IMG/VR virus record: IMGVR_UViG_3300047552_000145
Span: 1-64,000 of that record
DNA from: a virus
Length of the DNA stretch: 64,000 nt
Reading direction: 5' to 3' (one strand)
Below the pieces are notes generated by a model. That model was given only the letters and a program-made list of their open reading frames with translations, was not told where the DNA came from and ran no database searches. This document shows positions 1 to 64,000 of the stretch, in pieces (within the stretch, counting starts at the first letter, position 1; each line of letters begins with the position of its first letter). Made by a program: the position numbers and the translations under genes.

Positions 1-123
1 CAGTACAACTACTCCCTGAAAGTGACCCAATGCACCAAGTATCAGTCCGTCCCAGCTACCTGCAAGAAGGTTGAGCGCCATGGTCCGATCTTTGACACCT
101 TTGTAAACACTGAGTGTAATTAA
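1..123 (+). CDS. C-terminal end of an unidentified protein (partial)
   Basis: Frame 1 is open from the window edge to a TAA at 121-123 and gives 40 residues ending in VNTECN, with three cysteines in the visible part. The start lies upstream of the window. No family is recognised from this tail. It is read in the same direction as the small genes that follow and is separated from them by a promoter. Confidence 0.55.
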   Translation, partial: QYNYSLKVTQCTKYQSVPATCKKVERHGPIFDTFVNTECN

Positions 124-142
124 CCCTCAATCCCATAGGGGC

Positions 143-171
143 TTTACTTTAATTACAAGAACCCTTATAAT
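143..171 (+). promoter_or_regulatory. sigma70-type early promoter
   Basis: TTTACT (143-148), a 17-base spacer and TATAAT (166-171). The spacer begins with the TTAATTACAA stretch shared with the promoter at 394. It lies just upstream of the small gene at 197. Confidence 0.8.
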
Positions 172-196
172 TACTGTATTGATTAGGAGAAAACAA

Positions 197-397
197 ATGG
201 CTGCAAAGATGACTTACTCGGATGTCCGTACCCTGCAAGACTCTATCCCAAAGAGTGGTATGCAAGGTCACTATGTACTGGGTGCTTATGAAGTGATGTT
301 CGCCGACCTCGTGGCTGACCTTCCCAAGCATAAGCAAGTAGAGTATCGCTCTGCTATGGAACGACTCGCCGAACGTGCCCGTCAAATTAACCCTTGA
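197..397 (+). CDS. small conserved-type phage protein, function unknown
   Basis: This 66-residue protein starts at ATG 197, chosen because AGGAGA sits 7-12 bases upstream; a longer in-frame start at 179 lacks a ribosome site. It is hydrophilic, mixed charge and probably helical, with no cysteine or membrane segment. It is the first gene behind the promoter at 143 and its end overlaps the next promoter. No function can be assigned; it is probably an early host-takeover or accessory protein. Confidence 0.65.
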   Translation: MAAKMTYSDVRTLQDSIPKSGMQGHYVLGAYEVMFADLVADLPKHKQVEYRSAMERLAERARQINP

Positions 398-422
398 CTT
401 TAATTACAAATCCTGGTATAAT
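394..422 (+). promoter_or_regulatory. sigma70-type early promoter
   Basis: TTGACT (394-399), 17-base spacer, TATAAT (417-422). The -35 box overlaps the stop codon of the preceding gene. It shares TTGACTTTAATT with the promoters at 5348 and 14521. Confidence 0.85.
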
Positions 423-445
423 AACTGTATAGATTGGAGAAAAGT

Positions 446-616
446 ATGCGTGGTTCTATCCGTGTTGGTGTTGGTTTCCTGTTGGCGTTCGGTGCAGTTG
501 GTGGTCTGGAGAACACTATGAACAGTGAAGTGATGGCGCTGGTGAGTCTGTGTGCCATTGCTGCTGCTGGTCTCGGACTTATGTACAGTGGCGTGAGTGC
601 TATGCGGGAAGTCTAA
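446..616 (+). CDS. small two-helix membrane protein
   Basis: The 56-residue product starts at ATG 446 with GGAGA just upstream; an in-frame TTG at 434 is less likely. It has two hydrophobic segments (about residues 6-20 and 31-50) joined by a short polar loop, so it should sit in the inner membrane as a hairpin. It is transcribed from the promoter at 394. No family is recognised. Confidence 0.65.
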   Translation: MRGSIRVGVGFLLAFGAVGGLENTMNSEVMALVSLCAIAAAGLGLMYSGVSAMREV

Positions 617-877
617 TTGCTCCGTGCGCCCTATGGGCGTGTCGGTATGGGAAGTCCCAAAAGTGGAGTATAATTGGGGGCGTCTCGGTATGCCCGTGGC
701 GGTATGCGCATCGGTAAAAATAGATTTCAGGGTCCCCTTTTTCGATACCCAAACACGACCTAAACTCCCCCCATCATATTATTCTCTCTCAACACAATCT
801 CAAAAATACTTGGCACTTTTCAAAGTGTTTTCTTTAAAAAATTTCCCGCAGAAAAAATTTCACGTAAAAGGTTCATC
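617..877 (+). other. non-coding leader region with short repeats
   Basis: This stretch holds no credible gene. It contains three copies of CGGTATG (643, 686, 700), a small GC hairpin (627-631 with 635-639) and an isolated TATAAT at 669-674 without a good -35 box. The bases before the next start are very A/T rich, with a direct repeat of AAAAAATTTC. It could be a regulatory leader, but no known riboswitch is recognised. Confidence 0.4.
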
Positions 878-1030
878 ATGCGTAACTTGGTTATTTCCCG
901 TATTACTGAAGTGCTATTAGAAGCACCCGATCTTCAAGACGAATTGGATATTTCCCCCGAGGAATTAAACAACTTATCCAACGAAGAACTCTTGGATTTG
1001 TTTGAAGAAATTTTCGGATTTGGGGGATAA
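878..1030 (+). CDS. small acidic protein, function unknown
   Basis: ATG 878 to TAA 1028-1030 encodes 50 residues, rich in Glu, Asp and Leu, strongly acidic and predicted helical (ELxxLSNEELLDLFEEI-like C-terminus). AAAAGG lies about 8 bases before the start. It heads a chain of closely packed small genes. Small acidic helical proteins in phages can act as inhibitors or DNA mimics, but nothing here demonstrates that. Confidence 0.6.
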   Translation: MRNLVISRITEVLLEAPDLQDELDISPEELNNLSNEELLDLFEEIFGFGG

Positions 1031-1031
1031 T

Positions 1032-1214
1032 ATGCTTTTACTCAATATGTTTATTTGTATACTCTGTGCCTATATGGCGGGAGCTTTGAAGTGTTCAATT
1101 GATATTGATAAGCTAGATAATTACCCTATTGCTTGGTACAGGTATGCTATGGTGGTTTGTAACCTATTGGCTTCTGTGTTCAATATGATTGTAGTTGTTG
1201 GAGCGACGAAATGA
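1032..1214 (+). CDS. small two-helix membrane protein
   Basis: Start ATG 1032 is one base after the previous stop; GGGGG upstream can serve as ribosome site. The 60-residue product has hydrophobic segments at about residues 1-17 and 38-57 separated by a polar loop with a single Cys. It overlaps the next gene by 4 bases (ATGA), so the two are probably translationally coupled. Function unknown. Confidence 0.6.
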   Translation: MLLLNMFICILCAYMAGALKCSIDIDKLDNYPIAWYRYAMVVCNLLASVFNMIVVVGATK

Positions 1215-1417
1215 ACCAACGAATTCGAGAACTTTATTTACAGGCTGTTGAATATTCAAACAGTCAAATGACATTTGGCGACACACGTGAGTTTTTTGCT
1301 GAAAAGTTCGCTCAGTTGCTTGTGCTGGATTGTGCCAGTGTCAATTATAATAGTCCATTTCAAGACGGTGAATTTCACGCAAGAGAAGTATTAGAACATT
1401 TCGGAGTTGAAGAATGA
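1211..1417 (+). CDS. small phage protein, EKFAQLLV...EHFGVEE family (copy 1)
   Basis: A 68-residue protein with the pattern FAEKFAQLLVLDCASV ... VLEHFGVEE. The gene at 1632 has the same pattern (KEKFAELIVRECARV ... AVEKHFGVKE), so the two are paralogs. Proteins of this pattern recur in T4-like phages, often in several copies, without a known function. It overlaps neighbours by ATGA at both ends, in one operon. Confidence 0.7.
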   Translation: MNQRIRELYLQAVEYSNSQMTFGDTREFFAEKFAQLLVLDCASVNYNSPFQDGEFHAREVLEHFGVEE

Positions 1418-1635
1418 TTCACTTTGATTTTATTGTGGAAGATGTTGACGCTGAAAATCTCATGTGGGCTATCCGTGAATCAGCATTGCGTAATGATGAA
1501 GCCATTATGGACTACGAGGCTCGAACAGACTTAACACAAGAACAGAAAGATTCGTATATTGACTGGCTTAAAGCCAATAAAGCATATATGTTGGGCTTGA
1601 TTGAAAAAATGACTAACACACGGGTAGAAGAATGA
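1414..1635 (+). CDS. small acidic phage protein, function unknown
   Basis: This 73-residue protein begins with a beta-like segment (MIHFDFIVEDVDAENLMWAI) followed by two probable helices with a DLTQEQKDSYIDWL motif. It lies between the two paralogs of the HFGV family and overlaps both by 4 bases, so it is part of the same translationally coupled chain. Similar small proteins with this start occur in T4-like phages; the role is not known. Confidence 0.65.
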   Translation: MIHFDFIVEDVDAENLMWAIRESALRNDEAIMDYEARTDLTQEQKDSYIDWLKANKAYMLGLIEKMTNTRVEE

Positions 1636-1844
1636 ATAACATATTCCATAAACTTGCCAATGACGCTTGGATAGATGTTCCTGAAGGTCAAGGGTACGGT
1701 GGTAAGATTTTCAGTAAAGAGAAGTTCGCCGAGTTGATTGTTCGAGAATGTGCTCGGGTTGCGTCTAATCAAGTAATGGATGTTGAAGGTAATGACTGGG
1801 GTGTTAGACACGCAGTAGAAAAACATTTCGGAGTTAAAGAATGA
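1632..1844 (+). CDS. small phage protein, EKFAELIV...HFGVKE family (copy 2)
   Basis: The 70-residue product is a paralog of the gene at 1211: both carry (E)KFA(E/Q)L(I/L)V followed by an EC or DC-A motif and end in HFGV(K/E)E. Its N-terminal half differs. ATGA overlaps on both sides place it in the same operon. No catalytic motif is visible, and function is unknown. Confidence 0.7.
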   Translation: MNNIFHKLANDAWIDVPEGQGYGGKIFSKEKFAELIVRECARVASNQVMDVEGNDWGVRHAVEKHFGVKE

Positions 1845-1984
1845 ATTATTTGTATTGGATTGGTTTATTGATGTATCTTGCAGCTGGAGCCATGCTTCAT
1901 GATGTACCGTTTTTAAGGTTTATCTCAGCCATGATTCTAGTTTCAGCTGGAACGATCTTTGCGATTCTGGGAAAAGCAGCATGA
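1841..1984 (+). CDS. very small membrane protein
   Basis: Reading from ATG 1841 gives 47 residues to TGA 1982-1984, almost entirely hydrophobic with two possible transmembrane helices (residues 2-18 and 25-44). The ATGA overlaps with both neighbours are the best support that this short frame is real. Function unknown. Confidence 0.55.
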   Translation: MNYLYWIGLLMYLAAGAMLHDVPFLRFISAMILVSAGTIFAILGKAA

Positions 1985-2121
1985 GTTATCGTAATTACTA
2001 TTGGAACAAGTTCAAAGAACAGTTTGAGCTTACTTGGAAGATTCTTTGGCACGGTGTCATTCGCAACGAGGGTCATCATAGCAAATGGGGTCGGGGTTGG
2101 TTCTACGGGAAGAAGAAATGA
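1981..2121 (+). CDS. very small Trp/Lys-rich protein
   Basis: ATG 1981 to TGA 2119-2121, 46 residues, basic and aromatic (six Trp; ends in WFYGKKK). It overlaps the previous and next genes by ATGA, fitting the packing of this operon. No family or function recognised. Confidence 0.5.
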   Translation: MSYRNYYWNKFKEQFELTWKILWHGVIRNEGHHSKWGRGWFYGKKK

Positions 2122-2333
2122 AAGATTCTACTATTGGCGGGATTATCCTTGGATATTTTCTAGCATTTATTTTAACGTTTGGGCATGCTTATCGTAGTAT
2201 TCCCGAAGTTGAGCAGCGAGAGTATGCAGGGCAGGTTTATACTGTACACAACGGAGTAGGTGTAAAAGCAACGGGAGCCTTCCTTTCTTCTATGTTTTGG
2301 CCACTGTACTGGTCTGTAAAGGTTTGGGAATGA
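2118..2333 (+). CDS. membrane-associated small protein
   Basis: Start chosen at ATG 2118 because it overlaps the preceding stop as ATGA; a frame extension to 2085 has no ribosome site. The 71-residue protein has an N-terminal hydrophobic helix (about residues 6-22), a polar middle with Tyr and Gly, and a second hydrophobic stretch near the C-terminus (FLSSMFWPLYWSV). Likely inner-membrane. Similar small proteins are common in T4-like phages; function unknown. Confidence 0.6.
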   Translation: MKDSTIGGIILGYFLAFILTFGHAYRSIPEVEQREYAGQVYTVHNGVGVKATGAFLSSMFWPLYWSVKVWE

Positions 2334-2515
2334 GTGAACGTTGTTTAGAGTGTGGCGCAAAAGCCACTTGGATGCGGTCTACGCAGTTTGCGGGAGACCA
2401 TCCTTATTGCGAAGAACACGCTAAGTTAGAGAAGGACTTTGGTGAGAATGATTCTTATGCTTTCTGGTATGAAATAAAAATTTCGGGTTCCCCAGAGACA
2501 GAGACAACAGAGTAA
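2330..2515 (+). CDS. small zinc-finger-like protein
   Basis: The 61-residue product starts at ATG 2330 (ATGA overlap). Residues 5-8 form CLEC and a CEEH pair follows near residue 27, giving a CxxC...CxxH arrangement typical of a small zinc ribbon. The C-terminal half is acidic. It is the last gene of the overlapped chain that begins at 1032. It may bind nucleic acid or a host protein, which is inference from the zinc motif alone. Confidence 0.65.
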   Translation: MSERCLECGAKATWMRSTQFAGDHPYCEEHAKLEKDFGENDSYAFWYEIKISGSPETETTE

Positions 2516-2521
2516 TTCCGC

Positions 2522-2550
2522 TTGCCTTGCAAGAACTTTTATAGTATAAT
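2522..2550 (+). promoter_or_regulatory. sigma70-type promoter, predicted +1 at the start codon
   Basis: TTGCCT (2522-2527), 17-base spacer, TATAAT (2545-2550). The ATG of the next gene begins at 2557, seven bases after the -10 box, where transcription would normally start, so the mRNA may be leaderless. Confidence 0.75.
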
Positions 2551-2556
2551 AGTGTT

Positions 2557-2715
2557 ATGACTGATAGCGAAATAGAACAATTTTATAATGAGCTGGTTGA
2601 GCACTATGGTGACAAGCTAGTTAATTTTGAACATTATCCTAGACAGTTCGCTAATCAGGTGAAACTGTATAGGTATTACAAGGAAAAACAAAATGAAAAT
2701 AGCAGTGTGCAGTGA
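2557..2715 (+). CDS. small protein on a possibly leaderless mRNA
   Basis: ATG 2557 to TGA 2713-2715 gives 52 residues, polar, with several Tyr and Gln. No ribosome site is present; the start coincides with the predicted +1 of the promoter at 2522. It overlaps the phosphoesterase gene by 23 bases in another frame and so may couple or modulate its translation. Function unknown. Confidence 0.5.
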   Translation: MTDSEIEQFYNELVEHYGDKLVNFEHYPRQFANQVKLYRYYKEKQNENSSVQ

Positions 2716-3619
2716 TGTCCATTTGGAGTTTGGTCCACTGACGTTGGAAAACCCAGGAGATGTAGAAGTTCTCATCTTGTCTGGTGATATTTTAGTTGAG
2801 CGTGACCTAGACATGTACGATCGCCGTCAGGTTGAACTTGGTTTCATGCGTTATCGCTCAGAAATGTTCCATACATTCTTTCAAGAGTGTTCAAAGGCAT
2901 TTCCCCACGTACTTTATGTTGCTGGTAACCATGAATCTTATCATGGGGATTTCGCTCATACCACTAATGAGTTAAAGCGCAAGCTGGCTTACCTTGAGAA
3001 CGTTCATGTTCTTGATAAAGAAGTGTTCAAGCTAGGTGATTACACATTCGTTGGTTCCACTTTATGGACTAACATGAACAACGAAGACCCGTTGACCATG
3101 TATCACATGAAGGATTACATGAACGACTTTAGAATCATCAAAAACTCCAATAACATGGTTGTTAGAAACGTTCCAATCTATGAGTATGATAGTATGGGCA
3201 ACGTTGCTCGTAACGAAGCTGGTCAACAAATCCAGATCGGTATGAAGAAAAAGGAAGAACCTGCTAGGTTCACCCCTGAAGACGCTGTTGAAGAAAACAA
3301 GAAGTGCTTTGAGTACATCAAATTTGTGGTTTCCGAGGCTAAAGATAACGAGAAAGTGATTGTTGTGGGTCACCACACCCCTTCTCATCAATCTTGCCAC
3401 CCTCGCTACAAAGATGATCAAATCATGAACGGTGGCTACCATAACAGCTACGAAGATTACATCATGGATCACCCGAAAATCGCTTTGTGGACTCATGGTC
3501 ACACTCATGAACGCTATGACTACATGATCGGAGACACTCGTATCGTGTGTAATCCACGTGGTTACGTTGGTCATGAGCAGATTTCTGTTGATTTTGAGTT
3601 GAAGGTTGTAGAAGTATGA
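2693..3619 (+). CDS. calcineurin-like metallophosphoesterase
   Basis: A 308-residue protein with the full set of metallophosphoesterase motifs: DVH near residue 8, GD at about 31-32, GNHE near residue 78, GHH at about 226, and GHTH at about 260. These bind two metal ions and hydrolyse phosphoester bonds. Members occur in T4-like phages, where the substrate (nucleotide, RNA 2',3'-cyclic phosphate or DNA) is mostly unproven. The GHH in place of the usual H-containing motif is intact for metal binding. It follows and overlaps the 52-residue gene and precedes nucleotide-metabolism genes, which suggests a role in nucleic-acid turnover. Confidence 0.9.
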   Translation: MKIAVCSDVHLEFGPLTLENPGDVEVLILSGDILVERDLDMYDRRQVELGFMRYRSEMFHTFFQECSKAFPHVLYVAGNHESYHGDFAHTTNELKRKLAYLENVHVLDKEVFKLGDYTFVGSTLWTNMNNEDPLTMYHMKDYMNDFRIIKNSNNMVVRNVPIYEYDSMGNVARNEAGQQIQIGMKKKEEPARFTPEDAVEENKKCFEYIKFVVSEAKDNEKVIVVGHHTPSHQSCHPRYKDDQIMNGGYHNSYEDYIMDHPKIALWTHGHTHERYDYMIGDTRIVCNPRGYVGHEQISVDFELKVVEV

Positions 3620-3774
3620 GTAATATGAAGTACAACCCCAACGAAAATTTGGAAAAAGAGCAAGAGGACGCTTTGGAGTTTTATATGAAAAAGTGTTCTC
3701 AGCTTGAAACTGAAAATAAAGAACTTAACGAGCGTCTTGCTCGTCTAATATGGAGCATGGAAGAACATGACTAA
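3616..3774 (+). CDS. small coiled-coil protein
   Basis: ATG 3616 to TAA 3772-3774, 52 residues, with a strongly heptad-like charged middle (QLETENKELNERLARL) that predicts a short coiled coil. It overlaps the phosphoesterase by ATGA and the next gene by 8 bases, so it is part of the operon. Function unknown. Confidence 0.6.
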   Translation: MSNMKYNPNENLEKEQEDALEFYMKKCSQLETENKELNERLARLIWSMEEHD

Positions 3775-3970
3775 ATTTACCCTTGTGTGTGATCATTCTA
3801 GTGATCTAGATACGCACGTTGTTACACACACATTTAATTCTGCGTATTTACCTGATGTTCTTTTAAACATTGAACAATTCCTCCGTGGAGCAGGTTATCA
3901 CTTTGAAGGTGTATTAACCATTGAAGAACCTCACTCCGAACATTATTACGATACTGAAAGAAACCGATGA
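3767..3970 (+). CDS. small conserved-type phage protein
   Basis: The 67-residue product starts MTKFTLVCDHSSD and has a predicted beta-beta-helix character (LPDVLLNIEQFLRGAGYHFEG). Proteins with this overall pattern are frequent near nucleotide-metabolism genes of T4-like phages. It overlaps its neighbours at both ends. No function is known to me. Confidence 0.6.
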   Translation: MTKFTLVCDHSSDLDTHVVTHTFNSAYLPDVLLNIEQFLRGAGYHFEGVLTIEEPHSEHYYDTERNR

Positions 3971-4338
3971 ATCCATTTAACGATGTAGAGAAATTCCTGA
4001 ACGCTGTTGGGCAAAACCCACCTCCGTTTGTTACTAACGAAAACCCTCAATCGCTCTTGTATAAAGAGTTGATTCGAGAGGAAATCAAAGAGTTCTGGGA
4101 AGCTGATGAAGCTAACGATGACGTTGAGCGTTTGGATGCTTGCTTTGATATGATTTGGGTTATCGTTGGATATGCTCGTTCACGTGGTTGGGATTTTGAC
4201 CTTGCATGGGAAGAAGGTGCTGACTCTAACCTTTCCAAGATTGATCCAGAAACTGGTTTGGTTCGCCGTCGCGAAGATGGTAAGATCTTGAAGCCAGAAG
4301 GCTGGAAACCACCTAACTTTGAGCAATTTGTAAAATGA
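3967..4338 (+). CDS. MazG-like / phosphoribosyl-ATP pyrophosphohydrolase-like NTP pyrophosphatase
   Basis: This 123-residue protein matches the all-alpha NTP pyrophosphohydrolase superfamily: EEIKEFWEAD at about residues 35-44 gives the ExxE-like metal pair and ERLDACFDMIW at about 55-65 supplies the following acidic pair. Length fits a single-domain MazG/PRA-PH-like enzyme. Such phage enzymes hydrolyse (d)NTPs to monophosphates or act on alarmone-like signals. The C-terminal GWKPPNF segment is common to phage members. It overlaps the HAD nucleotidase gene by 4 bases, suggesting joint nucleotide-pool control. Confidence 0.8.
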   Translation: MNPFNDVEKFLNAVGQNPPPFVTNENPQSLLYKELIREEIKEFWEADEANDDVERLDACFDMIWVIVGYARSRGWDFDLAWEEGADSNLSKIDPETGLVRRREDGKILKPEGWKPPNFEQFVK

Positions 4339-4832
4339 TTACCTTATACCTAGACATGGATGGTGTACTCGCCGACTTCAATAAAGAGTACACAAAATTT
4401 GACCCTGAAAAGGCTGACCGAAAGCGTTTCCGCGAGTCTGTTATTGAGCATCATATCTTCGAGAAGCTGGATTTCATGCCAGACGCTCAAGAATTGTTGA
4501 ATCATGTATCTAGACTCAATGGAGTTAATGTTCAGATCTTGACTTCCATGGGTACACATGAGCCGATTCAAGCTAACATGGCTCAAATGCAAAAGATGAA
4601 GTGGCTGGATGCTAAGAACATCCCTTACAAAGCTAATTTCGTTCACAATAAACAAGAGAAAGCCCGATTTGCTACTCCTCGATCTATTCTTATTGATGAT
4701 TCTGTTGGTTGTATTTCTCCCTTTATTGAGGCTGGTGGTCATGGTATTCTCCATGTTAACGCTTCTGATACTATTCGGATTCTTGATTCAACCCTTCTTC
4801 AATTAAGGGCTTTAGATGCTAGATCTTTTTAA
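4335..4832 (+). CDS. HAD-family 5'(3')-deoxyribonucleotidase-like phosphatase
   Basis: A 165-residue HAD hydrolase. Motif I DMDGVLADF (residues 7-15) carries the nucleophile and acid/base aspartates; motif II LTSMG (about 69-73); a lysine follows near 107; motif IV LIDDS (about 118-122). This pattern fits phage and bacterial 5'-nucleotidases (NT5C family) that dephosphorylate (d)NMPs. It lies directly after the MazG-like gene, so the two could act in series from NTP to nucleoside. Substrate is inferred from family only. Confidence 0.85.
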   Translation: MITLYLDMDGVLADFNKEYTKFDPEKADRKRFRESVIEHHIFEKLDFMPDAQELLNHVSRLNGVNVQILTSMGTHEPIQANMAQMQKMKWLDAKNIPYKANFVHNKQEKARFATPRSILIDDSVGCISPFIEAGGHGILHVNASDTIRILDSTLLQLRALDARSF

Positions 4833-5103
4833 ACCAACTTTCGATTGGATTCGCGATGACTTTACTTCCAACCCTTTCCGTTTTATTGTCGAGCTTCTTG
4901 CTTGGATTCTTAGTATTGGGTGCAGTCTCACTATGGCGATCACCGTCCCTAATCCGCCTCTTATTTACTTGTATCCTGTTTGGATTAGCGGTTGTGCTAT
5001 GTACGCTTGGGCTGCCTTTACTCGCAGATCATTTGGTATGCTTGCGAACTATGTCTTGCTAACTACAATTGATTTGATTGGTTTATTCAGAATGGTATTA
5101 TGA
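4816..5103 (+). CDS. conserved phage membrane protein, 3 transmembrane helices
   Basis: The 95-residue protein has hydrophobic helices at about residues 23-42, 47-66 and 75-93, and a short amphipathic N-terminus (LFKPTFDWIRDDF). The motif VPNPPLIYLYPVW is seen in related small membrane proteins of aquatic T4-like phages. It overlaps the nucleotidase by 17 bases. A transporter or host-membrane role is possible, but no substrate motif is visible. Confidence 0.7.
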   Translation: MLDLFKPTFDWIRDDFTSNPFRFIVELLAWILSIGCSLTMAITVPNPPLIYLYPVWISGCAMYAWAAFTRRSFGMLANYVLLTTIDLIGLFRMVL

Positions 5104-5351
5104 GTCAATTAACACAAAAACATATTAGTGTAACAGCACCAACACCAGTAGCACAAATGATTCCATTTGTTAAACCTGTATCATATGAGTTTCGAGTTGC
5201 CGAGTTTGTAGATGATGATGGTAAGGTTGAAAAGGTTAAGTTGCAAATGCAAGTTTGGGAACATGATGAATATGGTTCAGGTACTGTAAAAACCTATTGG
5301 CACGATGTACCACGTATTAAAATTGATAAAAATGGGTCAATAATCCCTTGA
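5100..5351 (+). CDS. small beta-rich protein, function unknown
   Basis: The 83-residue product has alternating hydrophobic/charged strands (YEFRVAEFVDDDGKVEKVKLQMQVWE) and ends at TGA 5349-5351, inside the -35 box of the next promoter. It overlaps the membrane protein by ATGA. No family recognised; predicted cytoplasmic. Confidence 0.6.
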   Translation: MSQLTQKHISVTAPTPVAQMIPFVKPVSYEFRVAEFVDDDGKVEKVKLQMQVWEHDEYGSGTVKTYWHDVPRIKIDKNGSIIP

Positions 5352-5376
5352 CTTTAATTCAGGATTAGGGTATAAT
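5348..5376 (+). promoter_or_regulatory. sigma70-type early promoter, predicted +1 at the start codon
   Basis: TTGACT (5348-5353), 17-base spacer, TATAAT (5371-5376), with GGG before the -10 box. ATG 5383 is exactly seven bases after the -10 box and there is no ribosome site, so the transcript is probably leaderless. Confidence 0.85.
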
Positions 5377-5382
5377 TATAGT

Positions 5383-5931
5383 ATGAATATCTTTTATGTA
5401 CACCCCGATCCTGTCGTCTGCGCTCAGCAGCACGTTGACAAACACGTGGTCAAAATGATTCTTGAATACGCTCAACTTCTGTCCACCGCTCATAGGTTTC
5501 TTGACGGTACAGAAGTTCAAGGTTTTTCTAATTCTGGTCGCAAAGCCAAACGTTGGCAACTCCCTGACGAACGTGATGAAGTTCTTTACAAAGCATCGCA
5601 CATCAATCACCCTTCTGCTAAGTGGTGTCGTCATTCCCTTGAGAATTACAAACACTTGTTCACGCTCTGGATTGAATTGATGCGCGAGTATCACTATCGC
5701 TATGGTAAGATTCATGCGTCAATGCGCCTTGCTAAACATCTCAAGAACGCACCAACTAATATTTCCAAAGAAGAAGGTTTCTCCGCTCCATGGCGTGCAA
5801 TGCCAGATGAATACAAAGTTGATCGCACTGAACCTGACTACACTGTTAAGTCATATCGTGCATATTATCTCGGCGCAAAAACTTCAATGTTAAAGTGGAA
5901 AAATCGCCCAACACCTGACTGGGTTCGCTAA
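5383..5931 (+). CDS. conserved T4-like phage protein with HxxKHVxKM motif
   Basis: A 182-residue protein beginning MNIFYVHPDPVVCAQQHVDKHVVKMILEYAQ, with later blocks HPSAKWCRHSLENYKHL and EYHYRYGKIH and a C-terminal YRAYYLGAK...W. These blocks are typical of a family widespread in T4-like phages. The His/Lys-rich N-terminus is reminiscent of pyrimidine-dimer glycosylase-type proteins, but I cannot confirm this. It is the first gene after the promoter at 5348 and is probably read from a leaderless mRNA. Confidence 0.75.
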   Translation: MNIFYVHPDPVVCAQQHVDKHVVKMILEYAQLLSTAHRFLDGTEVQGFSNSGRKAKRWQLPDERDEVLYKASHINHPSAKWCRHSLENYKHLFTLWIELMREYHYRYGKIHASMRLAKHLKNAPTNISKEEGFSAPWRAMPDEYKVDRTEPDYTVKSYRAYYLGAKTSMLKWKNRPTPDWVR

Positions 5932-5934
5932 ATA
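5928..5934 (+). promoter_or_regulatory. late-promoter-like box CTAAATA
   Basis: CTAAATA overlaps the stop codon of the preceding gene, 17 bases before ATG 5951. It resembles the T4-type late box TATAAATA and the other boxes in this window. Confidence 0.45.
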
Positions 5935-5950
5935 GGTTTAAGGAGTTATA

Positions 5951-6193
5951 ATGCCAACATATGATTTTAGAAATAAAGACACTGGCGAAGTGTTTGAGAA
6001 AATTATGAAAATTGCTGAGAAAGAGCAATATCTCATTGACAACCCCCACATCGAGCAAGCACTATTGAGCGCACCAGCGTTTACTGGTGATCACATCATC
6101 ATTAAAAAGGATTCAGGTTTTAAGGAGGTGTTACAGAAAATTAACGAACGAGTGCCAGGAGGCATGAAACAAAGCGGATCTTCTCAACTATAA
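5951..6193 (+). CDS. FmdB-like small regulatory protein lacking the zinc cysteines
   Basis: An 80-residue protein that begins MPTYDFRNKDTGEVFEKIM, the start typical of FmdB-type zinc-ribbon proteins in phages and bacteria. No cysteine is present anywhere, so zinc binding has been lost. AGGAG lies just before the start. The C-terminal PGGMKQSG segment is flexible. It precedes phoH. A regulatory role is suggested by the family name, not shown. Confidence 0.65.
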   Translation: MPTYDFRNKDTGEVFEKIMKIAEKEQYLIDNPHIEQALLSAPAFTGDHIIIKKDSGFKEVLQKINERVPGGMKQSGSSQL

Positions 6194-6205
6194 TAAGGGG
6201 TATGC

Positions 6206-6967
6206 ATGGCGACAAAGCGCACAGCAAAACTTCTAGATAATGATTTAAGTGAAAAACCAAAAGATGTTAAAGTAAATAACTCTTTGAAAATTAGGATCGA
6301 TGATTTAAAAACTTTTGATCCATTAACTGCACATCAGAAAGACTTTTACGACGCTTATAAGCGACAAGATTATTTTATTGCACTACACGGTGTAGCAGGT
6401 ACAGGCAAAACATTTATTGCACTGTATAAAGCACTTGAAGAAGTTCTTGATAAGAGCAATCCGTTCAATAAGATTATTATCGTTCGTTCTGCAGTACCTT
6501 CTCGCGAAGTTGGTCACTTGCCAGGAGATTTAAATGAAAAGACAGAAATCTACAGACAACCATACCAGCAAATCTGTACCACTCTCTTTGGAAGACCTGA
6601 TGCCTACCAACGGTTGGAAGAGCAACACCACATTGAATTTATTTCTACATCGTTCATCAGGGGTATGTCATTCGATGATGCAATTATCATCGTTGACGAA
6701 ATGCAAAACCTAACCTATGAAGAGATCGACACGGTTATGACTCGTGTTGGTTATCGTTCGAAGATTATCTGGTGCGGTGATTATCGCCAAACCGACTTGA
6801 ATAAGAAAAAGAATGACATGTCTGGTATTCTTAAGTTCTTTGAGATCGCTCAACATATGAGAGCTTTCACTAGAATTGAGTTTACACCCGATGACATTGT
6901 TCGTTCATCACTAGTGAAAGATTATATCCTCGCCAAACTAAGATATGAGGATTATGTAGAGAAATAA
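6206..6967 (+). CDS. phoH: PhoH-like P-loop ATPase
   Basis: The 253-residue product has a Walker A GVAGTGKT (about residues 63-70), a Walker B IIIVDEMQN (about 152-160) and a downstream IWCGDYRQTDL block, all typical of the PhoH family. PhoH proteins are ATP-binding and helicase/nuclease-related; phoH is one of the most frequent accessory genes in aquatic phages, and is a phosphate-starvation gene in E. coli. The N-terminal 45 residues are a Lys-rich extension. It overlaps the next gene at 6967. Confidence 0.93.
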   Translation: MATKRTAKLLDNDLSEKPKDVKVNNSLKIRIDDLKTFDPLTAHQKDFYDAYKRQDYFIALHGVAGTGKTFIALYKALEEVLDKSNPFNKIIIVRSAVPSREVGHLPGDLNEKTEIYRQPYQQICTTLFGRPDAYQRLEEQHHIEFISTSFIRGMSFDDAIIIVDEMQNLTYEEIDTVMTRVGYRSKIIWCGDYRQTDLNKKKNDMSGILKFFEIAQHMRAFTRIEFTPDDIVRSSLVKDYILAKLRYEDYVEK

Positions 6968-7620
6968 TGAAGACATTTATACATCATGATTTTGCGAAAT
7001 TAGAGAGGGATACTTTTGCTGACGGGCGACGTGTTTACGTTACACCTGAAGGTAAAAAGTATCCTTCAGTCACATCCATCACTGGAGTTAATAGCACATT
7101 TAACAAGAGTGCTTGGATTCAACGTGTTGGTGTGGATGAAGCAAATAGAATTACTCAGCGAGCACTTGACCGTGGTACTCGCATTCACTCGTTCTGTGAA
7201 AATTTCTTACTTGGTAATGAAGTAAAGATTGATATGTTCGATCAAGATATGTGGAGCACAATGCTACCTCTCTTGAATAAGATCGACAATATCCACTGCC
7301 TTGAAACACCACTATATTCTGACTTCTTGCAAGCAGCTGGTACAGTTGACTGTATTGCCGAGTATGAAGGTAAGTTATCCGTCATCGACTTTAAAACTTC
7401 TTCGAGAGTAAAAGAGCGCAATGATATTCATAACTACTTTGAACAGACTGCGGCTTATGCTGTTATGTTTGAAGAACGTACAGGTATTCCAATTGGTCGT
7501 TTAATTATCTTGATGGTGATTGATGACGACGCACCAAGAGTATTCATTGAAAAGCGTGATGGTTGGATTGCAGGTTTCCGTAAGTCTAGAATGGACTACA
7601 GGCAGAAGTATGGAGTATAA
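6967..7620 (+). CDS. PD-(D/E)XK nuclease, RecB/Cas4-like exonuclease
   Basis: A 217-residue protein with the nuclease core AGTVDCIAEYEGKLSVIDFKTS at about residues 126-147: an Asp (VD), then DFK, the D...(D/E)xK signature. An upstream RGTRIHSFCE block at about 70-79 supplies the conserved His/Glu. QTAAYAVMFEE after it is the usual QxxxY motif. Related phage enzymes are single-strand exonucleases in replication or recombination. It overlaps phoH and the next oxygenase gene. Confidence 0.85.
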   Translation: MKTFIHHDFAKLERDTFADGRRVYVTPEGKKYPSVTSITGVNSTFNKSAWIQRVGVDEANRITQRALDRGTRIHSFCENFLLGNEVKIDMFDQDMWSTMLPLLNKIDNIHCLETPLYSDFLQAAGTVDCIAEYEGKLSVIDFKTSSRVKERNDIHNYFEQTAAYAVMFEERTGIPIGRLIILMVIDDDAPRVFIEKRDGWIAGFRKSRMDYRQKYGV

Positions 7621-8164
7621 GAAAAACGAGTGGTGGGTTACTCCAGTTTGGGAGATTGACACTGGTCTTTCTTCAGACTATAATGCTCGCTTACTCTATG
7701 ATTTAAAGACTTTTGGAAAGAAGTCTTACAACATATGGAATGAAGATATTCCCTCACTTGGACCATTGAAAGCCAAGGTTATTGAAGCGTTGAGTAATAC
7801 AGTCAAGGATTATTTCCCCGATTATTATCCTTACAATCCAGTCATCTATAATGGTTGGGTGCAGTTTCATAAAACTGGCGAGATGCTTCACGTTCATGAC
7901 CATGGTGGTGTAATCGTCGCTTGTGTCTATTATGTTAAGGCACCAGAGGACAGCGGGGATCTTTTATTAATAGATCCTAGAGGAAGCGTTAATTGGGACT
8001 GGGAAACTGATGGGATTGATGGTGCCAAATATAAACGTGTTAAACCGAAAGAAGGTAAATTGGTTATCTTCCCAGGATATGTTATGCACGCAGTAGATCC
8101 GAACAACTCTAAAGATGAGCGGGTCAGTATCGCCATAAATATTCATAACCATATAAATACTTGA
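7610..8164 (+). CDS. 2-oxoglutarate/Fe(II)-dependent oxygenase
   Basis: Start chosen at ATG 7610 (MEYKKNEWWVTPVW), a normal beginning for this phage family; the upstream extension to 7520 lies inside the nuclease gene. In 184 residues it shows LHVHDHGG at 93-100 (iron ligands His94 and His96 or Asp97), a beta-strand block VIVACVYYVK, the distal His160 in YVMHAV and Arg171 in ERVSIAINI for 2-oxoglutarate. This fits the PF13759-type phage 2OG oxygenases, which hydroxylate proteins or small molecules. It lies directly before the Cys-rich peptide, so that peptide is a candidate substrate. Confidence 0.87.
   Translation: MEYKKNEWWVTPVWEIDTGLSSDYNARLLYDLKTFGKKSYNIWNEDIPSLGPLKAKVIEALSNTVKDYFPDYYPYNPVIYNGWVQFHKTGEMLHVHDHGGVIVACVYYVKAPEDSGDLLLIDPRGSVNWDWETDGIDGAKYKRVKPKEGKLVIFPGYVMHAVDPNNSKDERVSIAINIHNHINT
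8152..8159 (+). promoter_or_regulatory. T4-type late promoter box TATAAATA
   Basis: An exact match to the T4 late -10 consensus TATAAATA, inside the last codons of the oxygenase gene and 27 bases before ATG 8187. It is the only perfect match found at a gene boundary in the window and indicates late expression of the Cys-rich peptide cassette. Confidence 0.7.
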
Positions 8165-8186
8165 GATATACATCAAAGAGGTCAAC

Positions 8187-8573
8187 ATGACAACCCCAGC
8201 ATCAGGACAAATAGCCATTAGCGATCTTATCGCAAACCAAGGTAACTTGGGATATGCTAATGCATTAAGTTGGTTAGATTCCAACACAAAAGATAGTGTC
8301 AGCGATTTAAACTCTGCTCATAGCAGAGCAACATATCAACGTAACGTTGATGGTAACTGTAATAATGGTAACTGTACTGAGTCTGGCGCAAATTGTGGTA
8401 ACATTAATTGTGTGAACTGTTTGAATTGTAACACTATTAATTGCACCAACTGCGATACTCGAGAGTGGATGCAAGGTAACTGTAACTGCGCTTGTACATA
8501 TAACTGCACCCAAAACACTCGTTCATATAACTGTAACTGCGACTGTCTAGTTTGCGCTTGCGCTTGCTGGTAA
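8187..8573 (+). CDS. Asn-Cys-rich peptide, candidate modified-peptide (RiPP-like) precursor
   Basis: The 128-residue protein has two parts. Residues 1-57 hold no Cys and start with SGQIAISDLIANQGN, which resembles N-termini of phage structural proteins. Residues 58-128 contain 18 Cys, 13 of them directly preceded by Asn (GNCNNGNC, INCVNCLNCNTINCTNC), and the chain ends CACACW, so Trp128 is C-terminal; another Trp is at about 94 (REWMQ). AGAGG lies before ATG 8187. A SPASM radical SAM gene follows 15 bases later and halogenase, oxygenase and B12-type radical SAM genes are adjacent, so it is a likely substrate. Alternatives are a metal-binding (metallothionein-like) protein or a disulfide-rich virion decoration. 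No known RiPP class is matched. Confidence 0.75.
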   Translation: MTTPASGQIAISDLIANQGNLGYANALSWLDSNTKDSVSDLNSAHSRATYQRNVDGNCNNGNCTESGANCGNINCVNCLNCNTINCTNCDTREWMQGNCNCACTYNCTQNTRSYNCNCDCLVCACACW

Positions 8574-8588
8574 TATAAAAGGAATATT

Positions 8589-10031
8589 ATGATTTTTGAG
8601 ATTTTATCATCACACCCAACTCATGGTAATAAAACATTTTACTATGATAATGAATTTAACGTTTTAAAAGATGCTGATGGGAATGTTTTTGAATACCCTG
8701 AAATTCAGAAACCTGAAATGCAGGAAACACGTGCATTTTCCAAGGATGCCCCTCTTAAGAAATCAAAAGATATTAATTTAATTAAGATTCAACTTGGATT
8801 GTCTTGTAACTATACTTGTGATTATTGCTCACAAAGATTCGTTGAACGTCCACCAGAAACTTCAAAGAAAGATATTGACGCTTTTCTTTCTAAGCTAGAT
8901 GTACTTAACATCACAGAAGAACAAGGCATCAAATTCGAGTTTTGGGGTGGTGAGCCTTTGGTTTACTGGAAAACTCTAAAACCACTGACCGAAGCTATCC
9001 GTGAAAAGTATTCTCACTGGTCTAAGAACCAACCATTATTCAGTATGGTTACTAACGGTTCTTTGTTAACACGAGAAATCTGTTCTTGGTTGTACTTCAT
9101 GAACTTTAATATTGGTATCAGTCACGATGGTCCTGGTCAACACGTTCGTGGTCCAGACCCATTCGATGATCCAGAAAAGAAAGAGATTATTCTCGAGTTC
9201 TACAACATCATGCACGAGCAGAACCGCATCAGCTTCAATACTATGATGAACCGTAGAAACACCAGCCGTAAAGCTGTTCGTGATTGGTTCGTTGCGCTCA
9301 CTGGTAAAGAAGACGTTCGTATAGGTGAAGGTAATTTCGTAGACGCTTATGATGAAGCAGCTATTGAAAACTCTTTACAGTCATATAAAGAACACTTTGA
9401 GTACCGTCGTCAGGCATTCCAAGAATTAATGTCATCTGGTAGCAGCCTGAACTTTGGTAACACTCTTGCTAAAGTTGATATGTTCACTCGCGAAGTTCTA
9501 ACTCACTTTGAATCCAAGTATACTGGACAGAAGTGCGGTATGGATGATGAACATACTATTGCTATCGACTTGAAGGGTAATGTGGTTACTTGCCAAAACG
9601 TTTCTATTATGGAAACAAGTAAGAATGGTGAATCACACCTTGGTGGTAGCCTTGATGATTACGATAACGTTGAAATCAAATCAGCCACTCACTGGAAGAA
9701 CAGAGACGTGTGTGTTAAGTGCCCTGTACTACACTTATGTAAAGGTTCTTGCATGTACCTTGATGGTAAGTATTGGGATGTTACTTGCGACAGCGCATAT
9801 TCTGATAACGTTTCTTTGTTCGCAGTGGCATTGACTAGAATCACTAATGGCTATGTTCCTTATGCTATTTCTTCTAAGGAACTACCACCCCATAGACAAG
9901 ATATTTGGGGAACTATTTTAAAACACGAAGAAAAACCAAAAATGAAAACTATCCCAATCAAGGTAGTGGCTGAGGTCATTGGTAAGATTGACGATGTTGA
10001 AGTTTATGGTAAAACACGTTTGGAGAATTAA
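8589..10031 (+). CDS. SPASM-domain radical SAM peptide maturase
   Basis: A 480-residue enzyme. The radical SAM cluster motif is C73xxxC77xxC80 (SCNYTCDYC), followed by FWGGEPL (about 118-124), the usual second conserved block. The C-terminal part has Cys-rich SPASM signature segments: CGMDDEHTIAIDLKGNVVTC, then CVKCPVLHLCKGSC and a last Cys in DVTCDSAYSDN. SPASM enzymes bind two extra 4Fe-4S clusters and modify peptides (thioether or C-C crosslinks) or mature sulfatases. Its nearest neighbour is the 18-Cys peptide; pairing of the two is inference. A poorly conserved N-terminal segment of about 60 residues could bind the peptide leader. Confidence 0.9.
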   Translation: MIFEILSSHPTHGNKTFYYDNEFNVLKDADGNVFEYPEIQKPEMQETRAFSKDAPLKKSKDINLIKIQLGLSCNYTCDYCSQRFVERPPETSKKDIDAFLSKLDVLNITEEQGIKFEFWGGEPLVYWKTLKPLTEAIREKYSHWSKNQPLFSMVTNGSLLTREICSWLYFMNFNIGISHDGPGQHVRGPDPFDDPEKKEIILEFYNIMHEQNRISFNTMMNRRNTSRKAVRDWFVALTGKEDVRIGEGNFVDAYDEAAIENSLQSYKEHFEYRRQAFQELMSSGSSLNFGNTLAKVDMFTREVLTHFESKYTGQKCGMDDEHTIAIDLKGNVVTCQNVSIMETSKNGESHLGGSLDDYDNVEIKSATHWKNRDVCVKCPVLHLCKGSCMYLDGKYWDVTCDSAYSDNVSLFAVALTRITNGYVPYAISSKELPPHRQDIWGTILKHEEKPKMKTIPIKVVAEVIGKIDDVEVYGKTRLEN

Positions 10032-10658
10032 ATGCAAATTACTTTACATGACCAAGTCGAAGCCTTGAAGCAGATTGAAAGTGTGACGCTTGTTTATTGT
10101 AATGAACCAGACTTAGATGTTAGAACGCAGGTTGGTGATGAACCAGCTATTGCGTTCAACATTGAACGAGGCGAGAGGCTTGTAACTCTTGTTATACCAG
10201 ATTCATATTGGTCTACAACTCCATTTACACCAGAAGCAGGTGAACACGTTAAGGGTTGGTTAGACTTTATGGATCAACAAGATATCAAAACTCAAACATT
10301 TTGGTATCGTCTGTCTGAGGATAGATTCGTTCGTTTAAAAGGTACGTTGAAGATTGCTGACGAAGACTTGCCAGAGAATGCTAAGTTACTAGCTGAAGCG
10401 TATGCATCAGTTGATCATGTAACTGGCGTCAAAGTCCGTAAAATTATTGATTATAGATTAGTCAGCGAAGTAGGTTGTACTGAAGCGTTACAGTTTTATT
10501 GTATGATTGATATTCCATCTTTACAGAGTGAGTATCATATCAATATGTACTGCCCTAAAAACATTTGGGATAAACCAGAAGAGTTTGAAGGTCAAAAAGT
10601 TAGATTACTTGAACAAGTTAATATTAGAATCGAACAAAGCAAACAATTATTTGGTTAA
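10032..10658 (+). CDS. unknown protein inside the modification cassette
   Basis: The 208-residue protein begins at the base after the maturase stop. It is acidic, mixed alpha/beta, and has no recognised catalytic motif; Cys occurs at only a few places (VYCNEP, GCTEAL, YCMIDI, MYCPKN). The segment DIPSLQSEYHINMYCP looks like a beta-strand pair. Its place between the maturase and the halogenase suggests a substrate-binding or partner role, perhaps like a RiPP recognition element, but no such fold can be demonstrated here. Confidence 0.65.
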   Translation: MQITLHDQVEALKQIESVTLVYCNEPDLDVRTQVGDEPAIAFNIERGERLVTLVIPDSYWSTTPFTPEAGEHVKGWLDFMDQQDIKTQTFWYRLSEDRFVRLKGTLKIADEDLPENAKLLAEAYASVDHVTGVKVRKIIDYRLVSEVGCTEALQFYCMIDIPSLQSEYHINMYCPKNIWDKPEEFEGQKVRLLEQVNIRIEQSKQLFG

Positions 10659-10660
10659 TT

Positions 10661-11851
10661 ATGAATAAATTTGTTATTATCGGCGGTGGCACTGCAGGGT
10701 GGGTCACCGCTTTGACCATTAAGAAGTATGTACCATACTGTCATGTTACAGTTATTGCTAGTTCAGAAATTGGCATTCTTGGTGCAGGTGAAGGTGTAAC
10801 ACCACACTTCAATGAGTTGATGAATGATTTAGATATCACCATGTCAGATATCTTCAAACACACCAAAGCCACGTATAAGCGTGGTATCAAGTTTACTAAT
10901 TGGAACGGTGATGATACACATTATTACCATCCATTCTGGGATGACAAGAGCGCAGTACATTTTGACGCTTCATTGCTGGCCAAATACTTACAAGGCGTGG
11001 CGCTATCCCGTGGTGTTGAGTTAATCGACGACCAAGTTATCAATATCAATTCTAAGAACGGAAATATTACTTCCTTTGTCCTTAAAGGTGGACAGAACGT
11101 TGAATCTAATTTTGTGTTCGATTGTTCTGGTTTACACCGTCTAATTATTGGTAAGCACTATAACGTTGAGTGGAAACCATACGATTCAATGTTGCCGTGT
11201 AACCGTGCTTTACCTTTCTTTATTCAAAGTGATGATGAGAAACCTGAATATACAGAAGCCATTGCCATGAAATATGGTTGGGTTTGGAGAATTCCCGTTC
11301 AAGGGAGATATGGTTGTGGTTATGTATTTGATAAGAGATATATTAGCGATGAAGAAGCTATTGCAGAACTCAAAGAGAAGTTTGGTGATATAACTATCCC
11401 TCGCGCATTTGATTTCAAAGCAGGTGCCTTTGAAAAGACTTGGGTGAATAACTGTATCGCTATTGGATTGTCTGCTGGTTTTACTGAACCACTAGAAGCA
11501 ACTTCTATCTGGATTCAAATCCTTTCACTTCGTCATTATCTACTACAACATGCTGCTTATGTTAGAGGCGATCTAAGAGTGGTAAACTCTTATAATGAAT
11601 ATGTCGCAAACATCAACAAATATATGGCTGACTTTATTCACAGGCACTATCTAACACAAAGGTCAGATAGTGGTTTCTGGAAAGAATTCAGAACCAAACA
11701 ACCTTCACCAAAATATGTTAAAATGGTTGATGATATTAAAGAGAGAGTGGCAACTTATCACCTTTCTTATATCAATATCACCAATGGTATGAAGTATGAA
11801 TCACCAGTTGTACCTGACAGCTGGAATGTTATTATTGATGGGACTCGCTGA
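10661..11851 (+). CDS. flavin-dependent tryptophan-halogenase-family enzyme (first copy)
   Basis: A 396-residue protein with FAD-binding GGGTAGW at residues 8-14, the catalytic-type lysine K73 in ATYKRGIKF, the family-defining WxWxIP motif (W207, W209) and the SAGFTEPLEATS block (E276). All key residues of tryptophan halogenases are therefore present. Length is shorter than classical PrnA-like enzymes (about 530), mostly in the C-terminal part. Family members add Cl, Br or I to aromatic carbons with FADH2; a cyanophage member, VirX1, prefers iodide in the literature. A Trp or Tyr of the Cys-rich peptide is a plausible target. It needs a flavin reductase, not seen here, presumably from the host. 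Confidence 0.92.
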   Translation: MNKFVIIGGGTAGWVTALTIKKYVPYCHVTVIASSEIGILGAGEGVTPHFNELMNDLDITMSDIFKHTKATYKRGIKFTNWNGDDTHYYHPFWDDKSAVHFDASLLAKYLQGVALSRGVELIDDQVININSKNGNITSFVLKGGQNVESNFVFDCSGLHRLIIGKHYNVEWKPYDSMLPCNRALPFFIQSDDEKPEYTEAIAMKYGWVWRIPVQGRYGCGYVFDKRYISDEEAIAELKEKFGDITIPRAFDFKAGAFEKTWVNNCIAIGLSAGFTEPLEATSIWIQILSLRHYLLQHAAYVRGDLRVVNSYNEYVANINKYMADFIHRHYLTQRSDSGFWKEFRTKQPSPKYVKMVDDIKERVATYHLSYINITNGMKYESPVVPDSWNVIIDGTR

Positions 11852-13347
11852 TGGCTAATTGTGTTATATTATCGGGTGGTACATGGAGTCCGGATGGATG
11901 GTGTACAGTTAAGAGGTCTCTTGGACCATATCGCCTAGCATCATCTCTAGAAGACCATGGTTATTCGTCATTTATTCTAGACTATGTTGAAAACTTTACA
12001 ACTGAAGAAGTCATCAAAGCCTTAGATAAGCACATTGGCGAAGATACTATTTGGTTCGGCTTTTCTTCTACGTTTTTCTGGTTGAAACAAACTCAACAAA
12101 CAAACGCCAGAACAGGTAGCGATGAGTTGAATGAGATGTATTATGATAATTATGATGAAGTCAAAAAGGTTATCGACTTTGTAAAAAGTAAAGGTGTTAA
12201 GATCCTTTATGGTGGATCAAAAGCACCATACTTTTCTCTGAATGATGTTGATTCCAGTATTGACTATTATGTTACTGGTAATGCTGATAACTCAATCATT
12301 GATATTACGAATTACCTTGCTGGTAAAGTAGATTCTATTCAGCATTTGAACGATCGTACTATTGATTCCACAAAATATCCAGAACCTGATGTAAAGAATA
12401 TTCCAACACGCTGGTGGAATCATAATATTATGTGGGGTGAGGGTTTACCTCTTGAACTATCGCGTGGTTGTATTTTTAAATGTAAGTTTTGTGATTTTCC
12501 ACTAACTGGCAAGAAGAAAGGTACATACCTCCGAGACCCTGAACAGATTAAAGATGAAATGATTAAGACGTGGGAAGCTCATGGTACTGATTCATACTTC
12601 TTCACCGACGATACTTTCAACGACGATAATGATAAACTGGAAGCCTTGCATAAAGTGTTTACCAGCTTACCATTCAAACCTAAATTCGCATCATATCTTA
12701 GAATTGATCTGATTAACAAATATCCACACCAAGCAGACTTACTATCTGAAATGGGTTTGGTTGGAACATTCTTTGGTATTGAAACTCTTCAACCTGACTC
12801 AGCAAAAGCTATTGGTAAAGGTTTACACCCAAACAAAGTTAAAGATCGTTTATACTGGTTGAGAGAACAGTGGAAGAATACAGTAAACATTGAAGCTGGT
12901 TTTATCCTCGGTTTACCATATGATACACTGTCATACTTCAACGATTTGTTAATGTGGACGTTGGAGAAAGATAATCCAATCCAGTGTATCAACTATTACC
13001 CTTTGATGTTATTTTATTACAAAGATCATAAAGAGCTTCAACGTTATTCTTCTGAGTTTGCCTTGAACCCAGAAATTTATGGTTACACTTTTGACAATAG
13101 CATCTCCAGCTGGCAGTTGAAGTCTCAGAAGCTAAACTATAATATGTGCTTGGATATATCCAAGAAGTTTAGTGATTTAAGAAAACCTCTTAATCAAATT
13201 GCTGGGTTCTATACAATCACGAGTTTAAACACTGGCGTTCCACTTGAGGATATCTACACAATGACGCAAGTTGATATTCAAAAGAAATACAATATCCCCG
13301 AAATGAACGCTAACCGTGTTGCTGAATATAAGGGTATGGTTTTATGA
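11851..13347 (+). CDS. B12-binding-type radical SAM enzyme
   Basis: The 498-residue product has a Rossmann-like N-terminal domain (about residues 1-160; ILSGG start, FGFSSTFF and ILYGGSKAP blocks) resembling cobalamin-binding domains, though no clear DxHxxG cobalamin motif is seen. The radical SAM motif is C207xxxC211xxC214 (GCIFKCKFC). A C-terminal helical region of about 100 residues follows. Members methylate unactivated carbons or rearrange substrates. It overlaps the halogenase stop (TGATG) and the next gene by ATGA, so these genes are translated together. Substrate unknown. Confidence 0.85.
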   Translation: MANCVILSGGTWSPDGWCTVKRSLGPYRLASSLEDHGYSSFILDYVENFTTEEVIKALDKHIGEDTIWFGFSSTFFWLKQTQQTNARTGSDELNEMYYDNYDEVKKVIDFVKSKGVKILYGGSKAPYFSLNDVDSSIDYYVTGNADNSIIDITNYLAGKVDSIQHLNDRTIDSTKYPEPDVKNIPTRWWNHNIMWGEGLPLELSRGCIFKCKFCDFPLTGKKKGTYLRDPEQIKDEMIKTWEAHGTDSYFFTDDTFNDDNDKLEALHKVFTSLPFKPKFASYLRIDLINKYPHQADLLSEMGLVGTFFGIETLQPDSAKAIGKGLHPNKVKDRLYWLREQWKNTVNIEAGFILGLPYDTLSYFNDLLMWTLEKDNPIQCINYYPLMLFYYKDHKELQRYSSEFALNPEIYGYTFDNSISSWQLKSQKLNYNMCLDISKKFSDLRKPLNQIAGFYTITSLNTGVPLEDIYTMTQVDIQKKYNIPEMNANRVAEYKGMVL

Positions 13348-13994
13348 TAGTTGAAAACATTTTTGGTTCACCTGTTGTTAGAGTTAAGTGTGAAGACACT
13401 AGCTTATGGCGCAATGAAACTCTTAACAACAGCATCGAGATGATGTATAAGTCACCAGTGGTTATTAACCGTGTGCGAAATCAAGTTGGTGATTCTCATT
13501 TCGGTGCTGGTATGACTACAGTTGGCCAACCATATCCACTAGTCACTCTCCCAGGAGTCAAAGGGTTAAGAGACTGGGTTAGACAAACATTACTCGATGC
13601 TAGACCAGCGCTTGGGTTTGAAGGTAAAGGTACTGATGTTCGCTTTAAAAGAAGCTGGACTAACCGACTACTCAAAGGTGGCTATGGTTTATGTCATAAT
13701 CATACAAAGATTGATAATTACATGGAAATGTCTGGGTATAGTTCTACAGATTTTAAACCAGATGTTGTTTCGATCTTCTATGCTGATGTGCCAGAAAACA
13801 GTTCCAACTTGGTATTCATAAAAGACGGTGCACCTGATACTAGGATTGAGGATTATCCAGCTGAAAGACAACATTGGTTACAACCTATCGAGGGTGAACT
13901 TGTAATGCATACACCTGAGGTCTGGCACGCTGTAAGTATGCATATGTCAGATATTCCAAGAAATGTTTTTGTTTTTGACATTGACTTCCAATAA
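13344..13994 (+). CDS. putative 2OG-Fe(II) oxygenase-like protein
   Basis: A 216-residue protein that resembles the phage 2OG oxygenase group: a His-rich segment GLCHNHTKIDNY (about 114-125) followed by a strand VVSIFYADVP, then GELVMHTPEVWHAVSMH and IPRNVFVFDIDF, giving the distal His and Arg in the usual order. The His/Asp ligands are less canonical than in the gene at 7610, so assignment is moderate. Its N-terminus (VENIFGSPVVRVK) also fits this group. It closes the modification cassette; its stop codon lies inside the tmRNA promoter. Confidence 0.65.
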   Translation: MIVENIFGSPVVRVKCEDTSLWRNETLNNSIEMMYKSPVVINRVRNQVGDSHFGAGMTTVGQPYPLVTLPGVKGLRDWVRQTLLDARPALGFEGKGTDVRFKRSWTNRLLKGGYGLCHNHTKIDNYMEMSGYSSTDFKPDVVSIFYADVPENSSNLVFIKDGAPDTRIEDYPAERQHWLQPIEGELVMHTPEVWHAVSMHMSDIPRNVFVFDIDFQ

Positions 13995-14009
13995 ATAATC
14001 AGGTATAAT
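13981..14009 (+). promoter_or_regulatory. sigma70-type promoter of the tmRNA gene
   Basis: TTGACT (13981-13986), 17-base spacer, TATAAT (14004-14009). The -35 box lies in the end of the preceding gene. The spacer also contains ATAAATA (13991-13997), so a late box overlaps the early promoter; expression may therefore run early and late. Confidence 0.8.
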
Positions 14010-14015
14010 ATAGGT

Positions 14016-14351
14016 TATTGCTGTAATTCCTTCAAAGCGAAGGACTTCTGGACGGGGGTTCGACTCCCCCCATCTCCACCAAAAGCAGAAGCACTAAAAG
14101 TACCCTTGAGTGGGTATACGATTTTAGTTCGTGGAATCGGGTAACGGAAAAAAGTGAACCCGAATGGCTACTAAACTGCTTTTGATGGGGATGCCATGGT
14201 TTCGACAGGGGTAGATAGTAGCGACGGCAGCACGTCAGGAGTAGACGTTAAAAGCAAATCAAACTAAATGCAAACGATGAAGTTTTCGCATTGGCAGCCT
14301 AAACGCTGACTAGGGTTTCGATGGGTTTCCTCGTAACAGAATAACCCATCA
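14016..14351 (+). ncRNA. ssrA: permuted (two-piece) tmRNA
   Basis: Gene order is reversed relative to normal tmRNA. The acceptor piece comes first: T arm GGGGG-TTCGACT-CCCCC (14054-14070), acceptor strand CATCTCC (14071-14077), then A and an encoded CCA ending at 14081. An intervening segment follows (14082-14186); AAAAGCAG at 14081-14088 can pair with CTGCTTTT at 14176-14183. The coding piece starts GGGGATG at 14187, which pairs with CATCTCC and gives a G3:U pair, the alanine identity element. GGTTTCGACAGGGG follows, as in known tmRNAs. The tag frame GCA...TAA is 14270-14302 and encodes ANDEVFALAA. A hairpin, GATGGGTT/AACCCATC (14320-14350), lies near the 3' end. Exact mature ends are estimates. 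Confidence 0.92.
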
Positions 14352-14367
14352 CTAATTCGGAGATATT

Positions 14368-14871
14368 ATGATCGGTGTTGTATTAGGTAATGGTCCAAGT
14401 CGTGAGTTCTACGATAGAAAAGGTGATATTGTCCTTGGTTGTAATATTCCCAATGAACAATTCAGCGTAGATGCGACTGTTATTTGCGATGAAGAAATTG
14501 CTTGGATTATTAAGAATGACTTGACTTTAATTCAAGTTCCAGTTATAATATCTACTAAGGTGTTTGAAAAATTAAAAGAATTCAAGATTGTTGATAAGTT
14601 TATAATCTTGGATGTTTTCAAACCAAAAGACTGGTACAATGCAGCGCACTATGCTGCAGAATATTTGATACAAAACACTGAGTGTGAACAGATAGAGTTA
14701 TGGGGTTGCGACTCTATTTTTGAGAATACTGTTTCATCTACAACTGGAAAATTAATCCAGCAAAGCACTCAAGGTGATACAAGGTTTGTTCGTAATTGGC
14801 GTAGAGTTTGGAATGAGATGCACCTGAATAACCCTGATGTGCATTTCGTGGCTATGAGAATGCCTAAATAA
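14368..14871 (+). CDS. Rossmann-like protein with VLGNGPSR motif
   Basis: The 167-residue protein begins MIGVVLGNGPSREFYDRKGDIVLGCN; GNGPS near the N-terminus is typical of DUF115-type and related sugar/pterin transferase-like phage proteins. A central ELWGCDSIFE block is also seen in such proteins. GGAG precedes the start, which lies just after the tmRNA. Proteins of this kind occur in T4-like phages near structural or modification genes; the substrate is unknown. An internal promoter-like sequence lies at 14521. Confidence 0.6.
   Translation: MIGVVLGNGPSREFYDRKGDIVLGCNIPNEQFSVDATVICDEEIAWIIKNDLTLIQVPVIISTKVFEKLKEFKIVDKFIILDVFKPKDWYNAAHYAAEYLIQNTECEQIELWGCDSIFENTVSSTTGKLIQQSTQGDTRFVRNWRRVWNEMHLNNPDVHFVAMRMPK
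14521..14549 (+). promoter_or_regulatory. promoter-like sequence inside a coding region
   Basis: TTGACT (14521-14526), 17-base spacer, TATAAT (14544-14549), all inside the gene at 14368. The first 14 bases TTGACTTTAATTCA are identical to the promoter at 5348. It could supply the downstream lysis and ClpP genes early, or be a coincidence of coding. Confidence 0.55.
14864..14870 (+). promoter_or_regulatory. late-promoter-like box CTAAATA
   Basis: CTAAATA overlaps the stop codon of the preceding gene and is followed by ATATA; 60 bases before ATG 14930. It could drive the 14930, SleB and ClpP genes late. Confidence 0.45.
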
Positions 14872-14882
14872 TATACCAGCTG

Positions 14883-14913
14883 ACGGTTGCTGGCACACAC
14901 TTTAACCGTTTTT
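14883..14913 (+). terminator. possible weak terminator or leader hairpin
   Basis: ACGGTT (14883-14888) can pair with AACCGT (14904-14909) and is followed by four T. The loop is long, so it may be a leader structure rather than a terminator. Confidence 0.3.
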
Positions 14914-14929
14914 ACACACAGGAGTTTAT

Positions 14930-15208
14930 ATGTCAAACATGACACCGTTCGAGATTCGCCTTGAACTATTAAAAATGGCGAAAGATATGCTTGTTGAAGA
15001 ATACTATGGTAAGAAAGAACAAGTTGTCCAAGATTGGCAAGTTAAGGTAGAAAATGCCCGACACAATGGCTCTGCTCCACCTGAGCACCCAACGTTGCCA
15101 AACTATCCGACTGAAGCTGATGTTGTCGCAAAGGCAACTCAATTAAACGGCTTCGTCTCACAAATCCCACAAGCTACATTAGAAAAGGCAAGCAAAAAGT
15201 CCACCTGA
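14930..15208 (+). CDS. conserved-type small phage protein
   Basis: A 92-residue hydrophilic protein starting MSNMTPFEIRLELLKMAKDMLVEEYYGKK, with a helical N-terminal half and a Pro-rich middle (APPEHPTLPNYPTEADV). Proteins with this start and middle are common in aquatic T4-like phages; their role is not known. AGGAG lies before the start. A late-like box lies 60 bases upstream, so it may be a virion or late factor. Confidence 0.7.
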   Translation: MSNMTPFEIRLELLKMAKDMLVEEYYGKKEQVVQDWQVKVENARHNGSAPPEHPTLPNYPTEADVVAKATQLNGFVSQIPQATLEKASKKST

Positions 15209-15217
15209 TAGGGATTG

Positions 15218-15241
15218 GGGTGTCGCATTCGCACACCCTTT
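15218..15241 (+). terminator. possible intrinsic terminator
   Basis: GGGTGT (15218-15223) pairs with ACACCC (15233-15238), with inner CG/CG pairs and a short T tract after it. It lies between the 92-residue gene and the wall hydrolase. The T run is only three bases, so strength is uncertain. Confidence 0.4.
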
Positions 15242-15261
15242 AACTTACAAAGGAGATAATT

Positions 15262-15780
15262 ATGCGTAAAGCAAAATTAATACTACTTGGTTCTGTTATT
15301 ACACTTTGTACCTTAATTGGTCTTGGTCACACAATGGAACAAAACAAACTAATGGATATCGCATATAGCGATCTAACTAAAGAAGCCAGAAAGCAGGTAG
15401 ACTGCTTGGCTGAAAATATTTACCACGAAGCTGGGTTTGAGCCAGAAAAAGGTAAACAAGCTGTTGCTTTGGTAACGCTTAATAGAACACAAGATGAACG
15501 TTTTCCTTCACAGATATGTGAAGTCGTAAAACAAAAGACTCAAGGTACATGTCAGTTCAGTTGGTTCTGTATGCCTGTTAAATTGAAAAGAGATTCTGAC
15601 GCATTTAGGGAATCTATGCAAGTTGCCCTATTTGTTTATGCAAACTATGAGAAGTTGAAAGACGTCACACATGGCGCTCTTTACTATCATGCGGACTACG
15701 TCAACCCTCGTTGGCGAAATGTCGAAAAGACAACCGTCATTGGTCGTCACATTTTTTATAAGGAAAAACTGAAATCATGA
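15262..15780 (+). CDS. SleB-type cell-wall hydrolase with N-terminal membrane anchor
   Basis: The 172-residue protein has an N-terminal hydrophobic segment (about residues 5-23), then a Hydrolase_2/SleB domain: CLAENIYHEAGFEPEKGKQAVALVTLNRT, FPSQICEVV, QFSW, and the terminal HGALYYHADYVNPRW...IGRHIFY. These enzymes cleave peptidoglycan (lytic transglycosylase-like). The anchor could be a signal peptide or a signal-arrest-release sequence, which would make this the likely endolysin. AAAGGAGA precedes the ATG. It overlaps the ClpP gene by ATGA. No holin is recognised beside it, though the small membrane protein at 16334 is a candidate. Confidence 0.87.
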   Translation: MRKAKLILLGSVITLCTLIGLGHTMEQNKLMDIAYSDLTKEARKQVDCLAENIYHEAGFEPEKGKQAVALVTLNRTQDERFPSQICEVVKQKTQGTCQFSWFCMPVKLKRDSDAFRESMQVALFVYANYEKLKDVTHGALYYHADYVNPRWRNVEKTTVIGRHIFYKEKLKS

Positions 15781-16337
15781 TGAATAAATTAAACCTACAA
15801 CTTACCGACGGTGGAGATTCTAAACACTCGTTTTTCCTAATGATGGAAGAAATCAGTTTAGCTACTTGTAAGTCTGCCGTCGAGTGGATTCTTGAAGCTA
15901 ACTTTACCGAAGAACGACCAGAGATGCTTAATTTGATTATCACTTCTCCAGGTGGCGATTTAAACGCAGCATTCGCATTGATTGACGTTATGCGTGGTTC
16001 AGCTATTCCAGTTCGTACGATTGGTCTTGGTCAAATCGCTTCTGCTGGTCTTATGATTTTTATTGCTGGTGAAAAGGGACAACGCATCCTTACACCTAAT
16101 ACTTCAATTCTTTCTCACCAATACTCTTGGGGTGCTATTGGTAAAGAGCACGAATTGTTTGCTCAAATTAAAGAGTTTGACCTGACTACCAAAAAGGTTA
16201 TCGACCACTACAAGCGTTGTACTGGTCTTGCGGATAAAAAGATTCGCGAAGTTCTATTACCCCCACAAGACGTTTGGCTATCCCCCATTGAAGCCAAGAA
16301 ACTAGGTTTATGTGATGATGTTAAGGATCTAAAATGA
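15777..16337 (+). CDS. clpP: ClpP-like serine protease
   Basis: A 186-residue member of the ClpP/crotonase superfamily with an intact catalytic triad: Ser89 in GQIASAG, His114 in ILSHQYSWG and Asp165 in PPQDVW. The substrate-binding loop SPGGDLNAAFALID (57-70) is also present. ClpP forms tetradecamers that degrade proteins delivered by ClpX or ClpA; the phage version must use a host unfoldase or act alone, for example in prohead maturation. The same phage makes a tmRNA whose tag ends LAA, the signal recognised by ClpX. It overlaps the hydrolase and the following membrane gene. Confidence 0.9.
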   Translation: MMNKLNLQLTDGGDSKHSFFLMMEEISLATCKSAVEWILEANFTEERPEMLNLIITSPGGDLNAAFALIDVMRGSAIPVRTIGLGQIASAGLMIFIAGEKGQRILTPNTSILSHQYSWGAIGKEHELFAQIKEFDLTTKKVIDHYKRCTGLADKKIREVLLPPQDVWLSPIEAKKLGLCDDVKDLK

Positions 16338-16546
16338 AAGCAGAATATATTGCTAGTCTTGTAGCTGTGACAGTCTCTATTACAGTTATTGTAACTGGTT
16401 TGACATATTACAACATCAAACGCGATGAATCAATGAAGTCAAACATTGAGTCTGCAATTGTTAAAGGTATTGACCCTGTTGCTGTGAAGTGCGCATATGG
16501 TAAAGCAGACTCTGTTTGTATCGTCTACGCTGCCAACAAGAAATAA
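16334..16546 (+). CDS. small single-helix membrane protein
   Basis: The 70-residue product has one transmembrane helix (about residues 6-26, SLVAVTVSITVIVTGLTYY), then a charged domain with two Cys (VKCAYG, SVCIVY). ATGA overlap with clpP. Similar Cys-pair membrane proteins occur in aquatic T4-like phages. It could be a holin, spanin-like or regulatory partner of the lysis enzyme, but the sequence does not decide. Confidence 0.65.
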   Translation: MKAEYIASLVAVTVSITVIVTGLTYYNIKRDESMKSNIESAIVKGIDPVAVKCAYGKADSVCIVYAANKK

Positions 16547-16547
16547 C

Positions 16548-16576
16548 TTTACTTACAACCAATTTTAGGGTATAAT
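16548..16576 (+). promoter_or_regulatory. sigma70-type early promoter, predicted +1 at the start codon
   Basis: TTTACT (16548-16553), 17-base spacer, TATAAT (16571-16576). GGGTATAATTATAGTATG is the same 3' part as the promoter at 5348, and ATG 16583 again begins seven bases after the -10 box. Confidence 0.82.
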
Positions 16577-16582
16577 TATAGT

Positions 16583-16801
16583 ATGAAAACAAAAAGTGAA
16601 CTCATAAAAGAACGTGCTAATCTTCACATTGAGAAAATGAAAATGGATAAATTCTTTTCTCTTTTCTTGGAAAAGTTCGGTGATGAAATGGATCCCAAAT
16701 CACCGAACACCAAGGTGTGGACACTATACAGATCCAAATTAACAGAGTATGGTAAGGTTTCACAGTCTATTAAAAACTTAGATTATTGGATCTCTAAATG
16801 A
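16583..16801 (+). CDS. small basic helical protein on a possibly leaderless mRNA
   Basis: A 72-residue, Lys-rich, largely helical protein (KSELIKERANLHIEKMKMDKFFSLFLEKFG). The start codon coincides with the expected transcription start, with no ribosome site. It leads the operon for gp33, gp59 and gp32 and overlaps gp33 by ATGA. Function unknown; a replication or transcription accessory role is possible from position. Confidence 0.65.
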   Translation: MKTKSELIKERANLHIEKMKMDKFFSLFLEKFGDEMDPKSPNTKVWTLYRSKLTEYGKVSQSIKNLDYWISK

Positions 16802-17016
16802 TGTTTAAAACTTCCAACCAATTTTCTTTGTATATTGAAAAGCAAGCTAGTGAAAGGCGTATCACTCATATGGACGCTGTATTAGAATATTGCAAAGAAA
16901 ACTTCTTAGAACCAGAAGATATTGCTTCTATGATTAATAAGTCCTTGAAGGACAAGATTGAAATGGACTTCCGTGATGCCAACATGCTCCCAAAACAAGC
17001 GCAACTTGATGTCTAA
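16798..17016 (+). CDS. 33: late-transcription coactivator, gp33-like
   Basis: The 72-residue protein has the pattern of gp33 of aquatic T4-like phages: FSLYIEKQASERRITHMDAVLEYCKENFLEPEDIASMI followed by LKDKIEMDFRDANMLPKQAQLDV. gp33 links the sliding clamp to RNA polymerase carrying gp55 and activates late promoters. It is shorter than T4 gp33 (112). The order 33, 59, 32 is the same set as in T4. It overlaps the next membrane gene by 8 bases. Confidence 0.78.
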   Translation: MMFKTSNQFSLYIEKQASERRITHMDAVLEYCKENFLEPEDIASMINKSLKDKIEMDFRDANMLPKQAQLDV

Positions 17017-17194
17017 TATTTTACTGGGCATCTTTGCGATTGCTTGGTTTGGTTTTGGTCTATATTGGATTATGAGTCAACCTAAACAATCTGTTGTAGT
17101 TTACAATTGCGAACTTTCTGAAATATCCCCAGACTTTCCCATTGAAGCTAAAGAACGTTGTAGAGTATTGAGAGCGCAGAATGGACGGTTTTAA
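17009..17194 (+). CDS. small membrane protein between gp33 and gp59
   Basis: Start ATG 17009 is inside the end of gp33. The 61-residue protein has an N-terminal hydrophobic helix (about residues 3-21, LLGIFAIAWFGFGLYWIM) and a polar C-terminal domain with two Cys. It overlaps gp59 by 14 bases. Function unknown. Confidence 0.6.
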   Translation: MSNILLGIFAIAWFGFGLYWIMSQPKQSVVVYNCELSEISPDFPIEAKERCRVLRAQNGRF

Positions 17195-17792
17195 AGCATA
17201 CAAATATTACATGGCTGTAAAGTTACACTTCACATCCAAGAAGTATAATGTGTTTGAGACACGTGGACATGTAAAAGGTACTCGCGATGCGTTTAACGCA
17301 CGCAATGACAGATATATCTTTGAGAAATTAGCGCAGAAATATAATGACGATAAAGAGATTATTCAATTCTTTGTTTCCAACTTTGCTTATAGTAATGACA
17401 CTGCGATTTACGGAAACAGCGAAGCTGAAGAACTATACTCGGAATGGAAACGTCGCAAACAGTCTATTAGTAAGATATTTGTAGACGACCTTACCAATGT
17501 TATGAATATGTGCGACGTTCACAAATTTAATGTTGATGGAATTTTCAAGGTTGTAGATGGTGATTTACCAGTATTGACTTCCATGTTTCTTTCAGGTAAA
17601 ATAACTATTGAGACCTTGAGGATTATTGATGATATTGAACCATTCATCAATACTTGGGAAAACGATCCTATGATAAAGATCGTGTTGGGTGACAAACTTC
17701 TTCGTGCTGAAAAACTCAAAGGTTTTGTAAAGTACGATAAAGAAAAAGCCACCAAAGTTTTTAATCATTTTAAAGAAGAGCTATCTCTGTAA
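17181..17792 (+). CDS. 59: helicase loader gp59
   Basis: A 203-residue protein close in length to T4 gp59 (217). Shared blocks: AYKYYMAVKLHFTSKKYNVFETRG at the N-terminus, NDRYIFEKLAQKYNDDKEIIQFFVSNF, and the C-terminal KATKVFNHFKEE. gp59 binds fork DNA and gp32 and loads the gp41 helicase in replication and recombination. It stands one gene before gp32, as expected. No odd features. Confidence 0.87.
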   Translation: MDGFKAYKYYMAVKLHFTSKKYNVFETRGHVKGTRDAFNARNDRYIFEKLAQKYNDDKEIIQFFVSNFAYSNDTAIYGNSEAEELYSEWKRRKQSISKIFVDDLTNVMNMCDVHKFNVDGIFKVVDGDLPVLTSMFLSGKITIETLRIIDDIEPFINTWENDPMIKIVLGDKLLRAEKLKGFVKYDKEKATKVFNHFKEELSL

Positions 17793-17796
17793 TATC

Positions 17797-18021
17797 ATGG
17801 GTAAGACCTACCATAAACAATCTAGTCGTTACGACGATGAACCCTCTAGCCGTTCGGGTAAAAATTCTAAACACTCAAATAATCGTAAAGGTGGTGGAAT
17901 GAGAACGCTAAATAGCTATGTTGAAGAAGATATTAACTTTAACGATGAAGACATCTTCGATGATGACTTTGGAGTTGAGGATGAGATTCAGATTCGACAC
18001 ATACAAAACGATAAACCGTAA
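17797..18021 (+). CDS. small hydrophilic protein between gp59 and gp32
   Basis: The 74-residue product has a basic, Ser/Lys/Asn-rich N-terminal half (residues 1-36) and a highly acidic C-terminal half (EEDINFNDEDIFDDDFGVEDE), so it is strongly bipolar and probably disordered. A protein of this type lies at the same place in aquatic T4-like phages. It may interact with gp32 or gp59; this is based on position only. Confidence 0.65.
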   Translation: MGKTYHKQSSRYDDEPSSRSGKNSKHSNNRKGGGMRTLNSYVEEDINFNDEDIFDDDFGVEDEIQIRHIQNDKP

Positions 18022-18048
18022 TACAATTACATACAAAGGAAAATACAA

Positions 18049-18969
18049 ATGGATATTCAAACACTTCGCAAAATGCGTTCTAACGACTTCGGCAGCATTT
18101 CTAATGCTTTTGAGAAGATCGCAAACCCTTCTACTGAATCCAAAGGTTATGCAGATGACCGCTTCTGGAAACTAGAAGGCGACAAAGCAGGCAACGGCAC
18201 TGCTACTATTCGATTCCTCCCACGTGTAGAAGGTGATGAACTCCCATGGGTTCGCGTCTTCAGCCATGGTTTCCAAGGACCAACTGGTAAGTGGTACATC
18301 GAAAACTCCCTAACTACTCTCGGTGAACAAGACCCTGTTAGCGAACTAAACACTCAACTCTGGAACTCTGGCGTTGAAGCTAACAAGAAGATTGCGCAAA
18401 ACCAAAAGCGTCGTCTGTCTTATATCGCCAACGTTCTGATTGTTTCTGATCCGAAGCATCCAGAGAACGAGGGTAAGGTTATGCTCTTCAAGTTTGGTAA
18501 GAAGATCTTTGATAAAATCATGGATAAGGCTCGCCCAACTTTCGAAGACGAAAAGCCAGTCAACGTGTTTGACTTCTGGGAAGGTGCTAACTTTAAACTG
18601 CGTATGCGCAAGAAGGACGGCTTCACTAACTATGATGAGTCTGCGTTCCAAGAGCCTTCTGCTCTGGGTGATGACGACAAGATCGTTGAGGTTGCTCAAG
18701 CGCAACATAAGTTGTCTGAATTCTTGGATCGTAAGAACTTCAAGTCTTACGCTGATCTAAAGAAGAAGTTGGATGAGGTTCTTTCTGGTGATGGTTTCAA
18801 TGCTAAGTCTGCTGCAGAATTGGCTAAAGATGAACCAGCTTCTATGGAAGCACCTGAGCCAGCGAAAGCTGCACCAGCGTTCACACCAAAGACATCTGCT
18901 AAACCAGCAATGGATGAAGATGATGAAGATGTAATGTCTTACTTTGAGAAGATCGCTAAAGAAGACTAA
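18049..18969 (+). CDS. 32: single-stranded DNA-binding protein gp32
   Basis: A 306-residue protein with T4 gp32 layout: basic N-terminal segment (TLRKMRSNDF) for cooperative binding, a central OB core (ATIRFLPRVEGDELPWVRVFSHGFQGPTGKWYIENSLTTLGEQDPVSELN), and an acidic tail (DEDDEDVMSYFEKIAKED) that binds replication partners. It coats ssDNA at forks. Notable: no Cys is present, so the zinc site of T4 gp32 (one His, three Cys) is lost. AAAGGA precedes the start. A strong terminator follows. Confidence 0.93.
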   Translation: MDIQTLRKMRSNDFGSISNAFEKIANPSTESKGYADDRFWKLEGDKAGNGTATIRFLPRVEGDELPWVRVFSHGFQGPTGKWYIENSLTTLGEQDPVSELNTQLWNSGVEANKKIAQNQKRRLSYIANVLIVSDPKHPENEGKVMLFKFGKKIFDKIMDKARPTFEDEKPVNVFDFWEGANFKLRMRKKDGFTNYDESAFQEPSALGDDDKIVEVAQAQHKLSEFLDRKNFKSYADLKKKLDEVLSGDGFNAKSAAELAKDEPASMEAPEPAKAAPAFTPKTSAKPAMDEDDEDVMSYFEKIAKED

Positions 18970-18988
18970 TAAGTCTTAGTCAAAAAGA

Positions 18989-19011
18989 AAAGGGAGCTAA
19001 AAGCTCCCTTT
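18989..19011 (+). terminator. bidirectional intrinsic terminator
   Basis: AAAGGGAGCT (18989-18998) pairs perfectly with AGCTCCCTTT (19002-19011) around an AAA loop, followed by TTT; on the other strand the stem is also followed by a T run. It ends gp32 transcription and the convergent minus-strand block. Confidence 0.92.
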
Positions 19012-19015
19012 TTCA

Positions 19016-20911
19016 TTACGCGAATCGTCTTTGTAGGTATTTGTTATAACTCGATTCAGTATTACGAACCTGAGGTTTAACAACGTTCGTTTGAGTGCTA
19101 TTAGAAACAGTGGTTGGAGCATTAACAATAGCACCGCCACCTTTCTTACCATCAACTTTGGCTTGTTCGTCGGCATTACCCTTTGATGCATTATATACTC
19201 TAGCACCTGCGACAGACATAGCACCACCCGCTGCAGCGAACTTAGTTGCTTGTTCCCATGGAAAGTCTTTAACTGCTTTCATAGAGTTTGAATCTACTTT
19301 GGCAAATTCCTTCATTGCTCCAGACATAGCACCAAGACCATCAGCCGCATCTTTAACACCTTGACCAACTGTTCCAATCTTAATAAGTTGTTCCACTGGC
19401 GAATCTTGACCAACAGTTAACAAATTACCAACTAGGGTGCCAAGACCTCCAACTGCTTGACCAGCACCAAAAGCAGCAATTGCGGCACCAAGAGCAGCAA
19501 CGCCAGCGGCAACACCTAGTAGGTTGTCACCATTCACTGCAGCTAATCGTTCAATACCAGAAGTGAAGGCTTCCAATCCAGCGCCCATCTGTTCCATCGC
19601 AGCGCCAATTACCCACACAGCACCGCCAAGACCAGTTAGAGCAAGAGCGCCAACACCAAGCATTGGCGCCAATGAACCAGCTAAAGCACCTGCGCCAATT
19701 AGAGCAGCGATAGTAACGCCAGCTTTTCCTAACGTTTCCCAGTCTAAGTTTGCGAAGTTTTCAAGGGCTTTACTCATACCCCACACAACTGCAGTTAGTA
19801 AACCCATGACTGCGATACCAGCAACCGTCTTGGCAGAAGCGAACATCTTGATGCCATCTGATAAACCACCAAGGATACCTTTGAAGATGGAACCGATCCC
19901 GTCACCAATACCTTTACCAATAGCAGAAACGCCAGAACCAAGAGCACCCATAGTATCACTGATACCAGATGCTAGTTTACCAATACTGCTGCGTGGTTTA
20001 GCAGCCTTACCAGAATCTTCACCACCACCCGCAGAAGAACTAGTAATACCTGCCATTGCTGCCGTATTATTAGCTATCTGTTGTAACAAGTCCATTTGAC
20101 CTGCAGTCAAGCGGAGCATCTCAGCTTCATTTTCTTTCTTGACTTGTTGTTCAGCTAATACGTCAGTTGTTGATTGTGCAACTTTACCTTTATCCGAAGG
20201 GGTTTCTGGTAGTTTAGCCGATGGTTGATCGCCAGTAAAACCTTTTGGTCTAGCTATGCCAGAATCTTTTACTGATTTTAATGCCTTGTCGCGTGTTTTG
20301 AATAATTCTGGTTTATTCTTTCTGATATCATCTTCACTAGCACCCATCTTTTTAAGACGGTCAATCTCTTCTTGAGATCTAAGTGCAGTTCTTTCATCAG
20401 TACGCTTTTGCTTAGAAGCCTTCAATAATTCCTTATCAGTACGACCGTCACCCTGCGCTTTCATACGTTTGACGTAATCATAATCAGATTGTTTGTCTCG
20501 TACACCCTTGAACATTGAGAATGGACCAAGCATGGCTTTCTTGATAGTATTAGGGTCAAGAGCGCTCTGAAGGTTACGCTTCATGTCCTTAAATTTATCA
20601 CCGACAGTCTTCCAGTCTTTGTTGCCTTTTTGTAAGGCTTCAATCTGCTTATTTTGTCCGTCAGCTATTTTCTTAAGGAAAGCTGCTTGATCTTTTTGTA
20701 GTTCTAGTTGAGCTTGCTGAATCTTAAGAGACATTAAGGTTTTAGCGTCGCTCTGGTTTGAACCAGCGTCGTTTTGACCACTAGCTTGAATTTGTTGAAG
20801 GGCTTGGGACTGCTGGTCGAGCACAGCCGTGATTTGACCAAGAGCATTGTTGGCTTTACCCATGCCCCTTGCTATGGTTTTAATTGGTCCCTTACCGCCT
20901 CTTTTTGCCAT
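19016..20911 (-). CDS. 29: tape-measure / baseplate hub protein, gp29-like
   Basis: The 631-residue protein, in the size range of T4 gp29 (590), starts with a basic helical N-terminus and long Gln/Lys-rich coiled-coil regions (about residues 30-330), followed by an Ala/Gly-rich hydrophobic middle (about 360-500), the usual tape-measure layout, and a variable C-terminus. gp29 sets tail length and lies in the tube lumen and hub. Its position after the gp26-like gene and the short frameshift ORF matches the tail-chaperone/tape-measure order of other phages. Direct similarity to gp29 is weak, so the symbol is by role. Confidence 0.72.
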   Translation of the reverse strand: MAKRGGKGPIKTIARGMGKANNALGQITAVLDQQSQALQQIQASGQNDAGSNQSDAKTLMSLKIQQAQLELQKDQAAFLKKIADGQNKQIEALQKGNKDWKTVGDKFKDMKRNLQSALDPNTIKKAMLGPFSMFKGVRDKQSDYDYVKRMKAQGDGRTDKELLKASKQKRTDERTALRSQEEIDRLKKMGASEDDIRKNKPELFKTRDKALKSVKDSGIARPKGFTGDQPSAKLPETPSDKGKVAQSTTDVLAEQQVKKENEAEMLRLTAGQMDLLQQIANNTAAMAGITSSSAGGGEDSGKAAKPRSSIGKLASGISDTMGALGSGVSAIGKGIGDGIGSIFKGILGGLSDGIKMFASAKTVAGIAVMGLLTAVVWGMSKALENFANLDWETLGKAGVTIAALIGAGALAGSLAPMLGVGALALTGLGGAVWVIGAAMEQMGAGLEAFTSGIERLAAVNGDNLLGVAAGVAALGAAIAAFGAGQAVGGLGTLVGNLLTVGQDSPVEQLIKIGTVGQGVKDAADGLGAMSGAMKEFAKVDSNSMKAVKDFPWEQATKFAAAGGAMSVAGARVYNASKGNADEQAKVDGKKGGGAIVNAPTTVSNSTQTNVVKPQVRNTESSYNKYLQRRFA

Positions 20912-20914
20912 TTC

Positions 20915-21100
20915 TTACATCCTCTTTTTGGATTCGATCCGTTGTTTTTCTTCTTCTAGATATTGGACTAACATAGCAACGTATAGCTCTCGTTCAAAAG
21001 GAAGCATTCCTTCCAACTCCGCCAAACTATATTTATGATATTGCATCAATGCAAAGTTCATCCTATAATAGTTCTCCAGAGATTCATGACCGAGAGCCAT
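20915..21100 (-). CDS. short ORF before the tape measure; possible -1 frameshift extension
   Basis: A 61-residue ORF (MALGHESLENYYRMNFALMQYHKYSLAELEGMLPFERELYVAMLVQYLEEEKQR). The motif S/L-E-L-x-M-L-P-F-E-R-E-x-Y and LEEE are common in C-terminal parts of phage tail-assembly chaperones. Its ATG overlaps the stop of the 238-residue gene (TAATG) and it lies in the -1 frame behind a slippery T-TTT-TTC. It could be made alone by re-initiation or as a fusion of about 300 residues. T4 gp51 is a functional analogue candidate. Confidence 0.65.
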   Translation of the reverse strand: MALGHESLENYYRMNFALMQYHKYSLAELEGMLPFERELYVAMLVQYLEEEKQRIESKKRM

Positions 21101-21816
21101 TAGAAAAAACTTTGCAAACCTTCCAATACCTTATGGTGTTCTTTACCACAAATTGGGCACTTATACTCAACCTTTGTGGAAATTTTAGGCATAGTCTCAA
21201 AGAACAATTGAATCTTAGCAAACTGTTCTGATGTCAGGTTATTCAAGAACTGCAATAATTCTTCTTTCTTTGTTTCATGCCCATAATATACTTCATCTCC
21301 ATCATATATACAGTCGATCAAATCTGCCACTAGGTTAAATACTTCCTCAACATCACCTGTGTCTTTTAGCAAGTCTTGTGTTTCAAGTGAAGGATATTTC
21401 ATTATGATACCAACTTTATTGAACAGGTCAATTTTGTTAGTGTGTCCATCTGGGACAGATACTTGTAGATCGCTGACGTTGATAGTCACCTTACTTCTAG
21501 CTTTTTCGTTTTGTTCGCCATGGTCTTCGTCGCACTGGAACAATAGGTCAATGGTTTCACCAACAGACTTACCACGAATTTGAAGAAACATATATTCAAT
21601 ATCAAAGATCGCCAATTTATTGACATCAATCTTGTCTTGAATTACGCTGCTGAATACGTTCTTAAGCGTGTCGACCATTACTGTTGGGTCTTCAGATTGC
21701 TGAGCAATTAGAAGTGCTTTTTCTTCCTTAACAACAAACGGTCTAAATCGAACAGTTTTTCCAGTTGATGGAATAACCATGTTAAATGTTGGTTGGGTGT
21801 TCATTGGTAAAGCCAT
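21100..21816 (-). CDS. 26: baseplate hub subunit, T4_baseplate family (gp26-like)
   Basis: The 238-residue protein has the family start: PSTGKTVRFRPFVVKEEKALLIAQQSED followed by IFDIEYMFLQIRGKSVGETIDLLFQC. It ends with CPICGKEH, half of a zinc ribbon, with two more potential ligands (HH). In T4 these proteins (gp26/gp28) act in baseplate hub assembly. AGGAGA precedes ATG 21816. Its last codons AGT TTT TTC TAA form a candidate -1 frameshift site that could join the next ORF, as in lambda G/GT and P2 E/E+E'. Confidence 0.8.
   Translation of the reverse strand: MALPMNTQPTFNMVIPSTGKTVRFRPFVVKEEKALLIAQQSEDPTVMVDTLKNVFSSVIQDKIDVNKLAIFDIEYMFLQIRGKSVGETIDLLFQCDEDHGEQNEKARSKVTINVSDLQVSVPDGHTNKIDLFNKVGIIMKYPSLETQDLLKDTGDVEEVFNLVADLIDCIYDGDEVYYGHETKKEELLQFLNNLTSEQFAKIQLFFETMPKISTKVEYKCPICGKEHHKVLEGLQSFF
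21103..21109 (-). other. candidate -1 ribosomal frameshift site
   Basis: On the minus strand T-TTT-TTC in the zero frame immediately precedes TAA. Slipping back one base reads CTA ATG GCT..., exactly the frame of the 61-residue ORF. The arrangement fits tail-chaperone frameshifting just upstream of a tape-measure gene. Confidence 0.6.
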
Positions 21817-21817
21817 A

Positions 21818-22234
21818 TTATTCTCCTGTCATTTTCTTAATCATCTTGCTCAAATCAGCAGTGCTACCCACAAAGATAGCGTTATTGTGTGTTATTTCTT
21901 TAGAAGCTGTTCCCTTAGTAGGTTCTTCTAGTTTCTTTTTCTGTTGGTGAACATCCATCAGTTGTTGGTTTATATCAGCGAGTTGTTTCATCAACCCACC
22001 AACAACCTCAAACGCACGTGGGTGTTCGGAAGACTTAGCAACAGACAACGCTGTTTCTAAAGCAGATTTACCCTGCATCAGAAGTTCGCGTAGATTATTT
22101 CTAGCGTGGTCGTAGTCATCATCTATTTTAGCAGATGATGGTGAAGGATCTCCAACTGCTGGGAGAACCTCGACTGGTTGCTCATTCATAGGTTCAATAT
22201 CAAATACTTTTGACAAAGACTCATCAGTGTTCAT
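21818..22234 (-). CDS. 16: terminase small subunit gp16
   Basis: Start set at ATG 22234 (MNTDESLSKVF); an upstream TTG at 22246 is less likely. The 138-residue protein matches T4 gp16: DDYDHARNNLRELLMQGKSALETAL, HPRAFEVVGGLMKQLADINQQLMDVHQQKK (central coiled coil), and the terminal ITHNNAIFVGSTADLSKMI. gp16 recognises DNA and regulates the gp17 packaging motor. It is unusual in lying among tail genes on the minus strand and not beside gp17, which is not in this window. Confidence 0.88.
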   Translation of the reverse strand: MNTDESLSKVFDIEPMNEQPVEVLPAVGDPSPSSAKIDDDYDHARNNLRELLMQGKSALETALSVAKSSEHPRAFEVVGGLMKQLADINQQLMDVHQQKKKLEEPTKGTASKEITHNNAIFVGSTADLSKMIKKMTGE

Positions 22235-22249
22235 ATACAAATCCAAAAA

Positions 22250-22966
22250 TTAAAAACGAATGCCAGGTAATCTACTTGTAACTTGAGAGAACCCACGCAT
22301 AGCATATTGTCCAACTGCACCAGTAACAAAGTTTCCAGCTTCACCAAGACCTTTAAGGTATTTCTGTTGGAATCCAGCGAAGTTATCTAAGTAACCTTTA
22401 AACCCACCAGCAGTCTTTTCTAGTTGAGTGTATGGATCTTGTTCGATAGGTACAGCGTACCAATACTTATATTGGAAAGTAACATCCAATCTCATAGTAT
22501 CATTGTTGTTCTGGGAATCCAGCGAAACAGCACTAATAGATTTAGGATATGCTTCATATAGTTGAACGAGGTATGTAACTTTATCCTCTAAGTCTTGGAT
22601 GCGAATAGTCATAGGAGTTACATAATCATTATACCAACCGATAGTTCTATCCATTGGATTTATGATGTGTTGAGACCAAACATCGAAGATACTCTTAACG
22701 GTCATCATACGATCTACGTGGAATGTTAGCGTTACTGGCTCAAACATTCTATCATAAACTACTTCGCGTGTTTCGCCATATGAACGGTTAGCAGTTGTGG
22801 CGAAATTGATCCCAGGTAGAGAAGCCTTCTCGCAGAAAAGCAACATGCGTTTTGTCATTTCAGGCATAGCTTTTGGTGGTGTGAAATCGACAGTAAAGCG
22901 GTTAGTACGAGCTATACCCTTCGTCTTGATCTCCGCAATAAAATCTTTTTGTCTATTTGAAGCCAT
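22250..22966 (-). CDS. 54: baseplate-tube junction protein, gp54-like (tail-tube fold)
   Basis: A 238-residue protein with the tube-initiator pattern: TNRFTVDFTPPKAM...CEKASLPGINFATTANRSYGETREVVYDRMFEPVTLTFHVDRMMTVKSIFDVW, followed by YLVQLYEAYPKSISAVSLD and LDVTFQYKYWY. These blocks are shared by phage tube proteins and gp54, which seeds tube polymerisation on the hub. It is shorter than T4 gp54 (320). A second family member, gp48-like, begins at 24102. Assignment as gp54 and not gp19 rests on its baseplate neighbours. Confidence 0.72.
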   Translation of the reverse strand: MASNRQKDFIAEIKTKGIARTNRFTVDFTPPKAMPEMTKRMLLFCEKASLPGINFATTANRSYGETREVVYDRMFEPVTLTFHVDRMMTVKSIFDVWSQHIINPMDRTIGWYNDYVTPMTIRIQDLEDKVTYLVQLYEAYPKSISAVSLDSQNNNDTMRLDVTFQYKYWYAVPIEQDPYTQLEKTAGGFKGYLDNFAGFQQKYLKGLGEAGNFVTGAVGQYAMRGFSQVTSRLPGIRF

Positions 22967-23614
22967 TTATTTTTTCTTCTTTCTCTTCATCGAGTTTACA
23001 TATTGACGAGACTTATCCCAAATTCTATCATCAGGCATCTTAACGAATTGTTCAACTGGTAATAGAACAGCAGTAGCCCAGTCATATGCTCGAATTTCTC
23101 TGAACGTAGACCTTAACCCACCGAAGTTATAATTATGAAAAGCTGGAACTGCAGCAGCGAATTTCTGGACACCTTTAATAGCTGCCCAACTATATTTGAT
23201 ACGAGTGTTTTCGTCCATCTTAGCATTAGTTTTATATTGCATTAGATAATACAATAACTGCATTCGCATTTGGTATGGCAGGTAGTGAAAGTTGATTCCA
23301 CTGAAACCGCTAATTGATCGTTTGTATAGTAGTGTACATGGGAAGCGGTCAAAGTATGGAATTGACGACTTATATAATGGGTCATAGATGTACATATACA
23401 TCTTCCCTGGCATCAGTTTAGTAGTTAGTTGGGTTGGGTTGCCTTTTAGAACCGCCCATGGACTATTAATCTGTTTCATCAGCAAAATCATTTGCTGTTC
23501 GTACCATGCCTTGGATTTACGGAAAGCTGTTTTTAGATCGTACTTGTTCTTCTCGAAAATATCGAGAGCAGCAATCTGGGCAGCAGTTCGACTTTGTTTA
23601 ATCTGAGTAGGCAT
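22967..23614 (-). CDS. 2: gp2-like DNA end protector (tentative)
   Basis: The 215-residue protein has a helical N-terminus and the core PGKMYMYIYDPLYKSSIPYFDRFPCTLLYKRSISGFSGINFHYLPYQMRMQLLYYL, a pattern I associate with the phage proteins annotated as gp2-like DNA end protector. It ends in a run of lysines. It sits next to gp4, and in T4 gene 2 is next to gene 4 (50), which supports the assignment. T4 gp2 caps packaged DNA ends against RecBCD. A CTAAATA box lies directly upstream. Confidence 0.62.
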   Translation of the reverse strand: MPTQIKQSRTAAQIAALDIFEKNKYDLKTAFRKSKAWYEQQMILLMKQINSPWAVLKGNPTQLTTKLMPGKMYMYIYDPLYKSSIPYFDRFPCTLLYKRSISGFSGINFHYLPYQMRMQLLYYLMQYKTNAKMDENTRIKYSWAAIKGVQKFAAAVPAFHNYNFGGLRSTFREIRAYDWATAVLLPVEQFVKMPDDRIWDKSRQYVNSMKRKKKK

Positions 23615-23620
23615 ATTGAC

Positions 23621-23627
23621 TATTTAG
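23621..23627 (-). promoter_or_regulatory. late-promoter-like box CTAAATA (minus strand)
   Basis: TATTTAG on the + strand reads CTAAATA on the minus strand, 7-13 bases before the start of the gp2-like gene at 23614. The spacing to the start codon is short for a promoter, so it may instead act on downstream genes or be chance. Confidence 0.35.
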
Positions 23628-23628
23628 G

Positions 23629-24063
23629 TCAAACGCCCAATTCCTTTTCAGTTATAACTTTGAACTCCCACCCACGATCTTTAGCGTATTCTGTGGCAGC
23701 CTTCCACTTAGCTTGGTTCTTTATAAAACTATAAGACTCAGCTAAATAACGCTGAGTTCTGCGCCCAGGGAATACAGGCGGAGCAGTTTGTTTTAGAGGT
23801 TTAATTTCTATCAAATAAGTTCTAGTTGACCCGTCTTTTTGTTGAACTTTTATCTTAAAATCTATAAAATAGCGATGTAACTTATTATCAGTTGGGCAGA
23901 CGTAAGGGATGACGGTTTCTTCCGAACTCCAACGAATTATAGATGGATTTGAGTCACACCATTTAGCGAATCTTCTTTCCCATGAAGATCTACATATGAT
24001 GTTGGAAACATCCCCTGAATATTTTTCAGGGTGTATCGGAACATATCTTGATTTATGGAACAT
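23629..24063 (-). CDS. 4: head completion protein gp4
   Basis: Start set at ATG 24063 (MFHKSRYVPIHPEKY), since the 15-residue hydrophobic extension to 24108 would overlap the divergent gp48 gene. The 144-residue protein matches T4 gp4 (about 150): GDVSNIICRSSWERRFAKWCDSN, SSEETVIPYVCPTDNKLHRYFIDFKIK, YLIEIKPLKQT and a terminal NQAKWKAATEYAKDRGWEFKVITEKEL. The RSSWE and D/IEIKP blocks recall a restriction-endonuclease-like fold. gp4 is needed before head-tail joining. Confidence 0.9.
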   Translation of the reverse strand: MFHKSRYVPIHPEKYSGDVSNIICRSSWERRFAKWCDSNPSIIRWSSEETVIPYVCPTDNKLHRYFIDFKIKVQQKDGSTRTYLIEIKPLKQTAPPVFPGRRTQRYLAESYSFIKNQAKWKAATEYAKDRGWEFKVITEKELGV

Positions 24064-24068
24064 AAATA
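24062..24068 (+). promoter_or_regulatory. late-promoter-like box ATAAATA at the divergent boundary
   Basis: ATAAATAAATAA at 24062-24073, 34-40 bases before ATG 24102, is well placed to start the baseplate operon. An inverted repeat ATTTAGG/CCTAAAT (24087-24103) covers the start codon of the next gene. Confidence 0.5.
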
Positions 24069-24101
24069 AATAATCAAATAAGAATAATTTAGGAAACCTA
24101 A

Positions 24102-25259
24102 ATGGCAAACATAGTCGATTATATTAGAGATGGAGTTACATCTGCTAAGACTACAGTTTCAGACTACATCACAGGTGCAGCTGATAGAGTTAAAGGTATT
24201 GCTGGTGGCGTTAAGGATGCAGCGACAAAAGCTGTCAACCCACCAAGAGGTGACTGGATCAACAACACCAGAAAAAACTACGAAGTGAATAAGTACAAGG
24301 TGGATCAACACTCATATCCAATGGACTTGTTGTCACCTATTTATGGCGGAAACTATGCGATTTTCTATATCAACGTTTCGGATGCATCAAGACTGGCATT
24401 GACTGAAGAGACTGTAGATCTAAACCCTAAAACTGAAGCTCGTATGCGTAACTCTCTAGTTGGTAATGCTAAGAGATTAGAGAATTTGTTTGATGCTGGT
24501 GTCGGTAAAGCGAACGAGGTTTTACCAGAAGCTGCTAACATCAACATTGATGCTATTAAGAATGCTGTGCCATTCAATGGTAGAAGCCAACGCAGATTAA
24601 AAACCGCTATTGCTTTACATGTACCCAATCAGTTAAGCGTTCGTTATGCAACTACATGGGGTACAGCAGAAAACACTGCTGGTGCTCAGGCACTTATGTC
24701 CGCTGGTAGTTCAGTTGGTGAAGCTCTTGCTAATAACCCAACTGCTGCTGTAAAGAACTTAACTGATGCCGCTGCTACTGGTGCCGAGGCATTTGTCGCT
24801 AATAGAATGGCCAACAACAAATATTCCCAAATTATTTCAGCAGCTACTGGTACTGCAGCGAACCCTAAAAAAGAACAGGTGTTCGAGGGTGTAGAATTCC
24901 GCAAGTTTGCGTTCGACTATCAATTCTATCCAAGAGATGAGTTTGAAGCTGAGAACGTTTTGAATATTATTCACCAATTCAAACTACATATGCACCCTGA
25001 GTTCAAAAGCGAGTTAAACTATGTTTGGATTTACCCTTCTGAGTTTGATATCACGTATTACACAAATGGTGCAGAGAACCTTAATCTCCACAAGCACACT
25101 TCTTGTATCTTAGAGAGTATGAACGTCAACTATACACCGAACGGCAATTTCTCTGTATTTGCTAATGGTATGCCGACTCAAATTAACTTATCTCTAGAGT
25201 TTAGAGAACTACAACTTGCATCCAAAGAAACTATTGGTTTAACTCCAGGAGGTCTATAA
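24102..25259 (+). CDS. 48: baseplate tail-tube cap gp48-like
   Basis: The 385-residue protein has a basic helical N-terminus, then SYPMDLLSPIYGGNYAIFYINVSD, a variable Ala-rich middle (about residues 185-245), and a C-terminal tube-like domain FAFDYQFYPRDEFEAENVLNIIHQFKLHMHPEF...ILESMNVNYTPNGNFSVFANGMPTQINLSLEFRE. The C-terminal TPNGNF...FTLEI-type block is characteristic of T4 gp48, which caps the hub and is the platform for the tube. Length matches T4 gp48 (364). It opens the long + strand baseplate operon. Confidence 0.85.
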   Translation: MANIVDYIRDGVTSAKTTVSDYITGAADRVKGIAGGVKDAATKAVNPPRGDWINNTRKNYEVNKYKVDQHSYPMDLLSPIYGGNYAIFYINVSDASRLALTEETVDLNPKTEARMRNSLVGNAKRLENLFDAGVGKANEVLPEAANINIDAIKNAVPFNGRSQRRLKTAIALHVPNQLSVRYATTWGTAENTAGAQALMSAGSSVGEALANNPTAAVKNLTDAAATGAEAFVANRMANNKYSQIISAATGTAANPKKEQVFEGVEFRKFAFDYQFYPRDEFEAENVLNIIHQFKLHMHPEFKSELNYVWIYPSEFDITYYTNGAENLNLHKHTSCILESMNVNYTPNGNFSVFANGMPTQINLSLEFRELQLASKETIGLTPGGL

Positions 25260-25260
25260 T

Positions 25261-26070
25261 ATGTACTTCAAAGGCTTCCCTCAATTTCTATATGATTTTA
25301 ATTATGGTGATAGAGTTAAGACAAGTATTGTAAAAGATATTACACGTAACGTTCGCCTAAGAAAAGAAATCTTATCAAACGTTACATTGTTTGATGAGTA
25401 TGATATCATCGACGGTGAAACCCCAGAAATGATTTCTGAAAAGTTCTATGGAACACCAGAGTATCATTGGGTTGTTATGTTGTGTAACGATAAGTATGAT
25501 TATCGCGCTGACTTCCCTTTACCAGAAGCTGTTCTTGAAAAGCACATCGCTTCTGTTTATAATCCAACTCTATATTCTTCTGATTGGTATTGGGATACTG
25601 ATGAGAATGGACAAGTTATTTTTCATATTAGAATTACAAGCATAGAGGTTCCATTTGATGCTGCGTATTTGACAGCTCCAGTTAAGATCAATATCAGAGA
25701 TGATGATAGTTCGTTTATCATTGACATCAATTTCCCAGTAGACCCAATTGGTCTAGATGTCGCTACACAATACTTCTATTTTCCAGTTCCAAGCCATAAT
25801 GATGCATGGTTGGTTGCACATGGTAAAGAAGGATCCACTGCTGATTCTGGTGTAGGTAATGTTGAACTAACTATCAACACTGAGGGAAGAGAATACAACC
25901 CAGTGTATTATGTAAATAATAAAGGTTTTACAATTAACCCAACTGAAGGCGCTATTGCTGTTACAGGTGATGTACAGCATAGATTTGAGAATGATCAGAA
26001 GAGAAGAATTAAACTAATTGCACCTAGTTTATTAGAAACACTTCTTAGAAACTATCAAGATGAGCTATAA
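25261..26070 (+). CDS. 53: baseplate wedge protein gp53
   Basis: A 269-residue protein with T4 gp53 features: FYGTPEYHWVVMLCNDKYDY (compare YQNSSMYWVLLMCNEIYDP), a following YNPTLYSSDWYW, and the terminal NDQKRRIKLIAPSLLETLLRNYQDEL. T4 gp53 is 196 residues; an extra segment of about 70 residues (about 110-190) is inserted before the C-terminal block. gp53 joins wedges around the hub. It starts one base after the gp48 stop. Confidence 0.88.
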   Translation: MYFKGFPQFLYDFNYGDRVKTSIVKDITRNVRLRKEILSNVTLFDEYDIIDGETPEMISEKFYGTPEYHWVVMLCNDKYDYRADFPLPEAVLEKHIASVYNPTLYSSDWYWDTDENGQVIFHIRITSIEVPFDAAYLTAPVKINIRDDDSSFIIDINFPVDPIGLDVATQYFYFPVPSHNDAWLVAHGKEGSTADSGVGNVELTINTEGREYNPVYYVNNKGFTINPTEGAIAVTGDVQHRFENDQKRRIKLIAPSLLETLLRNYQDEL

Positions 26071-27350
26071 TGCCTGAAATTATCAATCCCGCTAATACAT
26101 TAAGATATGCTGGCGATGTTAACATCGAGAAGGTTGAAATCATCACACCCAAAGGTATCTACCAAAACGTTAGAAACCAGATTATTCAATTAAGAATCTA
26201 CGAGGATATCTTTTCTCCATTTATAACTGGATCAGTAGTATTAAAAGAATCGTTTGACTTACAATCACTGCTACCATTGATTGGTGAAGAGTTTATCGAA
26301 ATCAAAGTTTCAACTCCGACATTAGACAAACCGATCAGCGGATTGTTTCATATTTACAAGATGAACGACAAAGTGAACCTTGGCGATAGAGCCGTTGGTT
26401 ATGAGTTAAGTTTTATCTCAGCTGAATCTCTTGTTGATTCCAACAAGAAGGTTAGCAAGGTTTTTTCTGGTAAGATCTCAGACATTGTTAGAGCTTTCGT
26501 GGTTGATAAGATTGACGGTATGGAGAGCACTAAGAAGTTCAATGTTGAGAATACCCGTAACACTATTAAGTATGTTTCTCCTTACTGGAGTCCAGTTCAG
26601 AACTTAACATTCTTATCTGAAAACTCAATCTCTGAGAACCAATCCCCATCTTTCTTGTTCTACGAGAACAGAGATGGATTCAACTTTAGATCTCTGGAGA
26701 GTCTTTACAAATCAAAGTCATTCCAACAATTTATTATGGATAAGTATTCTCGTGATAACTTCCCTCAAGGTGGTAACGCACTGAACATCTTGGAAGATTA
26801 TAAACGTGTTGGTGAAATTGACTTCATTGAGTCGTACGACTACATGGATCGATTATCTGGTGGTATGTATAACTCTAAACTGATATCATACGACTCAACT
26901 AAGAAAACTTACACTGTTAAGAACTTCGATATTAAAACTAAGTTTCCTAGACAGACTCACTTAAACCCATACCCACTTTTCTCTGATAAAGTTGTTGGTA
27001 GAAGTAACGCTAAACAGATTCTTTTCCCAAGAGCGTTTGAAACTTTTACTTCTTTTGGTGATACAACTAACGCACGTGTTCTTCAAGAACGTATTTCTTT
27101 CTTGAAGATGGCAGAGGCTCAAAAGATTAATATCACTGTGGCTGGTCGTTGTGATTATACAGTCGGGCAGGTTGCCGAGTTAACGCTTTACAAGAAACAA
27201 CCAATGAGAAAAAGTGACAGGAACGAAGACTTGATTGATGATGTGAACAGCGGTAAATATCTAGTTTCTGCTATTAATCATCAAATATCAGTAGATGGAC
27301 ATACATGTTTTATTGAATTGATTAAAGATTCTATGAAGAAGAAAGTTTAA
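26070..27350 (+). CDS. 27: baseplate hub protein gp27-like
   Basis: The 426-residue product has the beta-rich hub pattern: QIIQLRIYEDIFSPFITGSVVLKES near the N-terminus, a tube-like domain, FISAESLVDSNKKVSKVFSGKISDIVRAFV, and a C-terminal VAGRCDYTVGQVAELTLYKK...GKYLVSAINHQIS. This matches gp27-type hub subunits (T4 391 residues), which form the trimeric ring below the tube and hold gp5. It precedes gp5 directly. The Lys-rich C-terminus is normal. Confidence 0.85.
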   Translation: MPEIINPANTLRYAGDVNIEKVEIITPKGIYQNVRNQIIQLRIYEDIFSPFITGSVVLKESFDLQSLLPLIGEEFIEIKVSTPTLDKPISGLFHIYKMNDKVNLGDRAVGYELSFISAESLVDSNKKVSKVFSGKISDIVRAFVVDKIDGMESTKKFNVENTRNTIKYVSPYWSPVQNLTFLSENSISENQSPSFLFYENRDGFNFRSLESLYKSKSFQQFIMDKYSRDNFPQGGNALNILEDYKRVGEIDFIESYDYMDRLSGGMYNSKLISYDSTKKTYTVKNFDIKTKFPRQTHLNPYPLFSDKVVGRSNAKQILFPRAFETFTSFGDTTNARVLQERISFLKMAEAQKINITVAGRCDYTVGQVAELTLYKKQPMRKSDRNEDLIDDVNSGKYLVSAINHQISVDGHTCFIELIKDSMKKKV

Positions 27351-27352
27351 TA

Positions 27353-30300
27353 ATGGCGCAAAATATTTACTTCGGTGTTGTTGAAAACCGTGTTGACCCG
27401 CTAGAACTTGGTCGTTGCCAAGTTCGTGTTGTAGGTTTACACACTCACGATAAGAACTTACTACCAACATCAGACTTACCTTGGTGTGCTTCAATGCAAC
27501 CAACTACTTCTGCTGCTATGAACGGTATTGGCCATACACCACTTGGACCAGTTGAAGGAACTTCAGTTGTTGTTATGTATCTTGATGATTCGTTCCAACA
27601 AGGTATTATGTTGGGTGCAGTTGGCGGTATCGCTACCAACCCTGTTCCTATTGACTTTGATGACTCTGGACCAATCGCTGAAACTGATACTGCTAGTAAA
27701 GACATTATCCGTTTAAGAAGTATCCCTGGACCACAGAATGGGCAGATTATTAAATTGTATGACCCTGAGTATAACCGTCAGGATCTTACATCAAAGTTGT
27801 CCGCCAACATGCGTGTTAGTGGTTTTGGTATTGAGTATGGTTCAGTCATTGTTTCTATTGACAATGGAACTCAAATTACAATTTCTAAACCTGTTCGAGA
27901 TTATGTTGAGAACATTATTGAATTTGAACCACCATTGGCTTCCGTTCAAGCAGTTGTTGCGTCAAAGACTAACATTACGGGTTCAACGCTTGACCAAAAA
28001 TCAGAAGCAGTTAAAACAACTCCAGTAAACGGAGAGATCCCAACTCTTCCACCATTACCAGAATTTAAGAATACACAAACGAAGGCTTCTGAAGGTATCA
28101 AAGCACTTATCGCTGCGTGTGATAAAGTTGGTTTGGTTACCAAAGAACAGAAGTGTGCTTTACTTGGTATCGCTGGTGGTGAATCTGGTTGGATTCCACA
28201 AAAAGAATCATACAACTATTCAGACTCTAGATTGAAACAAATCTTCAGTTTCGCAACTGATGAAGATGTTGTCAAGTATGCTAATGCTTCTAAAAAGGGT
28301 GTAACTCGTGAGGAGTTTTTCTCTTGGTGTTATGGACCAACTAAGCGTGGTAAAGGTTTCTTTGGTCATACGAGCGATGAGATGGCTGGTAAATACTATG
28401 GTCGCGGTTTCATTCAATTGACTGGTTATTCAAACTACAAACGATACAACGACATGGCCAAAGCTGCTGGGTTGACTATTGACATCGTTAATGATCCAGA
28501 TTCTCTTGATACTGACATTAACGTTTCGGCTCTTATAGCTGCACTATACATCAAAGACAGAGTATCAAAGGGTGTTAATCCAAACTCACATCCAGACTAT
28601 TTCTATGCAGCTAAGAAAGCAGTTGGTGTAAACTCGCCAGATATTGCGGCTAGAAAACTTCGTTACTATGAATACTTCTATGGTAAAGAAGGTGGCGGTG
28701 GCGTTTCTAAGGATGCAGGTGCTGCTATCCCGCCAGTTGAAGATTCAACTGATTCAAAACCAGGACCATCTAAAAAGTCTATCGAGACTGGTTCTTTCGG
28801 TTTGGGTTTCCGTGACCCCAACAATAAGTATCCACTACAAGAATACATTGGTGAATCTGATGTGAACCGTTTAGCCCGTGGTGTTATTGAAGGCACTGTC
28901 GTTAAGTTAAAAGACGCTAACCGCAAGATGGGTATTCCAACAGCGAGCGGTGGCCAATGGGATCAACCTGCCGCTCCGTTTGGTGCTAAGTATCCTTTCA
29001 ACAAGGTATATGAAACAGAATCTGGTCACATCCAAGAATTTGATGATACTCCTGGTCAAGAACGTGTTAACACATATCACCGTGCAGGCACATTCACTGA
29101 AGTTGACGCTAACGGTACACAGGTAAACTATATCGTTGGTGATAACTTCATCCTAATGGAACAAAACGGTTGCATCCACGTTGCTGGTGAATGTAATATT
29201 ACCGTTGATGGACAAACTAATATTCTAGCTCGTTCTGATGCTAATATCAAGGTTGAACAAAACGCCACTGTTACGGTTGGTAACAATCTAGACCTTGGAG
29301 TTGCCAACGACTTGACTATGGCTGTCGGTGGCGACTTCTTAGCGAAGGTTGGTGGCACATTTAAACTAGACGCTGGCGATTTGGTTATGAAATCTCAGTC
29401 AGACTATACTGTTCAATCTGTTGGAGATTATTCAGCCAAGGGTGCTAAGGTTGCGATTGAATCTGAAGGCGATGCAGATTTCAATGTAGCTGGAACTTTC
29501 AATATGAACTACTCTGAAGGTAACTTCGGTGTTAGCGCAGGTAGTGCAGCAGATGTTGGTAACGTTGAGCTTGCTGCCCCTCCAGCTGGTTCTCCGCTGA
29601 ACTCTGTCATCGGGTATTCTATTGCTCCACCAAGAGAGTTTGAAGAGAAGGCTGTTGTTGAAACGCCAGACGATTGGGATACTCCAGAAGGTAGAGCTGC
29701 TGCTCAGAAACAAGCAACTTCTGAAGGTGTAGTCGGCGCAGTTGTTCTTCCTGTTGCAGATGAGGCAGCACCAACACCAACAGGCGGTTCCAACAAACCA
29801 GTGACAGTTGATAAGAACGACATTCAAAATACTCGCGACTTCACTAACGACTACCGTTTATCGAAGAACGTTGTTCTTGGTATGATGATTGCCGATAAGA
29901 AGCATATCTTAACACCTCAAATGTTACAGCCAGCTTCTGGCGGTCAAGAACGTCTATATACCGTGCAGGAAATTGTGGGTAACTTGGCTGAAACTGCTAA
30001 TAATATTTTGGAGCCAATTATTGATGTGTTACCAGGGGGTCGTTCTGGTTATGGCACTCAGTGGGTTATCTCGTCAGGATATCGTTTGAAGGGTGTGGTA
30101 AAGAATGAATCGCCAACATCAGACCACTGTAAGGGGCACTGTGTTGATATTGTGTTGAAGCTACCAGACAAGTACAACAAGACGTTCGAGATGATTCAGA
30201 AGATTGAACCATTGATTGTATATGATCAACTTATCTTGGAATATCGTTTCCCAGATTCAGTTTGGATTCATATGAGCTATCGTAAGGATAACAACCGTAA

Positions 30301-30406
30301 GATGGCGTTCACTATGGTCAATGATAAGACATACAAGCGTAACTCTAAAGGTCTACCAGCTGGATTCTTCTTGTTGAACACTATCCCACCGAAGGGTACA
30401 GTATAA
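27353..30406 (+). CDS. 5: central spike protein gp5 with GH19-like and M15 peptidase domains
   Basis: A 1017-residue spike, nearly twice T4 gp5 (575). Residues 1-105: OB domain (YFGVVENRVDPLELGRCQVRVVG...VVVMYLDDSFQQGIMLGAVGG). About 235-445: lysozyme-like GH19 domain with LGIAGGESGW (catalytic Glu) and YYGRGFIQLTGYSNYKRY. About 590-740: repeated short strands of the triangular beta-helix (GGDFLAKVGGTFKLDAGD...). About 855-1005: peptidase M15-like domain with SGYRL, SDHCKGHCVDI (zinc His/Asp) and WIHMSY (zinc His). It therefore carries two peptidoglycan-cutting activities, glycan and peptide, for crossing the cell wall. Confidence 0.9.
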   Translation: MAQNIYFGVVENRVDPLELGRCQVRVVGLHTHDKNLLPTSDLPWCASMQPTTSAAMNGIGHTPLGPVEGTSVVVMYLDDSFQQGIMLGAVGGIATNPVPIDFDDSGPIAETDTASKDIIRLRSIPGPQNGQIIKLYDPEYNRQDLTSKLSANMRVSGFGIEYGSVIVSIDNGTQITISKPVRDYVENIIEFEPPLASVQAVVASKTNITGSTLDQKSEAVKTTPVNGEIPTLPPLPEFKNTQTKASEGIKALIAACDKVGLVTKEQKCALLGIAGGESGWIPQKESYNYSDSRLKQIFSFATDEDVVKYANASKKGVTREEFFSWCYGPTKRGKGFFGHTSDEMAGKYYGRGFIQLTGYSNYKRYNDMAKAAGLTIDIVNDPDSLDTDINVSALIAALYIKDRVSKGVNPNSHPDYFYAAKKAVGVNSPDIAARKLRYYEYFYGKEGGGGVSKDAGAAIPPVEDSTDSKPGPSKKSIETGSFGLGFRDPNNKYPLQEYIGESDVNRLARGVIEGTVVKLKDANRKMGIPTASGGQWDQPAAPFGAKYPFNKVYETESGHIQEFDDTPGQERVNTYHRAGTFTEVDANGTQVNYIVGDNFILMEQNGCIHVAGECNITVDGQTNILARSDANIKVEQNATVTVGNNLDLGVANDLTMAVGGDFLAKVGGTFKLDAGDLVMKSQSDYTVQSVGDYSAKGAKVAIESEGDADFNVAGTFNMNYSEGNFGVSAGSAADVGNVELAAPPAGSPLNSVIGYSIAPPREFEEKAVVETPDDWDTPEGRAAAQKQATSEGVVGAVVLPVADEAAPTPTGGSNKPVTVDKNDIQNTRDFTNDYRLSKNVVLGMMIADKKHILTPQMLQPASGGQERLYTVQEIVGNLAETANNILEPIIDVLPGGRSGYGTQWVISSGYRLKGVVKNESPTSDHCKGHCVDIVLKLPDKYNKTFEMIQKIEPLIVYDQLILEYRFPDSVWIHMSYRKDNNRKMAFTMVNDKTYKRNSKGLPAGFFLLNTIPPKGTV

Positions 30407-30954
30407 TGGCTGCTGTTTGGAATATTGAAGAACTTCCAAACATAGACGAGTACGTTGCGTTCAGCCATTCGTTCACGTACTCGGACGACGAGTTTCCATC
30501 TCAAACATACACTGTTGTTTTGACTCCGTTGGAGACTAACCCAGAGACAGTCTTTATTAGTGGTAACAACGTTTCTGGTTATTATTCGGATGTATTCAAT
30601 ATGTTCGTTAAGTATAAAACAAAGGCTGTACCTAACGAGTATATTGAAGTGAACAACTTTAGAAAAATTGTGGTTGAAAAGCTGGAGCAAATTATTGAGT
30701 ATAGCCCAGACTTAACGCCAAACAAGACTTACACCTATACTGCGAATGTTTACAGTGAAGGTGATCTAGTCGACACAAGAGTCTTTACAAAAATCGTTAA
30801 TAATAATTGGGATTTGAATAAAGAGCTTTTACTTCGTTACATATCAAACACAACTATCGCTGACGAAACACTTTACAAACAATGGATAAATAGTATTAAT
30901 GCTGCTCCAGTTAGATGGAAGAACACGTCTAACGTTGTAATTAATTGGATATAA
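30406..30954 (+). CDS. baseplate-associated structural protein, unknown
   Basis: The 182-residue protein is acidic and beta-rich, with a fibronectin-like pattern (HSFTYSDDEFPSQTYTVVLTPLETNPETV...NKTYTYTANVYSEGD) and a helical C-terminus ending in NVVINWI. It lies between gp5 and a collar-domain fibre, overlapping gp5 by one base (ATAATG), so it is probably a virion component near the spike. No family is recognised. Confidence 0.65.
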   Translation: MAAVWNIEELPNIDEYVAFSHSFTYSDDEFPSQTYTVVLTPLETNPETVFISGNNVSGYYSDVFNMFVKYKTKAVPNEYIEVNNFRKIVVEKLEQIIEYSPDLTPNKTYTYTANVYSEGDLVDTRVFTKIVNNNWDLNKELLLRYISNTTIADETLYKQWINSINAAPVRWKNTSNVVINWI

Positions 30955-30955
30955 A

Positions 30956-31666
30956 ATGCAAATCCCAAATACGTTTAAACTAAGAACTGGTGCCATTCAA
31001 TTGGCAGACTTAGATGCAAACTTCGATATTATCCAAGTTACAGTAAACACGCAAGCTGAGACTATCCTTAAAGTCCAGACAGATATTTCTAACATCCAAA
31101 CTTCTATTGCGAATTATTCAGCAATTCCTATTGGGTGTATTGTTATGTGGGGTGGTTCTGTATCAAACATACCTTCTGGGTGGAGATTGTGTGATGGTAC
31201 AAACAACACACCAGATTTAAGAGACAGGTTTGTTATTGGTGCTAGATCAGATTCTTCTGGACCAGCTACAACTTTCGTCACTGGCGCTGATACAAAGACT
31301 GGTGGTAATAAAGATTCTGTTGTAGTAAACCACGGACACACTGCCACATCATACGCTACATCTTCTGGCTCATTGACTTCTGATACAGACGCTTGGTCAG
31401 CTACATTTTATGCCAATGATTCTGGTTTGTATGCGGCTGGCGGCTCAGTTTCTAACGCTGGATATAATGGGCAGACTTTTGAAGATAACTTCAGCTCATC
31501 GACTAACAATGAAAACAGGGGCGTGACTATATCTCGTTCAAGAAGTCACTCTCACACCCCAACGATTACAACGACAGTTACAACAACTATCACAGATTCT
31601 GGACAGTCTGGTACTAACAGAAACCTACCACCATACTACGCACTGGCGTATATTATGAAGGTATAA
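30956..31666 (+). CDS. short tail fibre with phage tail collar domain
   Basis: A 236-residue protein: N-terminal NTFKLRTGAIQLADLDANFDII, a coiled-coil stretch (about 40-52), then the tail-collar domain AIPIGCIVMWGGSVSNIPSGWRLCDGTNNTPDLRDRFVIGARSD, His/Thr-rich C-terminal part (SRSHSHTPTITTTVTT, possibly metal-binding as in T4 gp12) and the terminal RNLPPYYALAYIMKV. Such proteins are short tail fibres or baseplate-proximal fibres that contact the cell surface. Confidence 0.87.
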   Translation: MQIPNTFKLRTGAIQLADLDANFDIIQVTVNTQAETILKVQTDISNIQTSIANYSAIPIGCIVMWGGSVSNIPSGWRLCDGTNNTPDLRDRFVIGARSDSSGPATTFVTGADTKTGGNKDSVVVNHGHTATSYATSSGSLTSDTDAWSATFYANDSGLYAAGGSVSNAGYNGQTFEDNFSSSTNNENRGVTISRSRSHSHTPTITTTVTTTITDSGQSGTNRNLPPYYALAYIMKV

Positions 31667-31667
31667 C

Positions 31668-31970
31668 ATGTCAGGAGTTTCAGTTATCGGGGACACTACA
31701 ACAGGGCACGAAGGATACCCACCAACTAAAATGGTATCTTCTCCAGTATCTAAGACCAAGTTTAATGGTAAGAAACCAGGAGTTGTTGACGAGGCTTGTC
31801 AATTCTTACCGCACTCTAAAGGTGTTTCAGTACACCCGCAAGATATAAGATACCCAGTTGAGGGGTCTAAAAAGACAAAGATTGAGGGTTACTATCTTGC
31901 AAGAATCGGGGATAAGTTAGCAGACGGAGACGTTATTGCTAAAGGATCTGACAACACTTTTATAGAATAA
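31668..31970 (+). CDS. PAAR-repeat spike tip protein
   Basis: A 100-residue protein starting MSGVSVIGDTTTGHEGYPPTKMVSSPVSKTKFNGKKPGVVDEACQFLPH, the pattern of phage PAAR proteins, with several His and Cys that can bind the central metal ion (GHEG, CQFLPH, VSVHP). It sharpens the gp5 spike and first touches the membrane. T4 has gp5.4 in this role. Confidence 0.87.
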   Translation: MSGVSVIGDTTTGHEGYPPTKMVSSPVSKTKFNGKKPGVVDEACQFLPHSKGVSVHPQDIRYPVEGSKKTKIEGYYLARIGDKLADGDVIAKGSDNTFIE

Positions 31971-31971
31971 G

Positions 31972-31979
31972 AATAAATA
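31972..31979 (+). promoter_or_regulatory. late-promoter-like box AATAAATA
   Basis: AATAAATA directly follows the PAAR stop codon and precedes ATG 31986 by only six bases; the position is close, so it may serve as a promoter for gp6 and later genes or be incidental. Confidence 0.35.
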
Positions 31980-31985
31980 ATATCT

Positions 31986-32378
31986 ATGGCAAGAAATACA
32001 AGAACGTTCTCTGATTTAGACTTTAACTTCTCCCCTCACCCAGTGACGGGGGATTTAGTACAACGATACGACGAAAACGCTATCAAGCAATCCGTCAAAA
32101 ATCTTCTTCAAATCCGCCACTATGAGAAACCATTCCATAGTGAAATTGGTAGCCCATTAAGAGAGCTACTATTTGAGAACATCACACCACTTACTGAGAA
32201 GATGGCACGTAGAGCCATCATCGACGTCATTTCTAACTTTGAACCAAGAGTTAACTTGATCGACGTCAACGTTATTGCTTCTGACGAAAATAACTCACTA
32301 TACATCAATGTGGTTTTTAAAATTGTTAACACGGAACGACCAATAACTCTTGACTTCGTATTAGAGAGAACACGATAA
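31986..32378 (+). CDS. 25: baseplate wedge protein gp25
   Basis: A 130-residue protein, near the T4 length (132), with FSDLDFNFSPHPVTGDLVQRYDENAIKQSVKNLLQIRHYEKPFHSEIGSPLRELLFENITPLTEKMARRAIIDVISNFEPRV, the classic gp25/W-like pattern. gp25 starts sheath assembly and is conserved in contractile systems. It overlaps gp6 by one base (TAATG). Confidence 0.93.
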   Translation: MARNTRTFSDLDFNFSPHPVTGDLVQRYDENAIKQSVKNLLQIRHYEKPFHSEIGSPLRELLFENITPLTEKMARRAIIDVISNFEPRVNLIDVNVIASDENNSLYINVVFKIVNTERPITLDFVLERTR

Positions 32379-34216
32379 TGGCACAATCATCAAAAAGAAT
32401 TAAAGTTAATGCATTAGATTTTGACGAAATTAAGAGCAATCTTAAAACGTTTCTTTCTTCTCAAGAGAAATTCCAAGACTACGATTTTGAAGGGTCTTCT
32501 TTCAACATCCTGTTGGACTTACTAGCATATAATACTCACTACAACAACCTATACACTAACTTAGCTGTCAACGAGATGTTCCTTGACTCTGCTTCAAAGC
32601 GTGCGTCTGTTGTTTCTATCGCGAAGACCCTTGGATATATCCCAAGCTCTGCAGTTTGCGCAAAAGCATATGTAAACGCCACAATTACTGCGCCAACATA
32701 TTTCCAGAGCGTTATTACTCTTCCAGCGAACCAGCCGTTCTTAACTTCTATCGACGGTGTATCATATACATTCTATAACACATCTGACGTTACTACTGTT
32801 GCCGTTGGTGGTACTTATACGTTTAACGATATTGAATTGATTGAGGGCATTCCTCTAACATACAGCTACACTATTCGTCAAGGTCAGAAATACATTATCC
32901 CCAATCAGAACGTTGATCTTTCAACTTTGATTGTTAAAGTTCGTGAAACAGCTGATGATGATACATTTATTGTTTACACTCCAGCCTCTGCTGTTACTAG
33001 CATGGACTCGAATTCTAAGTCATACTTTATTAAAGAGTTGGATGACGGCGTGTATGAAGTTTACTTCGGTGATGGTGTTGTTGGTTACAAACCGATTGAT
33101 GGTAACTACCTGACATTTGAGTATTACGTTTCATCATTAGAAGGACCAAACGGTGCTAACCAGTTCTCTTATGCTGGTACTGCTCTTTTAGGTTCTGGTC
33201 TTACAGTCGTTGCTTCTACGTCAGCGGTTGGTGGTGCATCTCCAGAAGACGTTGAGGCTATCAAATATAACGCACCACGTATGTTCGCCGCACAGAACCG
33301 TGCAGTTACAACTGAAGATTATAAGACGCTAATCATCAGAAACTTTCCTGCAGCATCTTCTGTTGTTGTTTGGGGTGGAGAAGATAACGACCCTCCAATC
33401 TATGGTAAGACTTTCATCTGCGTTAAACCAAAAGATACTAACAAGCTAACTGATACTGAAAAAGATTACATCAAGAATCAGATCATCGCTCCGAAGTCTG
33501 TTGTATCTATTACACCTGAGTTTATTGACCCAGAATACTTCAACGTTCAGATTGACGTTACTGCGTACTATAACGCAAAGGTTTCTGATAAGACTCCAGC
33601 TCAGTTAGAAACCCTAATTCGTGAAGCAATCTATGAATATGATGACACAAACTTGAAGCAATTCGACGGTGTTCTACGTTATTCTCAACTCGTTCGTTTA
33701 GTTGACGAGGTTGACCAAGCTATTGTAAACAACACAACTAAGATTCTAGTTCGTCGTGAGTTTACTCCACGATATAACCTATCAGCCGAATACAAGTTGA
33801 ATATGATCAACCCGATCTTCAACTCTACTATTCCTGCAGAATCTGTTATTTCTACTGGCTTCTATATTCCAAACACTGCCAACGTTCACTATATTGACGA
33901 TGATGGTCAAGGTAACTTGCGTCTGTTCTACTATGACGCTCAACAGAACAAATACATCGTTAATCCTAAGATCGGCGAAGTTGATTACCCAAACGGCACT
34001 CTAATCGTTCGTAACTTGACTATCACTTCTATGGCTGATGCAACGTTCGAGTTTATCTTGAAGCCAGAATCTTATGACGTTGTTACAGCTTACAATCAGA
34101 TCGTACAGGTTGCTCGTAACTATTTGAACGTTAAGGTTATCAACGATATGACTGCTGCTGGTTCTAACCAAGCTGGTAAGAACTATGTCTTCACTTCTAT
34201 TAGAAACCTAAAGTAA
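32378..34216 (+). CDS. 6: baseplate wedge protein gp6
   Basis: The 612-residue protein (T4 gp6 660) has the Baseplate_J pattern: FDEIKSNLKTFLSSQEKFQDYDFEGSSFNILLDLLAYNTHYNNLYTNLAVNEMFLDSA at the N-terminus, TTEDYKTLIIRNFP and YGKTFICVKP in the middle. gp6 forms the iris ring that holds wedges together. It is followed two bases later by the gp7-like gene. Confidence 0.93.
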   Translation: MAQSSKRIKVNALDFDEIKSNLKTFLSSQEKFQDYDFEGSSFNILLDLLAYNTHYNNLYTNLAVNEMFLDSASKRASVVSIAKTLGYIPSSAVCAKAYVNATITAPTYFQSVITLPANQPFLTSIDGVSYTFYNTSDVTTVAVGGTYTFNDIELIEGIPLTYSYTIRQGQKYIIPNQNVDLSTLIVKVRETADDDTFIVYTPASAVTSMDSNSKSYFIKELDDGVYEVYFGDGVVGYKPIDGNYLTFEYYVSSLEGPNGANQFSYAGTALLGSGLTVVASTSAVGGASPEDVEAIKYNAPRMFAAQNRAVTTEDYKTLIIRNFPAASSVVVWGGEDNDPPIYGKTFICVKPKDTNKLTDTEKDYIKNQIIAPKSVVSITPEFIDPEYFNVQIDVTAYYNAKVSDKTPAQLETLIREAIYEYDDTNLKQFDGVLRYSQLVRLVDEVDQAIVNNTTKILVRREFTPRYNLSAEYKLNMINPIFNSTIPAESVISTGFYIPNTANVHYIDDDGQGNLRLFYYDAQQNKYIVNPKIGEVDYPNGTLIVRNLTITSMADATFEFILKPESYDVVTAYNQIVQVARNYLNVKVINDMTAAGSNQAGKNYVFTSIRNLK

Positions 34217-34217
34217 T

Positions 34218-36350
34218 ATGGCTGAAAACAACGACCTTAGAGTTGGGCTGAAGAATTTAGCAGCCCAACAATTACCAGAGTTCGTAAGGGCAGAATATCC
34301 AACATTCGTTGCTTTCGTTGAAGCATATTATGAATTCTTGGATAATCAAGGTGTTGACCTTAAAGAAATAAGGGATATTGATAGTACTCTAGACGAGTAC
34401 ATCAAATATTTCAAAGCCGAACTTGCTCACAACTATCCAGTAGTTTCAACCGAGACAAACAGCGAACGCTTCTTGTTAAAGCACATTAAAGAACAGTATC
34501 TTGCGAAAGGTTCTGAGTCTTCATATAAACTTCTATTCCGTTTGTTATATGGTAAAGACGTTTTCATTGACTATCCTGGTCGTCAGATGCTTAGAGTTTC
34601 TGATGGTCGTTGGACACAAGACGTTTCTATTTTCGTTCAAGTCGGTCAAGGTGATCCAAACGAACTAGTTGGTAAGACAATCAGCATTCAAACTGGTAAG
34701 AAAATTTACAACACTGCAGTCGTTTCTGGCGTTGATGCATCTTCAGGTGTGACAGCCAGCGTACAAAAAGCCGTGGTTGTTGACGAGAGCCTTAATATAT
34801 GGGAACTGTTCCTTGATAGAAACTTCTATGGTGAGATTTCTCCAAATAATACTGTTAAGTATGGTTCATCTTTCCAAGCAACTATCTTACCAAACACAGC
34901 TAAAATTAAGATCGTAGATGCTGGTAGAAATTTCAGACCAGGTATGGTTTTCCAGTTAAACACTGGCGAAGGTACACCATTCTGGTTTAAAGTAGCCACT
35001 GTAACAGACGTTGGTGGGTTGAAAACTATTGATGTTATCAAGTTTGGTTTATTCTATAACACCAGCTTCTCAGTTACAGTTCTACCAACATCAGCAGTAT
35101 CTACAAAGACTAGAAAATTATCTCAAATATCAGACTTAACATATACCGTTACAAGTAACGGTAAGATTGTCTTTTATGAATTGTTGAATCCTGGTCAAAA
35201 CTATGTGTATCCACCTCTAGTTGAAATTACAGGTGATGGCACTGGAGCTGCCGCTCACGCCGTGATCGTCGATGGTAAAATTACAGAGATCGTGGTTGAT
35301 AGTTTTGGTGAAGGGTATTCTGCAGTATATGCACAAATCACTAATGCCCCAGGAGATATTACTGGCACTGGTGGATCTGTTAAACCAGTTATTGGTTCAG
35401 ACTACAATTACAGATTCAATGATAAAACTGACGGTTTTACTGAATCTGGTTATGTTAACTATGGCGATTATTGGTCACATGAGTTTTCAGACGGTACATA
35501 CGTTGGTACTATTGCTCGTCAGTTCTTTATTAACGCTGCTGACACATTGGGTGATAACCCAGCTGTTCTGAACGTGAGTTTAGATGCTGTTTCTAAGTAT
35601 CCAGGATATTACAGAACAAACGACGGCTTCTTGGATGATTCTATGATGATCCAAGACTCGTACTACTTCCAAGCGTTTGCTTATGTATTGAAGATCGACG
35701 AGCAACTAGAAAAGTATGCTTCTGTTGTCCGTTCTATGCTACACCCTTCTGGTATGGCTATGTTCGGCGAATACTCAATCAACAACAAGATTGCTCTTTC
35801 TGTTGGTCTTACATCTCTTGTCAAATCTCTTGGTGTTACTTTATATGATTCTGTATTGGCTGATGACAGTTATGAGTTAGACTCCAATGGAAACGTTATC
35901 CGAGGGACTGTATTTAAAGCATACAAGTATTTGGAAACAGAATACACTAATGCGTTTACAGACTCTACAAAGTATCTATTTACTAAGAAGTTAGAAGACT
36001 CGTACACAACATCAGAAGTATTCACTAAGGTCTTTACTAAAGGTATCGGTCTAACAGGTCAAGCTGAGACTGTATTTATGACAGAACTTGTGAATAAATA
36101 TTTTGGTAAGACTGTAGAGGATACAACTAGCTTAGTTGAAATATTCGCCAAGTTATTGACGACAAAATCATTCACGGATTTTGCTCCTATTGGCGATACT
36201 CACGCATTAACATTCACCCTAAATACCATTAATGATCCAACATCTGGTGTATATGGAGAAGATGGGTTTATTACATTAGAACCCTATGACACAGGCTCTT
36301 ACCAATTAGAGCACTACGCCAACGAACGACCATCAACTTTCTCATCTTAA
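34218..36350 (+). CDS. 7: baseplate wedge / virion protein, gp7-like by position
   Basis: A 710-residue protein whose N-terminus (LKNLAAQQLPEFVRAEYPTFVAFVEAYYEFLDNQGV) is typical of large baseplate proteins after gp6 in aquatic T4-like phages. The middle holds one glycine-rich repeat unit (LNPGQNYVYPPLVEITGDGTGAAAHAVIVDGKITEIVV) of the sort greatly multiplied in gp8. The C-terminus is long and repetitive in TKxF/VFTK motifs. T4 gp7 is 1032 residues; assignment is by order and size rather than clear similarity. Confidence 0.65.
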   Translation: MAENNDLRVGLKNLAAQQLPEFVRAEYPTFVAFVEAYYEFLDNQGVDLKEIRDIDSTLDEYIKYFKAELAHNYPVVSTETNSERFLLKHIKEQYLAKGSESSYKLLFRLLYGKDVFIDYPGRQMLRVSDGRWTQDVSIFVQVGQGDPNELVGKTISIQTGKKIYNTAVVSGVDASSGVTASVQKAVVVDESLNIWELFLDRNFYGEISPNNTVKYGSSFQATILPNTAKIKIVDAGRNFRPGMVFQLNTGEGTPFWFKVATVTDVGGLKTIDVIKFGLFYNTSFSVTVLPTSAVSTKTRKLSQISDLTYTVTSNGKIVFYELLNPGQNYVYPPLVEITGDGTGAAAHAVIVDGKITEIVVDSFGEGYSAVYAQITNAPGDITGTGGSVKPVIGSDYNYRFNDKTDGFTESGYVNYGDYWSHEFSDGTYVGTIARQFFINAADTLGDNPAVLNVSLDAVSKYPGYYRTNDGFLDDSMMIQDSYYFQAFAYVLKIDEQLEKYASVVRSMLHPSGMAMFGEYSINNKIALSVGLTSLVKSLGVTLYDSVLADDSYELDSNGNVIRGTVFKAYKYLETEYTNAFTDSTKYLFTKKLEDSYTTSEVFTKVFTKGIGLTGQAETVFMTELVNKYFGKTVEDTTSLVEIFAKLLTTKSFTDFAPIGDTHALTFTLNTINDPTSGVYGEDGFITLEPYDTGSYQLEHYANERPSTFSS

Positions 36351-36360
36351 AGGAGACTCT

Positions 36361-36825
36361 ATGAACGAACAAATTAAACAAGGTAGCGAAGTATGCCCAA
36401 AGGGTTGGGTTACTGTCACTAAAACAAACGAATCAGGTCAAATTACTGAACAGTTCGAAGTACCTAACCTAGTTGTTACAACTGGTAAGGTTTACATCGC
36501 TGGTAAAATGATTGCGACTAACGCTGACGTTCCAGTTGCTATGACTCATATGGGTATTGGTACTGGTACTGCTTCTCCGCTAGCAGAAGACACTACACTA
36601 GGCACTCAAACTGGTCGTGTTCTATTGTCTGGTAACATCCAAGAAAACAACTCTATCACTTATACTGCTACATTCCCAGCAGGTACTGGTACTGGTGCTA
36701 TTACTGAAGCTGGTATTTTCAACGCTTCTACTAACGGTACAATGCTTTGCCGTACAGTGTTCCCAGTTGTTACTAAGCAAGCTGGTGATACTATCGCTAT
36801 CACTTGGAAAGTTACAGTAAGTTAA
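36361..36825 (+). CDS. small virion structural protein
   Basis: The 154-residue protein is beta-rich: WVTVTKTNESGQITEQFEVPNLVVTTGKVYIAGKMI, then MTHMGIGTGTASPLAEDTTLGTQ and a C-terminal KQAGDTIAITWKVTVS. Similar proteins occur in many tailed phages among baseplate and fibre genes, where they decorate tail parts. AAAGGAG precedes the start. No enzyme motif is visible. Confidence 0.72.
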   Translation: MNEQIKQGSEVCPKGWVTVTKTNESGQITEQFEVPNLVVTTGKVYIAGKMIATNADVPVAMTHMGIGTGTASPLAEDTTLGTQTGRVLLSGNIQENNSITYTATFPAGTGTGAITEAGIFNASTNGTMLCRTVFPVVTKQAGDTIAITWKVTVS

Positions 36826-36873
36826 TCTAAGTTTTTCTATATTATAATAAGTTAAACTATCGACGGAATAAAA

Positions 36874-39800
36874 ATGGCAGATACAAAATTAGTAAAATCG
36901 ATCTTATTTAAAGCACTCGCTGAGGGTGTTTATAGAGACGTTGTTACGAAGTCTTCTTCATACTACTACTTTCTAGGTCAAACTTTACAGTGGGTTGACG
37001 AGAACAATCCACCATCGCCTGTTGATAGTTTAACATACGATCACGAAGTTCGTAATGAGATTATTACAATTAAAGAAATCAAACCATCGGACGTTGCATT
37101 CGTTGTAAAGCGTAGAGATTGGGCGTCTGATGTAGTATATGATATGTACGATGACCGTTACTCTGATGAAGTTCTTGGTTTGAACATTACATCTGGTGGC
37201 GCTGGTTACATCAACTTAAACGACATTTCTATCACCATAGAAGGTGGTGGCGGATCAGGAGCAACTGCCGTTGTTTCTGAATTGACTGGTTCTTCTATTT
37301 CTGGCGTTGTTCTAACCAACCCAGGGACTGGATATACTTCTGAACCAACAGTAACTGTTACATCGGCTTCTGGAACTGGTTGTGTTATGAAAGCCGTAAT
37401 CGGTATTTCATCTACTGGCGTTCAAAAGATTGAACAGGCTGCCTTCTATGTTGTTACTGACGAATACAACGTGTATAAGTGTTTGGATAATAACAATGGT
37501 GCGCTTTCTAAAGTAAAACCTTCTGGCACTCAACTAGATCCAATCAAAACTATTGATGGTTACATTTGGAAGTTCATGTATAACATTCCAATTAACCTCC
37601 GTAACAAATTCTATACCGATGAATATATCCCTGTGGTTTCAGCTTTGACTAACCACTTCTATTCAAACGGCACAATTGACAACGTGTACATCACCAACCG
37701 TGGTGAAAATTATTCAAGCGCAATCGTTTCTGTGACGGGTGATGGGTATAGAGAATCTGACCCTATTCTTATTACACGAGCAACTGTCGTTAATGAAGGT
37801 ACTGGTTATTCTGAAGGCGCAACTATTGAGTTTGCCCCTCCGTTTACATCATTCTCGCCATATATCCCAAGCGGTTCTGTAAACCTTGGTCAAATTATTA
37901 AAAACAGTTATGATGACTTCTATGAAGTTTCTACTCCTGGTCAAATGGGACCAGTGCAACCAAGTCATAAGTTTGGTACTGTTCTAAGCGGAACGTCAGC
38001 GTTAAAATATCGTGGTACTACTATGCGTGGTACATTGACATTGAGAAATGACAAGAATATTACAGCTATCAATATCTTGAGCGGAGGTTCTGCATATACA
38101 TTACCTCCAATTATTTCCGTTGATGACCCAACTGGGCAAGGCGTGCAAGCTACTGCTATCATTGGAGACTCTTCTATTAGTTCTATCACAATTGATAACA
38201 ACAGTTCAAACCACAATTATGTTTCTCCAATTCTAACAGTTGTTGGTGGTGGCGGTTCTGGTGCTATTCTGCAACCAGTTCTAGTCAACGGTGATATTGA
38301 TGAAGTTGTTGTAGTTTCTGGTGGCCAAGGGTATACTGAAGTGCCAACAATTCGCATAGAAGACGTTTCTGGCGCTGGTTGCACAATGACTGCAGTATTA
38401 TCAGGTTCACCTATTTTAGAAATTTTAGTTGTAGATGGCGGTGAAGGATATACCGATCCAGAAGTTGTAATCACTCCTGCTCCTGGTGATGTTGGTTTCG
38501 GGGCTATTGCTGCAGCGACTGTTGAAACTGGTGTTATTGATGATGTATCATTGGTTGGTAGCGTCCGCGAAGTTGTATTGATTAGTTCTGGTTCTGGTTA
38601 TTTAAAACCACCAGAAGTTACAATTAGTGGCGGTGGCGGAAACTACGCTGTCGTTCGTTCTAAGTTGTATGCCGACAAGGTTATCTCAACAAACGTTATT
38701 AACGCTGGTGAAAATTATCTTGGTACGCCAGATGTTACTTTTGGTACACCGTGGTCTCAAGGTCTAGAAGTTTATACAAATGACCAGTTTTCTAATGGTT
38801 CTAACTTGTACACTGTTGTTGAAGGTGGCTTCTTCGGTCACGTTTCTCCATCTTGGAATAGCGGCACTCAGTATACTTCTGTCCCATGGGCTGCAACTAC
38901 TGAAGTGTTTGAAGGTGAAACTGTATACCAAGAAATTTCTGGTGTAAAACACTTATACTTAATCCTAGAAGATGGTTATACAAGCACTACTTCTCCTGAT
39001 TTTACTTCTGGTGATGGTGCTGGAGCAACATATGGTGTTGGTTTAAGATATGTTGGTATTGTTGCAAGTTTAAGACGCGATGGTTCTGTTGCAACTGGTT
39101 ATGCTGTTATGCGTTACGGTGCAGGTTATTCTGTAACTCCAGCAGTTAATATCATTGACCCTAACGGTTCAGGGGCAGAGATTAACTTCTTTACTGCTAA
39201 GTCTGAAGCTAAGATTTCAGCGATTACCGAAAACGGACAAATTATTTACTTGGTTATCGACGATCCTGGAGTTGGTTATACTAAAGCAACTCTAAGTGTT
39301 ACTGGTGATGGTCAAGGAGCATTGTTGACGGCTGACTTGTCTCTTGGAGCTATTTCTTCACAACAGGCAAATAACGAAATCTTAACGCCAGCTGGTACTA
39401 TTGATGCGATTGCTATTGTTTCTGGCGGTTATTCTTATGGTGTTGCTAACATCCTTATTGAAGGTGACGGTACTGGCGCGACTGCAAAAGCTATCATTGA
39501 CCCAATCACTCAAGCTATCACTAAAGTTCAAATCGTAACTAGAGGTGAAGGATATACATACGCTAATATTAAAGTTATTGGTAACGGATCTGGTGCTAAT
39601 CTAAGAGCTATCATTTCCCCATATGGTGGCCACGGTAAGAGTTCCCCTGAAGAATTGTATGCGACTAATTTGATGTTCTATACTAACATTTCTAACGACC
39701 TTAACCAAGGTGTTGTTGTTGGTAACGACTATCGTCAAGTTGGTATCATTAAAGACCCTCGCGTATTTGATGGTTTTGAACGTTTCCAAGGTTCTTTAGG

Positions 39801-40311
39801 TTCAGCTTGTTTTATCGTTCAAGCTCCTGTTAATATCCAAAGATTCTCTAAAGACGAGGATCTATACATTGAACGTATTACTCACCCAGATATTGAATGG
39901 GCACCTTCTCTATTGTTGAATACTGGCGATTTTATTTGGACAGACGAAAGAATCTATGCTGTTGCTGAAGGTGGCGTTGCGGGTTCTTCTGCTCCCACTT
40001 CTACAACTGGCACTGAAACAAACGGTTTCGCGAAGTTAAACTATGTTGGCTCAACTAAACAGAAAAAGCGTTACAGAATCGTTTCTCTATCTTCTGCCTT
40101 TGCCTTGGTTCAATCCCTGGATAGCGATATCCCAGAGTCTAATGACGTATTCATTAGAACTAGTAACATCTCTGACAACTTTACTGCTATTTCTGTTGGT
40201 ATGCCCAACTTTGATAAGTTCTCTGGTCAGGTATTGTACATCGACAACAAACAAGGTTTCACTCCATCTGGCGATGAAACTATCACACTACGAACAATTG
40301 TTCAATTTTAA
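36874..40311 (+). CDS. 8: baseplate wedge protein gp8 enlarged by glycine-rich repeats
   Basis: T4 gp8 is 334 residues; this one has 1145. The gp8 parts are recognisable: VVKRRDW near residue 80, FYVVTDEYNVYKCLDNN and TIDGYIWKFMYNIP...TDEYIPVV (about 185-265), and the terminal GQVLYIDNKQGFTPSGDETITLRTIVQF. Inserted at about 100-178 and about 268-900 are many copies of a unit of about 35-40 residues, roughly G-x-GYT-x-PPTV-x-I-GGGGSGATA-x-A-V-x-G-x-I-x-x-V. They should form a long beta-structure projecting from the wedge. One unit also occurs in the gp7-like protein. Confidence 0.85.
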   Translation: MADTKLVKSILFKALAEGVYRDVVTKSSSYYYFLGQTLQWVDENNPPSPVDSLTYDHEVRNEIITIKEIKPSDVAFVVKRRDWASDVVYDMYDDRYSDEVLGLNITSGGAGYINLNDISITIEGGGGSGATAVVSELTGSSISGVVLTNPGTGYTSEPTVTVTSASGTGCVMKAVIGISSTGVQKIEQAAFYVVTDEYNVYKCLDNNNGALSKVKPSGTQLDPIKTIDGYIWKFMYNIPINLRNKFYTDEYIPVVSALTNHFYSNGTIDNVYITNRGENYSSAIVSVTGDGYRESDPILITRATVVNEGTGYSEGATIEFAPPFTSFSPYIPSGSVNLGQIIKNSYDDFYEVSTPGQMGPVQPSHKFGTVLSGTSALKYRGTTMRGTLTLRNDKNITAINILSGGSAYTLPPIISVDDPTGQGVQATAIIGDSSISSITIDNNSSNHNYVSPILTVVGGGGSGAILQPVLVNGDIDEVVVVSGGQGYTEVPTIRIEDVSGAGCTMTAVLSGSPILEILVVDGGEGYTDPEVVITPAPGDVGFGAIAAATVETGVIDDVSLVGSVREVVLISSGSGYLKPPEVTISGGGGNYAVVRSKLYADKVISTNVINAGENYLGTPDVTFGTPWSQGLEVYTNDQFSNGSNLYTVVEGGFFGHVSPSWNSGTQYTSVPWAATTEVFEGETVYQEISGVKHLYLILEDGYTSTTSPDFTSGDGAGATYGVGLRYVGIVASLRRDGSVATGYAVMRYGAGYSVTPAVNIIDPNGSGAEINFFTAKSEAKISAITENGQIIYLVIDDPGVGYTKATLSVTGDGQGALLTADLSLGAISSQQANNEILTPAGTIDAIAIVSGGYSYGVANILIEGDGTGATAKAIIDPITQAITKVQIVTRGEGYTYANIKVIGNGSGANLRAIISPYGGHGKSSPEELYATNLMFYTNISNDLNQGVVVGNDYRQVGIIKDPRVFDGFERFQGSLGSACFIVQAPVNIQRFSKDEDLYIERITHPDIEWAPSLLLNTGDFIWTDERIYAVAEGGVAGSSAPTSTTGTETNGFAKLNYVGSTKQKKRYRIVSLSSAFALVQSLDSDIPESNDVFIRTSNISDNFTAISVGMPNFDKFSGQVLYIDNKQGFTPSGDETITLRTIVQF

Positions 40312-40315
40312 TACA

Positions 40316-40322
40316 CTAAATA
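40316..40322 (+). promoter_or_regulatory. late-promoter-like box CTAAATA
   Basis: CTAAATAATAGAG, 38-44 bases before ATG 40360 and just after the gp8 stop; spacing fits a late promoter for the giant structural gene. Confidence 0.5.
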
Positions 40323-40359
40323 ATAGAGTTATTGTTTAACTTTTAAAGAGACAAAAAGA

Positions 40360-43300
40360 ATGGCACTTGATTTTAACACAGAACCGTACTTTGACGATTA
40401 CGACGCTAAGAAAGACTTTTATCGCGTTCTGTTCCGCCCGAGCTATGCGGTGCAGGCACGTGAACTTACACAATTGCAGACGATTCTGCAAAATCAAGTT
40501 TCTCGTTTCGGCGATCACGTATTTAAAAATGGTTCTCAAGTAATCCCAGGTTCAGTGAACGTAGATAATAAGGTTCACTTCATTAAACTTGAGCAGTTTA
40601 CAGGTACGGTTGATGTTTCCACTTATATTGAAACATTCAAGAACAAGATTATCACTGGAGAAACATCTGGTGTTAAAATGCGTGTTCTTGACACTTCTGG
40701 TGGTTCTGCAGTTGTTGATCAACTGAACGTACCAACTCTATACTGTAAGATTGAAGGTACTGCCGACGATACTATTACTAATCGTTTGCAACCAGGCGAA
40801 AACATTATCGCTTACACTGAAGATAACTTAATCTCCACAAACTTCCGTCTAACGGAAGACCAACTTACAGATATTACAGCTGTTATTAAGTTGACTGGTT
40901 CTGCTTCCGAGACTCCAACAACTTATACTAATAACGCTTCTTCTGACGTTATCGGTTACGGTTACAGCGTCGACGTTGGTGCTGGTATTTACTACGTTGA
41001 TGGAACTTTCGTTCGTAACGACGATCTAAAATTATATGTAAGCCGATTCAACAACACGCCAACTTGCCGTGTTGGTTTCAAAGTAACTGAAGAAACAGTT
41101 GCACCAGAAGATGATGAATCTATCTTAGACAACGCCACTGGTTCTTACAACTTCGCGGCACCTGGCGCACACCGTTATAAAATATCTCTATCTCTAGTTA
41201 AGCTACCGCTGACTGGTAAGGATACATTCAAGTTTGTTGAACTAGTTCGTATCGTTGATGGTCGCGTCCACCAGAAAATTACAAATAGTTCTTACGCCGA
41301 ACTAGAGAAGTCTCTCGCTCGTCGTACATATGATGAGTCTGGTAACTATGAAGTTAACAAGTTTAAGTTATCTGTTCGTGAACACCTGAATGATGGTATC
41401 AACCAAGGTATCTACACCCCATTAGCTGATGGTACACTTCCAATCGAAGGTGTTACTTATGGTGATGAGAACAAATTCTGTCTAGTTGTAGATCCAGGCA
41501 AAGCATATATCCAAGGTTATGAGATTGAATCTTCAGCCTCTCAATTTGTTAACTTCAACAAAGCTCGCGAGATTAATGGAGTTGAGGGTAATCACATCCA
41601 ACGTACTGATCAACAAACTGTTGGTCTAAATCTTGGTAGCTATGTAGAAATTAAGAATCTTTATAATATTCCAGATATCCTGAACTATGAAAAGGTATAT
41701 CTAACAAAAGTTCTACAACCACGTGTTGCTCAAGCAACATGTACAGTTAACCCATCAACAGGCGCATTGACGTCAGTTACTTTGGTTGATGGCGGTTCTG
41801 GTTATACTGCTGGATGGGATGAAAGCACTCCAGGATGGGCTACTCACTTTTCTGTTGTTTACAGAACTAGTAACGCACCAACAACTCCAGCTAAACTAAA
41901 CGTAACTGTAACAAACGGTAAGATTACTAACATTGCTATCGCGGATGCTGGCGCAGGATATAGTGCTTCTGTTCCACCTGAAATCCGCTTAGACTACAAC
42001 TCTAACATACCACTCGGCATTCAACCATCACAATCTAACATTGTAGGTACTGCACGTGTTAGAGGTATTCAACTATCTGATATTGATGCTTCTATTCCAA
42101 CTAATTCTGTATACAAACTAGGTTTGTTTGACATTAAGATGTTCGAAGGGCAGTCTTTCGAGCGTGATGTTAAATCTGTGGTTGGTTTAGGTGTTACTGA
42201 GAATTTCGCTTGCGATATTTCACCATCAACATATGCAATTCCAGGAACTGCTTCTTCAACTTCTGGTAACACTATTGTTACAGGTCAAGGAACAGTTTTC
42301 AACTCAACAATTAAGGTTGGGGACATTGTATTCTTGAATGATGTTTTCATTGGAACTGTTGCTACAACATCAGGTACTGTTAACGGCACTGAGCTTGGAA
42401 ACTTTGCATTCCAATTGTCTGGTAACGCACCAGTAAGTATTGCAAACGCACGTATCACAGTATTCAGCACTAAGCTAAACCTACCAACTTTTGAATCTTT
42501 ACTATTCCCAGTTGGTCAAAACAACATCAAGACTCTACGTGGCTACTTGAACGGCGCTGATAGTTTCAAGAACAGCAGCATCATCGTTCGCCGTCAGTTT
42601 GAAGTTCGTTCTTCTACAAGTAACTCTGTAACTTGGGATCTAACTGCTGACAATGAAAACTTCTTGTCTGATCAAGATGATTCTAACTACTTGTTAGTCA
42701 ACGTTGATTCTGGTCTTCCAGTTTACTGGACAGTTGATGATACTTCTAAGGTTTATGTTTCTTTCGACAACGACGAGAATCGTACAGAAGTTACATTTAA
42801 CAACGTTCCACCAGGACAGAACTATTACTTGATCGCTTCTGTTCTTCAATATTCTAACTCTGCCCAAGAAGCTGTTAAGTCTCTGAACAAGACAGGTTCT
42901 ATGGAGATCGAGAACAAGAAGATTGTAAACTCAAATACTATTGATTTGGCGCACGCTGACATCTTCAAACTAGTAAGCGTTGAAATGACGCCAGACGATG
43001 GTACTTACACTTTCAACGAAGATAACGTTGTAGATATTACTGATCGTTATACTTTGGACAACGGTCAACGTTCTTCTTACTACACTTATGGCGCATTGAA
43101 CCTGAAGCCAGGACAACCTGTACCAAATGGTCCAATCCGTATTAAGTACTGGTATTTCACTTATTCTAAGTCTGGCGGCAACGGTGGTAACTACTTCTCT
43201 GTAGACTCATATACTATCGGCACAAACGGAGTTAAGTATGAAGAAATCCCATCATACTTCACAACAGACGCTGTGACTGGTAAGACTAAAGAAGTTAGTT

Positions 43301-46300
43301 TGACTGACGTTGTTGACTTCCGTCCAGTTCTAACTGCACCTTCTGCTAACGCATGGAACCCAGAGCTACCTATGCTTGGTTCTGATATGGCTTGCCCTCG
43401 TGCAAACTATGTTGGTCGTATCGATAAAGTTGCTCTTGACTCTTTCGGTAAGTTTAACATCATCACTGGCGTTCCTGCTGAAATCCCTAAAGAACCAGAT
43501 GATCCAAAAGAAGGTATGGTTCTTGCAACAGTTACAGTTCCACCATACACTAAGTCTGTTAAAGACGTCACTGTTACTCAACGAGACAATCGTCGTTACA
43601 CAATGCGCGATATTGGTCGTTTAGAACGTCGTATCAACAAACTAGAATATTATGTAACTCTTTCTCTACTTGAGAAGGATACTGCTCAACTTTCTATCGT
43701 TGACGAGACTACTGGTCTAGATCGTTTCAAGAACGGTTTTATCGTTGACCAATTTACTGGTCACGGTGTCGGTGATGTTAAACATGAAGACTATCGCGTG
43801 TCAGTTGATTCTAAGAATAAGATTCTACGCCCAATGCACTACACTAACGCAGTTGAGTTGGTTGAAGACTTAACTTCTGGTGCTGACCGTGCTAACAAGA
43901 CTTACCAAAAAACTGGTGACCTTATCACCCTTCCATATGCTGAACAAGATTATATCTTCAACGCCAATGCTACACGCACAATGGACGTTCGCGCAATCTC
44001 TATGGGTGCATTCAAAGGTCAAGTTCAGTTGTATCCAGAAGGTGACAACTGGAAGTCTGTAAACCGTCGTCCAGACCTAACTGTTGTTGACGATAACAAC
44101 TACGATGCGATCAAGTTTATCGCTGACTATACTGGCGTGACTGGTACTGATTGGAATGAGTGGCAAACTCACTGGACTTCAATCACAACTACAACATCAG
44201 AATATCGCTCTGGCAACACTCAGTATGAAGCCACAACTACAAATTACAGTGGTTACAATGACCGTTCTGGTGTAACAACTACTCTAACTTCTTCTGTTAA
44301 CACTCAGTCTTACGGCGACCGTGTTGTGGATATGTCTTATATCCCTTACATGAGAGCAAGACCAGTTACTTTTGTTGCCCAAAACCTGAAGCCAACTACT
44401 CGCTTCTATCCATTCTTTGACAAGATTCCAGTTAAAGAATATGTGAAGCCAGCTGATGTGTTTAAAGTAACACGTGTTTCTAACTCTCTAATGTCTTTTG
44501 AGTTGGCAGATCTTCAAAACAACGTTCTAACTGACGACCCACGCCGTGCGTTTGATGGTACTGTATACAGAACAGTTGTTGGTGAAACTGGTAGCCGTGT
44601 TGAGCCAGCGTTTGGTTTTGGTGATGTTATTGCAAACACAACTCACACTGCAATCAACATTGTTTCTATCGCTAACCTAACTTCCCCAGCTACAACATTC
44701 ACAATGGTTGTATCTGACACTAGCAACTTGTTTGTTGGTAACCACGTTGTTCTTTACAACCTAAACTACCACAACTCAACTCCAGTTACACGTTGGCAAG
44801 ATTACTCTGGTACAGTTATTCCAGTAAGTAATAAACTTATCAATCCAGCTGCAAGCTCTAAACAACTTAACTTGAAAACTTTCAAGATTGTTGGCATCAA
44901 CGGTGGCACTTTAACTCTTGGTAACATTGATGGTTCTTCCATCGAAGCGTTTGATGCGTATTCTACTGCATCATATGACGATAACCAAAGAGGTCGTTTA
45001 TACCGTTTGAAGGCTTCTGGTGTCGTTGCTTATGGTGGAACAATTCACAGTTCAGATACTATTGGACCAATCCAACAAGATATTCACATCGTTAACATCA
45101 AGAACGGTTTTGGTGTCGGTGAAACATTAACTGGTACTGTTACAATTGGTTCTACTGGTAACTATAACGGTTTTGTTGTTAATGAGATCAATGGCGCGAC
45201 TACTGGCTTCACTATGAAGAGTATCGGCGATCACAATACAACTGACGTTGACGGTTCTGTTGTTGGTGTATTCTTTATCCCAGAAACTGATGCTTTGGCA
45301 TTCCGTACTGGCGAGCGTACATTCAAACTAACAGATAACCTATCTGATAGTAGCGCACAGTTCGACTCTTCAGGTTCTGCTGTTTACTACGCACAAGGTA
45401 TCGCTCTTGACAAAGAACGTACTGTTGTTTCTACTCGTGCTGCGCAGTTTATCCAATCTGCTGCATACGAAAACACACGCGACCAAGGTCTACCACCAGT
45501 TCGCCGTTCTACAACTTCTACTCGTGTTCTATACCAATATAGCACTGACCCATTGGCTCAGACTTTCGTGGTTAACAATCCAGGTGGTGCGTTTGTAACT
45601 TCTATTGACCTATACTTCTCTGAAGCTGGTCGTCGTCCAGTTGCTCTAGAACTTCGCCCAACTGATAATGGCGTTCCTTCTTCTACTAAGGTTATTCCGT
45701 TCTCTCAAGTTGTAAGAACTCCTTCTGAGATCGTTGTTTCTGAAGACAGCTCTAAACCAACTCAGTTCAAGTTCAGATCTCCAATCTATCTACAAGATAA
45801 CGAAACTTATGCGTTCGTTGTTATGACTGACGAGCCAGGTGCCCAAATGTGGGTTTCTGAGATGGGTCAGAAGGATATCTTGACAGGTAACACTATTGCT
45901 GGACAACCTCTAACTGGTTCTCTGTATGCTTCTCAGAACGCCCAAGAATGGGAAATCCATACTCTATTGGATATTAAGTTCGTCTTGCGCACAGCTAAGT
46001 TTAACACTAACGTTCAATCTGAACTGTTCTTGAAGAACTCACCACCAGATAACATTGGTCTAGATAGCAATCCATTCACTATTACTAATGGTGTGACGAA
46101 GGTTCGCATTAAAGCTAGAAATCATGGTTTAATGGCTGGCCAAACTGTAACTATCAGCGGTGTACCGCAAGGTTTCCATGGTTCGATTGATTTAACAAAG
46201 GGTATCCCAGATACCATGTTGAATGCTACGCATACAGTATTGTCTGAAGGTCTAGATAAAGATAGCTTTATCATTCAACTGACTACAACTGAAGCTGGCT

Positions 46301-47694
46301 CTGGTAACAACCTATTGTCTGGAACAACTGCAGACTTTACTACTGGTCAATATGGTGGAAATTCTGTTTCCATTACACGTGGTCTATTCATGGACGACTT
46401 ATATTTAAAGACTTCAGACTTGGTGTTCACTGATACCAAGATTGACTACTATGCTAAGACAATGAACACTAATAGTGTCATCGGTTCTTATCTACCAGTT
46501 GTTGCAAATAGTGATAATAACTTTACCACACGCATGATGATCCCTGCATTAGAAAATTATAATACTGTTAATAACGTTAAGGTGGCTCCTCTGCAAATTA
46601 AAGCAGTTATGTCTTCATCTAACCCTAACGTGTCTCCAGTTATCGACTTACAACAATTGTCTGGTTTCGCGGTTTCTAATTTGATCAACAATACTTCTGC
46701 TTCTGAATTGAACGTTGCTGATATTGATACTCGTGTGTTGTTAACTGCAAACGATATCGTAACTGCCGACACGGAAGAACAAGGTACTGGTAATCTTACA
46801 ACAGCTAGCACTTCTAGCACTTCTATCACTGGTACTGATACATTGTTTAGATCTCAAGTATTCCCAGGTAACAAACTATACAGAAAGAGCGATAACCAAC
46901 TAATTGGTACTGTTTCTACTGTTAGCGGAACTGTTGATACTAGCTTAACTCTTACTGCTAACTCCCTAATTGATATTAGCGGTGCAACTGAGTTTATCAT
47001 TCAAGCTAACCCAACTCTATCTTTCGCGAATAACGCTGATGGATTAGGTAAGATTAGCACTAACATTGATACTGCAGATAACCTATTGTCTTCAGCGAGC
47101 GTTGGTAAGGTAATGATTATCACTGGTGTTGACGGTGATGCTGTATCTCCAAAACTAATCGACGGTACTTACACAATTACTGATGTTCAAGTTATCGAAG
47201 ACAGAACTGTTTATGCTGGTAACTCTGAAGGTGATATCTGTATCATTACTCTAGATCGCGGTTTCGGTACTACTGCCACTATCGACATGATCACTGACGG
47301 TAATTTCAATATCTCTATCTTGGATAAATATGTTGATGATACTGCACCATATGGAGCTTCTAACAATGCTAACTACATTACAAGAACTCTATCTCTAGCT
47401 GAACCAGCGGAAGTTATCAAAGTTATTTTTGATGCAAATATTCCAAACAGCACTGAGATCAAGGTGTATTACAGAACTTGGACTGGCAACGACGTTGATT
47501 TGAGAAAGCTACGTTGGAATGATACTGGTTACGTGAGCGATGCTAAAGACGTAAGTAGCGATTTCGTTGAACGTGAAATCACTAAGTCTGGTGTCCCATC
47601 ATTCAACAACGTACAAATCAAAATTGTTATGAAGTCTACTAGACCTGTTGCTGTTCCTAAGATTAAAAACCTAAGAGTATTGGCGCTTACATAA
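40360..47694 (+). CDS. giant baseplate/fibre protein with DUF4815-like N-terminal region
   Basis: A 2444-residue protein. The N-terminus MALDFNTEPYFDDYDAKKDFYRVLFRPSYAVQARELTQLQTILQNQVSRFGDHVFKNGSQVIPGSV is the start of the DUF4815-type proteins of aquatic T4-like phages. One glycine-rich gp8-like unit lies at about 465-535 (LVDGGSGYT...). Central blocks QRDNRRYTMRDIGRLERRINKLEYYVTLSLLEK (helical) and VDMSYIPYMRARPVTFVAQNLKPTTRFYPFFD are typical of the family. The C-terminal half is beta-rich. It fills the gp9-gp11 region of T4 and probably links baseplate to fibres. Confidence 0.82.
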   Translation: MALDFNTEPYFDDYDAKKDFYRVLFRPSYAVQARELTQLQTILQNQVSRFGDHVFKNGSQVIPGSVNVDNKVHFIKLEQFTGTVDVSTYIETFKNKIITGETSGVKMRVLDTSGGSAVVDQLNVPTLYCKIEGTADDTITNRLQPGENIIAYTEDNLISTNFRLTEDQLTDITAVIKLTGSASETPTTYTNNASSDVIGYGYSVDVGAGIYYVDGTFVRNDDLKLYVSRFNNTPTCRVGFKVTEETVAPEDDESILDNATGSYNFAAPGAHRYKISLSLVKLPLTGKDTFKFVELVRIVDGRVHQKITNSSYAELEKSLARRTYDESGNYEVNKFKLSVREHLNDGINQGIYTPLADGTLPIEGVTYGDENKFCLVVDPGKAYIQGYEIESSASQFVNFNKAREINGVEGNHIQRTDQQTVGLNLGSYVEIKNLYNIPDILNYEKVYLTKVLQPRVAQATCTVNPSTGALTSVTLVDGGSGYTAGWDESTPGWATHFSVVYRTSNAPTTPAKLNVTVTNGKITNIAIADAGAGYSASVPPEIRLDYNSNIPLGIQPSQSNIVGTARVRGIQLSDIDASIPTNSVYKLGLFDIKMFEGQSFERDVKSVVGLGVTENFACDISPSTYAIPGTASSTSGNTIVTGQGTVFNSTIKVGDIVFLNDVFIGTVATTSGTVNGTELGNFAFQLSGNAPVSIANARITVFSTKLNLPTFESLLFPVGQNNIKTLRGYLNGADSFKNSSIIVRRQFEVRSSTSNSVTWDLTADNENFLSDQDDSNYLLVNVDSGLPVYWTVDDTSKVYVSFDNDENRTEVTFNNVPPGQNYYLIASVLQYSNSAQEAVKSLNKTGSMEIENKKIVNSNTIDLAHADIFKLVSVEMTPDDGTYTFNEDNVVDITDRYTLDNGQRSSYYTYGALNLKPGQPVPNGPIRIKYWYFTYSKSGGNGGNYFSVDSYTIGTNGVKYEEIPSYFTTDAVTGKTKEVSLTDVVDFRPVLTAPSANAWNPELPMLGSDMACPRANYVGRIDKVALDSFGKFNIITGVPAEIPKEPDDPKEGMVLATVTVPPYTKSVKDVTVTQRDNRRYTMRDIGRLERRINKLEYYVTLSLLEKDTAQLSIVDETTGLDRFKNGFIVDQFTGHGVGDVKHEDYRVSVDSKNKILRPMHYTNAVELVEDLTSGADRANKTYQKTGDLITLPYAEQDYIFNANATRTMDVRAISMGAFKGQVQLYPEGDNWKSVNRRPDLTVVDDNNYDAIKFIADYTGVTGTDWNEWQTHWTSITTTTSEYRSGNTQYEATTTNYSGYNDRSGVTTTLTSSVNTQSYGDRVVDMSYIPYMRARPVTFVAQNLKPTTRFYPFFDKIPVKEYVKPADVFKVTRVSNSLMSFELADLQNNVLTDDPRRAFDGTVYRTVVGETGSRVEPAFGFGDVIANTTHTAINIVSIANLTSPATTFTMVVSDTSNLFVGNHVVLYNLNYHNSTPVTRWQDYSGTVIPVSNKLINPAASSKQLNLKTFKIVGINGGTLTLGNIDGSSIEAFDAYSTASYDDNQRGRLYRLKASGVVAYGGTIHSSDTIGPIQQDIHIVNIKNGFGVGETLTGTVTIGSTGNYNGFVVNEINGATTGFTMKSIGDHNTTDVDGSVVGVFFIPETDALAFRTGERTFKLTDNLSDSSAQFDSSGSAVYYAQGIALDKERTVVSTRAAQFIQSAAYENTRDQGLPPVRRSTTSTRVLYQYSTDPLAQTFVVNNPGGAFVTSIDLYFSEAGRRPVALELRPTDNGVPSSTKVIPFSQVVRTPSEIVVSEDSSKPTQFKFRSPIYLQDNETYAFVVMTDEPGAQMWVSEMGQKDILTGNTIAGQPLTGSLYASQNAQEWEIHTLLDIKFVLRTAKFNTNVQSELFLKNSPPDNIGLDSNPFTITNGVTKVRIKARNHGLMAGQTVTISGVPQGFHGSIDLTKGIPDTMLNATHTVLSEGLDKDSFIIQLTTTEAGSGNNLLSGTTADFTTGQYGGNSVSITRGLFMDDLYLKTSDLVFTDTKIDYYAKTMNTNSVIGSYLPVVANSDNNFTTRMMIPALENYNTVNNVKVAPLQIKAVMSSSNPNVSPVIDLQQLSGFAVSNLINNTSASELNVADIDTRVLLTANDIVTADTEEQGTGNLTTASTSSTSITGTDTLFRSQVFPGNKLYRKSDNQLIGTVSTVSGTVDTSLTLTANSLIDISGATEFIIQANPTLSFANNADGLGKISTNIDTADNLLSSASVGKVMIITGVDGDAVSPKLIDGTYTITDVQVIEDRTVYAGNSEGDICIITLDRGFGTTATIDMITDGNFNISILDKYVDDTAPYGASNNANYITRTLSLAEPAEVIKVIFDANIPNSTEIKVYYRTWTGNDVDLRKLRWNDTGYVSDAKDVSSDFVEREITKSGVPSFNNVQIKIVMKSTRPVAVPKIKNLRVLALT

Positions 47695-47695
47695 A

Positions 47696-47944
47696 ATGAG
47701 TTTAGAAAAAGTTGAGGGATATACCCATCTTAGAAAAGACACCTCCTCTGGAGGTGTCGTAAATATTGATAAAAAGTCTTTCGCTTCATATAAGACGCAA
47801 AGACTTTTTGCTCTTCAAAAACAAGAAGAAACTAAACATACAATTGATTCTGTAACTAAGTTAGAAACAGAAATAAATAATATCAAGAGCGACATGCAAG
47901 ACATCAAGGTTATGTTGATGTCATTACTAGAAAAAGGTAAATAA
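47696..47944 (+). CDS. small coiled-coil structural protein
   Basis: An 82-residue protein: MSLEKVEGYTHLRKDTSSGGVVNIDKKSFASYKTQRL and a C-terminal heptad segment (DSVTKLETEINNIKSDMQDIKVMLMSLLEKG). Proteins with the same N-terminal pattern follow the giant gene in related phages. It may be a trimeric fibre connector. The coding sequence contains a perfect 9-base-pair hairpin at 47738-47758. Confidence 0.72.
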   Translation: MSLEKVEGYTHLRKDTSSGGVVNIDKKSFASYKTQRLFALQKQEETKHTIDSVTKLETEINNIKSDMQDIKVMLMSLLEKGK

Positions 47945-49167
47945 TGGCTATCATTCACTTAAGACAAGATAAAGAAAGACCCCTTACAATTGAAGAGGTT
48001 GATTCTAATTTTGATTCTTTAAACCAAGAAGTTGCACAAAAGCTAGATACTGTCACATTCACCGCAGAAAACATTCTAAATTTATTAGAACCTGTCTCTG
48101 GTGTAGATTCAACAGTTGATGCCAAGAAACTTCAAGGATATCTACCAAGCCGAACATCTCAACCAAATACCGTTGCAATTAGAGATTCTCTTTCTAACAT
48201 CTACGCTAACCAGTTTTATGGTGTGCACGTTGGTGCTGTTCTTGGAAACGTTACTGGTAATTTGGTTGGTACTGTAACAGGTAACGCATCAAACGTTGAT
48301 GGCGTTGTTCAAATTGAGCACGGTGGTACTGGAGCTTCTAACGTATCTAACGCAAGAAACAACCTTGGTCTTGGTAACGTGGCTGTTCAAAACAAGAACG
48401 CCATTGACATTACTGGCGGTACAATTACTGGTATTACAGATATTACTGTTGCTGATGGTGGTACAGGAGCTTCAACTGCTTCTGGCGCTCGTTCAAACCT
48501 TGGTTTAGTTATTGGTTCTGATGTTCAAGCCTACGCTGCTACTTTGTCAGGTTTGTCTGCAACGAGCGGTGATGGTTTCTTAATTAGAACTACAACAAAC
48601 TCTGCGGTTGTTCGTAAGTTTGTTGCGGGTAACTCTATTGACCTTACAAATGCAACTGGTGTTGGTGGTGATATCAATATTGGCGTCACACTAGCACCTT
48701 CATTCAGCAGTATTACTAAAGTTGGCACAAACGGTTCTGGTGACCTTGGCCAAAGTGGTAATCGTTGGGGTACTATCTGGGCGCAACAACTAGCCCTTGG
48801 TCACGGCAATGCCGTTGAAGGTGGCGGCATTTATGCTACTGGTAACATTGTAGCGTATTACTCTGATGAAAGATTAAAGACTAAACTCGGAACAATCGAG
48901 AATGCTCTTGACAAGATTGAACAACTTGAAGGTTTTTATTACGAGGCTAATGAGACTGCTCAAGAACTTGGTTATAAAGCTAAACGAGAAGTTGGCGTTT
49001 CTGCTCAAAAGACTCAGGGTGTTCTACCTGAGATTGTACACCCAGCAGCGATTGATAATAAATACTTAACAGTTGATTATGACCGTTTTGCTCCATTGTT
49101 CATCGAAGGTATTAAAGAACTTCGTGCAGAGCTTCGTTCAATCAAGAAACATATTGGGATGGAGTAA
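47944..49167 (+). CDS. tail fibre with C-terminal S74 autochaperone
   Basis: The 407-residue fibre begins MAIIHLRQDKERPLTIEEVDSNFDSLNQEVAQKLD, has repeated shaft units (GGTGASNVSNARNNLGLGNVA, GGTGASTASGARSNLGLVIG) and ends in an intramolecular chaperone: YYSDERLKTKLGTIENALDKIEQLEGFYYEAN...GVSAQKTQGVLPEIV. The SDxRLK motif holds the Ser used for self-cleavage after trimer folding. Likely a host-recognition fibre. It overlaps the coiled-coil gene (ATAATGG). Confidence 0.87.
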   Translation: MAIIHLRQDKERPLTIEEVDSNFDSLNQEVAQKLDTVTFTAENILNLLEPVSGVDSTVDAKKLQGYLPSRTSQPNTVAIRDSLSNIYANQFYGVHVGAVLGNVTGNLVGTVTGNASNVDGVVQIEHGGTGASNVSNARNNLGLGNVAVQNKNAIDITGGTITGITDITVADGGTGASTASGARSNLGLVIGSDVQAYAATLSGLSATSGDGFLIRTTTNSAVVRKFVAGNSIDLTNATGVGGDINIGVTLAPSFSSITKVGTNGSGDLGQSGNRWGTIWAQQLALGHGNAVEGGGIYATGNIVAYYSDERLKTKLGTIENALDKIEQLEGFYYEANETAQELGYKAKREVGVSAQKTQGVLPEIVHPAAIDNKYLTVDYDRFAPLFIEGIKELRAELRSIKKHIGME

Positions 49168-49170
49168 TAG

Positions 49171-50376
49171 ATGCCATTAATTACCACTCGCGTTACGGCT
49201 GCAGCAGACGCAACAGTAAAGGGTTCACCTTTAACAAACGCTGAAATTGACCAGAACTTTATTAACCTTAATAATGCTGTTACGGTTTCTGGCGATGCTA
49301 CTGGTTTTGTAAACAGAACAAGCAGCACAATCACATTTGATGATGTTACTAGAACATTAACGTTGGCTCCAACTGGCGCGAACTTCACGATCTATTACAA
49401 AGGTAAGGCTGTTTTAATAGATGCGCCAAAGACAGTTATCCTTGCCAATGCCAGCGGTTCACATTGGATTCACTGGGATTATAACCAAGCTAAATTGGTA
49501 GACATTGGATCAACCCCAAACATTAAAGATAACTTATTAGTCGCCTACATTTATTGGGACGCTTCTACATCATACGCTATTTTCTTTAGCGATGAACGTC
49601 ACGCTGTATCTAATGACAAAACTTGGCACTACCACCAACACACCAATATTGGTGCTATCTGGAAATCTGGCGGTGATATTACTTATACCGTCAACAACCC
49701 AAACACTGTTGGTCTTTCATTAGCTTCACCAATCGTTTTAGTTGATGAAGATCTAGAACACAGTATTATTCACTCTGAAGTTTCTAGTGGAAATTATGAG
49801 CAGGTTCTATCCAGCGTTTCTACTGGTCTTGCTATTCTGCCAGTAATATATCTAAGCGGAACAACATATACGCGAGTTGGCGCTGGAACAGAACTTCCAT
49901 GGTATCCATCAACTACAAGAGGTTTTTATAACCCTATTATTGAAGGTGTTGGTTCTGTAACAGCTTCTCCAACTGATGATACATATATCGTTTATTGGAT
50001 TATTGCAACAAACGATATGAGAGCTCCTATCAAAATGGTGATGGGTAGAAATATTTGGACAACATATGCTGAAGCAGAAACCGAGAACTTTGATTCTTAT
50101 GGTTTGCCTATGCCAGAAATTGCCCCAATGTATAAGGTAGTCCTGAAGACCCGTTCTTCTTATACTCAAAACTTAGCTCGTGTAAATATCGTGGCTATTA
50201 GAGAATTGATGGGTAAACAAAATACTAGATCTAACTCGTTTGATACATTATCTCATGACGCTTTATCTGATAGATTCTTAGCAGATCAACACAGTATTTC
50301 TTCAATCACTGGTCTTCAAACTCAACTTGATAGTGTTTCTGGCGCTTCTGTTGCCATGGCTATCGCATTAGGATAA
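49171..50376 (+). CDS. tail fibre/virion protein
   Basis: A 401-residue protein with the usual aquatic phage fibre start (PLITTRVTAAADATVKGSPLTNAEIDQNFINLNNAV), a beta-rich middle with HAVSNDKTWHYHQHTNIGAIW, and a C-terminal DTLSHDALSDRFLADQHSISSITGLQTQLDSV, a segment common to tail-fibre proteins. Middle His/Trp-rich region may be a receptor-binding or assembly domain. No S74 domain. Confidence 0.78.
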   Translation: MPLITTRVTAAADATVKGSPLTNAEIDQNFINLNNAVTVSGDATGFVNRTSSTITFDDVTRTLTLAPTGANFTIYYKGKAVLIDAPKTVILANASGSHWIHWDYNQAKLVDIGSTPNIKDNLLVAYIYWDASTSYAIFFSDERHAVSNDKTWHYHQHTNIGAIWKSGGDITYTVNNPNTVGLSLASPIVLVDEDLEHSIIHSEVSSGNYEQVLSSVSTGLAILPVIYLSGTTYTRVGAGTELPWYPSTTRGFYNPIIEGVGSVTASPTDDTYIVYWIIATNDMRAPIKMVMGRNIWTTYAEAETENFDSYGLPMPEIAPMYKVVLKTRSSYTQNLARVNIVAIRELMGKQNTRSNSFDTLSHDALSDRFLADQHSISSITGLQTQLDSVSGASVAMAIALG

Positions 50377-50382
50377 TAAATA
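50376..50382 (+). promoter_or_regulatory. late-promoter-like box ATAAATA
   Basis: ATAAATA overlaps the stop of the preceding fibre gene, only five bases before ATG 50388; a promoter here would serve genes further on, so confidence is low. Confidence 0.3.
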
Positions 50383-50387
50383 AAGTT

Positions 50388-50705
50388 ATGGCTAATACAT
50401 TCAAATCTTATCTTGCTTCCTCAGTAACAACACAGACTACTGTGTTAACTGGCGGAATTGCTACACAAACAACGTTGATCGGTCTTTCTCTGGCTAATAC
50501 TACAACTGGCGCTGCGTCAGTATCAGTTGTATTAAGCAGAACTTCTGTTGACTATCACGTAATTAAAGGTGCCGTTGTTCCTGCCGCCGATACTCTAGTT
50601 TTATATGGCGGTGACCAAAAATTGGTTCTACAATCAGGAGATGTTTTAAAGGTGACTTCTTCTGCAGCGGTTGACGTTATCGCATCAGTACTAGAGGTGA
50701 ATTAA
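50388..50705 (+). CDS. small fibre-associated structural protein
   Basis: The 105-residue protein is beta-rich and neutral, with Thr/Val/Ala repeats (TTVLTGGIATQTTLIGLSLANTTTGAASVSVVLSRTSVDYHVIKGAVVPAADTL). Proteins with this pattern are common small head-fibre or tail-fibre components in aquatic phages. It overlaps the next fibre gene by one base (TAATG). Confidence 0.65.
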   Translation: MANTFKSYLASSVTTQTTVLTGGIATQTTLIGLSLANTTTGAASVSVVLSRTSVDYHVIKGAVVPAADTLVLYGGDQKLVLQSGDVLKVTSSAAVDVIASVLEVN

Positions 50706-51673
50706 TGGGTTTACTTTCTGGCAGCGGAGCAGCCGCATATAAAAGCGTTGATAGAACAAACTTTACAGCCACTGCTGGGCAAACTACATTCACTTTATCG
50801 CAAGGATATGCTGTTGGTGATGTCGATGTTTTCTTGAATGGTGTAAAGTTATTGGAAGGTGACGACTATTTTGCAACTAACGGCTTTAGTATTGTATTGA
50901 ACTCAGCAGCTGGTGTTGGAGACTTTGTCCAAGTTGTATCATATAACCAGTTCAACGTTGCGAATGCATATACAAAATCTGAAGCTGACACACGTTATAT
51001 GGTTGCTACTGGTCAGACTCCAATGCAGTCATACTTAAGATCCCCCAATTATGGTGTTTCATCTTGGTCTGATACTGATTCTGTTTCGTTAGAAGCTAGT
51101 CAAGGTTCTGGTACACAGGGTGTATCTGTAAAAGCATGGGGTCGCTCTATGCCAACCTATGGTGGAGATGTACATTACGTTACTGACACCAGAGGAGTTT
51201 CTGGTTCTCATAGGTTTTATGGGTGGTCTGGAACAACATGGACTGAATATGCTAGAATTGATTCTTCTGGTAGATTAGCGGTCGCTAACCAACCTATCGC
51301 GTCAGTTAGTTATGGCGGTACTGATATTGCCGCAACTAACATTATTCAGTTAAACAATAGACCGATTACTCGTGGCGGTATGGTTATCGCTAACAACAGA
51401 ATAACTGTACCAGTTTCTGGCGTTTATATTGTTGGTTATCATCATCTAGCAACTTCTAACGGTTGTCAAGTTTCTATAAGAGTTAATGGCGTTGATATTA
51501 ATGGTGGCGGTGGTTCTAGAACTCAAGGGCATGCTCCAACAAATCACGATAACTTCTCGGTTCAAAACCCTGTTTATATAAACGCAAATGAATACATAGA
51601 ATTTTATGTAATTAACTCAACCGTACATGGTAATGCTGATTATAATAGAATGTATGCATATTTGGTAAGTTAA
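50705..51673 (+). CDS. tail fibre with C1q/TNF-like C-terminal domain
   Basis: A 322-residue protein: an N-terminal FTATAGQTTFTLSQGYAVGDVDVFLNGVKLLEGDDYFATNG domain found in many phage fibres, a short coil AYTKSEADTRYM, a variable middle, and a C-terminal jelly roll (IIQLNNRPITRGGMVIANNRITVPVSGVYIVGYHHL...RMYAYLVS) resembling the C1q/TNF fold, which forms trimers and binds ligands. Likely receptor-binding. It starts at the stop of the 105-residue gene. Confidence 0.75.
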   Translation: MGLLSGSGAAAYKSVDRTNFTATAGQTTFTLSQGYAVGDVDVFLNGVKLLEGDDYFATNGFSIVLNSAAGVGDFVQVVSYNQFNVANAYTKSEADTRYMVATGQTPMQSYLRSPNYGVSSWSDTDSVSLEASQGSGTQGVSVKAWGRSMPTYGGDVHYVTDTRGVSGSHRFYGWSGTTWTEYARIDSSGRLAVANQPIASVSYGGTDIAATNIIQLNNRPITRGGMVIANNRITVPVSGVYIVGYHHLATSNGCQVSIRVNGVDINGGGGSRTQGHAPTNHDNFSVQNPVYINANEYIEFYVINSTVHGNADYNRMYAYLVS

Positions 51674-51681
51674 GGATAAAA

Positions 51682-51960
51682 ATGAAACAATATACAATAA
51701 CTCTAACAGATGCAGAAGACAAAGCACTATCTGTATTTGTAGCTGACCAGAATGAGTGGATTCAAAATGCAGTTCACGCTAGATGTTATCTGGCGATTGA
51801 AGAATTAGTACAAGCTGAAGTACAACGCAAACTAACACTCGGCGAGCCAATCACTGGTACTAAAGACGATATCGTTCTTGCGACAGAGGTCGAAACTGCT
51901 GCTGAACGACAAGCTCGTTTGGAAGAAGAATTCAGACAGTTTCAAGAACAACAAGGATAA
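51682..51960 (+). CDS. small fibre-operon protein, possible chaperone
   Basis: A 92-residue protein beginning KQYTITLTDAEDKALSVFVADQNEWIQNAVHARCYLAIEELV and ending in a charged helix (AAERQARLEEEFRQFQEQQ). This pattern is common beside fibre genes of aquatic T4-like phages; an assembly or minor structural role is likely. AAGGA precedes the start. Confidence 0.68.
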   Translation: MKQYTITLTDAEDKALSVFVADQNEWIQNAVHARCYLAIEELVQAEVQRKLTLGEPITGTKDDIVLATEVETAAERQARLEEEFRQFQEQQG

Positions 51961-51964
51961 TTAA

Positions 51965-52522
51965 ATGAGTAATGCTCGTAACCTTGCCAGGTTGTTACCA
52001 AACGCAGCTGGACAAATACCTTCTGCTAATTTACAAGATAGTTCTATCATTTCTTCTAAGATAGCATCACAAGCTATCTTACCAGCAAACATGACAGCCA
52101 GCGCGATCGTTGGTTTTGTAAAATATGAAGATCATCCAAGCAATGATAATTATACTTTAATTGCAGCAGATACAGATTACCAAACTGCGGTGAGCATTAC
52201 ATATGCCCCAAAGTTTTCAAACAGTCTTATCTTGATACACGCAGAACATCAAGTTCGTATTATCAACGCTCTTGGCGGAACTCTTGGTATTAAACGCGAT
52301 GGCTCATATGTCAATGGTTCAAATCTAAGAAGTAGTTTAGCATTTGTGTATAAAGGAGACTCGGTAAACCACCACTATCAATTAGCGTGCGAAACAGTAG
52401 TCCCTGCTAACAACACTGCATCTACAACTTTTACTTTATGGTTTACACCTTATGGTGGCACAGGCGAAGTTAACAACGGATGGGGTAATAGAATTATGTG
52501 GTTGATGGAGATTAAACAATGA
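51965..52522 (+). CDS. tail fibre-like virion protein
   Basis: The 185-residue protein starts MSNARNLARLLPNAAGQIPSANLQDSSIISSKIASQAI, the beginning typical of phage fibre tips, followed by a compact beta domain (LILIHAEHQVRIINALGGTLGIKRDGSYVNGS...NRIMWLMEIKQ). It resembles small receptor-binding fibre proteins in aquatic phages. It overlaps the next gene by ATGA. Confidence 0.7.
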   Translation: MSNARNLARLLPNAAGQIPSANLQDSSIISSKIASQAILPANMTASAIVGFVKYEDHPSNDNYTLIAADTDYQTAVSITYAPKFSNSLILIHAEHQVRIINALGGTLGIKRDGSYVNGSNLRSSLAFVYKGDSVNHHYQLACETVVPANNTASTTFTLWFTPYGGTGEVNNGWGNRIMWLMEIKQ

Positions 52523-52818
52523 AATATATTGCCAAAGCTATTGAATCGCTTGCGCCAAATTCTAAATGGATTCTACACGAAAGCGACTTGAATAAACTTG
52601 AGTGGGTTGAGTGTTCTAAAAAACCAACTAAACAACAAATTATTGACGAGTCGATTAGATTAGAAGAACTCGATAAGCAAAACGAGTACAGAACATTAAG
52701 ATCTAAAGAATATCCATCTATCGGTGATCAATTAGATGCCCTTTTTAAAGCTGGTGTATTCCCAGAAGAAATGGCTGCACAAATCCAAGCGATCAAAGAT
52801 AAATATCCAAAACAATAA
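52519..52818 (+). CDS. tail fibre assembly-like protein (XkdW-like C-terminus)
   Basis: A 99-residue protein; the C-terminal EYPSIGDQLDALFKAGVFPEEMAAQIQAIKDKYPKQ is the conserved XkdW-type segment seen in many fibre-assembly proteins. The N-terminal half contains KWVECSKKPT-like strands. It may help fold or attach the neighbouring fibre. A related C-terminal segment occurs in the gene at 58494. Confidence 0.72.
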   Translation: MKYIAKAIESLAPNSKWILHESDLNKLEWVECSKKPTKQQIIDESIRLEELDKQNEYRTLRSKEYPSIGDQLDALFKAGVFPEEMAAQIQAIKDKYPKQ

Positions 52819-52830
52819 TGGAAAAATAAC

Positions 52831-54237
52831 ATGGCATTGTTAACAGGTCAATCAGCCCCTAAGTTCTCCCAATACACATCTGATCAATTCGCTGGTAATG
52901 GAACAACTACTACATTCACTTTATCTAGAGTACCACCATCAGCAGCTTCGTTGATAGTCACGATTGATGGTGTAAAACAACACACATCAACATATTCAAT
53001 TGGTAGTGGACAGGTTTCCTTCACGGAAGCGCCACCTGCTGGATCTTCTATTGAGTGTATTGCTCTAACTGCTTCTGGTCTCACTATCACCCCAGCAGAC
53101 TCGAGCGTTTCTTCTGCATCTATCGTTAATGGTAACGTCACTGTTCAAAAATATGACGTTGCAAACTCTAATGGTACTGGGGCTATGGTAATTCCTTCTG
53201 GTACTAACGCTCAACGACCAGGAAACACTATTGGTTATTTCCGCCACAATGTTGATCGTAAAGCCATTGAATTTAACGATGGTACTGGGTGGCAAGTTGT
53301 AAAGAGTTTAGTAAATACAACTGGCGGTACTGTCGTAGAAACTCCAACTTATAGACTACATGCTTTCTTATCCAGCGGAACATTCTACACAGATACTGCA
53401 ATGAACGTAGACGTTCTATTGGTAGGCGGTGGTGGTGCTGGTGGTCAAGGTTATGGTGACCAAGATACTGGTAAAGGTGGCGGTGGTGCTGGTGGTGTTG
53501 TTTATAAACAAGGTCACTCTATCACTGCAGGGTCATACCCGATTATTGTCGGTGCTGGTGGTGCTGGTCGTAGTCACGGGTGGAACAGCGCAACAACTTC
53601 TGGTATGAAGGGTGATAATTCCATAGCGTTCGGTGTGACTGCTCTTGGCGGTGGTGGTGGCGGTGCTTCTGATAATTATGCTGCTCCGACATCTGGTGGT
53701 TCTGGTGGTGGTGGCGGTGCAAGAAACGGTACTGATTCCAACACTCAAGGTGCGGCTTCAATTCAAACCACCTTTGCTGGTTGGACAACCAAAGGTAACT
53801 CTGGTGGTTATGGTGGCGGTAACGGTAACTATGGCGGTGCTGGTGGTGGTGGTGCTGGTGGCGTGGGTGGAACACCTGTTGTTTCTGTAAACAACTCTAC
53901 TGGCGGCAATGGTGGTATCGGCGTTGACTTATCTGGCATCTTCGGCAATTGGTTTGGTGAAGGTGGTTGGTTCGGTGGAGGTGGCGGTGGTGGAAGCTAT
54001 TCTACTTCTGCGTTGTTAGCACAAAGCTCAGGTGGTCAAGGTGGCGGTGGTAATGGCGTTTCAGCCAGAGAATATTCAGCTGGCGCTGGTGTTTTCAGCA
54101 TCAACAGAATCAACGGTCTACCAGGAACTGGCGGCGGAGGTGGTGGTGCCTCTGAAGATGCTGCTCTAAAAGCATGGTGGGGTTCTTGCTCTGGTTCTGG
54201 TGGATCAGGTATTGTACTAGTAAAAGTTTATCTATAA
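52831..54237 (+). CDS. large glycine-rich tail adhesin
   Basis: A 468-residue fibre: N-terminal FAGNGTTTTFTLSRVPPSAASLIVTIDGVKQHTSTYSIGSGQVSFTEAPPAGSSIE domain, linker GAMVIPSGTNAQRPGNTIGYFRHNVDRKAIEFNDGTGWQVV, then a C-terminal domain (about residues 200-468) with many GGGGAGG runs. Such polyglycine-sandwich domains form the receptor-contact tip in T-even gp38-type adhesins. The final GSGGSGIVLVKVYL strand is shared with the three adhesins downstream (IVVVYSYT, IVVVYAYK). Confidence 0.8.
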   Translation: MALLTGQSAPKFSQYTSDQFAGNGTTTTFTLSRVPPSAASLIVTIDGVKQHTSTYSIGSGQVSFTEAPPAGSSIECIALTASGLTITPADSSVSSASIVNGNVTVQKYDVANSNGTGAMVIPSGTNAQRPGNTIGYFRHNVDRKAIEFNDGTGWQVVKSLVNTTGGTVVETPTYRLHAFLSSGTFYTDTAMNVDVLLVGGGGAGGQGYGDQDTGKGGGGAGGVVYKQGHSITAGSYPIIVGAGGAGRSHGWNSATTSGMKGDNSIAFGVTALGGGGGGASDNYAAPTSGGSGGGGGARNGTDSNTQGAASIQTTFAGWTTKGNSGGYGGGNGNYGGAGGGGAGGVGGTPVVSVNNSTGGNGGIGVDLSGIFGNWFGEGGWFGGGGGGGSYSTSALLAQSSGGQGGGGNGVSAREYSAGAGVFSINRINGLPGTGGGGGGASEDAALKAWWGSCSGSGGSGIVLVKVYL

Positions 54238-54246
54238 GGTTAGAAC

Positions 54247-54561
54247 ATGGCACATTTCGCAAAAGTTGAAAATGGAATTGTTACACAGGTTATTGTAGCT
54301 GAACAGGATTTTATTGATAGTGGAGCAGTTGGTAATCCATCGATGTGGATTAAGACTTCTTATAATACCCATGGTGGAGAATATTTTAACAACTTCACAA
54401 AGTCTGTAGAAGGGCAAGGTCTCCGTAAGAATTTTGCAGCAGTAGGTTACACGTATGATAAAGACCTAGACGCATTTATCCCACCAAGACCTTCCGAAGA
54501 AGCTACTCTAAATTTACAAACATGCTTATGGGAACTCCCAGAAGAACCAAAAAATAATTAA
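54247..54561 (+). CDS. conserved small aquatic-phage protein
   Basis: The 104-residue product matches a family frequent in aquatic phages: MAHFAKVENGIVTQVIVAEQDFID...WIKTSYNTHGG...LRKNFAAVGYTYDKDLDAFIPPRPSEEATLNLQTCLWELPEEP. These are usually found among fibre genes and are thought to be minor structural proteins, but function is not established. It lies between a glycine-rich fibre and a free-standing chaperone. Confidence 0.78.
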   Translation: MAHFAKVENGIVTQVIVAEQDFIDSGAVGNPSMWIKTSYNTHGGEYFNNFTKSVEGQGLRKNFAAVGYTYDKDLDAFIPPRPSEEATLNLQTCLWELPEEPKNN

Positions 54562-54569
54562 GGTAAACC

Positions 54570-55022
54570 ATGGCACTTACAAAGGCATCATCTGGAGTTT
54601 TAACTCCAAACCCACAAACTAACTCAGTTGGCGTTGGAACTGCAGCTTCAGGCACTGCTGGTGAGATTAGAGCAACCAATCAGATCACTGCATTCTATTC
54701 TGATAAAAGATTGAAGACTGAAGTTGAACAGATTAAGAACGCTTTAGAAAAAATCGAACAGTTAACTGGAGTGGTTTATACACAGAACAAATTAGCTGAG
54801 AAGTTTGGTTATAACAACTATGAAGAACAGGTTGGTCTTTATGCTCAAGACGTAAAGAAAGTTCAACCTCAAGCCGTCAAACCTGCTCCATTTGATATTG
54901 CAGAAGACGGTTCTAGCAAGTCTGGTGAAAACTATATGACTGTTCAGTATGATCGTTTGATTCCATTAATCGTAGAAGCAATTAAAGAACTAAAAGAACG
55001 AGTTGATAAGTTAGGAGCATAA
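54570..55022 (+). CDS. free-standing S74 intramolecular chaperone-type protein
   Basis: A 150-residue protein that is almost only a peptidase S74 domain: FYSDKRLKTEVEQIKNALEKIEQLTGVVYTQNKLAEKFGY...QVGLYAQDVKKVQPQAV...YDRLIPLIVEAIKELKERVDKLGA, with a 45-residue low-complexity leader (SSGVLTPNPQTNSVGVGTAASG). The Ser of SDKRLK is intact. No shaft is present, so it may be a shortened fibre or act in trans on the glycine-rich adhesin beside it. It starts the adhesin triplet. Confidence 0.82.
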   Translation: MALTKASSGVLTPNPQTNSVGVGTAASGTAGEIRATNQITAFYSDKRLKTEVEQIKNALEKIEQLTGVVYTQNKLAEKFGYNNYEEQVGLYAQDVKKVQPQAVKPAPFDIAEDGSSKSGENYMTVQYDRLIPLIVEAIKELKERVDKLGA

Positions 55023-55023
55023 A

Positions 55024-55689
55024 ATGTCCGTAACTTTAACTAATACTGGCATCACCTTCAGTGATGCTTCAGCACAAAACACTAAGGTAGATACTACCAC
55101 AGACTCTGGTAGCCTCATCAAAATTGATACCTATACTTCTGGCACTTCCACTTGGTATAAACCAGCTGGTTGCAAGAAAGTTATGGTTCAAGTTTTAGGT
55201 GGTGGCGGTGGAGGCGCATATCATTGCGAGTCTGGCGGTGGCGGAGGATATGCCGAGAAAGTCATTGACGTCTCTGCTGTTAATGCAGTTTCTGTTACTG
55301 TTGGTGGTGGCGGTGGTAGTGTCGTTTACTACGCAGCTGGTGGCAATGGTGGTACTTCTTCGTTTGGTTCTTATGTTTCAGCCTCTGGTGGATACGGTGC
55401 CAACCAACACGTCGCTCATACTGGCGGACACGGTGGTTATGGTAGTAATGGAGATATTAACGTCTACGGTGGTACTGGTACTGGACATGGTTCTAGTGGT
55501 TCTAGAAGTGCTATCGGACGTGGAGGCGAAACATTTTTTGGTACTGGACACTCAGTATCTCACAATGCAAACTATGGTGCAGTTGGCTACTCTGCCCCAG
55601 GAGCAGGTGGCGCTGGTGGACCATCAAATGGTGGTTGGTATGGCTCATCTGGTGCAGCTGGCATCGTTGTAGTTTATTCATATACATAA
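55024..55689 (+). CDS. glycine-rich adhesin, paralog 1
   Basis: The 221-residue product has a short N-terminal segment (TNTGITFSDASAQNTKVDTTT) and a glycine-rich domain VLGGGGGGAYHCESGGGGGYAEKVIDVSAVNAVSVTVGGGGG...GNGGTSSFGSYVSASGGYGANQ...HTGGHGGYGSNGDINVYGGTGTGHGSS. The same domain recurs in the next two genes. It probably forms a receptor-binding tip rich in polyglycine helices. One conserved Cys (CESGGG) is shared by all three copies. Confidence 0.8.
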   Translation: MSVTLTNTGITFSDASAQNTKVDTTTDSGSLIKIDTYTSGTSTWYKPAGCKKVMVQVLGGGGGGAYHCESGGGGGYAEKVIDVSAVNAVSVTVGGGGGSVVYYAAGGNGGTSSFGSYVSASGGYGANQHVAHTGGHGGYGSNGDINVYGGTGTGHGSSGSRSAIGRGGETFFGTGHSVSHNANYGAVGYSAPGAGGAGGPSNGGWYGSSGAAGIVVVYSYT

Positions 55690-58490
55690 GGTATGTATGG
55701 CAATAACATTTGGTAAATCAGAAATAACTATCCCACAAAAAGCTCTATGTGTTCATTTGGATGCAGGGAACCCTGCATCATATCCAGGAGCAGATGGTGG
55801 TGGAACAACTTGGTATGATCTAAGCGGTCTTAATAATAACTTTAAAGTAGATGCCCGTGCGTATAATCCATCTGGCGTTAAGTACATGGACTTTACTGGT
55901 CAGTATGGTTTAGCAAAATCAGCTAACCCAAACGATGTAGGTATTGTTGGTAAAGAACAAGGAAACGCAACTATTATTGTTTGGACACGTATTTTAAATA
56001 ATACAACCAACTGGAGAACTCTAATTAGAGGTGCGACTAGTACCAGCGATCATCACATTATATGCGGTGGACCATCAACACCAGGGTGGTTGATTGGTAT
56101 GTATGACAACCAAAACGGTTCTGGTTTTAATAGCACTGGTTATAGTCAACAAAGTTTACCCAACTATGGAACATCTAACTGGGTTATGATGATTTTCCGA
56201 TTCGGGTCAAGCGCACCAACTCTTAGATTAAGTTTAAATGACACACCAGGAACTATTGTTGGTTCAAACAATTCCAACAACGCTGCATTTAAATATGGGT
56301 TTAATTCCCTCGGCGGTTATGGTAATAATAACGCCAACGCCAATCCATTAGATGGTGGTCAGTATTGGGGTGACATTGCTTGGTTTGCTTGTTGGAATAG
56401 ACAACTAACGGACGCTGAGTGTTTACAAGTTTACAATGCAACAAGCCCTAGATTTCATGGAACTACTCAACAATATCAAGGTAAAGTTACATATCAAGAT
56501 TCAACAGATCAAGTAAATACTGGCGGGTTGTCTAGAGGTGAAATTATTTCCATCACTTCATATGCATCTCCTGGGACATTTACTTGGACAAAACCAGAAG
56601 GTTGTACCAAAATTACAGTTAAGGTAACTGGTGGTGGTGGTGGAGCAGCTGGATATTGTGAATCTGGTGGTGGTGGTGGCTACGCTGAGAAAGAAATTGA
56701 CGCAACAAACTTGACAACAGTTTCTGTCACAGTTGGCAGTGGTGGTAATAGTGTTGGATATTATACTGGTGCAGGTAATGGTGGAACTAGTTCTTTTGGT
56801 TCTTATGTTTCTGCTTCTGGCGGATACGGTGCCAACCAAAACTACAGTCACTCTGGTGGTGCTGGTGGTGTGGGTTCAGGTGGACAGATCAACTTATATG
56901 GTGGTGGTGGCACTGGACACGCCAATAGCCATGGCTACTACCCAGGAGGCACTGGAGGTGGCTCGTTCTGGGGTGGTTCTTCTGCCGTCCGAAGAGATAC
57001 AACTTCTAATAAATTGTATACAGGCGCATGGGGTTCTGGTGGACCAGGTGGTCGCACTGATGATGGTGGCGGTGGTAGCACTGCATATGGTGAGAACGGT
57101 ATCGTTGTAGTTTACGCTTATAAGTAATAATATGCCAGTACAACTTAAAAAATTAAACAATCTGAACTTGCTCGATTTGTCTACTTGGACAGTTGGGCAA
57201 AACACAGTTGCAAACTTTCCAATCAACGGCGCAATTGCAGAGAACAATAGAATCTATGACACTGGTCCATATGGTCAATCTGTTTTAGTTTGGGGCACAT
57301 ACCCAACTGGTGGTAGTGATGCCGATGGTGGTTGGGAAGGTACATACGTTATGATAGATAACACTAAAACATACAGATATTCTGTATGGGTTAGAAGAAC
57401 ATCTAGCACTAGCGCTGGTACTTTCTATATGGGGTGCCATTCTAATGGTTCTGGAGACGTATATGGTCTTCACGATGGCGCATCAAATACTAATCCATAT
57501 TTTGATTATAGAAGCACAAGCTATTTTAGTCAAAACCAGTGGTATCTAGTTGTTGGTCACATCTTTCCGCATACTACTCCAACTGGCACTGCACCGCATA
57601 ACGATACTGGTATTTGGACTAAAAAGGGTGGTAAGATTTTCGGCAATCAAGGAAATATTCCTTGGGATTGTAAATGGAGTCCTTCTGCAAATGCTGGTAT
57701 GCACAGAACATACCACTATTACTGTGGTGATACAACAACACGCTTACAATTCTACTCTCCAAGGATAGAATTGGTTGACGGCAATCAACCAACTATTGAA
57801 CACCTGTTAAACATAGATTTAACAAATCCATCAGTTCAACCAGAAGCTATTGTTTATAGCGACGGCACACCACAGGCTACTTCTGCAAACACCCCAACTA
57901 AAGATCACGGAGAGATTATCTCGATGTCATCTTATACTTCATCTGGAACATATACTTGGACCAGACCAACTAACTGCACTAAAGTTTTAGTTAAGGTTGT
58001 TGGTGGCGGTGGTGGAGCAGCTGGATATTGTGAATCTGGTGGTGCTGGTGGTTATGCAGAAAAGTTAATCAGCGTAGAGAACGTGAATAGCGTAACAGTA
58101 ACAGTTGGCGGAGGTGGTAGCAACACAGGTTATTACGCAGCAGCTGGTAATGGTGGTACTTCTTCATTCGGTTCTTATGTTTCTGCTTCTGGTGGTTATG
58201 GTTCTAACCAGAACATCAGCCACACGGGTGGTTATGGTGGTGTGGGTTCAGGTGGCGATATTAACTTGTATGGTGGTGGTGGCACTGGACACAGTAACAG
58301 CATGTCCCATGGTGCAACTGCAAGAGGCGGTCGATCATATTTCGGCGGAGCTTCTGGTTTAAATAGAGCATCCTCTGGATCAACAGTTGGCACGGCGGCA
58401 CCAGGCGTAGGTGGTCCAGGGGGGCGAACTAACGAGAACTGGGCTGGTGGTGTAGGAACTGCTGGAGCAGTATTTATTTGGGAGTATAGG
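55130..58490 (+). repeat. three dispersed copies of the glycine-rich adhesin-tip sequence
   Basis: Direct copies lie at about 55130-55690, 56560-57125 and 57930-58490. The segment around GGTTCTTATGTTTC (55363, 56799, 58172) is nearly identical in DNA in all three. The copies could recombine and so shuffle N-terminal domains. Confidence 0.8.
55697..57127 (+). CDS. glycine-rich adhesin with LamG/concanavalin-like N-terminal domain, paralog 2
   Basis: A 476-residue protein. Residues about 1-255 look like a lectin-type (laminin G/concanavalin-like) domain: LDAGNPASYPGADGGGTTWYDLSGLNNNFKV...FTGQYGLAKS...GDIAWFACWNRQLTDAECLQVYNATSPRF. The remaining part repeats the glycine-rich domain of paralog 1 (GGGGGAAGYCESGGGGGYAEKEI...GNGGTSSFGSYVSASGGYGANQ). 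So it combines a sugar-binding-type domain with an adhesin tip. A near-perfect 20-base palindrome lies at 55760-55779. Confidence 0.78.
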   Translation: MAITFGKSEITIPQKALCVHLDAGNPASYPGADGGGTTWYDLSGLNNNFKVDARAYNPSGVKYMDFTGQYGLAKSANPNDVGIVGKEQGNATIIVWTRILNNTTNWRTLIRGATSTSDHHIICGGPSTPGWLIGMYDNQNGSGFNSTGYSQQSLPNYGTSNWVMMIFRFGSSAPTLRLSLNDTPGTIVGSNNSNNAAFKYGFNSLGGYGNNNANANPLDGGQYWGDIAWFACWNRQLTDAECLQVYNATSPRFHGTTQQYQGKVTYQDSTDQVNTGGLSRGEIISITSYASPGTFTWTKPEGCTKITVKVTGGGGGAAGYCESGGGGGYAEKEIDATNLTTVSVTVGSGGNSVGYYTGAGNGGTSSFGSYVSASGGYGANQNYSHSGGAGGVGSGGQINLYGGGGTGHANSHGYYPGGTGGGSFWGGSSAVRRDTTSNKLYTGAWGSGGPGGRTDDGGGGSTAYGENGIVVVYAYK

Positions 58491-58493
58491 TAA
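57132..58493 (+). CDS. glycine-rich adhesin with carbohydrate-binding-like N-terminal domain, paralog 3
   Basis: A 453-residue protein: N-terminal jelly-roll type domain (about residues 1-225; TYVMIDNTKTYRYSVWVRRTSSTSAGTFYMGCHSNGSGDVY..., TTRLQFYSPRIELVDG), which resembles phage carbohydrate-binding modules, then a linker with KDHGEIISMSSYTSSGTYTWTRPTNCTKVLVKVVGGGGGAAGYCESGG and the third copy of the glycine-rich domain. The linker ITSYASPGTFTW/SMSSYTSSGTYTW is common to paralogs 2 and 3, so the N-terminal domain was exchanged while the tip was kept. Confidence 0.78.
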   Translation: MPVQLKKLNNLNLLDLSTWTVGQNTVANFPINGAIAENNRIYDTGPYGQSVLVWGTYPTGGSDADGGWEGTYVMIDNTKTYRYSVWVRRTSSTSAGTFYMGCHSNGSGDVYGLHDGASNTNPYFDYRSTSYFSQNQWYLVVGHIFPHTTPTGTAPHNDTGIWTKKGGKIFGNQGNIPWDCKWSPSANAGMHRTYHYYCGDTTTRLQFYSPRIELVDGNQPTIEHLLNIDLTNPSVQPEAIVYSDGTPQATSANTPTKDHGEIISMSSYTSSGTYTWTRPTNCTKVLVKVVGGGGGAAGYCESGGAGGYAEKLISVENVNSVTVTVGGGGSNTGYYAAAGNGGTSSFGSYVSASGGYGSNQNISHTGGYGGVGSGGDINLYGGGGTGHSNSMSHGATARGGRSYFGGASGLNRASSGSTVGTAAPGVGGPGGRTNENWAGGVGTAGAVFIWEYR

Positions 58494-58955
58494 ATGAAAA
58501 GAGCATTAATTAGTTTAATTGAAATTGGTAGAGTTTGTGAAGTTGTAGAACAAGGAAGAGAGTTCGAAACAACTTCTGATTTTAAATGGGTTGATTGCCC
58601 AGACGATGTTTTAACATCACATACATACGATGAAAGCACTAATACATTCACGCCACACAACCCTCTGGCGATCCCAGGGTTTGTTGAAGAAGGTTACAGA
58701 GTTGCTCGTCAGATCGCATATAAGAGCGTAGGTGAGCAAATGGATATGATGTTCAAAGAATTAGCCGCGACTGGAACTATTGCGCCAGATGGTCCTTGGG
58801 CTTCTCACGTCGCCCAAGTAAAAGCCACTATCCCGAAAGATGATCCAGCAGCAGTTATGGAATGGAATAAACAACACGCTGCAACTCTAGCTGCCGCTAC
58901 TGTCGCTGCACCTGCACCAGTAACCGAACCAACTAGCCAAAATCTACCAACATAA
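58494..58955 (+). CDS. fibre-operon protein with XkdW-like segment
   Basis: The 153-residue protein has an N-terminal beta-type half (LISLIEIGRVCEVVEQGREFETTSDFKWVDCPDDVLTSHTYD), a middle AYKSVGEQMDMMFKELAATG segment related to the XkdW-type end of the gene at 52519, and an Ala/Pro/Thr-rich disordered tail. It starts at the base after the adhesin stop. A fibre-assembly or adaptor role is likely. Confidence 0.68.
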   Translation: MKRALISLIEIGRVCEVVEQGREFETTSDFKWVDCPDDVLTSHTYDESTNTFTPHNPLAIPGFVEEGYRVARQIAYKSVGEQMDMMFKELAATGTIAPDGPWASHVAQVKATIPKDDPAAVMEWNKQHAATLAAATVAAPAPVTEPTSQNLPT

Positions 58956-58958
58956 ATA
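58952..58958 (+). promoter_or_regulatory. late-promoter-like box ATAAATA
   Basis: CATAAATACATTA overlaps the stop of the preceding gene, 33-39 bases before ATG 58991. The bases after the box (ACATT) resemble the T4 late extension ACTATT. Well spaced to drive the second modification island. Confidence 0.55.
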
Positions 58959-58990
58959 CATTATAACAATTTAGTGAGGTGAACGTTTTT

Positions 58991-60226
58991 ATGAATAAAT
59001 TCTCTAAGAGATTTTCTGTTGCGCATTTTGATAGATTTAGTGGTGAATATGAAGACTTCTATTATAGGGTCATGAAGAACGCTGATCCAGCGTACTTGGA
59101 TAACATCCACGATGTTTATTTTGGTAAGTATTTTGAATATGAATACAAGGGTGAGGTTAAACGATGTGGTAACGCCATGGGTGTTCAAGCATCAGACGCC
59201 CAAGTAGATTATTTGTTTAAACTACAAGAAGAAACTGGTGTTGAAATATCTTTAACGTTCAACACAGTTGAAGTTCCAAACGAGGTTGTATTTGATCACG
59301 ACATTCGCGCTAAGTTCGTTGAGTGGATTGGTTCATATTATGATAGAGGTTTAAGGTCTTGTACAATCAGCTCAGAGCATATTATGCGCACGGGTGAATT
59401 ACAAGCTAGATGTCCAGACATGCGTTGGAAGTCTACTGTAAATCAGATTGTGGCAGACGCACAGCAACTAATTGACTATGCATACCTTGGTTATAATACA
59501 ATTCTGCTAGACCGTTCTTTAAATAGAAACATTAAAGAGCTTCGCCGTATTCGCGAAGCTCAAAATTATCTAAACAGCAAAAACCCTCAAAAGAAACTAC
59601 TAACATCTCTATTGGTGGCGGAGTCTTGCATCTATAGATGCCCGTTCAAGAAAGAACACGACGCTGTTGGTGAACATATCAGTACAGAATACTTTGCTGG
59701 ACCAGCGAACCTTTCATGTAACGGATGGAGAGGTCTACAACAATTCGCAGAACTACCACGTTCAGGTATTGACTTGGTTGCCAACGACGCTACTATGTTT
59801 AACAAGTTCTTTGATTTAGTTGATATTTTTAAATACTCTGGTCGTTTGACAGTCCCAGCAACCAACTTAGAAGATACCGAACACCTAAAGGCAGTTTGGT
59901 TCTATAAGGGTGGCGACAGGTTTAAGCAGGTTATTAAGTTCGCAAACGAAACAGTTTATGCTGATAACTTTCAAGATATTGTTGAAAATAACTTAATGCC
60001 AATCCACGAATGGGTTCCAGGATGGGTTGATGTAAGGACTGTAAAGGGTGATTACACAAAAACCTTCAAAGGATACAACGGCATTTGGACAACTGAAGGT
60101 GGTAAAAAACTAGAGAAGTTGTTATCTTCTTGTAGAAACCAATGTTGGGATTGCCACGAGTGCGAGCGTACTTTTGGATTCCAAGACATTGACTCAGCAT
60201 TACAAATAAGGAAAGAATTTAAATGA
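58991..60226 (+). CDS. U32-peptidase-like Fe-S protein
   Basis: ATG 58991 is chosen because GAGGTG lies 9 bases upstream; a GTG at 58979 overlaps that site. The 411-residue protein has a TIM-barrel-like pattern (YDRGLRSCTISSEHIMR, YAYLGYNTILLDRSLNRNIKELRRIREA) followed by SLLVAESCIYRCPFKKEHDAVGEH, close to the ESC-x-CP...H motif of the U32 family. The C-terminus adds CRNQCWDCHEC. U32-type proteins (UbiU/UbiV, TrhP) hold a 4Fe-4S cluster and hydroxylate RNA or quinones; some are proteases. It overlaps the halogenase gene (ATGATG). Function here is inferred. Confidence 0.65.
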   Translation: MNKFSKRFSVAHFDRFSGEYEDFYYRVMKNADPAYLDNIHDVYFGKYFEYEYKGEVKRCGNAMGVQASDAQVDYLFKLQEETGVEISLTFNTVEVPNEVVFDHDIRAKFVEWIGSYYDRGLRSCTISSEHIMRTGELQARCPDMRWKSTVNQIVADAQQLIDYAYLGYNTILLDRSLNRNIKELRRIREAQNYLNSKNPQKKLLTSLLVAESCIYRCPFKKEHDAVGEHISTEYFAGPANLSCNGWRGLQQFAELPRSGIDLVANDATMFNKFFDLVDIFKYSGRLTVPATNLEDTEHLKAVWFYKGGDRFKQVIKFANETVYADNFQDIVENNLMPIHEWVPGWVDVRTVKGDYTKTFKGYNGIWTTEGGKKLEKLLSSCRNQCWDCHECERTFGFQDIDSALQIRKEFK

Positions 60227-61845
60227 TGAAAAACCAAATTAACTCTATCACGATTGTTGGCGGTGGAAGTTCTGGTTGGATGACAGCAGCAGCTATTTCT
60301 AAGCAACTCCCAGAAGTAAAATTAACATTGATTGAATCGCCAAACATTCCAATCATTGGAGTTGGAGAATCTACAATTGGTCATATTAATGAGTTCTTAA
60401 GTTTATTAGATCTCAAGGATGAGGATTGGATGCCTCACTGTAATGCAACTTATAAAACTTCTATCAAGTTCATTGACTTTAGAGAGAATCCAAAAGAAGA
60501 ACCTCATAAGTTTCACTATCCATTTGGTATGTTTGATTTCACGGATAAACCAAGATCTATTATGGATTGGTTTATCAACAAGGTACACAACCCAGAAATT
60601 GACAATTCAAACTTTGCAGAGTTCTTTCATGATTCAATCTTGATGACTGATAAGAACAAGCTAACAAAGAATGAAGATGGAAAGGTTCGAGGTTTTGATT
60701 TTAGAACCGACACTGCGTACCACATGGACGCCACAAAGTTTGGTATATTCTTACGAGATAAACTATGCCTACCATCAGGTATGACACATATTCTCGATGA
60801 TGTTACTGAGGTTAATAAAGACGAAAACGGTTACATTAAAACTATCTCCACAAAACAATCTGGTGATCTACACGCTGATTTGTTCATTGACTGTACTGGT
60901 TTTAAATCTTTATTATTAGAACAAGCGATGGGTGTAGAGTTTGTGTCTTTTCACGATACCCTAATGAACGATAGTGCTATCGCTACTATCATCCCTTATA
61001 TCGACAAAGATAAAGAGATGGAAAACTACACAAGTTGTACAGCGATTGAAGCTGGATGGGTTTGGAATATTCCTCTATGGAATCGTATCGGCACTGGATA
61101 TGTTTATTCTTCTAAGTTCGCCACTAAGGAAGAAGCCGAAGCGCAGTTTAGAAAACACTTAAAAAGCAACCGTATGATATTCCCAGACGCAGAACGTGCG
61201 GATACTTGCGAAGTGCGTCATATTAAAATCAAACATGGTGTTCATAAAAAGGCATGGGAAAAGAACGTTATCGGTGTTGGTTTGTCTAATGGCTTTATTG
61301 AACCGCTAGAGTCGACAGGGTTGATGTTAACTCATGAGTGTATCACAAAGATTATTAGCCTGTTGAAGATGAGAAATCGAAATGTAACACGCTTTGATGT
61401 TGACACTTTCAATTACGCTTTTTATGAACAGATCTTAGGGTTTAAGGAATTTATCTCCCAGCACTATGCGCTGTCGATGAGGAACGATACTCCATATTGG
61501 AAACATGTATCTGGTAATGTTGAGTATTCAAAGTCTATGACAGAATTTGTCCCAGCTATTCTAACATCAAACCAAGACTTGGCTTCTAGGTTGTTTAGGT
61601 CTAGAGTATTTGATAACTCTTCAATGAGCGGCATCATCTATATCGCAGCGGGTATGGGTTATAACCCAATAGATTCTGCTAAGATTAAATACCAGAACTT
61701 AAAATATATGGAAACTGTTGATGGACAGAAAGAAGTGTATTCTAACTGGCTCTTACATAAAGAAGAAGTATTAAAACATATCGAAACTCTTGAGACTCAC
61801 TATAAATTCCTTGCAAGAACTATTCATAAAACGGAAGAAGCATAA
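60223..61845 (+). CDS. flavin-dependent tryptophan-halogenase-family enzyme (second copy)
   Basis: A 540-residue protein of classical halogenase length. FAD motif VGGGSSGW (12-19), catalytic-type lysine K78 in ATYKTSIKF, WxWxIP (W279, W281) and GLSNGFIEPLESTG (E360, S364) are all intact. It is clearly a different lineage from the 396-residue enzyme at 10661, with an additional C-terminal helical region (about 400-540). Members halogenate Trp or other aromatics with FADH2, O2 and halide; phage halogenases are known from cyanophages. It is coupled to the U32-like gene. The substrate is not evident; virion proteins or host metabolites are options. Confidence 0.92.
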   Translation: MMKNQINSITIVGGGSSGWMTAAAISKQLPEVKLTLIESPNIPIIGVGESTIGHINEFLSLLDLKDEDWMPHCNATYKTSIKFIDFRENPKEEPHKFHYPFGMFDFTDKPRSIMDWFINKVHNPEIDNSNFAEFFHDSILMTDKNKLTKNEDGKVRGFDFRTDTAYHMDATKFGIFLRDKLCLPSGMTHILDDVTEVNKDENGYIKTISTKQSGDLHADLFIDCTGFKSLLLEQAMGVEFVSFHDTLMNDSAIATIIPYIDKDKEMENYTSCTAIEAGWVWNIPLWNRIGTGYVYSSKFATKEEAEAQFRKHLKSNRMIFPDAERADTCEVRHIKIKHGVHKKAWEKNVIGVGLSNGFIEPLESTGLMLTHECITKIISLLKMRNRNVTRFDVDTFNYAFYEQILGFKEFISQHYALSMRNDTPYWKHVSGNVEYSKSMTEFVPAILTSNQDLASRLFRSRVFDNSSMSGIIYIAAGMGYNPIDSAKIKYQNLKYMETVDGQKEVYSNWLLHKEEVLKHIETLETHYKFLARTIHKTEEA

Positions 61846-61848
61846 ATA
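61842..61848 (+). promoter_or_regulatory. late-promoter-like box ATAAATA
   Basis: CATAAATAATATATT overlaps the halogenase stop, 28-34 bases before ATG 61876; well placed for late transcription of the neck genes. Confidence 0.55.
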
Positions 61849-61875
61849 ATATATTAGCTAATAACCGAGAAGAAT

Positions 61876-62841
61876 ATGGCTGTCGCAACTAGAGAACAAT
61901 TAAAACAATATGCGCTGCGAGCACTAGGTGCTCCAGTGCTAGAGATCAACGTGGACGATGTACAGTTAGAAGACCGTTTAGACGAAGCGTTAGATTACTG
62001 GAATTTATACCACTACGAGGGTGTAGAGCAGATGTATTTGAAGCACCGTATTCGTGCTTCTACTCTAAACCTTCAATCTAACAACGGTACAGACTTTGTG
62101 GTTGCTGAGGTTATCACTGGAGCTACTTCTGGCGCACAAGCCAAGGTTATTCTAGAATCTGGTAGTCAACCTGTCAACGGAAGTATCTATGTACGAAATG
62201 TAACTGGTACATTCGTTGCTGGAGAAACTATTACTGGTTCTTCTGGTCATACTGCTGTTCTTGCTGCAACCAATCCAGTCACTCTTGGCGAGTACGATCT
62301 AAAATACATTACAACACCAGACTACGTTTATGGTGTTACTAAAGTTTTAAATATTGGTCAAGCATCATCGTCTAAAAATATCTTTGACTTACAATACCAA
62401 CTTCGCTTAAACGACTTATACGACCTTACTTCTACATCTATCGTATATTATAAAACAGTGATGTCACACTTGGCGATGCTTGACCTTGAATTAAACGGAC
62501 ACCCATTGTACCGTTTCAATCGTATGCAAAACCGTTTGTACCTTGATGTAAATTGGGAAACTGATATCATTATTGGCGACTACGTTTTATTACAAGGATA
62601 CCGTGCTATTAACCCAGCAGACTTCGCTAAAGTATTTGGCGAGCCTTGGTTGAAACACTATGTAACTGCGCTATTTAAAAAGCAATGGGCAGTTAACATT
62701 AAGAAGTTCTCTGGTTTACAACTACCAGGTGGTGTTACTCTTGATGGTGATAAGCTATACGCTGAAGCTGTTAAAGAGATTGAAGATCTAGAAGACGAAC
62801 TACGAACAAAATCAGCACCACTTGACTTCTTCTTGGGGTAA
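61876..62841 (+). CDS. 13: neck protein gp13
   Basis: The 321-residue protein (T4 gp13 309) has the conserved start: TREQLKQYALRALGAPVLEINVDDVQLEDRLDEALDYWNLYHYEGVEQMYLKHRI. A glycine/Thr-rich insert (VAEVITGATSGAQAKVILESGSQPVNGSIYVRNVTGTFVAGETITGSSGHTA, about 75-135) and the terminal YAEAVKEIEDLEDELRTKSAPLDFFLG complete it. gp13 with gp14 closes the head portal and joins the tail. Confidence 0.9.
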   Translation: MAVATREQLKQYALRALGAPVLEINVDDVQLEDRLDEALDYWNLYHYEGVEQMYLKHRIRASTLNLQSNNGTDFVVAEVITGATSGAQAKVILESGSQPVNGSIYVRNVTGTFVAGETITGSSGHTAVLAATNPVTLGEYDLKYITTPDYVYGVTKVLNIGQASSSKNIFDLQYQLRLNDLYDLTSTSIVYYKTVMSHLAMLDLELNGHPLYRFNRMQNRLYLDVNWETDIIIGDYVLLQGYRAINPADFAKVFGEPWLKHYVTALFKKQWAVNIKKFSGLQLPGGVTLDGDKLYAEAVKEIEDLEDELRTKSAPLDFFLG

Positions 62842-62844
62842 TAC

Positions 62845-63504
62845 ATGGCAACTAATCCATACTTCACCCAAGGGACAACAAGAGAACAAGATCTCATCGA
62901 GGAGATCATCATTGAGTCTTTGAAGATCTACGGTAAAGACTTCTTATACATTCCTCGCACTCAGGTATCAACAGACCGTATCTTCGGCGAAGATCGTTTG
63001 AGTAAATTCGAGCACGCTTATCCAATTGAGATGTACTTTGATAACATTGAGAGTTTAGCGGGTCAGGGTGCTATGATTCAAAAGTTCGGTTTACTAATGG
63101 ATCAGTCTGCAACTCTAACAGTTGCCCGTAAACGATGGACAGATTTAATCGGTGTGCACGGTACAACATATCTTCCAAACAGACCAAACGAAGGTGATTT
63201 GATTTATTACCCTTTAACTAAAGGTTTGTTTGAAATCAAGTTCGTTAAACACCAAGAGCCTTTTTATCAACTAGGTCGTTTGTATACTTACAAACTCGAC
63301 GTTGAATTATATCAATACTCTTCTGAGAAAATTGATACAGGTATTGCTGATATTGATACGTTTGAAACTCTCAAGTCTTTCGACGTGGCAATCAACCCTC
63401 AAGTTGAAGACGCTACTGGTTTCGCAGACAACCAAACATTCAAAGATAAGGCTGTTTCTGAAAATGCGGTGTTCAATGAGAACAATCCATTTGGAGAAGT
63501 TTAA
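62845..63504 (+). CDS. 14: neck protein gp14
   Basis: A 219-residue protein (T4 gp14 256) with NPYFTQGTTREQDLIEEIIIESLKIYGKDFLYIPRTQVSTDRIFGEDRLSKFEHAYPIEMYFDNIESLAGQGAMIQKFGL, the gp14 signature, and LIGVHGTTYLPNRPNEGDLIYYPLTKGLFEIKFV. It forms the neck with gp13. It overlaps gp15 by one base (TAATG). Confidence 0.92.
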   Translation: MATNPYFTQGTTREQDLIEEIIIESLKIYGKDFLYIPRTQVSTDRIFGEDRLSKFEHAYPIEMYFDNIESLAGQGAMIQKFGLLMDQSATLTVARKRWTDLIGVHGTTYLPNRPNEGDLIYYPLTKGLFEIKFVKHQEPFYQLGRLYTYKLDVELYQYSSEKIDTGIADIDTFETLKSFDVAINPQVEDATGFADNQTFKDKAVSENAVFNENNPFGEV

Positions 63505-64000
63505 TGTTAAATAATAGCGTATTTTATCACGGTATTGTTAGGAAATGTATTATCGGATTCGGTCGTCTGTTTTCTAACATCTATATTGACCGCAAAGAAG
63601 ATGACCCAGTAAATGGTCCAACTGTTCAGAGATTACACGTTCCATTGTCTTATGCGCCGAAGGAAAAATGGTTAGTTCGTTTGGATGAAGATCCAACATT
63701 AGAGAACCACACGCTGACTTCTCTACCTAGAATGTCATTTGAAATTATCGCATACACTTACGATTCTTTGCGTAAGGTTAACCGTATGCAATATATGAAG
63801 AACGATGCCGCAGTTGCTAATGGCGATACATCTACATCTATTGTAAGAACTCCAGTCCCATACAACATTGATATGTCGTTGTACATCGTTACAAAGACAC
63901 AAGAAGACGCCCTTCAGATTATCGAACAAATCCTTCCTTGGTTTACCCCAGAATATTCTATGACCATTAATGCCGTAGATGATATGGGTATTACTTTGGA
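63504..64000 (+). CDS. 15: tail sheath stabiliser/terminator gp15 (partial)
   Basis: From ATG 63504 the frame is open to the window end (165 residues). FYHGIVRKCIIGFGRLFSNIYIDRKEDD..., VPLSYAPKEKWLVRLDED, MSFEIIAYTYDSLRKVN and LYIVTKTQEDALQIIEQILPWFTPEYSMTINAV match gp15 of T4 (272 residues). gp15 hexamers cap the tail tube and sheath and connect to the neck. Confidence 0.9.
   Translation, partial: MLNNSVFYHGIVRKCIIGFGRLFSNIYIDRKEDDPVNGPTVQRLHVPLSYAPKEKWLVRLDEDPTLENHTLTSLPRMSFEIIAYTYDSLRKVNRMQYMKNDAAVANGDTSTSIVRTPVPYNIDMSLYIVTKTQEDALQIIEQILPWFTPEYSMTINAVDDMGITL

Follow-up and report, generated by a model that had tools for sequence, protein, structure and literature searches.

What does a phage modify with a radical SAM/SPASM maturase that is encoded, together with a halogenase and oxygenases, beside a Cys-rich protein? 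An open reading frame (ORF) check across the window (the whole 64,000-nt stretch of viral DNA analyzed here) confirmed the seven-gene cassette originally predicted at 7610-13994. All seven ORFs are intact and co-directional, with the predicted positions and strand, and they are tightly packed, adjacent genes lying 0-22 bp apart or overlapping by a few bases:

7610..8164, + strand: OXY1, a 184-aa 2OG-Fe(II) oxygenase of the 2OG-FeII_Oxy_5 / TIGR02466 type (PF13759, 4.5e-20)
8187..8573, + strand: NC protein, 128 aa, the candidate substrate (a homologue adjoins the maturase in 78/80 loci)
8568..8570, + strand: codon of the C-terminal Trp (CACACW-COOH), the predicted halogenation site (such a Trp and the cassette-type halogenase occur together)
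8589..10031, + strand: SPASM radical SAM maturase, 480 aa (phrog_1802, 4.2e-65; CxxxCxxC plus 7-Cys SPASM set)
10032..10658, + strand: U208, 208 aa, two related ~100-aa domains (directly 3′ of the maturase in HAL-type phages)
10661..11851, + strand: HAL, a 396-aa flavin-dependent enzyme of the tryptophan-halogenase family, short form (PF04820, 1.7e-95)
11851..13347, + strand: B12-type radical SAM enzyme, 498 aa (PF04055, 5.2e-16)
13344..13994, + strand: OXY2, a 216-aa second 2OG-oxygenase-like protein (PF13759, 4e-6, just above cut-off)

Within the window, the NC gene sits between a PhoH/exonuclease block and tmRNA, outside the tail block, a position that weighs against a tail role. S74 is encoded separately, at 54570-55022.

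Comparing this cassette with well over 100 related phages and prophages, we consider it probable that its products modify a virion tail-tip protein post-translationally, through a SPASM-made Asn-Cys modification (a thioether being likely), halogenation of the terminal Trp and extra tailoring. This reading retains much of the original prediction of a RiPP-like cassette, in that the links of maturase and halogenase to the Cys-rich protein hold and display on the virion is favored, but it parts from it on release at lysis. The chemistry would fit that of a RiPP, but the substrate looks less like a leader-core precursor than like a structural protein.

The maturase and its Asn-Cys partner

The maturase combines the radical SAM motif C73xxxC77xxC80 with a complete set of seven SPASM Cys (C316-x13-G330-x4-C335 ... 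C375x2C378x5C384x3C388 ... C400), in agreement with the pattern by which we defined SPASM membership (CxxxCxxC plus CX9-15GX4C - CX2CX5CX3C - C). Both sets of Cys are invariant in 19 relatives, and the protein scores 31.8 bits against the SPASM model TIGR04085, above the cut-off of 27. Its best NCBIfam model is that of the ranthipeptide maturase PapB (NF047865, 1.9e-22), at 79.9 bits against a cut-off of 340. The nearest models (PapB, CcpM and geopeptide) are all those of thioether makers, and all are far below cut-off.

The neighboring NC protein consists of an N-terminal part (aa 1-55, 'TTPASGQIAISDL') and an array (aa 56-128) holding 18 Cys, mostly as Asn-Cys pairs. It has no match in Pfam, PHROG or NCBIfam, and AF2 predicts no fold (pLDDT 40). 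The gene has an upstream ribosome-binding site and differs from that of relative L005 by 33 synonymous and 5 non-synonymous codon changes, indicating purifying selection; an alignment of the protein (A3) contains invariant Cys. We sought further arrays by scanning DNA for patterns and by regexes for Cys arrays, because tblastn of the NC protein against cultured phages matched nothing owing to the BLAST low-complexity filter. The array is not a chance feature: under a strict criterion, the 64-kb window holds one array, and 709 kb of flanking DNA at a distance from maturases holds none.

Maturase and array form a near-obligate pair. A homologue of the Cys-rich protein adjoins the maturase in 78 of the 80 IMG/VR loci, both exceptions being cut by contig ends; this count is based on homology because our first strict array criterion missed sparser arrays of the L025 type. 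In the reverse direction, a maturase lies in the fetched flank of 52 of 66 proteins with NCNCNCNC, most of the others having no flanking DNA. About five complete prophage-type loci carry a distant maturase with no array recognizable by the criteria used. The original prediction had the maturase acting on the Cys-rich peptide and staked this on finding neither enzymes without peptide nor peptide without enzymes. With the two near-inseparable in both search directions among the relatives examined, the link survives, and a maturase-substrate relationship is strongly supported on genomic grounds.

The residue preferences around Cys point to the conserved unit. Asn occupies position -1 of 270/313 isolated Cys (86%) in one protein group and of 74% in a second, and no other position shows a comparable preference, so that Asn-Cys is the unit. 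Sequence alone fixes this unit and not the bond, and SPASM enzymes also epimerize and form carbon-carbon bonds. An unlikely but serious alternative to an intra-pair thioether is thus that Asn-Cys is modified otherwise, for example by epimerization, Asn side-chain oxidation or a bond to a residue elsewhere in the trimer. Against this, the nearest maturase models make thioethers, though they match far below cut-off, and an acceptor next to the donor Cys has chemical precedent: in the enteropeptin sactipeptides, Cys is bonded to the alpha-carbon of its partner residue in a six-membered thiomorpholine ring (PMC12395415), and the partner is therefore the residue next to Cys.

The halogenase, the array-end Trp and other accessory genes

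HAL displays the features of a flavin-dependent tryptophan halogenase (GxGxxG, catalytic Lys, WxWxIP and EPLE), here as GGGTAGW (position 8), Lys73 (KxGIKF), WVWRIP (207) and EPLEAT (276). Its best solved relative is 9luq (1.5e-60), relative to which it has a ~57-residue gap after residue 93. Of the whole records searched, all 11 in which the array ends in a Trp beside the C-terminus or the S74 domain have a cassette-type halogenase, and none without such a Trp has one; conversely, every HAL phage whose array sequence is covered has a Trp at the array end. Only two clades of the maturase tree contain halogenase and Trp, and their association therefore reflects at most a few independent events; the Fisher p of 4e-9 for their co-occurrence is not to be taken as a probability because of this shared ancestry. 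Of the two exceptions in that Fisher count, L035 stems from a parsing error and L078 has its Trp inside the array. This co-occurrence supports the predicted role of the halogenase in tailoring the Cys-rich peptide, with the terminal Trp as its putative site.

OXY1 matches phrog_81 (1.1e-32) and exceeds the TIGR02466 cut-off. Similar oxygenases adjoin the maturase in most HAL-type phages, and oxygenases with weak similarity to OXY1 do so in 34/79 prophage-type loci. OXY2 also matches phrog_81 (1.8e-12) and has a 53% relative in the cassettes of L026 and L008. U208, which has no family match, is modeled by AF2 at pLDDT 90.8 and pTM 0.73, with no significant structural match to its predicted fold in PDB or BFVD, and Pfam gives no PqqD-like RRE domain in any cassette protein; the equivalent of U208 in L069, L071 and L072 is two tandem single-domain genes. 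We presume that it is a substrate adaptor or chaperone. The B12-type enzyme has radical SAM Cys207/211/214, lacks the DxHxxG motif, and resembles methyl- or alkyl-transfer enzymes through B12-binding radical SAM models matched below their cut-offs (TIGR04072, 2e-18, far below; PhpK-type, 2e-15). Its gene lies on the opposite side of the NC gene in L012, L013 and L078.

Could these enzymes be mere neighbors of the maturase, acting on unrelated metabolites or phage DNA? Among T4-like phages of marine and fresh waters, both 2OG enzymes and halogenases are frequent and scattered, and the halogenase of HTVC008M lies beside the terminase. We nevertheless regard this as quite unlikely, as the gene set is retained across the differing gene orders of the window, L012 and L026, and HAL presence tracks the array-end Trp.

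Arrays on tail fibers of relatives

In prophages and the cultured Achromobacter phage JWF, the Asn-Cys array ends a tail-fiber protein or directly precedes a self-processing Hint domain, and in other phages it directly precedes the S74 chaperone (self-processing) domain (1.7e-12 in NC-protein relatives). The fibers bearing arrays are T4 gp36-like, contain collagen repeats or belong to PHROG tail-fiber families, and their genes neighbor tail and lysis genes. Relatives of the NC protein are thus linked to tail fibers by S74, PHROG family and collagen repeats. Because arrays end fiber proteins or precede S74 or Hint, the array is probably displayed on the virion rather than released as a bacteriocin. 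No S74 domain forms part of the window's NC protein, whose N-terminal part is common to S74-fused versions (alignment A3); we infer that it, too, would be a virion protein. A C-terminal cap is not universal, as the most frequent type of relative has an internal array followed by a ~170-aa domain of unassigned role.

A tip of this kind might instead bind metal or a cluster, as in metal-bound phage spikes, with the radical SAM enzyme inserting or protecting it and forming no C-S bond. Cys at such density and regular spacing could coordinate Fe or Zn, and AF2 fails to fold the NC protein. Metal sites, however, constrain the spacing of Cys and not the preceding residue, whereas Asn at -1 dominates even at isolated Cys, and the SPASM cofactor set of the maturase is complete, as in enzymes that modify peptides, making this decidedly improbable. 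The predicted alternatives had been a peptide shown on the virion or released at lysis. A secreted or lysis-released antimicrobial RiPP unrelated to the virion would suit a short, free-standing NC protein beside a SPASM maturase and tailoring halogenase, as in RiPP clusters, and a maturase nearest to RiPP models such as PapB, but it is highly improbable given the fusions of relatives to tail-fiber, collagen-repeat, S74 or Hint domains and their place in tail blocks, the N-terminal part common to S74-fused versions and a cassette in whose seven genes Pfam, PHROG and NCBIfam reveal neither export nor immunity functions nor a protease for leader removal.

A proposed pathway and known systems

For the preferred reading, a modified protein at the fiber tip, we infer a bond type, an order of steps and roles for U208 and the B12-type enzyme as follows. 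U208 would present the 8187-8573 protein to the SPASM enzyme, which would act on its Asn-Cys pairs, the likeliest product being a bond from the sulfur of each Cys to a backbone or side-chain carbon of the neighboring Asn (a thioether; -2 Da per pair), which would yield a stiff, protease-resistant cap. The short HAL would then halogenate the C-terminal Trp, the 2OG enzymes and B12-type enzyme would add hydroxyl or methyl groups, and the finished cap would be shown at the tail-fiber tip for host contact. More tentatively, and at somewhat less than even odds, we suggest that phages rebuild their own fiber tips by radical SAM chemistry, turning Asn-Cys arrays into chains of sulfur-bridged, thiomorpholine-like rings (here with a halogenated-Trp cap, methylated and hydroxylated), and that this is a widespread and so far unrecognized class of virion protein modification.

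In the usual view, phages recognize their hosts with ordinary protein tips, plus chaperones or metals. Were radical SAM enzymes to remodel the tips covalently, an oxygen-sensitive enzyme supplied by the phage could become a condition for receptor binding, tip stability and host range, and fibers made in the absence of the maturase would remain immature. The reading also points to a likely function for a protein family whose members in phages and prophages of Burkholderiales, Rhodobacterales and Rhodospirillales carry no annotation beyond 'radical SAM', and to a candidate peptide halogenase acting beside a Cys array. The full-text literature within our scope, which leaves out many subscription papers, holds no description of a radical SAM-modified tail fiber, a virion RiPP or a cyanophage halogenase, and the JWF-related papers do not mention the maturase.

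The window's maturase has homologues in PHROG 1802 ('radical SAM domain-containing protein') and in JWF, where PJWF_00030 ('anaerobic sulfatase-maturating enzyme', 43% identity) lies two genes after the tail-fiber protein with NCNCDCNCNCSC (NC fiber PJWF_00028). Neither annotation names the role proposed here, and JWF differs in having a Hint domain in its fiber and no halogenase cassette; as a cultured, temperate phage, it makes the idea directly testable.

The maturases PapB, CcpM and those of geopeptides and sactipeptides share with the window's maturase a radical SAM core, the 7-Cys SPASM set and an adjoining gene for a Cys-rich substrate, but here the substrate is tied to tail fibers and has neither exporter nor leader protease. 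The PapB motif is CX3D, whereas alternating Asn-Cys arrays put no Asn four residues after Cys. Enteropeptin is a short antibiotic with one N-methylornithine-Cys ring, whereas here a virion-type protein has as many as 18 pairs of the Asn-Cys type. SrpI and MibH are, like HAL, flavin-dependent halogenases, and act on peptidyl Trp. The core on which SrpI acts, LCCCW, is Cys-modified, and its C-terminal Trp is the only one brominated (PMC10286304), comparable to CACACW in the window; HAL differs in being phage-encoded and ~130 residues shorter than typical family members, and its putative substrate has no proteusin leader. Finally, the system resembles S74/endosialidase-chaperone fibers, as a subset of NC proteins carries this self-processing domain at the end, SDxxLK following immediately on the array.

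Pairing of the maturase with an Asn-Cys-rich protein

The original prediction described a seven-gene cassette resembling those for ribosomally made, modified peptides (RiPPs), and all seven genes proved intact, co-directional and close-packed in the window, which derives from an 81,266-bp IMG/VR virus record with baseplate and tail genes of T4 type.

7610-13994 (+), the cassette
8187-8573 (+), 128-aa Asn-Cys-rich protein (NC protein) with 18 Cys
8589-10031 (+), radical SAM/SPASM maturase
13967-14368 (+), circularly permuted tmRNA, betaproteobacterial type, immediately 3′ of the cassette
15777-16337 (+), ClpP-family protease (PF00574, 7.5e-28), <1.5 kb from the tmRNA

Family searches confirmed the 2OG-Fe(II) oxygenase, the SPASM radical SAM enzyme, the Trp-halogenase-family enzyme and the B12-type radical SAM enzyme, with a weak result for the second 2OG protein and no match for the NC protein or the 208-aa protein (U208). 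The NC protein gene has a ribosome-binding site and is under purifying selection, with 33 synonymous and 5 non-synonymous codon changes relative to L005. The tmRNA (RF01850, 157 bits; RF04321, 144 bits) encodes the tag ANDEVFALAA; related phages L004-L008, L012 and L014 also have a nearby tmRNA, with differing tags. It and the protease may form a pair, borne by the phage, for tagging and degradation.

The link between maturase and peptide had been expected to fail if either occurred apart from the other; searched in both directions, they largely occur together. Among 80 IMG/VR maturase loci, which include several near-duplicates as well as L004, an exact copy of the window's cassette, 78 carry a Cys-rich homologue on the same strand, directly adjacent to ~1.5 kb off, and the two exceptions (L029, L038) are truncated by contig ends. 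The maturase alignment, run against bacterial genomes, yielded another 80 loci, spread over Burkholderiales, Rhodobacterales, Rhodospirillales and others; 59 have an Asn-Cys array on the same strand nearby by a strict criterion, and only about five complete loci have no clear array (L095, L134, L149, L154, possibly the weak arrays of L152/L158). The same criterion found 0 arrays in 709 kb of DNA distant from maturases. In the reverse direction, a DNA-pattern scan of IMG/VR for NCNCNCNC identified 66 loci with a motif-bearing ORF, 52 of them with a maturase profile match in the fetched flank (one, L235, probably a false pair). Of the other 14, two are not genes but low-complexity sequence; for the remainder no more than ~2.7 kb is available downstream, the enzyme often lying ~3 kb off. 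Judged from sequence, the maturase very probably acts on the NC protein.

To exclude signal from array alternation, we considered isolated Cys, defined as having no other Cys two residues away. Asn precedes 270/313 of these in the T4-like family (3.4 bits) and 169/229 in the fibre-tail family (2.4 bits), with every position other than -1 at ≤1.4 bits. Because Asn so dominates this position, the data suggest that the unit acted on is the Asn-Cys dipeptide. Across all Cys of the T4-like family, Asn stands at -1 in 752/1003, the remainder being chiefly Ala, Asp or Gln. The array could instead be a metal site, but such a site would have no requirement for Asn before Cys. All radical SAM and SPASM Cys of the maturase are retained in 19 relatives, Achromobacter enzymes among them, and its nearest NCBIfam models, all far under cut-offs, are RiPP maturases, first the ranthipeptide enzyme PapB. 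Returning to the dipeptide unit, the bond formed could tentatively be a thioether inside Asn-Cys pairs; enteropeptins contain a six-membered ring joining Cys to an alpha-carbon (thiomorpholine; PMC12395415).

Array position and probable virion location

Some NC-protein relatives are fused to Peptidase_S74 (L078, 1.7e-12; L016, 1.3e-4), a tail-fibre chaperone of phages that cleaves itself near an SDxxLK signature. The cultured Achromobacter phage JWF has the array NCNCDCNCNCSC within its tail-fibre-type protein PJWF_00028, encoded downstream of tail genes and two genes ahead of the maturase PJWF_00030. An intein-like Hint domain, a domain type that cleaves at its first Cys, follows the array immediately in this fibre (L001:9799-11250). 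Prophages L089, L126, L160-L162 and L164 share this arrangement, which would be consistent with self-processing at the fibre tip. Prophages also encode, between tail and lysis genes, proteins with matches to PHROG tail-fibre families (collagen-repeat fibres among them) whose actual C-terminus is the array. Given these cleavage sites and literal C-termini, in all three architectures the mature protein would have the array at its C-terminus or adjacent to it, where a fibre tip lies. A fourth, common in IMG/VR relatives, departs from this rule in that the array is followed by another domain of ~170 aa. This conserved domain, carried by most of the IMG/VR relatives (L019-L083, e.g. L024:4636-5631), has the pattern CSKIVCAKL..ADQAYG..GYIRWAR and a hydrophobic stretch at its C-terminal end, and it matches no Pfam family.

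The window's NC protein has the stand-alone form, which in L065, L069 and L035 lies downstream of giant tail genes, and we infer its location from relatives. It is probably a tail-tip component of the virion. Of the two fates originally proposed, virion display is thus favoured by the arrays on relatives' tail fibres, and release as a bacteriocin at lysis is disfavoured. The window separately encodes a small S74 chaperone-domain protein (54570-55022, +; PF13884, 3.2e-14).

Halogenase and accessory enzymes

Phages with the cassette-type halogenase (HAL) have arrays ending in Trp (CACACW, CNCW, CLW, or CFWS ahead of S74). In whole-record searches, such a halogenase was present in 11/11 records with array-end Trp; no phage lacking that Trp had it, and three of these phages have only distant halogenases (22-33% identity). 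L078, whose Trp is internal, has no halogenase within its 30-kb fragment; L085 has the cassette-type halogenase, and its array would fall past the contig end. As the halogenase/terminal-Trp phages form two clades on the maturase tree, the association represents at most a few independent events. A close precedent is SrpI, for which the C-terminal Trp is the sole bromination site in a Cys-modified LCCCW core (PMC10286304); the window's array ends in CACACW. HAL has 396 aa against ~540 for PrnA-type enzymes, and the ~57 residues missing after position 93 may open its active site to a peptide. HAL is likely to act on the NC protein's Trp. A second, full-length PrnA-type tryptophan halogenase (60223-61845, +; 540 aa; phrog_2928, 1e-152) lies just downstream of tail-fibre-assembly-type genes; the gene before it encodes a 415-aa protein with no Pfam match.

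With OXY denoting 2OG-oxygenase-type proteins, NC the NC protein, SPASM the maturase and B12 the B12-type radical SAM enzyme, gene order is OXY1-NC-SPASM-U208-HAL-B12-OXY2 in the window, OXY2-B12-NC-SPASM-U208-OXY-OXY-HAL in L012 and, within a tail block, NC-SPASM-U208-OXY-OXY-HAL-OXY2 in L026. Because the OXY-NC-SPASM-U208-OXY-HAL-B12 set is kept while its order differs, these comparisons argue for a joint function of the accessory enzymes with the NC protein and maturase. Same-type 2OG enzymes, of weak similarity, neighbour prophage-type maturases at 34/79 loci. U208 comprises two related ~100-aa domains, which L069, L071 and L072 encode as tandem genes of one domain each; its confidently predicted fold had no significant match in PDB or BFVD, and an adaptor role is a guess.

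Relation to RiPP systems

Short proteins (67-95 aa) in which HTHxFYDDYxTxCNCNCNCNC stands a few residues from the C-terminus occur in L175, L216, L240, L181 and L224. Where flanks are present, between one and four radical SAM genes lie alongside, and these proteins apparently represent another branch of such systems. We found no description of the system in the open-access papers searched, and there is a real chance that it is a new class. Its working can be likened to RiPP tailoring, although the cassette has neither the export nor the leader removal of RiPPs and would act on what appears to be a structural protein of the phage.
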